Assembly: GCA_016342655.1 (NCBI GenBank)
Contig: JAEINL010000033.1
Coordinates: 1-39,951, forward strand
DNA from: Sphaerochaeta sp.
Lineage (GTDB): Bacteria > Spirochaetota > Spirochaetia > Sphaerochaetales > Sphaerochaetaceae
DNA: 39,951 nucleotides
Direction of reading: 5' to 3'
The notes beneath the pieces are model-generated. The model had not been told where the DNA came from. It did no database searches and saw nothing but the letters and a program-made list of their open reading frames with translations. The position numbers and the translations under genes are program-made. The first letter of the stretch is position 1; every line of letters starts with the position of its first letter. This document shows positions 1-39,951 of the stretch, one piece after another.

Positions 1-29
1 AGCCATGAGGTCCTCTTATGGATTTATTA

Positions 30-596
30 TTACCTAGGATTGATAAGAGTTAAAGAGGGGTCGAATTTACGCTTACGTATGTTGCGTTTTACCTTGCCGT
101 CGGCATCTTCCTGCCTACCCGAGCCCCTTGCCTCCTTGCCGTCGACACACAATTGGACCATCTGCGGCTCGGGTATGTGCAGGACCTTACGCAGCTCTTC
201 CATGGATTCCTTGATGAAGTCCGTCAGGGCTTTGTTGAACTCGCCCATGTCTATCAGTGAGAATACCCTGTTGAAGGTGTCGTGCGAGGGTATACCCGCC
301 TTCAGGGGTATGAACTTGCGGAAATACTTCTGCTTGCAGGTGCACATCACCTCCATGTCCTGGAATGTCATAGCCCCTCCGAGGGTGGCGAAGAAACTCA
401 GCACTATGATTTCCGAGAGTGGGTAGGAAACCTTTCCCTTCACCCTGGGATCGGCAACACCCTTTTTCAGGATGCTCACAAAGCGATTTATCACCTTACG
501 CCCAGCCTTTGCATCAGCTTCCCATCCCCCCAGTGTGTCCATGGCTTCCCTGATTTCCATGAAGAGGTCCCTGCCCCTTGTACTGTTCGGATCCAT
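30..596 (-). pseudogene. ISAs1-like transposase, C-terminally truncated
   Basis: The 188-codon frame reads like the N-terminal half of ISAs1/H-repeat DDE transposases. A helical leader is followed by the segment DPRVKGKVSYPLSEIIVL, then PSHDTFNRVFS, then VDGKEARGS, which holds the first catalytic Asp. After RNI (about position 80) the family resemblance stops and the frame ends in an unrelated tail at position 30. The second Asp and the Glu of the triad, and roughly half the usual length, are missing, so it cannot be an active transposase. Start: ATG at 596, two bases after the stop of the upstream ORF, which suggests translational coupling. Family assignment is from remembered motifs. The truncation is clear unless the window edge hides a frameshifted remainder. 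Confidence 0.75.
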
Positions 597-597
597 A

Positions 598-1212
598 TCA
601 GACCTCCCAGCAGAAGCCGTGCTTCTGCGCCAGAGCCTTGCACGGCTCTGGTATGCTGGTTTTGACCCAGCGCCCGTTGACCCAGACCCTGCAGATGAAG
701 GCCGAGGCCTCCAGAACTGCAGCGACATCCTCACCCAGGGCGGAGCCGAGGGTGGACAGCAGCCCCCTTGCAACCCTCCTTGCCTCTGAGGCAAGGGGGC
801 CTTTCAGGGGAAGCGAAACATCGGGATAGGCAACGCCTGTCCAGTCGCAGCTGTACAGGAACGGGTTGTCATCTCCATACAGCGCATGCAAAAGGGCCGA
901 GGCGACCACAGCCGTCCCATCCTCACCCATGCGCTTGGGGACCCCCTCAATCTGGGTGCGACAATGCCACCACAGCAGGGCATAGCCACCATAGCGTACG
1001 GTGTGCACCTCACCCTTGACCTTGGGTTTGGTTGGTACCAGCCCCCCCTTCTCGGTGATTGTTCCAATGTACTCGTCCACAACTCTCTTCACCTTGTCGG
1101 TACCCTTGATCCTCTCGGAATGGCCCCGATAGATGCGGTAGGTGCTCTCGTTGATCTTGTTGACGTACATTCCCTTCTTCTTGTGTTCCATGACCCATGG
1201 CGGATACGGCAT
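598..1212 (-). CDS. IS-associated accessory protein (unknown function)
   Basis: A 204-aa soluble protein encoded immediately upstream of the truncated transposase and apparently co-transcribed with it. I chose ATG 1212 because GGAGG (1217-1221) precedes it by four bases; an upstream in-frame ATG at 1248 lies inside a palindrome and has no ribosome site. The N-terminus (VNKINESTYRIYRGH, then VDEYIGTITEKGGLVPTK) resembles the short beta-rich leader domain found at the front of some IS4/IS1634-type transposases. The middle part is rich in WWHC and small residues, and I see no catalytic motif. It is probably the first ORF of a two-ORF IS, perhaps a DNA-binding partner of the transposase. The function is not known to me. 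Confidence 0.5.
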   Translation of the reverse strand: MPYPPWVMEHKKKGMYVNKINESTYRIYRGHSERIKGTDKVKRVVDEYIGTITEKGGLVPTKPKVKGEVHTVRYGGYALLWWHCRTQIEGVPKRMGEDGTAVVASALLHALYGDDNPFLYSCDWTGVAYPDVSLPLKGPLASEARRVARGLLSTLGSALGEDVAAVLEASAFICRVWVNGRWVKTSIPEPCKALAQKHGFCWEV

Positions 1213-1221
1213 AAGGCCTCC

Positions 1222-1250
1222 TAATGTATTACATTCAATGTAATACATTA
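1222..1250. repeat. Perfect 13-bp palindrome upstream of IS ORF
   Basis: TAATGTATTACAT (1222-1234) and its exact complement ATGTAATACATTA (1238-1250) are separated by TCA. On the minus strand the hairpin directly abuts the GGAGG ribosome site of the IS ORF, and a TATAAT (1252-1247) overlaps its outer arm. It could be an autoregulatory operator or an RNA hairpin limiting translation. Confidence 0.7.
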
Positions 1251-1269
1251 TATAACAAAACCACCTCCA

Positions 1270-1316
1270 TTACCAGAAAAACTTTCGTTTTTGCCAATAT
1301 TTTCGGTGGTTATTTC
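1270..1316 (-). terminator. Possible terminator after the BY-kinase gene
   Basis: Read on the minus strand, ACCACC and GGTGG followed by TTTTG enclose an inner AAAAAC-GAAA-GTTTTT hairpin, 45 bases past the kinase stop. The outer stem is short and the fold is only a guess. No better terminator is visible before the IS remnant. Confidence 0.3.
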
Positions 1317-1360
1317 AATAGAGGAATATACTTACCTATCGTTCATGCGTTTGTCCTGCC

Positions 1361-3949
1361 CTATTTCTTCCCTTTTGCCTCTTCATCAGATTCAATGGCA
1401 GACAGGCTATCCAGCACAGAAGCAGGTTTCCTTTCGACTACGCGTTTCTCTGCCCTTACAGCACCCTCTTCAACCACCTTTTTCTCACCAACTAGGGGTT
1501 TCTGCTCAAATACCCTCTTCTGCTCAGGAGGTGTTTCAGAGACCTTATCTACACTGCCCGTTTCCGGAGAATACTTCTTGCCCGTGGTATATAGGGAAAC
1601 CGCTGACCAGGAGGCGAGGCTCTTGTGTGCAGCCTCAGGTCCGAAGGCAAGCATTGGCTCAAAAAGGGTAGCAGTAGTGCGACCACGCAACAAGAGGTCT
1701 TTCTTGTACTTCCTTCGGTACCAGCTGGAATTCCTTCTCTTGCTCAACACCCGTATCTTCTTGCTCTGCCCTGCATTGTTGTAGGAAGAGTAGCGATAGG
1801 AATAGGTGCCATACCGCTTGCCATAACCATACCAGTAGCTACCAGTTGACCCTGGGATCACACCGTTAAAGACTACACCTGTAATCGGCACCTTTCCTGT
1901 CTGCAGACTGGATACCAGGTCCGCCAGGGCTCCTTTGGTAGTGACTCCAGCACGGACAGTGATGACGAGCCCGTCTACCTGCTTGCTTATGGCAAGCAGC
2001 TCACTGGCAGAATCAAGAGGGGGAGCATCGATGATGATGAAGTCGTACACAGTTCTCAGGTATTTGATCATCTGAATGTACGTAGGGTTGGAGAAAATTG
2101 CCGAAGGGACCAGAGGAGGAACTCCCGGTGGCAGAAGATGCAGGTTAGAGACCTCTTTAAAAGGCTGGAGGATGCACTCTTCTAGGGTGGCATTACCTCC
2201 TACATAGTCAACAAGCCCGATCTCTTTGTGCTTGAGTCGGAAGAATCTCTCCATACTGGGAAGACGCAGGTCTCCGTCGATGATCAGCACCTTGCTACCC
2301 ATCTGTGCAATGGAGAGGGCAATGTTACCGATGATGGTACTCTTGCCCTCTGCCATTGAGCAACTGGTGATGGAGAACACTTTCTCCTCCTCATCCGAGT
2401 AGAGCATATTTGCAACTAGCTTGAATCGCTCAGACTCAAAGGAAAGCGGATCGTTATACACTGTAAGAGTCGGATACTTGTCCTTGGGCGAGACCTTCAT
2501 CAGGGGAATCCACCCAAGCATCGGAGTATCGCTTCCTGTAATCTTCTTGATCTGCATCTCTGTACGTAGGGAGAAGTCGGTCGCTTCGGCTGCAAGGGCA
2601 AGCAGGAACCCAATGGCTAAGCCCAACAGCAGGCCTACAGCTAAGAGCAGCATCTTGTTGGGGCTCACCGGCACACGAGGAAGAATGGCTTCATCTACAA
2701 CGGTGACATTTCCTGTCACTGCCGCCTCAACGAGCTTAACCTCTTCAAGCATATCGCGCAGTTTCAATCCAATAGCTTCATAAATCTGCACATCACGCCC
2801 CAATTCGGAGAGCTGGCGTTCAAGGATAGGAAGTTTTGAAAGCTCCTCAACAAAGACCTCACCGCGCGCCTGGAGCACGTTGATGCTAACCTCGGTGGTC
2901 AGGGCTTGCACTATTGCCTGAATGTTTGCATCCTTAGCATAGGTGCGGGTTAGATTTGTCACCCTATCTAGGAGGTCCTTCGTTGTCTGAGAGATTGCAC
3001 TGTTCAGTATATAGGTGCGTGATGAGCTAAGAGACATTGAGGTTGTAGTAGCCTGATTGGGAGAGGGGGAGACGAGGAACTCATACATTGTCAGCTCTGT
3101 CTTCCAGGCAGAAAGCTCCTTCAGTTTGGAGGCAATGACAGAATCATTGCGGATATCATCAAGAGAAAGGATTCCTGCAATACCCGCTTTCTGCAAGCCG
3201 GAATTATAGGAATCGATAAATACACGTGACTCATTCAGCTGCAACTTCAGCGGTTCAAGACGAAGAGTATAGTAGGAAATCTGTTCGACAAGCAGGGAAC
3301 TCTTGTCGGTAAGCTGGATGATGTCACTGTTCTCCCTAAAGTCACCCAGAGCATCAGAGGCCTTCTGCAAGGATCCGTCATTGATAGGTATCTGGGACTG
3401 TATGAACTCTCTCTGTGCTGTCTTGGAGTTTTTGGCAATACCGGTAAGCAGATTATCGTAGCTAGAAGCCAGGGCATTGGCCAGATCCCGGGCAAACGAG
3501 CGGCTTGCATCGGTTACGGTGATGCGCACAATGTTGGTATCCTTGACCGTGGAAACCACAACTCGACCCTTCACATTCCCTAGAATACCCCCATCGGTGT
3601 AGGCACTGCCCTCTGCATTCGTATAGGATGAGAGATCAAGAGTACTCAATGCGTACTCAATGTTCTTGCGACTGGTAATGAGCTCCACTTCAGTAGCAAT
3701 CTTGGTAGTGCTCGTACTACTTTCCAAAAGGTTCTCAATGGATGAGGATTTTTGAATGGGCTCGACAAGCACCGTTACTTGGCTTTCATACAGGGGAACA
3801 GCATAATACAGGTACCCGATCGCTGCTGCAAGAACAACTACCACCCCTATGAGGAACCATCCGAACCTTTGCCGAAAAATATGATACAGTTCGGAGATGG
3901 AAATCCCCTCTTCATTCATTTCGCCCTGAAACTCTTCTTGCTGACTCAT
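1361..3949 (-). CDS. Wzz-domain polysaccharide co-polymerase / BY-type tyrosine autokinase
   Basis: Controls chain length and export of a surface polysaccharide and autophosphorylates on tyrosine; inner-membrane. The 862-aa protein has a short cytoplasmic leader, TM1 (about 34-53), a long periplasmic coiled-coil Wzz region (about 60-425), TM2 (about 430-453) and a cytoplasmic kinase domain. Kinase motifs: Walker A' with AEGKST (about 531-537), the VLIIDGDLRLP motif (about 550) and Walker B IIIDAPP (about 640). A tyrosine-rich cluster (YWYGYGKRYGTYSYRY, about 705-725) follows. About 130 further residues form a charged, Glu/Lys/Val-rich tail, whereas the Tyr cluster usually ends such kinases. 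The gene begins 12 bases after the SLBB export gene, so they form one operon. Kinase identity is firm; the polysaccharide is unknown. Confidence 0.9.
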   Translation of the reverse strand: MSQQEEFQGEMNEEGISISELYHIFRQRFGWFLIGVVVVLAAAIGYLYYAVPLYESQVTVLVEPIQKSSSIENLLESSTSTTKIATEVELITSRKNIEYALSTLDLSSYTNAEGSAYTDGGILGNVKGRVVVSTVKDTNIVRITVTDASRSFARDLANALASSYDNLLTGIAKNSKTAQREFIQSQIPINDGSLQKASDALGDFRENSDIIQLTDKSSLLVEQISYYTLRLEPLKLQLNESRVFIDSYNSGLQKAGIAGILSLDDIRNDSVIASKLKELSAWKTELTMYEFLVSPSPNQATTTSMSLSSSRTYILNSAISQTTKDLLDRVTNLTRTYAKDANIQAIVQALTTEVSINVLQARGEVFVEELSKLPILERQLSELGRDVQIYEAIGLKLRDMLEEVKLVEAAVTGNVTVVDEAILPRVPVSPNKMLLLAVGLLLGLAIGFLLALAAEATDFSLRTEMQIKKITGSDTPMLGWIPLMKVSPKDKYPTLTVYNDPLSFESERFKLVANMLYSDEEEKVFSITSCSMAEGKSTIIGNIALSIAQMGSKVLIIDGDLRLPSMERFFRLKHKEIGLVDYVGGNATLEECILQPFKEVSNLHLLPPGVPPLVPSAIFSNPTYIQMIKYLRTVYDFIIIDAPPLDSASELLAISKQVDGLVITVRAGVTTKGALADLVSSLQTGKVPITGVVFNGVIPGSTGSYWYGYGKRYGTYSYRYSSYNNAGQSKKIRVLSKRRNSSWYRRKYKKDLLLRGRTTATLFEPMLAFGPEAAHKSLASWSAVSLYTTGKKYSPETGSVDKVSETPPEQKRVFEQKPLVGEKKVVEEGAVRAEKRVVERKPASVLDSLSAIESDEEAKGKK

Positions 3950-3961
3950 TGCTCGTACCCC

Positions 3962-5554
3962 TTACAGCGTTTTCGAACCGATGATGATGCTGATTACAGC
4001 TCCCACGATTCCTAAAATGGAACTGACCAAACCAATAACTGCCACTGTCGGGGCAATATCCTTGATGAATGTATTCTTCGCCACCTTGATGGTGGATTCA
4101 GCTGGAATCTCGCCCGAACTATCCAGCTTCTCTCCATTTGGACCATAGACCTTGAGGGAGGTTGGAACCGAGGCATCATCACTTAACCCTCCTGCCAAGG
4201 CAAGATAATAATTGAGGCCCTTGTCAGGGACATAGGCAAAGACACCAGAACGAACAACTGCCCCGCTGACAGAAATGAAGCGCTGGTTGAAAGGAATGAT
4301 GAAAGTATCACCACTTTCTAGGGTCATATGTGCATTGGGATCGTCTCCATAGAGAATCTGCTGGGCCTTCAAGGGGATACGCTTCTGGTTCCGAAGCAAA
4401 TAGGTTCCATCGAGGTCACTTACGGTCATCAGACGGGGGGCAATTGCCTCCAGCATCTGTCGGACACTCTCCCCTGGATAGAACTGGTAGAAGATCCTTC
4501 CGGAAGAAGTCCCCATAAGGGCGGTAGAAGAGAGATTGTCATATGCTTCATTTGCTGCAACAGAGCCCTCAATCGTCACTGTACGAACCGAAGATTTGAG
4601 GGTGTCGATGACGACCTGATCCAAATGCTGCAAGGCCATCGGCTTTCCCCCAAAAAGGTCAACATAGGTTACTTGCCAGGCTCCACCCTGCTTGTCAAAC
4701 CGCTGGACCCTTATTTTTTGCACATCTGCATTATTCAAGACACCCCTCCCATAAGAGGAAACCAGATCAGAGAGAGTCTCACCTTCCTGCAGCTGGTAGG
4801 TTCCCGGTGCGTAGACATTACCTGCAAGCACTACAATCTTTTCAGAGCGGGGGATGGTGATGACATCCCCGCTATGGAGCAGAGGATCCTGATCGAGCAC
4901 TCCCTTACGCAAGGCAAGGTACAGGTCGTAGGTATCGGAGAAACCGTCGGTACGAGTAATACGAATATTTCGTGTTGAGGCGTAGGGGGTGGCACTGCCT
5001 ACCACCGAAGAGAGTCTTGAAAGGCCCCAGACAGGTATCACCCGTGTTCCGCCCACTTCCCCAACAACCGAGACGCTAAAGGATCCAGTACCAGTAAGGA
5101 TAAGCTGTGGATTGGAGTAGCTGTGGTAGGTCTGCACCATGGAAAGGATTTCCTTCTTTATTTCAATGAAGGAGAGCCCACAGCAATTTACCGTTCCAAG
5201 GCCAGGGATAGTGACCGTGCTTTTTTCATCCGCCTGCAGATCAACGGTTACCGTCTGCAACCCATCGAGATAGACCAGGCGGAACCGGTCACCAGGGGTT
5301 ACAGGATAGGAGCCGTTGCTGATGGCGCTCAGTACTCGTGTCTCGGGTTTTTCCTCGATCGTTTCCAAGGCAAGTCCGAGCTGTTCTGCATAGGACTGCA
5401 GAACCAGCGATCTTTCATCAGCGGCTGGGGCCAGGGGACTAGGGCCGAACAAGGGAGACCGTACAACCAGGCCTGAACCAACAGCTGCAAACAGGAGAGT
5501 TGTAAAAAGCAGGAAGAGCAAAATCATCAGACATTTCTTTGCTGGGGTGTTCAT
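3962..5554 (-). CDS. SLBB-domain polysaccharide export protein
   Basis: A Wza-like periplasmic/outer-membrane exporter component, 530 aa. It has an N-terminal signal segment (about 8-27) without a lipobox cysteine. An export domain starts around residue 75 (PVTPGDRFRLVY, then TIPGLGTV). Several SLBB-type modules follow, marked by GDVITIPRSEKIVVLAGNV, GDTFIIPFNQRFISVSGAV and similar repeats. A hydrophobic helix lies at the very C-terminus (about 505-528), where Wza also places its membrane helix. It is the first gene of the pair with the BY-kinase, the classic Wza/Wzc partnership. It lacks the lipid anchor of Wza and is longer, so its membrane topology may differ. Start ATG 5554 has AAAGGA 12-17 bases upstream, a rather distant ribosome site. 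Confidence 0.85.
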   Translation of the reverse strand: MNTPAKKCLMILLFLLFTTLLFAAVGSGLVVRSPLFGPSPLAPAADERSLVLQSYAEQLGLALETIEEKPETRVLSAISNGSYPVTPGDRFRLVYLDGLQTVTVDLQADEKSTVTIPGLGTVNCCGLSFIEIKKEILSMVQTYHSYSNPQLILTGTGSFSVSVVGEVGGTRVIPVWGLSRLSSVVGSATPYASTRNIRITRTDGFSDTYDLYLALRKGVLDQDPLLHSGDVITIPRSEKIVVLAGNVYAPGTYQLQEGETLSDLVSSYGRGVLNNADVQKIRVQRFDKQGGAWQVTYVDLFGGKPMALQHLDQVVIDTLKSSVRTVTIEGSVAANEAYDNLSSTALMGTSSGRIFYQFYPGESVRQMLEAIAPRLMTVSDLDGTYLLRNQKRIPLKAQQILYGDDPNAHMTLESGDTFIIPFNQRFISVSGAVVRSGVFAYVPDKGLNYYLALAGGLSDDASVPTSLKVYGPNGEKLDSSGEIPAESTIKVAKNTFIKDIAPTVAVIGLVSSILGIVGAVISIIIGSKTL

Positions 5555-6038
5555 ACCTATTGTAATCCTTTCATGAGTATTTCAATATTCTCTATACCAT
5601 ATACCATGTACTATAGCACATAATTCCTCTATCCTACCACTAGCGTAAAAGTATAGGCAAGCACTAAATTTCACAAGATACTAGGTAAGGGGATTCATTT
5701 CTCTGTGTAAACATCCTCTTTCTCCTTATAGCATAGGCCTTTTCACTTTTTACTATGCACCACCATTACCGCTAAATACACCACACGCATGATGAACCTA
5801 ACCATAATCCTTATAAATATTGAGTTATCTCTTCATTTTGTTGAATATTGTGGAAAAGAGCATATTGGTTGTTGCATTATAAGGGAATTCTCACAACATA
5901 ACCAATTTTCTGAGGAATACCTCTTTGAATGTTTATAATTATTGTTTTGACAGCGTCTAAATCGTCACGTATAATTTGAGTTGTTAAAGTTCTTAGGGTA
6001 TTATCCCCCATCACACAAATCTTTAAGGAGATAGAATC
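5555..6038. other. Divergent intergenic region, AT-rich
   Basis: 484 bases between the divergently transcribed SLBB gene and the BMP binding-protein gene. I see no convincing ORF. The right end carries a strong promoter (separate entry). The left end presumably holds the polysaccharide-operon promoter, but I find no clear -35/-10 pair there. The middle (about 5700-5940) is AT-rich without recognisable structure. Confidence 0.6.
5947..5975 (+). promoter_or_regulatory. Consensus sigma-70 promoter of the nucleoside importer
   Basis: TTGACA (5947-5952), a 17-base spacer and TATAAT (5970-5975): both hexamers are perfect consensus. Transcription should start near 5982, giving a leader of about 57 bases with AAGGAG (6025-6030) before the ATG at 6039. 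No operator is obvious. Confidence 0.85.
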
Positions 6039-7136
6039 ATGAAAAAAAGCATTGTTCTGTTGTTGATCGTACTGATGGTTTCTTCCTTTGCCTTCGCACA
6101 GGGTACAAAAGAAGCCACAGTGGCAAAGACCGACGGCCCATTTAAAATCGGCGTCATTTACGTCAGTCCTCCTGGTGACATGGGTTACTCATACATGCAC
6201 GACCAAGGCACCATTGCAGTGGAGAAGCATTTTGGGGACAAGGTCCAGGTCTACCGAATGGAAGGCATTGAAGAGAATGAAAACAGTGAAAGGGCAATGG
6301 AAAGCCTCATTGATGAAGGATGTAAGATTATTTTTGCAAACTCCTACAACTACCAGCAATACATGCTCAACGTTGCACAGAACTTCCCAGATGTCTATTT
6401 CGAACACTGTTCCGGCTATCTGTCAAATGATAACATGTCCAACTACTTTGGAAGAATGTATCAGATGCGCTACCTCTCAGGCATGATTGCTGCAAAGATG
6501 TCCTCTTCCGGCAAGCTCGGCTATGTGGGTGCTTTCAACACCCCTGAAGTTGTACGTGGAATCAACAGTTATACCCTTGGTGCAAGGACTATCAATCCCA
6601 AGGCTACTGTCACTGTCGTATGGACCAATTCTTGGTATGACCCCTCCTTGGAGCGTCAGGCAGCTGTCTCCCTTCTCGACCAGGGTTGTGACGTAATTGC
6701 ACAGCACCAGGACACCACCGAACCAGCCAAGGCAGCCATCGAGCGTGGCAAGTATGCCGTCGGATACAACGCTGACTTCAGAAGCATGATCGGTGATGAC
6801 CGGGTACTCGTTTCCCCCATGTGGAACTGGGGCAACTACATGATTCCTGCTGTCCAGAGCGCCATAGACGGTACTTGGAAGAGCCAGAGCTACTGGGGCG
6901 GTCTTGAGGATGAAATGATTCACCTCTCCCCCATCTCCCCCTTGGTTCCTGCAGAGTTCCAGAAAGAGGTCATGGCAAAAGAAGCTGATATCCATTCCAG
7001 CAAATGGGATGTTTTCTGGGGCGCACTTAAGGACAACACCGGAACTGTTCGTCAGAAAGCCGGCGAGAAAATGTCTGATGAGGCTATGCTAACCATGGAT
7101 TGGTTTGTGGAAGGCGTCATCGGAAAAGTCAAATAA
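6039..7136 (+). CDS. BMP-family nucleoside-type substrate-binding protein
   Basis: Periplasmic receptor of the ABC importer encoded downstream, most likely for purine nucleosides as in the treponemal PnrA/TmpC family. 365 aa. Residues 1-20 form a signal peptide ending AFA before QGTKEA. There is no cysteine at the cleavage site, so this looks like a soluble, signal-peptidase-I product rather than a lipoprotein, unlike PnrA. The mature protein opens with the BMP fold (FKIGVIYVSPPGDMGYSY) and includes GKLGYVGAFNTPEVVRGIN and DVIAQHQDTTEPAKAA. A strong promoter and AAGGAG site suggest high expression, and a GC-rich hairpin follows the stop. The family is secure; the exact ligand is inferred from relatives. 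Confidence 0.9.
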   Translation: MKKSIVLLLIVLMVSSFAFAQGTKEATVAKTDGPFKIGVIYVSPPGDMGYSYMHDQGTIAVEKHFGDKVQVYRMEGIEENENSERAMESLIDEGCKIIFANSYNYQQYMLNVAQNFPDVYFEHCSGYLSNDNMSNYFGRMYQMRYLSGMIAAKMSSSGKLGYVGAFNTPEVVRGINSYTLGARTINPKATVTVVWTNSWYDPSLERQAAVSLLDQGCDVIAQHQDTTEPAKAAIERGKYAVGYNADFRSMIGDDRVLVSPMWNWGNYMIPAVQSAIDGTWKSQSYWGGLEDEMIHLSPISPLVPAEFQKEVMAKEADIHSSKWDVFWGALKDNTGTVRQKAGEKMSDEAMLTMDWFVEGVIGKVK

Positions 7137-7156
7137 CAGAATACCACTCTAGTAAA

Positions 7157-7182
7157 TAGAGGCGGGCGTTCGCCCGCCTCTA
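7157..7182 (+). terminator. Intercistronic hairpin after the binding-protein gene
   Basis: An 11-bp perfect stem (TAGAGGCGGGC / GCCCGCCTCTA) with loop GTTC, 20 bases after the stop. It is followed by CTTCTTTC rather than a T-run, so it is more likely a partial terminator or a 3'-end stabiliser that lets binding protein exceed transporter than a full stop. Confidence 0.7.
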
Positions 7183-7233
7183 CTTCTTTCAGGAACGTCC
7201 TCCACCGAGGACAACCACACAACTGGATACAAC

Positions 7234-8775
7234 ATGCAAGAAATCACCCCCTCCGATACGCCTGTTGTGCGTATGGTAGGCATTACCAAACGTTTCCCCG
7301 GTGTCCTAGCCAATGACAACGTCAACCTTACGTTACACCGAGGAGAGGTCCTTGCCCTTTTAGGCGAAAATGGTGCTGGCAAAAGCACCCTGATGAATAT
7401 GCTTGTCGGCCTCTACAGGCCTGACAATGGCGAAATCTACGTACACGGAAAGCTTGCAGAGATTAACTCTCCCCAAGACTCGATGGCCTTGGGCATAGGC
7501 ATGATACACCAGGAGTTCATGCTGGTGGGAAACATGTCAGTAGCTGAGAATATCATCCTCGGCATGAAGGGCCTTCCTCTGGTCCCTCCTCTTGCAGAAA
7601 TCAAAAAGAATATTACTGAACTGAGCAAGCGTTACGGTTTGCAAGTCTACCCAGATAAGATTGTCCATGACCTTTCGGTTGGAGAACAACAGCGAGTTGA
7701 AATATTGAAGCTGCTCTACAGGGGCGCAGAGATTCTTATCCTAGATGAACCTACAGCGGTGCTGACCCCAGGTGAGGCAAGAGATCTGAATGAGATCATC
7801 AAGAAGATGCTTGCAGAGGGCAAGAGCGCTATCTTCATCACCCACAAGATGGATGAGGTCATGGAGTTCTCCCACACAGTACAGGTTCTCAGACGTGGCA
7901 AAAGTGTCAACATCTGCCCAACCGCCTCGATCAAACGAATTCAGGACCTGGCAAATATGATGGTAGGAAGGGACATTCTCTTCTCCCTAGACCGTGGACC
8001 CTACAACCCAGGGGAGGTGATGCTTGAGGCAAGAAACCTGGTCATGAACAGCATCGCAGGAGGCAAGCGCATCCTCGATGATGTCTCCTTCAGCTTGCGA
8101 GCAGGAGAAATCCTCGGCATAGCTGGTGTTGCAGGTAATGGTCAGCAAAATCTGACTGAGGCCCTGACAGGCCTGATGATGGTAAACAGCGGGCAGGTTT
8201 TCATCAAGGGTAAGGATTATACCAACAAGTCACCCTTGCAAATCATCAAAAGTGGTGTCAGCCATATTCCTGCTGACCGCGGCAGGATGGGTGTTGTCGG
8301 AGATATGAGTGTCGGAGACAACCTCTCCATGAAGAAATATCGGACGAAGGAGCTCAGCAACCATTCCATAATTAAACGTGCCTGGGTCCGTCTGTTTGCA
8401 GACAGGCTCATTGAGGCTTTTACCATCACGACTCCGTCGCAGGACACTTCTGTAAAGTTCCTCAGCGGAGGCAACATCCAGAAGACCATCCTGGCCCGCG
8501 AGATAGATTCCTGTGGGGGCATCCTTATAGCCGTATACCCTTCCCGGGGTCTGGATGTGGGAGCCACTGAAGCGGTAAGGCAGAACATTATCAAGCAGAG
8601 GGACTCCGGCAATGCCGTATTCCTAGTTTCGGAAGAATTAGAAGAGCTGTTGATGGTTGCAGATAAGATTGCCGTCATGTTCGAGGGGAGAATCATGGAT
8701 ATAATGGACGTGAAGGATGCCAAGACTGAAGAGCTTGGCATGTTGATGGCTGGTGTTGAAAGGAGGGATATATGA
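7234..8775 (+). CDS. Nucleoside ABC importer, double-domain ATPase
   Basis: Energises the BMP-type importer (NupO/YufO and RbsA-like layout) at the cytoplasmic face. 513 aa with two nucleotide-binding domains. The first has Walker A GENGAGKST (44-52), signature LSVGEQQR (about 147) and Walker B ILILDEPTA (about 167). The second is degenerate, as usual in this family: GVAGNGQQ replaces the P-loop (about 298), with signature LSGGNIQK (about 410), and the Walker B acidic pair is replaced in AVYPSRGLDVG. Only the first site should hydrolyse ATP. The stop overlaps the next start by four bases (ATGA), indicating translational coupling. The upstream ribosome site is weak, so the start at 7234 is likely but not proven. 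Confidence 0.92.
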   Translation: MQEITPSDTPVVRMVGITKRFPGVLANDNVNLTLHRGEVLALLGENGAGKSTLMNMLVGLYRPDNGEIYVHGKLAEINSPQDSMALGIGMIHQEFMLVGNMSVAENIILGMKGLPLVPPLAEIKKNITELSKRYGLQVYPDKIVHDLSVGEQQRVEILKLLYRGAEILILDEPTAVLTPGEARDLNEIIKKMLAEGKSAIFITHKMDEVMEFSHTVQVLRRGKSVNICPTASIKRIQDLANMMVGRDILFSLDRGPYNPGEVMLEARNLVMNSIAGGKRILDDVSFSLRAGEILGIAGVAGNGQQNLTEALTGLMMVNSGQVFIKGKDYTNKSPLQIIKSGVSHIPADRGRMGVVGDMSVGDNLSMKKYRTKELSNHSIIKRAWVRLFADRLIEAFTITTPSQDTSVKFLSGGNIQKTILAREIDSCGGILIAVYPSRGLDVGATEAVRQNIIKQRDSGNAVFLVSEELEELLMVADKIAVMFEGRIMDIMDVKDAKTEELGMLMAGVERRDI

Positions 8776-9839
8776 GATTTGCCCTCGAGAAACGGGACAG
8801 CCGCTCCCAAAAGATGACCATTCTGGTCCCAGTCTTATCTCTGTTGATTTCCTTTCTGCTTGGGGCAATTGTCCTTGGCCTTAACAACGCTAATCCAATC
8901 CAGACCTATGCCGCTATGGCAAAGGGTGCCTTCGGTAGCCAGTCAAAAATCCAGTTCACCTTGGTTAAGACTATACCCCTGCTGCTGTGCGGTCTTGCGG
9001 TAGGGATTGCCTTCAGACTGAAGTTCTGGAACATCGGTGCTGAAGGCCAGTATGTCAGTGGTGCCATCGGTATCACCTGGGTAATGCAGTTCTGGACCTT
9101 CCTGCCCAATTGGATGCTACTACCTGTTGGAATAGTGGTAGGTGTCTTGTTTGGTGCTATCTGGGGTGGTATTCCTGGAGTCCTCAAGGCCCAGTGGAGC
9201 GTCGATGAGACACTGGCCACCCTGATGCTCAACTACATCATCATAGGATTCGCAGAATATCTCTATATCAGTGCATGGAAAGCACCCAGAGGAAACATGG
9301 GAACCGTCAGGTATCCTGAGTTTGCCTGGTTGCCCAGAATCTGGGGTCGAGTCCATGCCGGCATTTTGTTTGCCCTGATACTCGTTTTCGTCCTCTGGTT
9401 TGTCCTGTACAAGACTCGATGGGGATTTGAACTGAACATGATCGGCAAGAACCAGAGGGCTGCTAGATGCCAGGGTGTCTCCATCAAGAAGAATATCATC
9501 ATAGCTATGCTCATCTCTGGTGGCATTGCAGGTCTTGCAGGAGTCATTGACGCAGCTGCAGTCTCCCACCAATTAACGAAGGGTGTGGATGCCGGCTATG
9601 GGTTTACGGGCATCATCATCGCTTGGATGAGTGGGCTGAATCCCATAGCTTCAATCTTCATCGCTCTGCTCATGGCAGCCTTGGAAACGGGATCAGATGC
9701 CTTGCAGATCACCCTCAAGCTACCGGCAGCGATGGGAGAGGTCCTACAGGGCCTTATCCTCATTCCCCTATTGGCAGGTAGCGTATTCACCGAGTACAAG
9801 CTGCGCATTTTAGGCAAACATAAGGAGATTTCCAAATGA
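8772..9839 (+). CDS. Nucleoside ABC importer permease 1
   Basis: Inner-membrane permease of the BPD_transp_2 (branched-chain/ribose/BMP) type, 355 aa, with about eight to ten hydrophobic helices. The segment KFWNIGAEGQYVSGAIG is characteristic of the NupP/YufP-like first permease, and a positively charged loop MIGKNQRAARCQGVS is the likely ATPase-contact region. It overlaps both neighbours by four bases (ATGA at 8772 and at 9836), so ATPase and both permeases should be made in matched amounts. It is expected to pair with the 323-aa permease as a heterodimeric channel. Confidence 0.92.
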   Translation: MRFALEKRDSRSQKMTILVPVLSLLISFLLGAIVLGLNNANPIQTYAAMAKGAFGSQSKIQFTLVKTIPLLLCGLAVGIAFRLKFWNIGAEGQYVSGAIGITWVMQFWTFLPNWMLLPVGIVVGVLFGAIWGGIPGVLKAQWSVDETLATLMLNYIIIGFAEYLYISAWKAPRGNMGTVRYPEFAWLPRIWGRVHAGILFALILVFVLWFVLYKTRWGFELNMIGKNQRAARCQGVSIKKNIIIAMLISGGIAGLAGVIDAAAVSHQLTKGVDAGYGFTGIIIAWMSGLNPIASIFIALLMAALETGSDALQITLKLPAAMGEVLQGLILIPLLAGSVFTEYKLRILGKHKEISK

Positions 9840-10807
9840 ACTGGATAGATTTTACCACAAAACTACTTGCGGCAACCCTTGCAATGGGAACCTCCCTCAC
9901 CTACGCCACCCTCGGAGAAGTGTATACCGAGAAAACAGGAATCCTTAATCTGGGAATGGAAGGTATCATGCTCATGGGAGCTCTAACGGGTTTTGCAACT
10001 GCCTTTTCCACAGGAAACCTTTACCTAGCCATCCTGGTGGCAATGTTTGTCGGGGGCTTCTTCTCTTTGATGCACGCATTCTTGTGCATCAGCATGAGAG
10101 CAAACCAGGTTGTCTCTGGCCTTGCCATCACCATGTTTGGAACCGGTATGGCCAACTTCCTCGGACAGCGTCTCGGCCCTGCTTCCAACAGATTCAACCT
10201 CGCCGGTATGAATCTTGCTACAAAGTTCGACAACATAGCAATCCCGGGCTTGAGTAAAATTCCCATAGTGGGAGCCTTGTTTGATGTGAGTGTGCTCACC
10301 TATGCCCTCTACCTGATCATCCCCTTTGCCTGGTTCTTCATGTACAAGACCAAGCACGGCATGGTGGTTCGCTCTGTTGGAGAGAATCCCAGGACTGCTG
10401 CTGCAATGGGTATTTCAGTAGCAAAAATACGGTACATCTACACTGTAATAGGCGGCATGTTTGCAGGTCTTGGAGGGGCATGCCTCTCGCTGAGCTTCAC
10501 CCCAAGCTGGAATGACGGCATGACTGGAGGCAAAGGCTGGATAGTCATCGCCCTGGTCATCTTCGCTGCATGGAATCCAGGAAGGGTGATAATCGGGACG
10601 TTGATCTTCGGCGGAATCACAAGCTTGCAGTTCAGTCTGCAGGCTGCAGGGTTTAAGATGGTCATCCCAACCCAATTCCTCGCCTTCTCTCCCTACCTGA
10701 TAACTCTGGTAGTACTTACCGCCATGACTATCATCAGCCAGAAGAAAAAAGGATCTTTTGCCTCTCCTTCTGCGTTGGGTACTTCTTTTGCCATTGACGA
10801 CAAGTGA
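9836..10807 (+). CDS. Nucleoside ABC importer permease 2
   Basis: Second inner-membrane permease of the same importer (NupQ/YufQ-like), 323 aa, hydrophobic throughout. Diagnostic motifs are TGILNLGMEGIMLMGAL near residue 40 and RSVGENPRTAAAMGI (about 180), the coupling loop facing the ATPase. It is the last gene of the four-gene importer and is followed 20 bases later by a strong terminator. The start overlaps the stop of permease 1 by four bases. Confidence 0.92.
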   Translation: MNWIDFTTKLLAATLAMGTSLTYATLGEVYTEKTGILNLGMEGIMLMGALTGFATAFSTGNLYLAILVAMFVGGFFSLMHAFLCISMRANQVVSGLAITMFGTGMANFLGQRLGPASNRFNLAGMNLATKFDNIAIPGLSKIPIVGALFDVSVLTYALYLIIPFAWFFMYKTKHGMVVRSVGENPRTAAAMGISVAKIRYIYTVIGGMFAGLGGACLSLSFTPSWNDGMTGGKGWIVIALVIFAAWNPGRVIIGTLIFGGITSLQFSLQAAGFKMVIPTQFLAFSPYLITLVVLTAMTIISQKKKGSFASPSALGTSFAIDDK

Positions 10808-10826
10808 CTCTGGTGTATCACATGTG

Positions 10827-10851
10827 AACGGGACCTTCGGGTCCCGTTTTT
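10827..10851 (+). terminator. Rho-independent terminator of the importer operon
   Basis: AACGGGACC (10827-10835), loop TTCG and GGTCCCGTT (10840-10848) form a 9-bp stem running into a T tract (10847-10851). UUCG-type tetraloops are especially stable. Confidence 0.9.
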
Positions 10852-10891
10852 CATCCTTGCCCGCTTGGAGGGAATTGGATAGGATAAGGCT

Positions 10892-11359
10892 ATGAAGAAA
10901 ACAAATGCAATGAGAATCCTTGAAAGCCTAGGCATCGAATATGAGGTGCTTTCCTATGATTGGGATGAAGACCATCTTGATGCCGTGCATGCCAGCCATA
11001 GCGCAGGACTTCCCAGCGAACAGGTATTCAAGACCATTGTCATGCAGAACAGTGACAATGCGGTGTTCGTGTTCTGTCTCCCATCTGATTTCTCAGTAAG
11101 CCTGAAGAAAGCACGCTCTTTGACCGGTAGCAAGGAAATAAATCTTATCGGGCTGGAGAACCTATTGAGCCTCACCGGATATGTTCGGGGAGGATGCTCT
11201 CCTCTGGGCATGAAAAAACACTTCCCCACCTTTGTGGAGGAACTTGCCCTCTTGCAGGAGCATATCTATGTCAGTGCGGGCTTGAGGGGCTTCCAGCTGA
11301 AGATAACCCCTAAGGCCCTAGTGAAGGCTACTGAGGCTGTTTTTGCAGACTTCACCTAG
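10892..11359 (+). CDS. ybaK: YbaK/EbsC-type Cys-tRNA(Pro) deacylase
   Basis: A trans-editing enzyme that hydrolyses Cys mischarged on tRNA(Pro) in the cytoplasm. 155 aa, the normal family length. Visible family features are VFKTIV with the conserved lysine (K47), the FVFCLPSDFSVSLKKA core strand, and GYVRGGCSPLGMKK, the glycine-rich substrate loop. AGGA seven bases before ATG 10892 serves as ribosome site. The gene stands alone between the importer terminator and a convergent gene whose stop overlaps its own by four bases. Deacylase specificity (Cys versus Ala) is inferred from the closest family pattern. Confidence 0.88.
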   Translation: MKKTNAMRILESLGIEYEVLSYDWDEDHLDAVHASHSAGLPSEQVFKTIVMQNSDNAVFVFCLPSDFSVSLKKARSLTGSKEINLIGLENLLSLTGYVRGGCSPLGMKKHFPTFVEELALLQEHIYVSAGLRGFQLKITPKALVKATEAVFADFT

Positions 11360-12243
11360 CGGTGCCTGTTCTGACTGGTAAAGTATCGTCTCAGCCTTCG
11401 GCTTGCGGAGACCCCGACAAGTAAGAGTATCAGCAGGATTGCGGCAGAGAACAGGCTTAGGGACCAGCTCAGGGACCAGAGGCCTTGCCTGTAGTGCGTC
11501 ATAAAGATATCCAGGACTGTGAGGGTCAAGAATAATATTATAAGATTAAAGAAAACAAGGTCAGCCAACTGGAGCCGGTTTTTTTTGCGCGTCAGGAACA
11601 GGAAGTAGAAGAGGCCTTCTCCCAAGAAAAGCACACAGGCAGTGGGCAATGCAACAGGGACAAACCATGTCAGGTTGCCTGCAATAATGCTGTTGATCAT
11701 AGCAACATACCCAAGAAGGGAGGCCATAAGCAGAAGGGCTGTCCACCCATGATGAGCCTTGGCCTTTTTTGTTGTGGTAAAGACGGCAAAGACCCAGAGG
11801 AGAAGCAAGGCCCCTACTGCGATGAGTGACCAACTGAGATGTGTGCTTGTTCCATCAAGGCCCAGAAGATAGAGTGACACCAACACGATATGGGTGGTTG
11901 CCTGGGCAACATAGGTATGCTTAGCCACCAGAGCCATCGCTATGACAAGGGCTCCCATAGCAGTGCTGAACAGGGGAACAAAACTATGTTCGATATTCCC
12001 TGAAAACCACATGGTAAGGGCGATGGTAATCTCACTCACCACCAACAGTGCAACTATGAGTTCGATGATACCCTTGCTTGTCTTGGTTATGCCTTCTGTA
12101 CCCTTTGGAGGCAACGGTTGGGGAAACAGAGGTTCTGAATACCCCCTCTCAAGACCAGGAGGGAGTAGTACAGGGGTCTTGCACAGCGGGCATTCTCGTG
12201 CCCCCTCTTCCAGCTTAACCCCACACTTTACACAATAGGCCAT
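11356..12243 (-). CDS. Zinc-ribbon membrane protein (DUF6320-like)
   Basis: A 295-aa membrane protein with an N-terminal zinc ribbon: cysteines at 4, 7, 18 and 21 (YCVKCGVKL, then ECPLCKTP). A Pro-rich linker and about seven or eight hydrophobic helices follow. This layout matches what I remember as DUF6320 proteins, which are frequently encoded beside acetyltransferase/condensation-like proteins, exactly as here: the upstream gene ends three bases before this start. No enzymatic motif is seen. It may anchor or regulate the partner acyltransferase, but the function is undescribed as far as I know. It is the last gene of the ridA-gcvT run. Confidence 0.65.
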   Translation of the reverse strand: MAYCVKCGVKLEEGARECPLCKTPVLLPPGLERGYSEPLFPQPLPPKGTEGITKTSKGIIELIVALLVVSEITIALTMWFSGNIEHSFVPLFSTAMGALVIAMALVAKHTYVAQATTHIVLVSLYLLGLDGTSTHLSWSLIAVGALLLLWVFAVFTTTKKAKAHHGWTALLLMASLLGYVAMINSIIAGNLTWFVPVALPTACVLFLGEGLFYFLFLTRKKNRLQLADLVFFNLIILFLTLTVLDIFMTHYRQGLWSLSWSLSLFSAAILLILLLVGVSASRRLRRYFTSQNRHR

Positions 12244-12245
12244 AC

Positions 12246-13556
12246 CTACTCCTTATATTCTTGTGTTCGGTTGGTCGAAACCTCAACAGGGATTCCGTCT
12301 TCTACAAGAAAACGACAGAAAAAACGCTCCAGGGAGGTATCTGTATTGTAAAAACTGCTGAAGTTGATGACCACCTTATCCTTAAAACCGACGACGGCAA
12401 GAGACACCTTGTTCATCTGGCCGGGACAGAGATAAAAATCCATGCGCGCGAGAGAGCTCTCAAGTTCTTCTGGGATTTTCACAAACCCCAGATTGGAGAT
12501 GACAGCTGAATACAGGTCATCACCAAGTGAGTTGGAAAGCAATTTGAACAAGGGGTTCTTGATGGCAGTGGGGGCGAACCGCATCAGGATATGGCGCTCT
12601 CCTCCCACATTTCGTTTTATCTGACTACGGATTCTTTTGGGATCCTGCGAAAGACCCATATCCAGCTGAATCTTCTTAAGAATCTCCTCAAAGGTGTACT
12701 CTCCAAGTGCTGGTTCAATGCCAGGAACAGCAAAAAGGGTAAAGTTCCTCATGGTGTCGAAATGAAAGATCTTCCTCAGATTCATAGGAACCGAGAGGTT
12801 GATGGGTTTGCGTTTCTTTTGTTGGGGCACTTCCTGCTTCTGAAACTCCTGAAAGGCCATTACGAGGATTGAGGAGAGATACACCGTTATCGTATAGCCT
12901 CGTTCCCTACAGCGAGAGCGTAGGACCTTTGCATCGACTGAAGCACTGATGACCTTCACCCTGTCATCATACGAGCCAGTTCCCTTTCGGTGATAGGCCG
13001 CCCCTGTTGAGGGGGAACCAGGAATATTCTTATCATAGAAGTGCTGGAAAGGGTCACTGAACTCCTGAATGGTTGGACTTGCAGCAAAGTCCAAGGAACC
13101 TTCAAAGGTCACATCAGCAATTTCAGCGAGACGGCAGTACTCACTGACAATCATCTTCAGGTATACCAAGGCCCCTGATCCGTCGGTAAGGGCATGAAAA
13201 CACTCTAAGGCTATCCTATGCTTGCTATAGAGCACTTTGAAGAGGTAGCCGTTGTTGTTCTTGAAAAAGATCCTTCCACTTGGATAGGAACCTTCCTCAT
13301 GCAAGACAGGGCTCTTGTAATTTGGGGAGAGATAGTACCAGAAGAAGCCCTTATGCAGGCTCACCTTGGCGTAGGAACAGCGCTCTAGGGTTTTATGCAG
13401 GGCAAGCTCCAAGATTTTGGGTACTATCTCCTGCTTCAAATCCATGGAAACCCGATAAGTGTTCGCATTGTATCTTGCCTCCGTTGGAGGGTAGATAAGA
13501 GCAGAGTTGTCCAGGGCAATGAATCCTTCGGGTGCGTAGCTTTGTACTCGTATCAT
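12246..13556 (-). CDS. Alcohol acetyltransferase / condensation-domain-like protein
   Basis: A CoA-dependent acyltransferase-fold protein of about 436 aa. The catalytic-type motif HxxxDG is present as FHALTDGSG (H121, D125), early in the chain as in alcohol acetyltransferases and NRPS condensation domains. Later blocks such as KPINLSVPMNLRKIFHFDTMRNFTL (split here for description: NLSVPMNLR, then MRNFTLF) fit that fold. I chose ATG 13556, one base after the gcvT stop (TAGGATG). The longer frame from 13580 would merely re-read the gcvT 3' end in another frame. It is tightly linked to the DUF6320-like membrane protein. The substrate is unknown; a lipid or glycolipid acylation role is possible. 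Confidence 0.72.
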   Translation of the reverse strand: MIRVQSYAPEGFIALDNSALIYPPTEARYNANTYRVSMDLKQEIVPKILELALHKTLERCSYAKVSLHKGFFWYYLSPNYKSPVLHEEGSYPSGRIFFKNNNGYLFKVLYSKHRIALECFHALTDGSGALVYLKMIVSEYCRLAEIADVTFEGSLDFAASPTIQEFSDPFQHFYDKNIPGSPSTGAAYHRKGTGSYDDRVKVISASVDAKVLRSRCRERGYTITVYLSSILVMAFQEFQKQEVPQQKKRKPINLSVPMNLRKIFHFDTMRNFTLFAVPGIEPALGEYTFEEILKKIQLDMGLSQDPKRIRSQIKRNVGGERHILMRFAPTAIKNPLFKLLSNSLGDDLYSAVISNLGFVKIPEELESSLARMDFYLCPGQMNKVSLAVVGFKDKVVINFSSFYNTDTSLERFFCRFLVEDGIPVEVSTNRTQEYKE

Positions 13557-13557
13557 C

Positions 13558-14676
13558 CTATTCGTCGTACCGCTTGCCATGTTTGAAGAAAGGGGTTTTC
13601 ACCAGTTTAGCCCGTTTCTTTTTACCATGGATTTCAATGGTCAGTTCATCACCAAACTTGAGTTTAACCTCTCGCTTGATAAGGACATAGGCACAAAATA
13701 TCTGCAAGGTGGGGCTTTTGGTTCCACTGGTGACAAAACCAATGCTCTCATCACCAAGAAAGACTTCACACCCAGCGCGAGGAACAGCCTTGTCTATCAT
13801 CTCCACACCCCGAAGGGTTCTGGGAATGCCTTCTTCCTTCTGCTTTGCAAGCGCGTCCTTCCCGCAAAAATCCTCTTTTTCAAGACGCACGAAGTACCCA
13901 AGATTTGCTTCCAGTGGGGTGATGGTGTCGCTTATCTCATGCCCGTAGAGGGGCAGTTTCGCCTCAAGGCGAAGCGTATCCCTACAGCCAAGGCCACAGC
14001 ACTCGATCCCCTGTTCCTCCCCTGCTTCCAAGAGAGTATTCCAAAGCAGAGGCGCATCTTCTGCAGCACAGTACAGCTCAAAGCCATCTTCGCCTGTATA
14101 GCCTGTACGGCTGATAAGGCTCATGACCTCCCCTACTGCACAGGGAGACCGATAGGTAAAGGAGAGGATATCCTCACACTCAGGGACAAGCTTCTTGAGG
14201 ACATCAACAGAGAGAGGGCCCTGCAGGGCAAGCAAAGCTGTCCTGTCAGAGAGATCTACGACAGTAGGTCGCACTTCTCCCGGATAGGGTACCCCTTCTC
14301 GGATCCAGGCAAGGTCCTTCTCAATGTTGGAAGCGTTCATGACCACCAGGTAGGAGGTACGGTCACGGCAGTAGATGAGCAGGTCATCCACAACGGTACC
14401 GTTGGGATAACACATCATGGTATACATGACTCCACCTTTTGTCATACTGCTGATGGCATTGGTACAGAGGTAGTCAAGAAATTCAGTTGCATTTTCTCCG
14501 GTTACCAGGCACTCACCCATGTGGGAGACATCGAACAGGCCTACCTTGGTCCGTACTGCCTCGTGTTCGAAATTAATTCCCTTGGCATAGTTAACCGGAA
14601 GTTCCCAGCCGCCAAAATCGACGAGCTTAACCCCTTCGTACTGACTGTACGCATCATACAACGGTGTGCGTTTCAT
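13558..14676 (-). CDS. gcvT: Glycine cleavage system T protein (aminomethyltransferase)
   Basis: Transfers the methylene group from the aminomethylated H protein to tetrahydrofolate, releasing ammonia. 372 aa, normal length. Family marks: FGGWELPVNY, DVSHMGE (about 48-54), GTVVDDLLIY containing the catalytic Asp, LALQGP, SRTGYTGEDGFELY, and the C-terminal barrel. The start is 23 bases past the ridA stop. It overlaps none of the other glycine cleavage genes: gcvH and gcvP are not in the window, so those must be elsewhere or this copy acts in another folate reaction. Start ATG 14676 has GGAGGGAACGGG upstream. Confidence 0.93.
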   Translation of the reverse strand: MKRTPLYDAYSQYEGVKLVDFGGWELPVNYAKGINFEHEAVRTKVGLFDVSHMGECLVTGENATEFLDYLCTNAISSMTKGGVMYTMMCYPNGTVVDDLLIYCRDRTSYLVVMNASNIEKDLAWIREGVPYPGEVRPTVVDLSDRTALLALQGPLSVDVLKKLVPECEDILSFTYRSPCAVGEVMSLISRTGYTGEDGFELYCAAEDAPLLWNTLLEAGEEQGIECCGLGCRDTLRLEAKLPLYGHEISDTITPLEANLGYFVRLEKEDFCGKDALAKQKEEGIPRTLRGVEMIDKAVPRAGCEVFLGDESIGFVTSGTKSPTLQIFCAYVLIKREVKLKFGDELTIEIHGKKKRAKLVKTPFFKHGKRYDE

Positions 14677-14699
14677 CCCGTTCCCTCCTGGATTTTGTG

Positions 14700-15095
14700 C
14701 TAGATCAGAGCAATCATCTCAATTTCGACCGCTACATCCTTAGGAAGCTTGGCAACCTGGACAGCTGATCGTGCAGGAAGGATACCTTGCCCAAAATAGG
14801 AAGCATATACCGTATTCACTGCTGCAAAGTCATCCATATTCTTGAGGAATACAGTGGCCTTTACGACTTTGGAAAGGTCAGTACCTGCTTCTGCAAGGAC
14901 AGCCTTCATGTTTTCAAACACTTGCTTGGCCTGGTTTGCTGCGTCGCCACCAACCAGTTCATTGGTCTTTGGATCGACAGGCAGCTGGCCTGAGGTAAAT
15001 ACAAACGGTGCTGCTATGATAGCTTGGCTGTAGGGCCCGATGGCTGCAGGAGCCTTGTCTGTGTTGACGAGTTTCTTCTCTATTTGGGTGCTCAT
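14700..15095 (-). CDS. ridA: RidA family enamine/imine deaminase
   Basis: Hydrolyses reactive enamine/imine intermediates released by PLP enzymes such as threonine dehydratase; a cytoplasmic trimer. 131 aa from ATG 15095, which is preceded by AGGAG (15104-15108) at good spacing; the longer frame to 15155 has no support. Family signature: AIGPYSQAI near the N-terminus, TSGQLPVDP, and the C-terminal ARSAVQVAKLPKDVAVEIEMIA with the conserved substrate-binding Arg and Glu. It is first in the operon with gcvT. The pairing makes sense because both deal with amino-acid-derived nitrogen chemistry. Confidence 0.93.
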   Translation of the reverse strand: MSTQIEKKLVNTDKAPAAIGPYSQAIIAAPFVFTSGQLPVDPKTNELVGGDAANQAKQVFENMKAVLAEAGTDLSKVVKATVFLKNMDDFAAVNTVYASYFGQGILPARSAVQVAKLPKDVAVEIEMIALI

Positions 15096-15116
15096 GTGTT
15101 TTTCTCCTATGAGCAA

Positions 15117-15145
15117 ACAATACTCCCTGAACAACTCTCTTGCAA
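15117..15145 (-). promoter_or_regulatory. Probable promoter of the ridA operon
   Basis: On the minus strand TTGCAA (15145-15140), a 17-base spacer and TATTGT (15122-15117), 21 bases before the ridA start. Each hexamer matches the consensus at four positions. Confidence 0.5.
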
Positions 15146-15197
15146 GCAGTTCCAACTCTTAAAAGCCTCTGGAGGGGCAAAACAGGATAGTAGGGAA

Positions 15198-15355
15198 AAT
15201 GAAAGGTATCAATACCCCAGGGCAAGCCCTGGAAAGAGGAGGCGTTGCCTCCTTTCCCGAGCCAAGGGGCTCACGTATCTCACCTTGCTTTCCCGGCACT
15301 CGCTCGGTAATGGAACCATGGTTATGCTTCCGCTACTCTCGCTTCGTTGGGGAAT
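15198..15355. repeat. Structured ~157-bp repeat, copy 1
   Basis: About 92% identical to 23836-23991, in the same orientation. It is built of successive hairpins: GGTAT-CA-ATACC (from about 15205), CCAGGGC-AA-GCCCTGG (15217-15232), GGAAA..GGAGGC-GTT-GCCTCC-TTTCC (15231-15257) and GAGCC-AAGG-GGCTC (15259-15272). A conserved unstructured-looking 3' half follows. The last hairpin has three compensatory pair changes relative to copy 2. There is no transposase, so it could be a MITE- or REP-like element. It lies between the ridA promoter and the HAD-gene terminator. Confidence 0.9.
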
Positions 15356-15552
15356 CAAGAGAATATCAGGGCATGCTGTAGAAAAACTTTCTTGATACTC
15401 TTCTTATACTGTTCATAGTATCGTAGAATCGTGTTGTCCGTAAGGTTTTCCTGCAGAGAGATACCTTTGCTGATATATGCTTTTTCCTTCAGCAAGATCC
15501 ACCCCTTTTTTTGAAAAGTAGGCTCATTTGGTATGAAATATCTAGATGAACC
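15355..15552 (-). pseudogene. Coding-like remnant, unidentified
   Basis: The minus strand stays open for 65 codons between a TAG (15555-15553) and a TGA (15357-15355) and reads as plausible protein (FIPNEPTFQKKGWILLKE, then ENLTDNTILRYYEQYKKS). There is no ATG or ribosome site. It looks like the C-terminal end of a lost gene; its stop falls on the last base of repeat copy 1. I do not recognise the family. Confidence 0.3.
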
Positions 15553-15620
15553 CTATGTTTCAAGAATTTTCACTACTTCACAACAGCACCAATAGCTCAA
15601 AGCAAAATACAGCAAATAGG

Positions 15621-15653
15621 ATCAAAAAACGAAACCTCCACACAACGTGGAGG
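15621..15653 (-). terminator. Rho-independent terminator of the seven-gene operon
   Basis: On the minus strand CCTCCAC (15653-15647), loop GTTGT, GTGGAGG (15641-15635), then TTTCGTTTTTTG. It lies 20 bases past the HAD gene stop and closes the run that begins at the EamA gene. Confidence 0.85.
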
Positions 15654-15673
15654 CATGCACATCAGGAGTTCTT

Positions 15674-16318
15674 TTATAGTAGGGAAAGCAACTCTTCCGG
15701 GCTGGAGACAACACCCATCATTGAGTCTGTCTTCTCTTGTCCCCTAGGGAACCCAAAGCCATAGTCAACTGCTATGAAGGAAACGTTCGCCGCTTTTGCC
15801 CCCTCTTCATCGTGCACAGTGTCACCGACGAGTACTGCGTCTGTTGCATCAACACCAAGGCAAGCAAGCACGTTGTTCACGATGTCAGCCTTGCTAAGTT
15901 TTGAAGTCAGGTCACTTCCCTTAATAGTAGAGAAATAGGGAGCAAAGCCAAAATGGTCCATCATGGAGAGAGCAAGGCTCTCAGTCTTGAGGGTACCGAC
16001 AGCAAGCAAGTAGCCCTTCTCCTTGAGCGTGCCGAGGGTGCTCTTCATGCAAGGGTACTCCTTCGCCCCAAACTGCCCACGAATATCATACTCCTTGCGA
16101 TAGTGCTCTATTGCGTCTGCAATGAGCTCCTCTTCAAGGTTGTAGGTATTGATGAAGCATTCGGCAATGGGAGGACCAATGAACTTGCTCAGTTGGGAAA
16201 TGTCATGCTCAGGCTCTCGTCCTACCAACTGCACAGCCTTGTTCGCAGTGGCAAATATTCCAGAAGAGGTATCCATAAGGGTACCATCGAGGTCAAAGAT
16301 TACTAATTTGAATTTCAT
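15674..16318 (-). CDS. HAD-superfamily phosphatase (Gph-like)
   Basis: A cytoplasmic Mg-dependent phosphohydrolase, 214 aa. Motif I is FDLDGTLMDT (nucleophile D9, acid D11), with an alpha-helical cap typical of phosphoglycolate-phosphatase relatives. A Lys of motif III occurs in KLSKADIV, and motif IV is GDTVHDEEGAKAA. The start overlaps the stop of the inositol-monophosphatase-like gene by four bases. The substrate cannot be told from sequence; phosphoglycolate, pyrophosphate and sugar phosphates are all possible. With the preceding IMPase-like enzyme it may form a two-step dephosphorylation pair. It is the last gene before the terminator. Confidence 0.85.
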   Translation of the reverse strand: MKFKLVIFDLDGTLMDTSSGIFATANKAVQLVGREPEHDISQLSKFIGPPIAECFINTYNLEEELIADAIEHYRKEYDIRGQFGAKEYPCMKSTLGTLKEKGYLLAVGTLKTESLALSMMDHFGFAPYFSTIKGSDLTSKLSKADIVNNVLACLGVDATDAVLVGDTVHDEEGAKAANVSFIAVDYGFGFPRGQEKTDSMMGVVSSPEELLSLL

Positions 16319-17109
16319 TCCTGAACCATATGAAATAACCAGTCTTGTATCAAGCCATTTGTTGCAACAAGGTCACACCGACTATCAGAAAATGGTACAA
16401 GGGGGTCAGCGGGAGCGAAAGAACCTCCAGCCTCCTCAAGTATACAGATACCCGCAGCCATATCGTAGTAGCCCAAGCAAAGTTCATAATACCCATCGAT
16501 TCGTCCAGCTGCTATGTAACTCAGTTCAAGGGCACAAGAACCATAGGACCGAAGATCACTGGTTTCCAGAAAAATGCGATACATGTTCTCAAAGTACGGT
16601 ACAGCCAGCTTATGGTGTCGATGAGGGGGGACACAGACAATAAGAGCATGGGAAGAATCTTTCAACTGAGAGACCTGGATAGGTTTGCCATTAAGGAATG
16701 CACCACCGCCTTTGCTAGCCCAAAAGAGCTCGTTCTGGCGTGGATTGAACACAACACCAACCAAAGGCTTGAAAGGGTCCATCTCCCACGCAATGCTTAT
16801 GGAGTAGTCAGGAAGGGAACGAAAAAAGTTGGTCGTTCCATCAATGGGGTCTATAATCCAACGCCCATTTTCAAGAGTCCCACTAGAGCCAGTCTCTTCT
16901 CCAAATATGGCATCGGAAGGGAAGTGTTCCCTGATGATGGAGATGATGAGGTCTTCAGAAAGCTTATCAGTTTCAGTTACAAAATCATTGGCCTGCTTCT
17001 GGTAAATAGCGTGGTTGCCCTGTTTCTCTGCCTCCAATACAAAAGCTCCTGCTCTGTTAGCCGCAGAGATGGCAACCTGCAAATGCTCTACAATATCCTT
17101 TTCAGTCAT
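16315..17109 (-). CDS. Inositol monophosphatase family protein
   Basis: A Mg-dependent sugar/inositol phosphatase (IMPase/SuhB/CysQ fold), 264 aa from ATG 17109. That start overlaps the upstream stop (ATGA) and has AAGGGG before it; the longer frame to 17166 only re-reads the neighbour. Metal-site motifs are all present: GEETG (70-74), IDPIDGTTNF (86-95) and YDMAAG near residue 214, where WDxAAG is more common. GSCALELSYIAAGRIDGY precedes the last motif. The preferred substrate (inositol phosphate, PAP, fructose-1,6-bisphosphate) is not decided by the sequence. Confidence 0.87.
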   Translation of the reverse strand: MTEKDIVEHLQVAISAANRAGAFVLEAEKQGNHAIYQKQANDFVTETDKLSEDLIISIIREHFPSDAIFGEETGSSGTLENGRWIIDPIDGTTNFFRSLPDYSISIAWEMDPFKPLVGVVFNPRQNELFWASKGGGAFLNGKPIQVSQLKDSSHALIVCVPPHRHHKLAVPYFENMYRIFLETSDLRSYGSCALELSYIAAGRIDGYYELCLGYYDMAAGICILEEAGGSFAPADPLVPFSDSRCDLVATNGLIQDWLFHMVQE

Positions 17110-19979
17110 GCTTTCCCCTTTTTTCGTTCCAGGATCCGTTCTCCCAAATTCACCACATATTTCCAATCAGTATGGGAGAAATCCTCATAGCAGATAGATC
17201 GCTCTTCTGCCTGGATAAGCATACCAGAAGGAGTATAACTCAAATAGAGCACTTCCCATCGGGTTTTCCCTTGGCTGTACATGATAGCAGCAACATTATT
17301 TTTCCTATCCCAAGAACGTAGCATATCACTACGGCCTGTTATCAAGACAACAGTCAAATCAAAGCCTGGAATGGTAAACATCTTATCCTTGTTATCAGAA
17401 AGCTGGGCCTGTCTTGCTTGTTCAATGAGAGAAGAGGTTGTCCTAAGGAGATCCTCTTCCGCTGTCTTGCAAAAATCAAAGAACACATTCTCACCCTTCT
17501 GTTCAAGCTTACCCAATATATCCCGAAGACGTTTTGGCAAAGAACCTTCCAAAGATGATTCCAGTTCTTCAAATTGAAGCAGCTCTTTCTCCACTGTTCC
17601 CACAGGCGCATCTTCAATCTTCTGAGAAACAGTCTCAGCCAAAATAAACCGAGGAGGATTCTGCACCTTCGAGACAGGTTCTGGTTCTGGCTCTGGCTTC
17701 ATATCCTCAGGCTCTACAGAAATAGGAGGCATTGCCAACCTGTTGAAAAAAGCGGGCTCTGTAACAGGTTCATCAGAAATAGTAGGTTCTTTTACTTTTG
17801 ATGGGGGAACATTTGCTATGGAAGAGAGATGTCCAAAAAAAGAAAGTGAGGTGGATGGCTGTTCCTTGGATATTTTTGGAGGATTTTCTTCTGTCTCTAC
17901 TCCAAGATATTCGTCCTCGCTTTCCTGAGTATACTGTGTATAATCATATAACTTGCTGTCGTCCTCTCCGTCTCCTTCCATCTGTTCATCAGCCTGGACG
18001 AGAGAACTACCCATTTCAGGAAAATCTTCATCTACCTGATGATCATCAATGATGCAGAATGCTTCATGCTCATACTCATCCAAGTCATCATCGTCTTCAT
18101 CAATGTCGTTGTTTTCTACAAGATTCCCCTGGGAAAACATATATTCATCTTCTAGATTGAACAAGGTTGGCTGCAGTTCAGCGAGAGCAAGCTGATCAGC
18201 AATTTCTTTTTCATCCTCATCCTCATCCTCAAAATCGGAAAATTCGTTATCGGATTCGTACTCCTGAACACTGCCCCCCTCCAAGGGAAAGTCGTCATCC
18301 TCAAACAAATCATCATCTAACGATGTATATCCACTTGTCTGAGAATCCTCCTTAGCGGGAGACACTTCCTCTAAAGGATCTTCTTCTGATATATGTTCCT
18401 CTCCTACTGGAGGTTCTTCCTCTGTTAGTTTGGGATCCTCTTCTTTACTCTCCTCATGATGAGGTTTCTGCGTACCAAAGGTAGGAAGACCTACCAATTC
18501 TTTTATCTGAGCCATTCCTTCCCAAGAGGTCGCAAGATCTGCAAGTTGGATAAGAGAAAGTGTCAGAGTGTTTTCAATCAGTTCTAGGGGATATTGGCTC
18601 TTTCTATTGGTTATATCAATAACGACAGAGCTATGAGGAACTTCTTCTACTAGGGTAAGGGCATCAAGTTCCCCTTCCAGTTGCAAGAGAGCATCTTGCG
18701 TTTGTTCAAAGGGATTGTAGGGAAAACACCCCATATGGGAAGCAGGTATCTGTATAGCGAGTTTATGCTCTAAATCTTCAAAGATGGCATCAATGTAGCC
18801 ATCACCTTGAACAACTTTTCGGGTGTAGTTCATGGTACCGAGCATGGCAGAGAAGAAGGTTAAGGGGATCAGTGACTGTTTCTCCTGCTCTAGGGCTTTC
18901 CACCTTTCTTCCAGCTCTTCACTCTTTGCACACACAGCTCTTCGTATGATCCAGTAAGCACGATTTAGCAGGGTATCACCATCAAAACAGAAGATGGTAT
19001 TGAATATCCGCAAGAAAGGACGATCATTGAGCAACGAAGTCCTGGTAAGCCAGAGCTTCGTTGCACCCTCAAGGAATGCACTGTCCTGTCCTGCATCTAT
19101 GGCCAGCAACAGAGCATCTGAGACTGAAAGGTCAGTTATCTTTCTGACAGCAAAAAGATCATACCCATCCCTTCGTCCTACAATACCTGAGACCCAATCC
19201 TCCCAACCCTGTTCACGGATGATACGATCCATGAGAGCTTGCATATCCTTATCAGACTCACCCCGGCTTTTGAGCAACTCAAGCTGCAACATACTCGCCT
19301 GCTTGAAAACAGTACTGTCCTCCCTAAGCTTGTCGATGCCCTCATGGGCATTTCTAGCCAGTTGGGCGAAGGCTGTCAGCAGGCCATCGAGCTTTGCTTC
19401 GAAGACCTCCGCGATGAGAGCATTGAAGGGTTGTAACTGGTACTTGAGGGCATTATGTTGCTTGTCCAGCAAATCCCTGTCAGGAACAGGAGGAAGGATG
19501 GTATCGGTTGCATAGTCCTGAAAAGCAACCAACATCTCTTCTGAGAAAATCTGTTGTTCGGCATAGAGAGATAGTGCATAGTTATCTGTGTATCGGATAG
19601 ATTTGCTGCAAAGATCTTCAAACAGCTTTACCAAGCGTTTCCAATCCTTCTCCTTTATCTCTGTATTCTGGGAATATGGGGCTTTTTTTGTTGCGACCAC
19701 TGACTGAAGATACGAGACCAACCGGGAAGCTGTCACTTGGGAAAACATATCGTTCGGACGGTCATGCCATATTCTTCGTTGTTCCCAACACGCCATTTTC
19801 AAAAGCTCCAAAGGATGGAAACGGTCAATCATGGATATGATGTTGGAAACATCATTATTGAGGAAAAGGGAGGCCTCTTTCAAATTTTTCTGGATCTTCT
19901 CAGCCGATACACCCATCATGCTGAGCAAATCCCATCCAGGACTGTTTTTCACAAGCAGTTTCTCCTTGTCTTTGAGCAT
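17106..19979 (-). CDS. Large acidic orphan protein, function unknown
   Basis: 957 aa, no signal peptide and no membrane segment, so probably cytoplasmic. Three parts are visible. A helical, evenly composed N-terminal half (1-485) includes KEKLLVKNSPGWDLLSMM and many Leu-rich helices. A long low-complexity linker (about 490-790) is dominated by Glu, Asp, Ser and Pro (for example DEDDDDLDEYEHEA and PEPEPEP). A compact C-terminal domain (about 795-957) has alternating hydrophobic strands (IPGFDLTVVLITGRSDML, VAAIMYSQGKTRWEVLYL). I recognise no family. AAGGTG precedes ATG 19979 at good distance. It is translationally coupled to the IMPase-like gene (ATGA) and lies 16 bases after the PNPOx-like gene. 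It could be a scaffold or spirochaete-specific structural protein, but that is a guess. Confidence 0.8.
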   Translation of the reverse strand: MLKDKEKLLVKNSPGWDLLSMMGVSAEKIQKNLKEASLFLNNDVSNIISMIDRFHPLELLKMACWEQRRIWHDRPNDMFSQVTASRLVSYLQSVVATKKAPYSQNTEIKEKDWKRLVKLFEDLCSKSIRYTDNYALSLYAEQQIFSEEMLVAFQDYATDTILPPVPDRDLLDKQHNALKYQLQPFNALIAEVFEAKLDGLLTAFAQLARNAHEGIDKLREDSTVFKQASMLQLELLKSRGESDKDMQALMDRIIREQGWEDWVSGIVGRRDGYDLFAVRKITDLSVSDALLLAIDAGQDSAFLEGATKLWLTRTSLLNDRPFLRIFNTIFCFDGDTLLNRAYWIIRRAVCAKSEELEERWKALEQEKQSLIPLTFFSAMLGTMNYTRKVVQGDGYIDAIFEDLEHKLAIQIPASHMGCFPYNPFEQTQDALLQLEGELDALTLVEEVPHSSVVIDITNRKSQYPLELIENTLTLSLIQLADLATSWEGMAQIKELVGLPTFGTQKPHHEESKEEDPKLTEEEPPVGEEHISEEDPLEEVSPAKEDSQTSGYTSLDDDLFEDDDFPLEGGSVQEYESDNEFSDFEDEDEDEKEIADQLALAELQPTLFNLEDEYMFSQGNLVENNDIDEDDDDLDEYEHEAFCIIDDHQVDEDFPEMGSSLVQADEQMEGDGEDDSKLYDYTQYTQESEDEYLGVETEENPPKISKEQPSTSLSFFGHLSSIANVPPSKVKEPTISDEPVTEPAFFNRLAMPPISVEPEDMKPEPEPEPVSKVQNPPRFILAETVSQKIEDAPVGTVEKELLQFEELESSLEGSLPKRLRDILGKLEQKGENVFFDFCKTAEEDLLRTTSSLIEQARQAQLSDNKDKMFTIPGFDLTVVLITGRSDMLRSWDRKNNVAAIMYSQGKTRWEVLYLSYTPSGMLIQAEERSICYEDFSHTDWKYVVNLGERILERKKGKA

Positions 19980-19995
19980 AACACACCTTGCTTAC

Positions 19996-20481
19996 TCATT
20001 CAAACTTCCTCTGCTTCCCTGAACAACCAAGAATATGCAATTTCCAGACACCAGTCATGTCGACCATCGTCTCTATCTGGCTTGCAGAATTCTGAGTCGG
20101 GGCAAACCTCTTGCACAAGGCCTCAAGGACCCGTGTCTTCTCTTCTCTTAGTGTAACCTCTTCTGCTGTTGCAAAAAAGGTTGCACTCTCAAATGCAACA
20201 GAAAAAGATTTTTCATCAGGGGTTGCATCCCCAACACAGGTAATACAGACACGGTTGTCCTTATGCAAGTTATCAATCTTATGCCCCTGTCTGGCACAAT
20301 GGAAGAAAAACTTTCCCTCATACTCAACAATAGAAATGGGGACAGCATAGGGAGAACCCAGGCCCAAAGGGGACTCTACTCTGGCATTGACCATAGACAG
20401 AGTCACCCAAAGGGACTCGCGAAGCAGTCGATAGGAAATCTGGTCCTCCATCTTTCTGTCAGACCTTCTCATAGGTACCAT
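19996..20481 (-). CDS. Pyridoxamine 5'-phosphate oxidase-like (NimA-type) protein
   Basis: A 161-aa split-barrel flavin-binding protein of the PNPOx-like/NimA branch. The MRRSDR opening is typical of nitroimidazole-resistance-like members. SPYAVPISIVEYEGKFFFHCA and GHKIDNLHKDNRVCITCVG form the core FMN-barrel strands. I keep ATG 20481 (GAGG six bases upstream, and TAACATG coupling to the MFS stop) rather than the internal ATG at 20472, which has no site. Family members reduce small molecules or bind FMN or haem; the actual substrate is unknown. Confidence 0.8.
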   Translation of the reverse strand: MVPMRRSDRKMEDQISYRLLRESLWVTLSMVNARVESPLGLGSPYAVPISIVEYEGKFFFHCARQGHKIDNLHKDNRVCITCVGDATPDEKSFSVAFESATFFATAEEVTLREEKTRVLEALCKRFAPTQNSASQIETMVDMTGVWKLHILGCSGKQRKFE

Positions 20482-20482
20482 G

Positions 20483-21661
20483 TTACACCTCTTCTAACGC
20501 TGGTGCGCGCATTTTCTTCCAAAAGACCAGACACAACACCACGGAAATCATAGCAAACACCGAGAAACTCTCAAAGAGCACCTTATAGCCATACCCTTCG
20601 GTAATGAACCCTCCCAAAGATGAGCCCAATACCGTAGGAAGCCCTGTTCCCAAGGAGATGTACATCGCCATACCAAGGGTGCGGTGCGTTCGCTTCACCC
20701 TCCGCGCAACAAGCTGTATGGCTGCAGGATGAAAGAACCCATAGCAAACACTATGGAGCAACTGCCCCACAATGACCCCTATAAGAGTGGGGTACCGAGC
20801 ATAGAGCAACAAGCGTATTGTCATGCCAAGCCCACTGATGAGCAATAGGAACACAGGCAGCACACCTTTCTTTTCTATAAGGTACCCAGCAAGCAACATA
20901 AGGATGATTTCACTACCTGCCCCGATGGCATTCATCAGGGAAATCGAATTGATATGCAACTCCTCCACAAGATACAACGAAAAGAAGCTTGTCAAAGCTG
21001 ACATGCTCAACCTGTTGAAGGCGATGATTATCAGACCAATGACAAAGGCAGAGTCAAACCAGGGGTTGTCAGAGAAAGGTTTCCTCTTGGGTTTTATCTG
21101 GTTCTTCTTCTGTTCGGTTGCCTGCATCCTCCCTTCCTTCCAGCTCAAAACAGGCAGAAAAAAAAGCAGACACCCAAGGAGGGCATACATGATTATACTG
21201 GAATTATCTGTAAGGACAGGTTTGCCCAAAGCAAAGTATGCCAAGGAAAAAACCACAAACCCCAACGTACCGAAGGCCCTGATACGGGAGTATTTCTGAG
21301 CATCGCCGTTGAAACGATTGGTAGCAACCGTATCGACAAGGGGCAAGAGTGAACGCAAAAAGAATGCTGTTATGACCAATGAGAAAATGGTAAGCCATAA
21401 GGGACCATTATACCCTAGGATGATCAGGCCAAGGGCTGAGGCTGCTGTTGCAATAAGCACCGTGTCCTTAAGCCTGCCTGTCTTGTCAACAATCCTTCCC
21501 ACTACTAGGGGCCCAACAATACCGGCCACCTCAAAGATCCCCAACAACACCCCTACGGCCTCGTAGGAATACCCGCTGTTACGCAACAATACTTGTAAGT
21601 AGGGATTCACTATCGCAAAGATAGAGTAGACAAAGAAGAATGAGATATACAGCTGCAACAT
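20483..21661 (-). CDS. MFS transporter (MFS_1-like)
   Basis: A 12-helix inner-membrane secondary transporter, 392 aa. GRIVDKTGRLKD after TM2 is the MFS motif A loop (G-x-x-x-D-[RK]-x-G-[RK]), and a charged central loop (EGRMQATEQKKNQIKPKRK) splits the two halves. The N-terminus (MLQLYISFFFVYSIFAIVNPYLQ) resembles nucleoside/phenylpropionate-type permeases. The direction and substrate are not known. The stop is one base before the start of the PNPOx-like gene and the start is 44 bases past the radical SAM gene, so it belongs to the same transcript. Confidence 0.85.
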   Translation of the reverse strand: MLQLYISFFFVYSIFAIVNPYLQVLLRNSGYSYEAVGVLLGIFEVAGIVGPLVVGRIVDKTGRLKDTVLIATAASALGLIILGYNGPLWLTIFSLVITAFFLRSLLPLVDTVATNRFNGDAQKYSRIRAFGTLGFVVFSLAYFALGKPVLTDNSSIIMYALLGCLLFFLPVLSWKEGRMQATEQKKNQIKPKRKPFSDNPWFDSAFVIGLIIIAFNRLSMSALTSFFSLYLVEELHINSISLMNAIGAGSEIILMLLAGYLIEKKGVLPVFLLLISGLGMTIRLLLYARYPTLIGVIVGQLLHSVCYGFFHPAAIQLVARRVKRTHRTLGMAMYISLGTGLPTVLGSSLGGFITEGYGYKVLFESFSVFAMISVVLCLVFWKKMRAPALEEV

Positions 21662-21705
21662 GGAGACTATTGTATGCTTTTGCCCCTATTCACTCAAGCA
21701 GGAAT

Positions 21706-22875
21706 TCACATCTCTAGGAAGGTTCTGGCTTTTCTCAGGGTTGCGGGGGGAAGACGTAGGTCTTCCAACGAAGAAAGGGCACACGACCCCCGTCCCCCAA
21801 CGATTCTCTCTGCATAGGAAGGTCCAATACCGGGAACTCTGAGCAACTGTTCCTTGGAAGCCCTCTTTACAGAGACGGGGAACTTCTCAGGGTGACTCTC
21901 AGCCCATATCAGTTTGGGGTCTTTTTGCAGGTTCAGGTTACCACTCTTGCCAAAGACAAGATCATCATAGGAAAAACCGTACTTCCTCAAGAGCCAGTCA
22001 GCCTGGTAGAGCCGGTGCTCACGCATCAGGGCATCGGCAGAAGTCCCCTTTTGAGGTCCGAGGTCAAAGAGCGTCAGCTGTTCGGTTTTCTCCACCCGGT
22101 TCTGTTCTCCAGGTATGGAAGGGTCCCCAAGCCCACCCTGGTAGGCACTGTAGTAGAGTCTTCCCATCTGGAGGTTGGAGTACATGCGACTTCCGTAGGA
22201 GAGAATTTCCTGATCACTTTCATCGCTGGCACCAACAATGAACTGACTGGAGGTGGACACACGAGAGAAACGCCCTCCCCTTCCTGTCTGTTCGGCGATG
22301 AAGGTGAGAGGATCGATGATATCCTTCTGATACTCTTTCATGTTGGTAAGCCGGGAGAAATGCTTGGCTCCGGGAGTCTCAATGTTTAGTGATACCGCAG
22401 AAGCATAGGACAGGGCACTCTCAATGCTCGCCCTACTCGCCCCTGGAATAATCTTCAGATGAATATACCCACGGTAGCCAAAGTGTTTACGCAAGATTTC
22501 AGCAGTTGAAACAAGCATAGCCATTGTCTTGTCTCCATCGCCAAGCACAGCACTGGAGAGAAATATTCCAATAAGGGGGCGCTTGAGCTGGAATTCATAA
22601 AAAAAGGATGCCATCTCATAGGGGGACAGAGCCACAGGACGAAAATCCTTCTCCACCCTCAGTGGACAGTACTTGCAGTCGTTGGCACAACGGTTTCCCA
22701 TAAGTGTCTTGAGAATGATTCCTGGCCCCCCACTGGCGGTCGTAGTGGGATAAAGCCACCCGTCCCCAGTATGGTTCTTCTTGCGATGTTCCTCGGGGTT
22801 CTTCGTACCACACGCACAAGACAGATCATACTGTGCATCACGGCTGAGAATATCCAGCTTTTCCTGTGTATCCAT
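21706..22875 (-). CDS. Putative DNA modification/repair radical SAM protein
   Basis: 389 aa. A CxxxCxxC iron-sulfur motif (C63, C67, C70) follows an N-terminal segment with extra cysteines (SCACGTKN). A TIM-barrel region includes SSAVLGDGDKTMA and IHLKIIPGASRASI. The C-terminal helix-hairpin-helix RVPGIGPSYAERIVGGRG (about 347-364) implies DNA or nucleic-acid binding. This architecture matches the TIGR03916 family, usually encoded beside a uracil-DNA-glycosylase-like partner (TIGR03915); no such partner is in the window. Start ATG 22875 has no purine-rich ribosome site, so initiation may be unusual or coupled to the preceding EamA gene, 48 bases away. Confidence 0.85.
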   Translation of the reverse strand: MDTQEKLDILSRDAQYDLSCACGTKNPEEHRKKNHTGDGWLYPTTTASGGPGIILKTLMGNRCANDCKYCPLRVEKDFRPVALSPYEMASFFYEFQLKRPLIGIFLSSAVLGDGDKTMAMLVSTAEILRKHFGYRGYIHLKIIPGASRASIESALSYASAVSLNIETPGAKHFSRLTNMKEYQKDIIDPLTFIAEQTGRGGRFSRVSTSSQFIVGASDESDQEILSYGSRMYSNLQMGRLYYSAYQGGLGDPSIPGEQNRVEKTEQLTLFDLGPQKGTSADALMREHRLYQADWLLRKYGFSYDDLVFGKSGNLNLQKDPKLIWAESHPEKFPVSVKRASKEQLLRVPGIGPSYAERIVGGRGSCALSSLEDLRLPPATLRKARTFLEM

Positions 22876-22923
22876 AGAAACAAGGTAACATTAGTATAGT
22901 AGTATTTGCAAGTCTTTTTTGCC

Positions 22924-23868
22924 TTATCCCTGTTGAATTTCTGGAGCTTTCGTTCTGTCCCGCATAAATTCAGAGACCAAGAGGCCACTGAGGGTGAGAG
23001 CCGTCCCTATTGCGGAAGTGGGTGTTATGACCTCTCCAAGAATGATGACAGAAAACACAATGGTAATGGCAGGACTGAGATAGAGGTAGAACGAGCTCTT
23101 AACCGCACCGATACTCTTCAGACCGAAATTCCAAAAGACAAAACAGAGGGCCGAAGCGATGAGCCCAAGAAAGAGAAAATGATAGAGATAGGGACTCTTC
23201 ACAACCACTGTGAAATCCGGAAAATCCCCAAAGAGGAGGTTGACCACCCCCATTCCAAACAGAGCATAGAAGAACATCGTCCTCGTTACCAACAAGGTGG
23301 GATAGCCTCGTCTTGCGATAACACGCGTCAGTGTTATATAGAAAGCCCAGACGATAATACCCAAAAATGCAAGGAAATCACCCAGAGGATTGAGCTTTAG
23401 CTCAGTGTGACCACTGTAACTAATGAGGGCGATACCCAACATGGAGAGTACGAATCCTACAAAATATTGGGCTTTGAGATGCTCTTCCTTCAGAATACTA
23501 TGTACTGCAAGCAGGGTAAAGAAAGGTGCTGTAGCTACAATGACACCAACATTAGAGGCAGAGCTGTAAACCAGGGCAGTGTTCTCCAGATAGTAGTAGA
23601 GAAAGATTCCGCACAGGCCTGAGCCAGCAAGAATCAGACGATCACTCTTTTGTTTGTACACCATTTTCCTGGGATTGCACAAAAAAAGAGCCAAAAAGCC
23701 CAAAATAGTTCTCACCAACAATATCTGCATAGGGGTAAAGGAGCCGAGGAGAATCTTGGTAGATATGTAGGTTGTTGCCCAGATTAAGACGACCGTAAGT
23801 ATGGCAAGATGGCCTACTATCCTGGTCCTAGGCAGAATGAAAGGTATCAATACCCCAGGGCAAGCCAT
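22924..23868 (-). CDS. EamA/DMT-family transporter
   Basis: A ten-helix drug/metabolite-transporter permease of about 314 aa with the two-EamA-repeat layout: TM1 LAILTVVLIWATTYISTKILLG, and the second repeat starting near LNPLGDFLAFLGIIVWAFYITL (both quoted only as landmarks). The start is uncertain. There is no ATG between TM1 and the structured repeat that ends just upstream. The nearest in-frame ATG (23868) lies inside repeat copy 2, created by one base that differs from copy 1. The longer frame from 24009 would encode the whole repeat. Neither start has a good ribosome site. It is first in the seven-gene run; substrate unknown. Confidence 0.8.
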   Translation of the reverse strand: MACPGVLIPFILPRTRIVGHLAILTVVLIWATTYISTKILLGSFTPMQILLVRTILGFLALFLCNPRKMVYKQKSDRLILAGSGLCGIFLYYYLENTALVYSSASNVGVIVATAPFFTLLAVHSILKEEHLKAQYFVGFVLSMLGIALISYSGHTELKLNPLGDFLAFLGIIVWAFYITLTRVIARRGYPTLLVTRTMFFYALFGMGVVNLLFGDFPDFTVVVKSPYLYHFLFLGLIASALCFVFWNFGLKSIGAVKSSFYLYLSPAITIVFSVIILGEVITPTSAIGTALTLSGLLVSEFMRDRTKAPEIQQG

Positions 23869-23991
23869 GGAAAGAGGAGGCGTTGCCCCCTTTTCCGCCC
23901 CAAGGGGCGGGTATCTCACCTTGCTTTCCCGGCACTCGCTCGGTAATGGAACCATGGTAATGCTTGTGCTACTCTCGCTTCGTTGGGGAAT
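23836..23991. repeat. Structured ~157-bp repeat, copy 2
   Basis: Second copy of the element at 15198-15355, same orientation, about 12 differences. The third main hairpin reads CCGCCCC-AA-GGGGCGG (23895-23910) where copy 1 has GAGCC-AAGG-GGCTC, so three pairs have changed on both sides. The first hairpin carries one mismatch (GCCATGG instead of GCCCTGG), which on the minus strand creates an ATG. It overlaps the 5' end of the EamA gene and lies just upstream of the divergent yjbQ-like gene. Confidence 0.9.
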
Positions 23992-24087
23992 GACTGAAAA
24001 ATTCTCCATAATGGACGGCAGTGTATCCCTAAATTCTACATCTTACAATCACTGTATGGTATACTGTGTATGCCATTGGAGGTGCAC

Positions 24088-24507
24088 ATGATTACTTACA
24101 GAAAGGAATTGTGGTTTAACATCAACAAACGGCGCGGTCTGATCAATATCACCGAGGCCGTACAACAAGCCGTAGGGGAAAGCGGGATCATGGAAGGTCT
24201 TGTCCTGGTCAACGCAATGAACATCACATCCAGCGTCTTCGTAAATTCCATCGAAAGTGGTTTGCACCAGGACTTTGAGGTTTGGCTTGAGAAACTCGCT
24301 CCAGAACTCCCGTATGAGCAGTACAAGCACAACAAGGGAAATGAGTTGAACGCCGACGGGCATCTCAAACGCACCATTATGGGGCGTGAAGCCGTGGTTG
24401 CCATTACAGGAGGAAAACTCGATTTTGGCTCCTGGGAGCAGCTCTTCTATTATGATTTTGACGGGATGCGAGACAAGCACTGCCTCATTAAAATCATAGG
24501 AGACTAA
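24088..24507 (+). CDS. YjbQ/UPF0047 family protein
   Basis: A small cytoplasmic protein of 139 aa; relatives have been linked to a secondary thiamine-phosphate synthase activity. ATG 24088 has GGAGGTG seven bases upstream, so the longer frame from 24070 is rejected. The family block is clear: [35 protein letters not shown] and a KIIG end. The motif I remember as NAMHITASVFINDDE reads [15 protein letters not shown] here, and DNADAH reads LNADGH, so the conserved His and acidic positions are replaced. It may be a non-catalytic or altered-function member. It stands alone with a terminator right after. Confidence 0.78.
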
Positions 24508-24522
24508 GAGCTGTCTACAAGG

Positions 24523-24553
24523 GGTATGAGCGATAGAACCTACCGCTCATACC
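24523..24553. terminator. Bidirectional terminator between convergent genes
   Basis: GGTATGAGCG (24523-24532) and CGCTCATACC (24544-24553) form a 10-bp perfect stem followed by TATTTTG on the plus strand; the minus strand continues with CCTTG. It separates the yjbQ-like gene from the convergent aminotransferase gene. Confidence 0.75.
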
Positions 24554-24561
24554 TATTTTGC

Positions 24562-25770
24562 CTACAATAGCTCTCCAAGAACTTTCTCACGATAGGCCTT
24601 CAAACCTGCTTCTATGCACTTGAGAGACTCTGCTAGGTCTTCGGTGTTGAGCACATAGGCAATTCGCACCTGTTTGCGCCCAAGCCCCTCTGTCTCATAG
24701 AAATCTTCACAAGGGGCAACCATAACGGTCTTGCCATCCAAGGAAAAATCCTTGAGCATGAAGATTGCAAAATCCTCTGCATTATCAACAGGAAGCTCAG
24801 CTACCAGATAGAAAGCTCCCTTAGGGACACTGCAGACAACCCCTTCTATCTTCTGAAGGCCCGCTACGATAAAGTCCCTGCGCTTTTCATACTCAGCCTT
24901 TACCTCTTTTAGGTAGAGGTCATCAGTATCAAGGGCTGCACGGGCCGCCACCTGTTCTATCTCAGGGGGGCAAAGCCTTGCCTGGGCAAGCTTGAGGACA
25001 TTAGCCAACACCTCGGGATTCTTGCTTACTAGAGCCCCAATTCTTGAGCCGCACATGCTGTATCGCTTGGAAAAGCTATCAATACAGACAACCCTATCTG
25101 CAAACTCCGGAAAGGCAAGTACACTGGTAAATTCCTCTCCGTCATAACAGAATTCCCTGTACACCTCATCAACTATCAGGAAGATATCATATTTCTTTGC
25201 AAGGTTGAGCAACTGCAACAGCTCCTCTCTGGTATAGACATAACCTGTGGGATTGTTAGGACTGCATACCAAGATAGCCCCAGTCTTGCGTGTGATCCTC
25301 TTCTCAAATTCTGAGATATCAGGAAGAGAAAAACCATCCTCTATCTTGCTGGTGACAGGCACCAGGTTGACCATCGCTGAGTGAGCAAAGGAAGAGACGT
25401 TGGTGTAGTAAGGTTCGGGAATGATAATCTCATCATAGGGATCACAGAGCGTCATGAAGGCAAATTGCAAGGCCTCACTGCCTCCGGTGGTGATGAGAAG
25501 CTCATCACTACGTACATCTAGGCCATACTTGGCATAATAATCAGGGAGGGCTTTCCGCAAGTCTTCACGTCCTTCACTGTTGCCATAGGCGATGATGGTC
25601 TGGTCATAGTTGCGTACTGCCTCAAGGACTTGAGGGGGGGTGTTGATATCGGGCTGGCCTATGTTGAGATAAAACACCTTGATCCCTCTGTTTTGGGCAT
25701 CACGGGCATAGGGTGAGAGTCTTCTGATGGGTGAGCACTGAAAAGCGGAAATACGGTTTGACATTTTCAT
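24562..25770 (-). CDS. PLP-dependent class I/II aminotransferase (AspC-like)
   Basis: A cytoplasmic fold-type I aminotransferase, 402 aa, probably using aspartate or an aromatic or branched amino acid. Landmarks: FYLNIGQPDINTPP near residue 33 (substrate/PLP loop), TGGSEALQF, CSPNNPTGY (about 170), VDEVYREF and DSFSKRYSMCGSRIG, in which the Lys forms the Schiff base (about 233). The C-terminal Arg contact lies in KQVRIAYV. ATG 25770 has GGAGA seven bases upstream. The exact substrate is not deducible. Upstream prs has its own terminator, so it is probably transcribed separately. Confidence 0.9.
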   Translation of the reverse strand: MKMSNRISAFQCSPIRRLSPYARDAQNRGIKVFYLNIGQPDINTPPQVLEAVRNYDQTIIAYGNSEGREDLRKALPDYYAKYGLDVRSDELLITTGGSEALQFAFMTLCDPYDEIIIPEPYYTNVSSFAHSAMVNLVPVTSKIEDGFSLPDISEFEKRITRKTGAILVCSPNNPTGYVYTREELLQLLNLAKKYDIFLIVDEVYREFCYDGEEFTSVLAFPEFADRVVCIDSFSKRYSMCGSRIGALVSKNPEVLANVLKLAQARLCPPEIEQVAARAALDTDDLYLKEVKAEYEKRRDFIVAGLQKIEGVVCSVPKGAFYLVAELPVDNAEDFAIFMLKDFSLDGKTVMVAPCEDFYETEGLGRKQVRIAYVLNTEDLAESLKCIEAGLKAYREKVLGELL

Positions 25771-25855
25771 AAAAAAGTCTCCATTTAGTGTTTGAATTAA
25801 GGTACATAGTACATTACCATCTCCTGCCTAAGGAAGGAGTAAGGTAAAGTGGAAT

Positions 25856-25897
25856 AACCCGGATACCGCTAGCTTAGCTCTGCGTGCGGTCCGGGTT
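25856..25897 (-). terminator. prs terminator built into the coding end
   Basis: AACCCGGA + CCGC (plus strand 25856-25863 and 25866-25869) pair with GCGG + TCCGGGTT (25886-25897). On the minus strand the first arm is the last codons of prs (ending before TAA at 25876-25874), followed by TTATTCC. A strong 12-bp stem overlaps the stop codon. Confidence 0.7.
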
Positions 25898-27172
25898 ACT
25901 AGCGCTGGCAGAGGCCCTTTGCGCTGCATTTTGTGCCTGAGTATTGTCAATCATAATCTGGATGAACTTTCTGTTGTCGAGTAACGGACTTATGGATCGG
26001 CCATGGTGCAGACGGCTGATTACCCGAGCAAACAGCTCAGTGATGTCAGCCTGGACATACCAGTCCTTCTCCAGAAGGTCACGTCCATGGTAGACAGCAT
26101 TGGTTCCTATAATCCTATAGAAAATACCATCTTGATAGGCTTGATCAAACTCTTCCACTGCATTGGCATTGAAAAAAGGCAGGCTAACCATACAGATGAC
26201 ACGCTTTGCTCCAAGGCTCATCAGCTCACGCATGGCGATAATCAACGTTCCACCAGTAGCAAGCATGTCGTCGGCCATAAGGACGGTCTTGCCAGTGACA
26301 TCACCGAGGAGATTGATGCTCTTGATATTGGAGTGCTTGGCATCCTTACTGACGATGGAGTAGTCACGCTCCTTGTAGAGCATGGCAAGGGGTCGGTGCA
26401 ATGCCTGGGCATAGAACTTGTTGCGGCTAATGGCACCGGTATCGGGGGAGACTACCACCAAATCAGGATCACTGAAGTCAATAACCTTGTGCAGGGCAAT
26501 GAGTGTCTGGTAAGAACCATGGAGGTTCTCCAGATGCAGATGTGAGAAGCAGTTCTCAATTTCCCTACTGTGAATATCTAAGGTAATGATCCTATCCACA
26601 CGCAACATTTCACAAATACGGCCAAACATGGCTGCAGTTAGAGCCTCACGACCGCCTTTCTTGTGCTGTCTTGAATAGGGATAGGTGGGCAAAACCAACG
26701 TTACACTCTCTCCACCTGCAAGCTGTATGGCGTTGATGGTGGTGAACAGGAACATCAGATGATCATTAACCGACAACGGAATGGGATCATCAGAACCGGC
26801 TACACGTACAGGCTCCGAATTGGACAGGTCATAGACAATGAAGACACGAAGCCCTCGTACCGCATCTAGAATCTCTGCCTTCACTTCCCCATTGGCAAAC
26901 CTTGTGTATTTTGCCTTGATGGTAAAGTCAGGACACTGGAACGAGCCGGGTCGCTTACTTCTAGGGATGCGCTTGTTGTTCAGATCGTCGAGCAGGGTGA
27001 CCGTCTTGAGAATCTCCTCCTCACTCATGTTGTGCCTTTTTGCAAGGGCAGAGGAAAGCTTTGTGTAACGTTCAAGGTATAAACGGCGCAAATGTTTTAC
27101 AATCTTGCCGGTGAAGTACTCTGAGCCAGGACCTGCGATGATTCCAAGCTTTTGCGGTTTGATGATACTCAT
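25874..27172 (-). CDS. prs: Ribose-phosphate pyrophosphokinase, long form
   Basis: Makes PRPP from ribose 5-phosphate and ATP for nucleotide, His and Trp synthesis. Key sites are present: RFANGEVKAEI (91-101), KKGGREALTAAMFGR, TLDIHSREI, VVSPDTGAISR and the PRPP-binding loop VLMADDMLATGGTLI (about 294-308). At 432 aa it is about 115 longer than the usual enzyme. The excess comes mainly from a helical insertion near residues 30-85 (LERYTKLSSALAKRHNMSEEE, then NKRIPRSKRPGSFQC), just before the RFxxGE strand, and a polar tail QNAAQRASASASNPDRTQS. Start ATG 27172 is chosen for homology; the TTG at 27190 adds six residues. No good ribosome site is seen at either. Confidence 0.9.
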   Translation of the reverse strand: MSIIKPQKLGIIAGPGSEYFTGKIVKHLRRLYLERYTKLSSALAKRHNMSEEEILKTVTLLDDLNNKRIPRSKRPGSFQCPDFTIKAKYTRFANGEVKAEILDAVRGLRVFIVYDLSNSEPVRVAGSDDPIPLSVNDHLMFLFTTINAIQLAGGESVTLVLPTYPYSRQHKKGGREALTAAMFGRICEMLRVDRIITLDIHSREIENCFSHLHLENLHGSYQTLIALHKVIDFSDPDLVVVSPDTGAISRNKFYAQALHRPLAMLYKERDYSIVSKDAKHSNIKSINLLGDVTGKTVLMADDMLATGGTLIIAMRELMSLGAKRVICMVSLPFFNANAVEEFDQAYQDGIFYRIIGTNAVYHGRDLLEKDWYVQADITELFARVISRLHHGRSISPLLDNRKFIQIMIDNTQAQNAAQRASASASNPDRTQS

Positions 27173-27408
27173 GGTCAAACCATACAACAACAGGTATGAA
27201 AGTTCAATCCATTTCAGGGGGAAGAATCACAGCAGAGAGTCGTGTTTTGGAGTTTTATCTAGAGGCGAGCCGAAAGTAGCCACGAAATAGGCATAAGGAA
27301 CGCATAAAGAATAACTTACCCATTTTAGACTATATATAAACCTTAACTTGCTTTCTGTATAAAATTGTCCTATTGTTGTATCATGAAGATGTTCTATGGG
27401 AGACATTC

Positions 27409-27834
27409 ATGCATACCAGACAGGTTGAAAACAGGGAGCTTTTGCTTGATCTCCTATCCAAGGAGCTCGATAAGGATGAGGTTTCCCAGTACCATGCCCG
27501 ACTGGCTTACGTCAGGCTCGCACTGGCAGGACTTCCCGTAGAGGAACTGGCCAGGCTTTCTGACAAGTCGAAACCCTCCATCAATCTCTGGATACGATTA
27601 TTCACCAAGTCAGGACCTGATGCACTGATGCTCCACCAGGGCAAACACCCGAAACTGAATATTTCCCAGATGGAACAAATCCGTTACGACATCAACCACG
27701 TACCCGCTGACTTCGGCTACAGCAAGTCCTCCTGGACGGGGCAGCTGCTCAGCGAGCATATAAGGAAGATGTATGACGTGAGCCTCCATCCGAGGCAATG
27801 TCTGAGGATTTTGTCTGAATTTTTAGCAAAATAA
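27409..27834 (+). pseudogene. IS630-like transposase N-terminal fragment
   Basis: A 141-aa helix-turn-helix protein resembling the DNA-binding front end of IS630/winged-helix transposases: the first HTH is around LAGLPVEELARLSDKSKPSI, and the second domain is around WTGQLLSEHIRKMYDVSLHPRQCLRIL. The catalytic DDE half is absent and the frame stops at LAK right before the neighbouring IS, so it appears to be a remnant. ATG 27409 with GGGAG upstream is preferred over the TTG at 27373. It could still act as a DNA-binding protein. No matching DDE remainder is found on the far side of the next transposase. Confidence 0.6.
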
Positions 27835-27876
27835 CAGGACGTAAGGATTGTATAATGTCTAATTAGTCAGTAGTAT

Positions 27877-27892
27877 TTCTCCAAGTGGAGAA
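27877..27892 (+). promoter_or_regulatory. Hairpin covering the transposase ribosome site
   Basis: TTCTCC-AAGT-GGAGAA, a perfect 6-bp stem whose 3' arm contains the GGAG ribosome site of the gene starting at 27898. A TATAAT lies at 27851-27856. Such sequestration is a known way for insertion sequences to avoid expression by read-through. Confidence 0.45.
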
Positions 27893-27897
27893 CCTGC

Positions 27898-29121
27898 ATG
27901 GAGGAATGTACACTACAACAGCAATGCAAGAACCTTTGTAATCTGCTGCCAGAGCATCACCGCCGGTTGTACGCCGGCACTCTTGCATCAGCACTTCCCC
28001 ATGGTGGGATCACCAGAATATCCAGGGACTTGTTTATCTCAAGGAAGACGGTCAGCAAGGGTATGAGGGAAAGTGCAATGCTGGGTTCCTCCACAGCAGT
28101 GCACCCAACGACAAACATCCGCAAACCCGGTGGTGGGAGGAAAGACCTGCTCATGCTTAATCCAACGATCGGAAAGACTTTTGATGCGGTTGTCGCCTCA
28201 TGCACCGCTGGCGACCCAATGAATGAGGCGGTAAAATGGGTAAGCATGACTCGCAAGGGCATTTCCACAGCCATGGAGGCCCTCCTCGGGTATCCCATGT
28301 CCGAGTATTATGTGTCCAGGTTGCTCAAGGCCAAGGGCTTCTCCCGAAGAAAGATGAGCAAGTCCATTCCCCTCAAGCAGGTGGAGGACAAGGATGCCCA
28401 GTTCAAGAACATCGAGAGGTTGAGAAAAGAGTACAATGACAGCAAGTCCCCTGTGGTGAGCATCGATACGAAGAAGAAGGAGATGCTCGGAAACTTCTAT
28501 CGTGAGGGGCGTTGCTTTTGCAAGGAAAGCAGAAAGGTCAGCGACCATGACTTCCCCTCCTTCTCCAACGGCAAGGTGACCCCTCACGGGGTGTATGACA
28601 TACAAAGGAACGAGGGCTTCCTTACCTGCGGGACCACGGCCCATGACACTTTTGAATTCAATGTCACCTGCATAGGGGACTGGTGGGACACATTGGGAAA
28701 GTCCAACTATCCTTCAGCAACGAAGCTGCTGATCCTTGCCGATGGAGGGGGAAGCAACTCCAGCAGGAGCTATAAATTCCGCCAGGAGCTGCAGGAACTC
28801 TCAGATAGAATCGGACGAGAGATACGGATAGCCCACTACCCACCCTATTCATCCAAATGGAATCCGATCGAACATCTGCTTTTTTGCCACATAAGCAGGG
28901 GATGGAATGGAATGGTCTTCAACGATGCCTCGGAGATGGTGCTAGCGGCGATGCGCGTCACTACCACCACTGGCCTAAAAGTCTATGCCAGTCTCAAGAC
29001 CCAGCAATATGAGAAGGGAATCAAGGCCTCGGAATCCTTTCTACAAGATTACAGTGTGGTCCATGATGAATATCTCGGCAAATGGAACTACGTCATCAAG
29101 CCAAGGGAGGAAAGCCCTTGA
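27898..29121 (+). CDS. ISAzo13-like DDE transposase
   Basis: 407 aa, apparently full length. The Rhodopirellula-type/ISAzo13 signature is clear. A helical N-terminal DNA-binding region is followed by VVSIDTKKKEMLGNFYREG (first catalytic Asp), HDTFEFNVTCIGDWWDT, LILADGGGSNSSRSYKFRQ (second Asp) and YPPYSSKWNPIEHLLFCH (catalytic Glu), ending with WNYVIKP. ATG 27898 has GGAG seven bases upstream, partly buried in a hairpin. It may be active, but I could not find matching terminal inverted repeats in the flanks, so element ends are undefined. Confidence 0.85.
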   Translation: MEECTLQQQCKNLCNLLPEHHRRLYAGTLASALPHGGITRISRDLFISRKTVSKGMRESAMLGSSTAVHPTTNIRKPGGGRKDLLMLNPTIGKTFDAVVASCTAGDPMNEAVKWVSMTRKGISTAMEALLGYPMSEYYVSRLLKAKGFSRRKMSKSIPLKQVEDKDAQFKNIERLRKEYNDSKSPVVSIDTKKKEMLGNFYREGRCFCKESRKVSDHDFPSFSNGKVTPHGVYDIQRNEGFLTCGTTAHDTFEFNVTCIGDWWDTLGKSNYPSATKLLILADGGGSNSSRSYKFRQELQELSDRIGREIRIAHYPPYSSKWNPIEHLLFCHISRGWNGMVFNDASEMVLAAMRVTTTTGLKVYASLKTQQYEKGIKASESFLQDYSVVHDEYLGKWNYVIKPREESP

Positions 29122-29431
29122 TTCTTGGATGACCAGATAGGGCAGGCTCCTGCAATGATACGATAGCACTTCCAACACATCCCTGACCTAGCACCAATCA
29201 ATCCAACAGCCATAGCTCATGAGGAAATCCACCGGCAAATAATCTCGCTGGTGGCATTGCTGTTGAAAAAACAGCTGAATTTCCGTTTGGAAGGACTGAC
29301 AGTATATGTCTTTTGTTTGCCATTGAAGATTTCAACATATGGGAAAGTTATTCTTTACTCATCCCTAAAAGAAAAACTCTTCAGCCAACTACTTTACCAA
29401 ACCAGCCCAAAATTGATACGTTTGAGTAGAT
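29122..29431. other. Gene-free stretch after the transposase
   Basis: 310 bases with no convincing ORF. It holds one imperfect hairpin, CCACCGGC (29229-29236) with GCTGGTGG (29247-29254), that may be part of the IS right end or a weak terminator. No inverted repeat matching the left flank was recognised. Confidence 0.5.
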
Positions 29432-31195
29432 ATGAATACACTAATCACCCTGTTTAGAATTGTAGGTAGCCTAGGGCTTTTTCTCTATGGGATCAAAATC
29501 CTCAGTGAAGGGCTCCAGAAGACTGCCGGCAACAGACTGAAGGCAATACTTCGGCTCATGACTAAGAACCGTTTCGTCTCTGTCCTGACGGGTATCATCA
29601 TTACCATCCTAATACAGAGTTCTTCAGCAACTACCGTCATGGTGGTCAGCTTTGTGAATGCTGGGCTGATGGACCTTTTTCAAGCTATCGGGGTCATCCT
29701 TGGAGCTAACATCGGTACCACGTTCACAGGATGGCTGGTCGCCCTACTCGGTTTCAAGATGGACATCACCTCTCTGGCTCTCATTTCCTTAGCAATAGCC
29801 CTGCCGATGATGTTCTCCAAAAAAAACCATATCCGCGAGATGGCCGATATCTTACTAGGATTTGGACTGCTTTTCCTTGGCCTCAACTTCATGCAAAAGT
29901 CCATGCCAAACTTGAGCGGTAACGTGGAAGCCCTTGCTTTCCTCAGCACCTTCAACAAGGACTCGCTGTTAATGATCCTGACCTGTGTCCTTATCGGGAC
30001 AGCAGTCACCGTTGTGGTACAGTCATCCTCTGCCGCGATGACGATGACCCTAACCATGGCTTTCAACGGCTGGCTTGGGATTACAGCCTCTGCTGCCTTG
30101 ATCTTAGGCTCGAACATAGGTACCACCATCACAGCCTATCTGGCTTCCATAGGTACCAGTACTACAGCAAAAAGAGCAGCTTTGGCACATATTATCTTCA
30201 ACGTAATCGGCACACTTCTTGCCATCATATTCCTCAAACCGATTCTCTTGTTGGTGAACTTCCTTACCCTCAAGGATATCTATTCACTCTCAGCAGTGGA
30301 ACTGGCCCACCAACTGCCTCTCTTCCTTGCCATGTTCCATACGGTTTTCAACGTATCCAACACCATCCTATTCTTCCCCTTTGTCCGCCATTACGCCCGA
30401 CTAATAGAAAGGATGGTTCCTGCCAAGGATGAATATGACGAGGGCACCTACCACTTCAAATACATAGGGGGTACCTTCATCGACTCCCCTGAACTCTATA
30501 TGATCACCATCAGGGATGAAATACAAAAAATGGCAAATCTTGCCTGCAATATGCTTAACCGCTACCGTTTTATGTTCAACAACCCTGATATCAATCTTGA
30601 AGTAGATGTTGCTGCAATGAAGCATGACGAGGAGTATGCCGACCAGATGCAGGAACAGCTCTCGGACTTCTGCGTCCACCTGCTTCAGGATTCACAGACT
30701 CCCACAAACGCCTCTTCACTGAACTGCCTAATCCGTGTCATGGATGAACTGGAGTCAGTGACCGACAGTTGCTTTAACCTAGTGATGCTTACACAAAGAC
30801 GGTTCCAGCAGAACTGGAAATTCAACGAGGCCATCGATACGGAGCTTCGCCAGTATCAGACACTTGTCCAGGAGTTCCTCAACTATGTGCGAGACCGCAT
30901 GGACAAGACCCTTACCAAGGCGGAGATGCAAAAGGCCAACGAATTTGAAGAGCAGATCAACACCTGGAGAAACCATCTGACAAACCTTGTACAGGCTCGT
31001 CTCTCCGGAGAGCATGCCGATGTACGCATGGAGTTGCTCATCCTTGAGAAGATTCGCCATCTGGAGCACATAGGAGACTACTGTACCAACATTGCAGAAG
31101 CTTATCACCAGGCGGTAAAACACACGCCAATGCTGCAAAAGCGATCGGGTAGACCTGTAGCAATACTGACTAAAGATGATGAAAAGGTAATCTGA
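29432..31195 (+). CDS. Na/Pi cotransporter family protein with PhoU-like domain
   Basis: An inner-membrane sodium/phosphate symporter (NptA/YjbB type), 587 aa. Two inverted membrane repeats each carry the QSSSA signature: IQSSSATTVMV (about 61) and VQSSSAAMTM (about 197), with GANIGTT and GSNIGTT following each. The cytoplasmic C-terminal third (about 345-560) is a helical PhoU-like domain (DEIQKMANLACNMLNRY, KIRHLEHIGDYCTNIAEA). There is no phosphate-regulon gene next to it. Start ATG 29432 is set by the family N-terminus; the ribosome site is poor. A terminator follows 30 bases after the stop. Confidence 0.92.
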   Translation: MNTLITLFRIVGSLGLFLYGIKILSEGLQKTAGNRLKAILRLMTKNRFVSVLTGIIITILIQSSSATTVMVVSFVNAGLMDLFQAIGVILGANIGTTFTGWLVALLGFKMDITSLALISLAIALPMMFSKKNHIREMADILLGFGLLFLGLNFMQKSMPNLSGNVEALAFLSTFNKDSLLMILTCVLIGTAVTVVVQSSSAAMTMTLTMAFNGWLGITASAALILGSNIGTTITAYLASIGTSTTAKRAALAHIIFNVIGTLLAIIFLKPILLLVNFLTLKDIYSLSAVELAHQLPLFLAMFHTVFNVSNTILFFPFVRHYARLIERMVPAKDEYDEGTYHFKYIGGTFIDSPELYMITIRDEIQKMANLACNMLNRYRFMFNNPDINLEVDVAAMKHDEEYADQMQEQLSDFCVHLLQDSQTPTNASSLNCLIRVMDELESVTDSCFNLVMLTQRRFQQNWKFNEAIDTELRQYQTLVQEFLNYVRDRMDKTLTKAEMQKANEFEEQINTWRNHLTNLVQARLSGEHADVRMELLILEKIRHLEHIGDYCTNIAEAYHQAVKHTPMLQKRSGRPVAILTKDDEKVI

Positions 31196-31225
31196 CTCTG
31201 ATAGTAAAACAAGACAGTGCCTTCA

Positions 31226-31247
31226 AACCCACCTTTTCAGGTGGGTT
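31226..31247 (+). terminator. Rho-independent terminator after the Na/Pi gene
   Basis: AACCCACC-TTTTCA-GGTGGGTT (31226-31247), followed by ATTCTTTCTTTCC. A pyrimidine-rich TTCTTTC-type run continues to about 31272, toward the convergent argH. Confidence 0.8.
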
Positions 31248-31288
31248 ATTCTTTCTTTCCTTCTTTCCTTTCACAAAGGGATCTTACT

Positions 31289-32662
31289 CTAGTAGAGAAC
31301 AACCTCAACACCTGAGATGCCACACAGCTGTTCATACGCATCGCTATATGATTGCAACACCTGATTACATCCCTCTTGCATGAGGTTTACAAACAAGAGA
31401 TCCTCATCAAGGGCAAGGTTTCCAGTGGTTCCCAGGCTAGTGCGGCCCTTGATTGTGGCAATAGGGTCGAAGGCCTTGACATCTGAGAGGTGCAGCCCGA
31501 CATCCTTGTAGATGTCACGAAAATTACCCCCCTCTGCGACCTTGTTCAAAACCACATCAGTAGCGTAGAGCGAAGGGACACAGGCCTTGGCAAGGGCCTC
31601 TTCATGGACTACCAGGCCACAGAGCATCCGACTCATGATACCTACCAGCTGCCATGTGGCTTTGGTTCCCTGCATCAGAGGTTCCTTGGTGTCCTGGAAG
31701 TCCCTGTTGTATCCCGAAGGAAGGCTTCTGATGATGGACTTGACCGCCATTGCTGAGGAGGAGACCAAGGCAGAACGGCTTCTGGCTAGTTCAAGTCCAT
31801 CAGGGTTTTTCTTCTGGGGCATGATGGAAGATCCTGTGCACAACTCCTGGGGAAGGGAGAAGTATCCAAACTCAGGCAGCGTAAAAAGGATAAGGTCCTG
31901 GGCAAGCTTGCTTATGGTCAGGGCGATGTAATCGCAGCTGTCCAGCAACATCGCCTCAAACTTGCCGCGGCTGTTGTTTGCATAGAGCACATTGTTCTGC
32001 ACCCGGGAAAAGCCCATCTCAGAGGCAACAAACTCCCTATCCAGGGGAAGGGGAACTCCGTAGGAGGCAGCAGATCCCAAGGGACTCTGGTCTAGCGTCC
32101 AGGAAAGATGCATCAGGTGTTGCGCCTCATCATAGAGCTCTTCTGCAAACGATGCTGCCCACAGCCCGACAGACGAGGGCATCGCTATCTGCATATGGGT
32201 CCTTCCCGGCATGGGGACAAACTCATGCTTTTTGGCAAACTCCAACAGGCTTTTTGCAAAAGAGCCTGTTTCCCTACAAAGCTTGAGGGCGTATTCACGC
32301 ATCCAGAGGCGCAAGGCTGTCTGCACTTGGTCGTTGCGGCTTCTTCCTGTATGGATCTTCTTGCCTGCCTCCCCCACCTTGGCAGTGAGAAAGCCTTCGA
32401 TGGCTGTATGGCAGTCCTCATCCTCCTTCGTTATGGGGAAGCTACCTTCGGTGCCCTTATGGATGACTTCTTGCAAAGCCCCTTCAAGTTGGCAAAGTTC
32501 CTCTTCTGAAAGAAGACCGATACTTTGTAGCCCTCTTGCATGGGCAATAGATGCCAAGGCGTCAGAGACCACCAGCTGTTGGTCCAGGATATAGTCCTTG
32601 TTTACCGTAAACTCTTCCATAAGCGAATCAAGCGAATAGTCTTTCTGCCATAGTTTGGACAT
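31289..32662 (-). CDS. argH: Argininosuccinate lyase
   Basis: Splits argininosuccinate into arginine and fumarate, the last step of arginine synthesis. 457 aa, normal length. Superfamily marks: GKKIHTGRSRNDQVQTA (about 105-121), GRTHMQIAMP containing the catalytic His, and the flexible signature loop GSSIMPQKKNPD (about 278-289) with the catalytic Ser. GGAAGG precedes ATG 32662. No argG or other arginine gene is nearby, so it stands alone with its own promoter. Confidence 0.96.
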   Translation of the reverse strand: MSKLWQKDYSLDSLMEEFTVNKDYILDQQLVVSDALASIAHARGLQSIGLLSEEELCQLEGALQEVIHKGTEGSFPITKEDEDCHTAIEGFLTAKVGEAGKKIHTGRSRNDQVQTALRLWMREYALKLCRETGSFAKSLLEFAKKHEFVPMPGRTHMQIAMPSSVGLWAASFAEELYDEAQHLMHLSWTLDQSPLGSAASYGVPLPLDREFVASEMGFSRVQNNVLYANNSRGKFEAMLLDSCDYIALTISKLAQDLILFTLPEFGYFSLPQELCTGSSIMPQKKNPDGLELARSRSALVSSSAMAVKSIIRSLPSGYNRDFQDTKEPLMQGTKATWQLVGIMSRMLCGLVVHEEALAKACVPSLYATDVVLNKVAEGGNFRDIYKDVGLHLSDVKAFDPIATIKGRTSLGTTGNLALDEDLLFVNLMQEGCNQVLQSYSDAYEQLCGISGVEVVLY

Positions 32663-32684
32663 GCCTTCCCCCCAAGATTATCCA

Positions 32685-32714
32685 AGTCTAGGGTGTTTGC
32701 TCCCCCTCTGTCAA
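32685..32714 (-). promoter_or_regulatory. argH promoter
   Basis: On the minus strand a perfect TTGACA (32714-32709), an 18-base spacer and TAGACT (32690-32685), about 23 bases before the argH start. Confidence 0.65.
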
Positions 32715-32750
32715 TTGAAGCAATACGAGTATCTTCCCCTCTTTTTCACT

Positions 32751-33710
32751 ATGAAAACATGTACATACGCCCTTGCGACAATGCTTATGCTCCTGCTCCT
32801 TACCACCGGTTGCGGTTGCAACCAAGAGGGTCCTCAGGTCACAAACCTCTTTGCCCAACAGGACAGCACGCCCCCGAAGCTGCTCAGTGCAAAAGCCATA
32901 GACACAGCCACCATCACCGTACGGTTCACCGAAGAGCTAAGGACCAAATCCATCATACTTAAGGTCAATGGGATAAGGAACACAAACTACCTCTGTGCAA
33001 GGGACACGCTCATGCTCTATCTCCCCTCACCCATGGGAATAGCCTCCTCAACCCGACTGGAAGGTCGGGTAGAGGACCTGTGGGGAAACAGCACACGCTT
33101 TAGTGTTGAGGTCTGGGCTCACAACCCGAACAGGGCAGGCATCCTTATCAATGAATTCTCTACCAAGGGTTCGGCCAACAATCCTGACAGGGTTGAACTG
33201 CGTATCACCAAAGCAGGAAACCTTGCCGGCATCACTGTGACAAATGGTGTAGGTCCCCATACCAAGGACCGGTGCATCCTAGGGGACAAGCAGGTGTACG
33301 CTGGGGATTTCATTGTCATCGCTTTCCAACAGGGGGAGACAGAGATTCCCTACACATCAGAATATCTTGGAGGCCTAGGATCGAATAACGGAAGCATTAC
33401 CGTCACAGAAAGTCCTGACTGGGAGAGTCCAATCCTTGATGCAGTCCTTTACAGCAACAAGACTACCACCACCTACAGTGGCTTTGGATCGAAAGAGACT
33501 GAGGAGTGTGCTCTTCTTCTCTATCAGGGACGGCAATGGGACTCCCAAATGGCAGAAAAGGCCATAGACTCCACCAACGGCACCGCGACGCGCACGCTGT
33601 GCCGCTACAACTACAGCGATACCAACGGTGAACAGGACTGGTATGTCTGTGATACCAGGGAAGCAAGCTTTGGCCGTGAGAATTCTGCTATACCGTACGT
33701 GAAGCAATAA
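32751..33710 (+). CDS. Predicted lipoprotein with lamin-tail-like domain
   Basis: 319 aa. A hydrophobic leader ends LTTGC, giving a lipoprotein cysteine at 21 (GCGCN), so the product should be membrane-anchored and exposed to the periplasm or surface. Residues about 40-115 look like an Ig/SbsA-type beta module (PPKLLSAKAIDTATITVRF). From about 120 the ILINEFSTKGSANNPDRVEL segment resembles the start of lamin-tail domains (IxINEvxxxg..D.vEL), ending near DGNGE-like NGEQDWYVCDTR. ATG 32751 fits the signal peptide. There is no purine-rich ribosome site in the pyrimidine-rich leader. The role is unknown; such domains often sit beside secreted nucleases or adhesins. Confidence 0.7.
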   Translation: MKTCTYALATMLMLLLLTTGCGCNQEGPQVTNLFAQQDSTPPKLLSAKAIDTATITVRFTEELRTKSIILKVNGIRNTNYLCARDTLMLYLPSPMGIASSTRLEGRVEDLWGNSTRFSVEVWAHNPNRAGILINEFSTKGSANNPDRVELRITKAGNLAGITVTNGVGPHTKDRCILGDKQVYAGDFIVIAFQQGETEIPYTSEYLGGLGSNNGSITVTESPDWESPILDAVLYSNKTTTTYSGFGSKETEECALLLYQGRQWDSQMAEKAIDSTNGTATRTLCRYNYSDTNGEQDWYVCDTREASFGRENSAIPYVKQ

Positions 33711-33808
33711 CCTAGGGAAGTGCTATTCTAAAGAGGCTAGCAATCATTGATTCCACCTAGACGATGATAAAACAATTCCCTATGATTGGGTAATCGAGGA
33801 TGAGAAAG

Positions 33809-34684
33809 ATGAGTACAACCACCGATATAGCCCACACGCTTCTGAAACTTACAAAAGTCAAGGAATTTGCAACAAAGCAATACCAGAACCCTTCCAGGGG
33901 CAACGCTCTGATGGATGCCAAGCATTTCAAGTCTGGGTATACCCTCGAAATGTGCGAGGTGATGGGTAAGAAAATCACCACTGTCAGTGGTCCTGATCCC
34001 GATGGCAGGCACCTACTGTTCTTCCATGGGGGTTCATATGTGGTCGAGGCCTCGATCCTGCACCGGAGATTTCTCCAAGTCCTTGCCAAAGAATACCATC
34101 TGACTATCTCTTTCATCGACTATCCTCTTGCACCGGAGAATACCTTCAGGACAACCAAGGCCATGGTCATTGCCTCCTATCAGAAGATAACCAGTACCTA
34201 CCCAGACCATACCTTCTTTCTTTTTGGTGATTCTGCCGGAGGGGGTTTGGCTTTGGCCCTCCTCCAGGTCCTGCGTGAGGAAGGTATGCAACCATTCCCA
34301 AGGAAGACCGTGTTATGCTCCCCTTGGCTTGACCTATCCTTGCAGAACAAACATCTTCCAGACTATGAGGAAGATGACCCTGTCTTGTCGGTAGAGGGAC
34401 TGAAGTATGCAGCCCAACTCTATAGTGGTGGTGAAGACCTTTCGACTCCCTTCCTCTCCCCAATTTTCGGGAATATGGACAATCTGGGAGAGATACTGCT
34501 CTTTGTCGGTACCCATGAGATACTCTTTCCTGACTGCCTGGTGTTGCAGGAGACAATCAAGAAAGCCAAGGGTTCATCGCTGACGATGATGATTGGCCAA
34601 GATCTGATGCATGACTGGGTGCTGTTTCCCACCAAGGAAGCAAAGGAAGTACCACCTCAGATAGATGCCTTCCTGCACCGATGA
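33809..34684 (+). CDS. Alpha/beta-hydrolase (HSL-type esterase)
   Basis: 291 aa. An oxyanion-hole motif HGGSYVVEA (about 74) and nucleophile elbow GDSAGGG (about 140-146) place it in the hormone-sensitive-lipase esterase group. DYPLAPENTF is the usual block between them, and the catalytic acid and His are likely in the C-terminal FPDC and MHDW segments. I chose ATG 33809 because GAGG sits nine bases upstream; the ATG at 33800 overlaps that site. There is no signal peptide, so it is cytoplasmic. The substrate is unknown. Relatives often accompany DUF6320/acyltransferase pairs, and such a pair is 20 kb away here. Confidence 0.87.
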   Translation: MSTTTDIAHTLLKLTKVKEFATKQYQNPSRGNALMDAKHFKSGYTLEMCEVMGKKITTVSGPDPDGRHLLFFHGGSYVVEASILHRRFLQVLAKEYHLTISFIDYPLAPENTFRTTKAMVIASYQKITSTYPDHTFFLFGDSAGGGLALALLQVLREEGMQPFPRKTVLCSPWLDLSLQNKHLPDYEEDDPVLSVEGLKYAAQLYSGGEDLSTPFLSPIFGNMDNLGEILLFVGTHEILFPDCLVLQETIKKAKGSSLTMMIGQDLMHDWVLFPTKEAKEVPPQIDAFLHR

Positions 34685-34756
34685 GGACACGCGAGAAAGG
34701 ACTACCTGACAGGTGATGGATATGACACGCCTAGGCTCTGGCAAGATAGACCTACA

Positions 34757-34780
34757 GAGAGGAGGCTTACGCCTCCCCTC
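34757..34780. terminator. Hairpin between convergent esterase and thioredoxin genes
   Basis: GAGAGGAGGC-TTAC-GCCTCCCCTC, a 10-bp stem with one wobble, without a T-run on either strand. It resembles the GGAGGC/GCCTCC hairpin of the 157-bp repeat but the flanks do not match. Confidence 0.5.
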
Positions 34781-34803
34781 CATTACAAACATCAGGGCGA
34801 ACC

Positions 34804-35124
34804 CTAGAGATGGTTTTTTACAAACCCCTCAATAACCGATAGGGAAGCTGCCCCTATTCGCTGGTCTACAACCTCACCGTTCTTGAAGATCATCAGAGTC
34901 GGAATACTGTTGACATTGAATTTGCTGGCAACAGAGACGACTTCATCCACATTGACCTTAGCAACCAGCAATTTCCCAGCATACTTTTCAGATAACTGGG
35001 CAACAGCAGGGGCTATCATCTTGCAGGGGCCACACCAAGGTGCCCAAAAATCCACCAAGACCGGTTTGTCCGCTTGCAGAATCTCACTTTCAAAATTCTC
35101 GGAAGTAATGATTATTTCACTCAT
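34804..35124 (-). CDS. trxA: Thioredoxin
   Basis: A cytoplasmic disulfide reductase, 106 aa, normal length. Active site WCGPC at 30-34 inside VDFWAPWCGPCKM, the buried Asp in VDFW, and cis-proline SIPTLMIF are all present. AAGGAG nine bases before ATG 35124 is a good ribosome site. No thioredoxin reductase gene is adjacent in the window. Confidence 0.95.
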   Translation of the reverse strand: MSEIIITSENFESEILQADKPVLVDFWAPWCGPCKMIAPAVAQLSEKYAGKLLVAKVNVDEVVSVASKFNVNSIPTLMIFKNGEVVDQRIGAASLSVIEGFVKNHL

Positions 35125-35193
35125 GCGTATAGCTCCTTATCACCCTTGATATAATACCGGCAAATCTGGAAAAAAGATAGAGAATCCTCCTTA

Positions 35194-35208
35194 GAGGCAG
35201 ATTGCCTC
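35194..35208. terminator. Small hairpin between methyltransferase and thioredoxin genes
   Basis: GAGGCA-GAT-TGCCTC, a 6-bp perfect stem 29 bases past the methyltransferase stop on the minus strand. The T-rich stretch comes only about 20 bases later, so termination is uncertain. Confidence 0.4.
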
Positions 35209-35236
35209 ATCCAAGAGGGGCTTGTGCTTTACCTGT

Positions 35237-35920
35237 TCAACCACCACAAGGGTCTTCTGTCTTGGTTTCCCATGCTGGCGAAGCATCATGTTTCTTTCCG
35301 ATAATCACCACACCCTTACCCTGTCCTTTCAGATGCAAAAGCTCCACCCCGTAGGGTTTTAGCATGTTCATGATGTCAGCTTCGACTCTTGTGAAGGCGG
35401 TGAACGCAAAAGAGAACGCTACCATCAGGTGCCCACCGAATTTCAACACCCTGGTCGCCTCATCAAGATATATGGGTGCATTGGACGACACCACGAGATC
35501 GAAGGACTGGTCGTCGTAGAGAAGATCGCAGGCATTCCCTTGGGTGAACGATATTCGTCCGGTATTCGCCTGATCCAGTTTTTCCATGGCATGCGCAATC
35601 ATCCCATCACTGTGGTCTATGCCAAGAATGTATGCTTCGGGAAAAACTTTTGCAGCGGCGAAAGCAGCTATCCCCGTGCCGGTACCTATGTCGATAATGG
35701 TCTTTGGGAGGGTATCGATGAGAGCCATACCTTGAACGAGCAGTTCTTGGTATTCCGACTGGTTTGCTCTCATCCTGGCATCATAGGATCCACTAAGCTT
35801 CTGGGGAAAGATTTTCATCGCCTGAAGGAAAACCTTTGACCTCATCAGATTCGGATGGTGAATAATCACTCGAATCAAAGGTGTCATCACTATGTTCTTA
35901 GGAGCTACTAGTCTGATCAT
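35237..35920 (-). CDS. Class I SAM-dependent methyltransferase
   Basis: 227 aa. Motif I IIDIGTGTGIAAFA (75-88) binds SAM; ILGIDHSDGM is motif II, GNACDLLYDDQSFDLVVSS is the acidic motif III/IV region, and RVLKFGGHLMVAFSF is the post-motif strand. A roughly 70-residue N-terminal segment rich in Arg, Met and hydrophobics (MTPLIRVIIHHPN) may bind the acceptor or a membrane. AGGATGG lies before ATG 35920. The substrate is not recognisable. Downstream trxA is 112 bases away and has its own leader. Confidence 0.85.
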   Translation of the reverse strand: MIRLVAPKNIVMTPLIRVIIHHPNLMRSKVFLQAMKIFPQKLSGSYDARMRANQSEYQELLVQGMALIDTLPKTIIDIGTGTGIAAFAAAKVFPEAYILGIDHSDGMIAHAMEKLDQANTGRISFTQGNACDLLYDDQSFDLVVSSNAPIYLDEATRVLKFGGHLMVAFSFAFTAFTRVEADIMNMLKPYGVELLHLKGQGKGVVIIGKKHDASPAWETKTEDPCGG

Positions 35921-36445
35921 ATTTCCATCCTTTCCAGAAAATACTACCGCCTCATGTTTTTGGGCACAAGCCGTTCCCGCTGATCATACGTTCTCTGAAA
36001 CCCTTCTTCTTCAGGAAACGTGCTAAGAATATTCTCCATCAAAACCAAAGCTGCCAGATTCAAGACAAACTATTACAAGATGAATGCAATTCTGAGAAAC
36101 TTGATCTTTACCATGAGCTGGGGAACCTTAGGAGTCGTAGCCATGAGGGAGGCAACATAATTAGGCCTTGGGGAAAGTGTCCTAAGAAAAGAAAGAGGCG
36201 GCGGCAACCACCCCTTCCAGAACCAAAAAGAAATTAGCTTAATATTCTTGTCTAAAGTTTAGCACAAACCTCGGAAACTGCAAGCCATAGGGTAGCTTCC
36301 TTGAGTATGCATAAATTCTTGCCACAAAACTTAGGAATAATGAAAAGTACGATTTCTGAAATTATGACTTGACAGCAATAGTTAAATAAAAAAAAGAAAT
36401 AAGGAGACCCCCGAGTCCATGTCCCATTCCCAGCCATCTCTGGAT
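35921..36445. other. Gene-poor, AT-rich stretch
   Basis: About 525 bases with no ORF I can support. A 70-codon minus-strand frame at 36252-36464 has biased, non-protein-like composition around an A-rich run near 36390. Nothing RNA-like was recognised. It separates core-type genes from the accessory right end. Confidence 0.5.
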
Positions 36446-36655
36446 TTAATTTATCGGTATCCAAGCCTCAATCAATCCCATCAGCAGAAAAACCGGAGGA
36501 AAGATCAGCAACATTTCCTTTAGGTAGTCCCAAGCAACCTGTGACGATTCCCCTCATGACCAGTGATGTCACGAATGCAGATATGCACCCGAGCTCAGCA
36601 GCGAGCCCTATGACCAAGAGACACTATCGCAATGATCGTAACCACCACAGTTCCG
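36446..36655 (-). pseudogene. Permease (ArsP/YraQ-like) remnant
   Basis: Minus-strand codons 36535-36446 read AWDYLKEMLLIFPPVF, then LLMGLIEAWIPIN and a stop. This closely resembles the first segment of DUF318/PF03773 permeases as I remember them (WEFFKEMLxIxPPxFxLxGLxxVWVP). Upstream, other frames give LLVIGLAAELG and VVVTIIAIV-type hydrophobic stretches, consistent with frameshifts in the leader helix. The rest of the ~300-residue permease is missing. The intact small cupin gene directly upstream is probably what is left of a cupin-permease pair. Confidence 0.45.
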
Positions 36656-36661
36656 CTTCTT

Positions 36662-36964
36662 TCAGGCTTTGATCTGAATGCCCATCAATCGTGCACCCGA
36701 ATCCGACTCCATCGATACTGTTGCAGGTTCGGTGATGAATACTTGGTTCTCCTTCATCATGACGGTCTCCCCATTTCTGGTAATTTCCACACTACCTTGG
36801 ACCACATAGAACAGGACGTGGGAATCCATCTGACATGCAGGAATCTTGCCGCCAGCCTCCAAAACAATGACACGTGTCTTGAAGGTATCATTTTGATAAA
36901 AGACATTCACTTGCCTTTGTTCATACCCTTGGGCTTCCAAATCCATGAGATCATAAATCTTCAT
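36662..36964 (-). CDS. Small cupin-domain protein
   Basis: A 100-aa single-cupin protein. ATG 36964 is preceded by GGAGG eight bases upstream; the GTG start at 36979 is less likely. The beta-barrel pattern is recognisable: VIVLEAGGKIPACQMDSHVLFYVVQGSVEI (quoted as a region at about 33-62) then GETVMMKENQVFITEPATV. The usual cupin HxH pair is reduced to a single His (in MDSHVLF), so metal binding may be altered. Its likely transport partner downstream is decayed. Function unknown. Confidence 0.7.
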   Translation of the reverse strand: MKIYDLMDLEAQGYEQRQVNVFYQNDTFKTRVIVLEAGGKIPACQMDSHVLFYVVQGSVEITRNGETVMMKENQVFITEPATVSMESDSGARLMGIQIKA

Positions 36965-37470
36965 AGCTGTTTCCTCCACTTTTCATGAATATATGTATCT
37001 TGTCTTTTGATCGTACATTCTTACCAACGCATCGATCAGTGATTTTTGTATCTTTAAGATCCTGACCTACTGCTTCAGTTCGTCCCTACCTACAGCAGTG
37101 ATCTCATGGACTCCAAGTAGGGAGCCCTGCCCCCCCGTTCCCAACCGAAAGCCTCCAAGACTTCATGCTCCATCTTCAATCGATTATCTCTTCTTTACTA
37201 TTCACGCATTGCATATAGTGAAGTTGCATATAGTGTAGATGGTAGGTCACACCGTGTCAATCTGAAGATTGGTGAGATGTCGACAGCATCGGGGATTTGA
37301 GTGAAGTCGACCTGATGGACAACTCATGACGATACCGATGAGAATGAAAACTTACGAGAAAATATCATACCAATCGCGAGACTTGATAGAGTCAAAGACA
37401 AATTCCAAATCAGTGTATGCAATGAGTTTTCCAAACTGAAAGTATGAATAGAATCAAGAGGTTTCCCCGC
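36965..37470. other. Gene-poor stretch with short direct repeat
   Basis: About 500 bases without an intact gene. TTGCATATAGTG occurs twice (37209-37220 and 37224-37235, period 15). Minus-strand fragments EHEVLEAFGWERG and LLGVHEITAVGRDELKQ, in different frames around 37050-37175, hint at a decayed PadR-like regulator, but the match is weak. Confidence 0.4.
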
Positions 37471-38208
37471 TCAATAGATCCATCGCTTACCGATATTATG
37501 TGTGCTGAGAAAAAAGAGTAAACCGCTGAAACATACCAGAGCTATGACACTTACCATCAAACTGATTGAAGATTCCGCGGTGATGGAGAACCTGAGCAAG
37601 TCGGCTCCATATGTTAGCGGTAGCGCATAGGAAAGAGGTCGGATCAGAGCAGGAAGGCTTTCAATTGGGAGAAAAAGTCCACACAGAAACATCATCGGGA
37701 AACGGAAAAAGTTTGAGAAGGTCTGGGCTTCGAACACCTCATTCACCGATACGGCGATGAACAAACCGAGGAAGGTCGATGTAATGGCGATGAACACCAC
37801 CGCAAGGCTGAGCATACCCCAATGAATTCCCGAAAGGTCTATCATGAACGCAGCAAATAAAACCGGAATGAATGCGTTGATGATGCCAAACACTATCGCT
37901 CCAGTCGTCTTTGCCAACATGAGCAGGTTGAGACTGATCGGAGATAGCAACAACCTCTCGAAAGAGCGGCTCTTACGTTCGAATGTGATGGTCACCGACA
38001 ACATCGAGGTTGTCCCGAACAACACCGAAAGAGCCATCACCCCTGGAAGTATCGCCCTGATGTCCACCGCCTGCTCCGACCGTATGAAAAACATCAAGGT
38101 CCACGATACAGGGAAGATGATCCCCCAGCTGATGTTGGGAGGCTTCAAATAATAATTTTGCATATCCTTCTTCAAGATTCCCCAATAGGCAAGTAACCTG
38201 TCCATCAT
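37471..38208 (-). CDS. ABC-2 type exporter permease
   Basis: 245 aa, six hydrophobic segments, DrrB/NatB-like. ERKSRSFERLLLSPIS in the first cytoplasmic loop and FRFPMMFLCGLFLPIESLP near residue 170 are typical ABC-2 landmarks. ATG 38208 overlaps the ATPase stop by four bases (ATGA) and has GGAGGGAAAG upstream inside the ATPase gene. It forms the membrane half of the exporter with the ATPase. The substrate is unknown; drugs, lipids or sodium are possible from relatives. Confidence 0.88.
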   Translation of the reverse strand: MMDRLLAYWGILKKDMQNYYLKPPNISWGIIFPVSWTLMFFIRSEQAVDIRAILPGVMALSVLFGTTSMLSVTITFERKSRSFERLLLSPISLNLLMLAKTTGAIVFGIINAFIPVLFAAFMIDLSGIHWGMLSLAVVFIAITSTFLGLFIAVSVNEVFEAQTFSNFFRFPMMFLCGLFLPIESLPALIRPLSYALPLTYGADLLRFSITAESSISLMVSVIALVCFSGLLFFLSTHNIGKRWIY

Positions 38209-39167
38209 TTCTTTCCCTCCTTCTCCTTCTTCAGACGTGCCAATTCGATTCCTGTCACCTTTACAAATACATCCTCCAAGGAGGGGTGAACGAGTCTTGC
38301 TTCTCGTACCTTGATCTGTCTCGAATCGAAGAACTCCATGAACGGCATCAATTCAAGTGACTCCTTGCTATGGAGGGTAATGGTATGGTTGGACTGCACT
38401 GCGTTGGAAACGGCAGGGAATGCGTCCAATAAATCCGTATTCAAAGTGATGGGTGCATCATCCACAGAGAATTGCAGAACATGCTCCTTTTGGGCTTCCC
38501 TGATCAGATCCTGCACGGTACTCACATTGACAATGTTTCCACCTACGATAAAGCCAATCCTGTCACACAGCCGTTCGGCATCCTCAATGTAATGTGTGGT
38601 CAGGAAAATTGTCGTGCCACCGGCATGCAATGAGGCTATCAAATGTCTGATCTGTCGTGCACTTTCCACATCGATTCCCGTAGTCGGCTCATCCAGGAAC
38701 AGTATCTCAGGCTCGTGGATGATTCCTGCTGCGATGGTGAGCTTCCTCTTCATTCCCTTTGAAAAAGCCTTGAACGGTCGTTCCCCGGTATCATCCAGTG
38801 AGAATTGGGCAAGCAATTCACGCGCCCTCTTCTCCCTTCGCTGCTTTCTCATCCCATAGAGAGAGGCACAGAACACCAGATTGTCGAAACCGCTCAAATC
38901 ATCATAAAGATTGCTCTCATCCGGGACTATGCCGATGAGCCCTTGGACCTTCTTGATATCCTTGATCCCATCCATTCCTGCGATGGATAAGGTTCCACCT
39001 GAAGGTCTCGCCAATCCGGTAAGCATGTTGATAGTTGTGGTTTTTCCAGCTCCATTGGGACCCAAAAATCCGAAAACCTCTCCCTGTTCCACAAAAAAGT
39101 CGATCCCCTTGACCGCTTGGAAGTCTCCAAAGTTCTTAGTCAGGTTGTGTGCTTCGATGATATGCAT
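38205..39167 (-). CDS. ABC exporter ATPase (DrrA/CcmA-like)
   Basis: 320 aa from ATG 39167, which has AGGAGG (39175-39180) upstream. The longer frame to 39422 only re-reads the regulator gene. Walker A is GPNGAGKTT (36-44), the signature is FSKGMKRKL (about 132; LSGGQ is degenerate as in many DrrA-type proteins), and Walker B is ILFLDEPTTG (about 155). H-loop THY follows, then a ~90-aa C-terminal regulatory extension ending HPSLEDVFVKVTG, characteristic of the DrrA group. The 5' end overlaps the ArsR gene by 28 bases, so translation is coupled. Confidence 0.92.
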   Translation of the reverse strand: MHIIEAHNLTKNFGDFQAVKGIDFFVEQGEVFGFLGPNGAGKTTTINMLTGLARPSGGTLSIAGMDGIKDIKKVQGLIGIVPDESNLYDDLSGFDNLVFCASLYGMRKQRREKRARELLAQFSLDDTGERPFKAFSKGMKRKLTIAAGIIHEPEILFLDEPTTGIDVESARQIRHLIASLHAGGTTIFLTTHYIEDAERLCDRIGFIVGGNIVNVSTVQDLIREAQKEHVLQFSVDDAPITLNTDLLDAFPAVSNAVQSNHTITLHSKESLELMPFMEFFDSRQIKVREARLVHPSLEDVFVKVTGIELARLKKEKEGKK

Positions 39168-39502
39168 TCCAACTCCTCCTTTTTGTTGCAAGGATGGTGC
39201 CGCCGTTCCAGATGGGTGCAATCTGGACGTTCCCTTTCTATCCGGGCAAGGGAACATACGCTTTCTCCAATTTCCACAAGTCTGTTTCGGTCGACGATAT
39301 AATGGGTATAGTAGCCTCTTTTCTCGGATACGACCAAACCAACCTCTCTGAGAACCTTCAGGTGCTGGGAGATCGCGGATATTGTCACGCCAAGCTGTCT
39401 GCTCAGACACCCCACGCAACATTCATGTTTCAAGAGCAGTCTCACGATATCGTACCGAGTGTTGTCAGATAGAGCCTTACAATCTTCAACTGGACTGTGC
39501 AT
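39140..39502 (-). CDS. Cysteine-rich ArsR-family transcriptional regulator
   Basis: 120 aa from ATG 39502, supported by AAGGA seven bases upstream; TTG 39517 is rejected. Winged-helix HTH: LSRQLGVTISAISQHLKVLREVGLV, described here as residues 33-57, with the wing at KRGYYTHYIV. Eight cysteines (8, 28, 29, 32, 83, 95, 105, 113), including CCVGC at the position where ArsR/SmtB proteins bind metal and CTH..HHPC at the C-terminus, point to a metal, arsenic or redox sensor. It is first gene of the three-gene exporter operon and overlaps the ATPase gene. It likely represses the operon via the operator at 39534-39550. Confidence 0.88.
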   Translation of the reverse strand: MHSPVEDCKALSDNTRYDIVRLLLKHECCVGCLSRQLGVTISAISQHLKVLREVGLVVSEKRGYYTHYIVDRNRLVEIGESVCSLARIERERPDCTHLERRHHPCNKKEELECISSKHTT

Positions 39503-39533
39503 GGAATCTTCCTTCAATCTATTTAAGTGTTTG

Positions 39534-39572
39534 CTAAAATGAAATTTTAGATGATAGGATCCAATTTGTCAA
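39534..39572 (-). promoter_or_regulatory. Promoter with overlapping operator of the arsR-exporter operon
   Basis: On the minus strand perfect TTGACA (39572-39567), a 17-base spacer and TAAAAT (39549-39544). A perfect inverted repeat CTAAAAT-TTC-ATTTTAG (39550-39534) overlaps the -10 and start region, the right place for an ArsR-type repressor. Confidence 0.75.
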
Positions 39573-39951
39573 TTGTTGTTTTTACAAAACAATCTAGCAT
39601 CCCATCTCGCACGAACGTGTACCTGTATATGGAACCAATGTATCATCCTATTTTGACTACTCGATTTCGGTACATTTCACCCCATTCACACTCGTTACAA
39701 CTGCATTTTGGCATTGATTAGGTAAAAAAATACTTATATTTCTTGGCAAAGCAATTGACAAAGGAATGTGTTCGTAGCACTATTTACGTGATATCAAATT
39801 GATATCATATTGATGAACTGCTTTAAGCACACAAGCTTGAAACAGTTTCTTTGGGTAATTGGGTACTGGAACTCTCTCAAGAGTGGGCATTTCTCTAGAT
39901 TTTAAGGCTCTATCGAACCTAAACTGCTGAATATTGTAAGTCCAATAAAAG
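39573..39951. other. Right-edge intergenic region
   Basis: About 380 AT-rich bases with no ORF. It holds a perfect inverted repeat TGATATCAA-A-TTGATATCA (39789-39807) and a TTGACA near 39756 on the plus strand, which may belong to a gene beyond the window edge. Confidence 0.4.

Follow-up and report, generated by a model that had tools for sequence, protein, structure and literature searches.

A gene-less repeat on either side of seven genes

The window, by which we mean the whole analyzed stretch of 39,951 nucleotides from Sphaerochaeta sp., contains a run of seven genes on the minus strand (15674 to about 23832) with a copy of a repeat on either side. Copy 1 (15198-15355, including a fixed AAT at the target side) and copy 2 (23836-23991) both lie on the minus strand in the same orientation and are 92.4% identical, close to the 92% given in a preliminary description, which had also correctly noted that the repeat lacks a transposase gene; the element is 155 nt long and gene-less. 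The transposition-sense strand of copy 1 is the minus strand, with the left end at the 15355 side and the right end (...ACCTTTCATT) at 15198. More minus-strand genes (RidA, GcvT) follow copy 1, which is therefore not clearly the end of an operon.

A search of the 3.9-Mb genome, which belongs to the Sphaerochaeta group, found about 146 dispersed copies, 75 of them on the forward and 71 on the reverse strand, against 0 in the control. At this density about 1.5 copies are expected per 40 kb, so two in the window are ordinary. The element is present in 15 of the 139 family genomes, and G121 and G123 hold at least 21 copies each. Phage, plasmid and viral collections held no match to it, and Rfam gave none above the gathering score in the window. 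An Acidobacterium match of a pattern scan (L091) had only the 3' end in common and was taken as chance. The term MITE/REP-like element used in the preliminary description was essentially right for what is a dispersed, gene-less mobile element.

Ends, target and empty sites

Read on the strand opposite to that of the preliminary description, the element is inserted 3' of TTBAT(T). Of 160 copies, six with short flanks or an altered end were dropped; in the remaining 154, the positions 5' of the left end were T (124), T (148), not A (152), A (154) and T (154). Over these copies the target reads TTBATT, with sharp ends and an unconstrained downstream side. In the window, copy 1 has TTGATT bordering its left end (15353-15358, minus strand), and copy 2 has GTCATT at the equivalent place (23989-23994, minus strand). 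The ends aligned over 55 copies, AATGAAAGG... and ...GTTGGGGAAT, are not terminal inverted repeats.

In 12 pairs of filled and empty sites the element was replaced by exactly one trinucleotide (AAT in seven, AAC in three, AGT and GAT in one each). There is no target duplication of variable sequence, AAT being fixed in filled copies, and the paired target-site duplications considered earlier were absent in any variable form from these 12 pairs. The relative's empty site had AAC, not AAT, in 3 of the 6 comparisons taken as orthologous; an alternative target model for these AAC sites was rejected because all 154 filled copies have A there. Excluded from the clean empty sites were pairs of low identity or with other gaps (L006/L344, L026/L348, L035, L074:1501, L100, L103, L175, L183, L332, as well as the less well matching partners of window copy 2), and L169 versus L277, with a gap of 3 (TAT) plus an alternative, was left out of the pairs.

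Both window copies have empty sites, copy 1 in G008 (C98) and copy 2 in G016 (C210); G008 has a partial copy at the insertion site of copy 2 (L239). In eight further genomes of the genus (G001, G002, G004, G011, G020, G023, G024, G025), RidA-HAD and EamA-UPF0047 are separated by about 9-10 kb, and the element was matched at neither place. Hence, with both sites found empty and the gene run kept in element-free relatives, the bracketing of the genes by the two copies looks coincidental. In Sphaerochaeta halotolerans (G003), a copy occupies this RidA-HAD interval in the same orientation, with different flanks and with empty sites in five relatives, suggesting that this interval may be favoured.

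A covarying left-end domain

The element has near-terminal palindromes, namely a strongly covarying left-end stem and right-end hairpins. In copy 1, the left-end domain (15290-15354, minus strand) consists of an outer stem (15350-15354 with 15290-15294) around inner helices and shows the bulk of the element's strongest covariation. Across species, the left-end domain covaries, with 86 double-changed cells counted over 15 pairs compared with 22.9 in shuffles, a value reached in 0 of 500 shuffles. The number of pair types in the wider alignment was not above shuffles (59/500), nor were pairs changed on both sides in the mostly-genus alignment (8 versus 6.4; 82/500). The fold of a single copy was unremarkable, with z-scores of -1.82 and -0.08 on the strand read earlier and -1.80 and -1.00 on the other.

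The preliminary description had argued for selection on a folded form from three base pairs that differ between the window copies and remain paired in a third hairpin, GAGCC/GGCTC (15259-15272). The three-pair difference is present in the sequence. Over many copies, this hairpin is mostly a mixture of two haplotypes: among the 88 copies nearest window copy 1, 29 had GAGCC/GGCTC, 19 GCCCC/GGGC, 28 (26 + 2) were mismatched hybrids and 12 had other forms. As the hybrids occur as often as either of the matched forms, the cited compensation is weak, and support for selection on a folded single strand comes instead from the left-end stem TTCCC/GGGAA and its neighbours. By eye, the hybrids could still fold into a shorter hairpin by shifting register. 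Towards the right end, the hairpin AGGAGGC/GCCTCCT (15237-15253) is nearly invariant, the outer pair of CCAGGG/CCCTGG (15217-15232) covaries (CG 33, UA 8), and the small terminal hairpin GGTATCAATACC (15205-15216), which adjoins the right-end sequence, showed no double change.

Orientation follows GC skew in the own genome

In the own genome, the transposition-sense strand is the G-rich one at 42 of 45 copies when 10-kb half windows are used, at 37 of 40 by whole locus and at 35 of 36 where |skew| is at least 0.025. Pooled loci from other genomes, mostly of the same genus, agreed in 35 of 46 cases; the bias was not seen in G122, which belongs to another genus (15 of 25, p 0.42). Counted with a crude ORF caller, copies in the own genome between tandem genes ran with transcription in 25 cases and against it in 28, and 14 of 15 copies followed skew where gene strand and skew disagree. 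The element is mostly intergenic, with 21 of 100 empty sites inside ORFs of at least 450 nt compared with 315 of 400 random positions. With replication arms assigned from GC skew only, it seems that the element moves during replication in single-stranded form.

Candidate enzymes

The genome contains a RAYT-like (REP-associated type) Y1 gene adjoining dprA. With a threshold of 45 bits chosen after the scores were seen, RAYT-like matches were present in 12 of the 15 element carriers and 4 of the 124 non-carriers (Fisher 1.1e-11), a co-occurrence confounded by phylogeny. These matches score below the NCBIfam cut-off (59-74 versus 80 bits). The non-carriers G010 and G016 had partial matches, and G008 (82% complete) has many element copies and no match. 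One element copy in G123 abuts the 3' end of the RAYT-like gene; there is no element within about 1.5 kb of the gene in the own genome. RAYT-like Y1 proteins are a class studied for their action on solitary GTAG REP hairpins. By a simple perfect-stem scan, canonical GTAG REP-like sites were not enriched near RAYT loci (3 in 49 kb at 16 loci versus 18 in 373 kb of background), and by eye no GTAG is conserved at the hairpin foot of the element. In the own genome, two right ends also lie head to head in a 54-bp pair that is REPIN-like.

No autonomous element with the ends of the repeat was found. A Y1 protein search of the collected loci gave matches outside Y1 loci in L041, L061, L098, L127 and L129, none of which was seen to form one element with these ends, and partial element copies were checked by eye for such a partner. 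TnpB matches in the own genome numbered 12, several being fragments. The conserved block GAGCGAGTGC..GGTGAGATA suggested a TnpB omega-RNA scaffold, which we rejected as TnpB loci do not match the element: at 22 such loci it was matched only as inserted copies or 12-13-base pieces, and of 14 3' ends inspected by eye, 10 end in GTCAC and none is element-like. By eye, readings as an integron attC site (no constant attC flanks), a group II intron (ends not GTGYG..AY) or a DDE MITE (no inverted repeats) were also set aside.

Discussion

Directly observed are the exact ends, the empty sites, the target, the lack of inverted repeats, the covarying structure, the high copy number and, for the own genome, the orientation bias relative to GC skew. 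Because this target, the lack of inverted repeats and of a variable duplication, the left-end covariation and the strand bias are hallmarks of Y1 single-strand transposition, the repeat is very probably a non-autonomous IS200/IS605-type (Y1, HUH) transposable element mobilised in trans as single-stranded DNA, and a new family of palindrome-associated transposable elements (PATEs); Y1 catalysis, the identity of the enzyme and the meaning of the skew for replication direction are what we infer. The element would consist of a folded left-end domain and right-end hairpins without a gene. A Y1 transposase supplied in trans would excise it as single-stranded DNA, and insertion would occur 3' of TTBAT on the strand that is exposed as template for lagging-strand synthesis, leaving no target duplication, with TTBAT at one end and TTCAT closing the other. 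As part of this explanation, the window copies are very probably two such insertions, for which no tie to the operon emerged.

Could the copies instead delimit a seven-gene cassette that moves or can be excised? They flank the gene run in direct orientation, and the deletion between direct copies envisaged earlier is plausible, as L359 in S. halotolerans looks like the product of such an element-to-element event. However, gene order is intact in the eight genomes with no element matched at either place, the two empty sites come from two different relatives, and the same element occurs at more than 140 other places, making a cassette boundary, as proposed in the preliminary description, extremely unlikely. 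The regulatory RNA family that it also proposed, selected for RNA function at operon ends, would account for covarying structure over a mostly intergenic element and for the RidA-HAD copy shared in orientation with S. halotolerans, but it is very unlikely given that orientation tracks GC skew and ignores genes (25 versus 28), that Rfam has no match in the window and that the copies are clean insertions with empty sites.

An element of the same kind could also be moved by a standard IS200-type TnpA that survives in the assembly as broken copies alone, a reading we consider possible but rather doubtful. By eye, two of six IS200-type loci inspected (L201 in G000, the own genome, and L202 in G003) have a right end of the form GATACC-hairpin-..TTCATT, which resembles the terminus of the element and its internal GAGATACC-hairpin-AAA stretch; no locus matched the element at both ends, and TnpB loci end otherwise. 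IS200/IS605-type TnpA genes occur in several carriers (for example G003, G018, G020 and G122), and some PATEs of Haloquadratum appear to stem from IS605-type transposons (PMC3119063). Against this, the IS200-type tnpA matches in the own genome are broken or fragmentary, the Y1 matches in G121 and G123 are RAYT-sized only, and the element is carried by none of the 35 family genomes whose RAYT-model matches all fall below 45 bits (mostly of IS200 size), in a search that is not a full IS200 survey.

Among the candidates, we favour the resident RAYT-like Y1 protein encoded beside dprA as the likeliest enzyme. That a RAYT-like Y1 protein moves an element with two ends and a pentanucleotide target of its own, which would link REP sequences to IS200/IS605 elements and give a reason why RAYT genes are kept, seems to us a serious possibility, if somewhat short of probable. 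Hints at it come from the co-occurrence in three genera, the copy abutting the RAYT-like gene in G123 and the 54-bp right-end pair. Like REP/REPIN sequences with RAYT (TnpA_REP), the element is high-copy, intergenic and hairpin-bearing in a genome with a RAYT-like Y1 gene; unlike them, it is about 155 nt long with distinct left and right ends, a defined pentanucleotide target and no conserved GTAG foot, and the RAYT loci analysed have no excess of canonical REPs.

The PATEs of Haloquadratum walsbyi lack terminal inverted repeats and target duplications, have palindromes near their termini, IS605-like ends and a high copy number, and are too short for a transposase; in strain C23, all IS200-type transposons are pseudogenes (PMC3119063). 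Our gene-less element resembles them in its palindromes, shortness and abundance and in the absence of terminal inverted repeats and target duplication, and partly in the IS605-like ends, but forms a single family, with about 146 copies, in a spirochaete, has a covarying left-end domain, had no matching autonomous IS found and co-occurs with RAYT-like genes. ISDra2 (IS200/IS605) of Deinococcus radiodurans likewise inserts 3' of a pentanucleotide, TTGAT there (PMC2806898) compared with TTBAT here, but carries tnpA and tnpB where the element encodes nothing.

The searched portion of the open-access literature names no such family for this group, and a paper outside that portion is possible. Our analysis adds a very abundant single-strand element family for spirochaetes, whose orientation bias makes it a natural record of replication direction. 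With its clear ends and target, the element also offers a substrate for work on which sequences RAYT proteins mobilise, a standing question about REPs.

The repeat is one of many copies in its genome and relatives

The two copies in the window (copy 1, 15198-15355; copy 2, 23836-23991) have the same orientation, as the preliminary description claimed, and share 92.4% identity. That description also proposed searching the genome for further copies, and a 34-base pattern of one element end (≤3 mismatches) gave 75 forward and 71 reverse matches, with 0 in the control. Forty scored copies were 94-100% identical to copy 1. Using blastn, we found the repeat in 10 of 26 genus genomes including its own, and a covariance model built from 46 copies, with 21 candidates scored per genome, identified it in 15 of the 139 family genomes and 4 of the 22 genera. 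At least 19 model matches each were present in G000 (the window's own genome, of the Sphaerochaeta group), G003 (Sphaerochaeta halotolerans) and the compared genomes G008, G018, G121, G122 and G123; named carriers among the matches listed by a pattern scan include S. halotolerans 4-11 and several Sphaerochaeta MAGs. Phage and plasmid collections, viral contigs searched with a 19-base exact pattern and Rfam at gathering score returned zero matches. In Sphaerochaeta sp. UBA6084, partial elements at two fetched loci (L138 3164-3246 and L143 2022-2079) join the known end to a different structured-looking sequence and perhaps represent a related subfamily.

Insertion occurs next to TTBAT(T)

We extracted 160 distinct full copies from fetched loci and used 154 for the end consensus. 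On the transposition-sense strand, opposite to the one first described, the left end is preceded by T (124 copies), T (148), not-A (152) and A, T and T (154 each), followed by CCCCAACG; the right end is ..ACCTTTCAT, with a T after it in 147 copies and unconstrained bases beyond. The element inserts next to TTBAT(T) with zero base loss and without a variable target duplication: in place of the paired target-site duplications that the preliminary description proposed to look for, exactly one trinucleotide remained in 12 filled/empty comparisons (AAT 7, AAC 3, AGT 1, GAT 1; one AAT site appeared as AT owing to the boundary chosen). In three of six comparisons taken as orthologous (window 15353-15358 and 23989-23994; L335 16834-16991), the relative's empty site reads AAC and the filled copy AAT, and the share of AAC at empty sites seems above what overall divergence would predict. 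Both window copies are covered by the 12 comparisons, the matching locus lacking copy 1 in G008 and copy 2 in G016. Where copy 2 sits, G008 retains a partial element (L239), so this insertion is older. G122, from another genus, contains tandem copies (L404 4905-5366) and copies directly behind ..CCTTTCAT sequence (left flanks of L410, L411, L417 and L419), which suggests that the element's own right end serves as a target there.

The element pair probably does not mark the operon

Between the two copies lie seven minus-strand genes, with Pfam assignments HAD, inositol monophosphatase, an unmatched 957-aa protein, PNPOx-like, MFS, radical-SAM/HHH (sub-threshold) and EamA. RidA and GcvT genes on the same strand lie outside copy 1, and a divergent UPF0047 gene outside copy 2. 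The 957-aa protein (17106-19979), in the middle of this conserved cluster, had zero Pfam matches at E 0.001. Within 23836-24009, copy 2 occupies the extreme 5' end of the EamA gene; since the longest ORF begins outside the element, the genuine start codon was possibly replaced, or else may be located in the last bases of copy 2.

The copies had been proposed to bracket the operon, but the pair is probably not an operon marker: in eight other genomes (G001, G002, G004, G011, G020, G023, G024 and G025) the RidA-HAD and EamA-UPF0047 junctions are present ∼9-10 kb apart, and the element was matched at neither. At one copy per 27 kb, ∼1.5 copies are expected per 40-kb window. As counter-evidence, the RidA-HAD interval of S. 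halotolerans carries a copy in the same order and orientation as copy 1 (L229 1505-1661). However, its flanks differ from those of copy 1, five relatives have empty sites, and G008 and G016, which are closer to the window's genome, lack an element in this interval; hence, it is apparently an independent insertion.

Copies in the window's genome follow the G-rich strand

In its own genome, the transposition-sense strand was the G-rich one for 42/45 copies (10-kb half windows), 42/48 (5 kb), 72/100 (1.5 kb) and 64/100 (0.7 kb), and over whole loci of 13-40 kb for 37/40 copies, or 35/36 at a skew of at least 0.025. Pooled copies at other loci, mostly from the same genus, gave 35/46 (5 kb), and the bias was not seen in G122 (15/25, 5 kb). 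Gene direction, taken from a simple ORF script, does not explain the bias, because intergenic copies between tandem genes lay 25 with and 28 against it, and 14 of 15 copies followed the skew where skew and gene strand conflict. As a rule, the strand richer in G carries the leading-strand sequence and is the lagging-strand template. That template is the target described for IS608 and ISDra2 in PMC6006769.

The left-end domain covaries

Single-copy folds were not exceptional. Among 46 copies, mostly from the genus, 42 cells changed on both sides versus 19.6 in shuffles, and the number of pairs changed on both sides (8 versus 6.4) was not unusual. With other genera included (49 copies, of which 48 were distinct), the counts were 86 cells versus 22.9 and 15 pairs versus 9.7, with 0/500 shuffles as high on either, for a structure drawn partly from, and thus biased towards, the same sequences. 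The proposed covariation stood by these two counts and not by the number of pair types, which 59/500 shuffles made not unusual. Pairing was 92.8% in this alignment and fell to 40-51% once partners were slid. The best covariation evidence is in the left-end domain, at column pairs 4-67 (CG 31, GC 11, UA 3), 21-51 (GC 28, UA 18) and 14-57 (GC 39, AU 8). The third hairpin, described for its compensatory changes, is mostly a mixture of two haplotypes, 88 copies being matched (29 + 19), mismatched (28) or other (12).

A RAYT-like protein is a candidate enzyme

Of the Y1 matches in the window's genome, several are IS200/IS605-type tnpA pieces that are fragmentary or broken, and a single 269-aa gene, resembling a RAYT (REP-associated Y1 protein, TnpA_REP), is intact; its adjoining frame reads like DprA. 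With a 45-bit minimum, set post hoc with scores already seen, RAYT-like matches occurred in 16/139 family genomes. Twelve of the 15 carriers are included, a co-occurrence confounded by phylogeny. Three carriers fall outside this set: G008, 82% complete; G053, which gave one weak match; and G124 with a single element copy, against 21 or more in each of its RAYT-bearing congeners G122 and G123. Four non-carriers (G001, G004, G113 and G114) have a RAYT, and G010 and G016 have partial matches. Every Y1 match in G121 and G123 is RAYT-sized, and one element copy in G123, 117 nt long, adjoins the 3' end of a RAYT gene. Co-occurrence in carriers, the RAYT-only genomes and this adjoining copy favour RAYT as the candidate enzyme; canonical REPs were not enriched near RAYT-like genes. 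The main alternative is that an IS200-type TnpA mobilises the element, and two printed IS200-type TnpA right ends likewise finish in TTCATT. TnpA_REP and REPtrons are described in parts of PMC6006769 and PMC8266576.

At L073 (1501-1554), two head-to-head right ends form a 54-bp palindrome similar to a REPIN (REP sequences paired in inverted orientation). The window's genome has twelve TnpB (PF07282) matches, including several with long open frames and some close to degenerate tnpA pieces; most printed 3' ends at the TnpB loci (L350, L355, L358, L361, L363 and L365-L368) finish in GTCAC. By eye, one element in S. halotolerans (L359 1700-1990) links a tnpB-internal site straight to a tnpA-internal site of an IS605, the arrangement expected had recombination between two direct copies deleted the intervening part, and two other loci (L353 1750-2000 and L362 1820-2060) show a further-deleted version.

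The element shows those defining features of the Haloquadratum PATEs (palindrome-associated transposable elements), as given in PMC3119063, that were tested. It also behaves like ISDra2, which inserts 3' of TTGAT according to PMC2806898. A PATE-like sequence is described for Halanaerobium in part of PMC7290912. We therefore class the element as a new family within a known type of element, and its enzyme is an interesting question.
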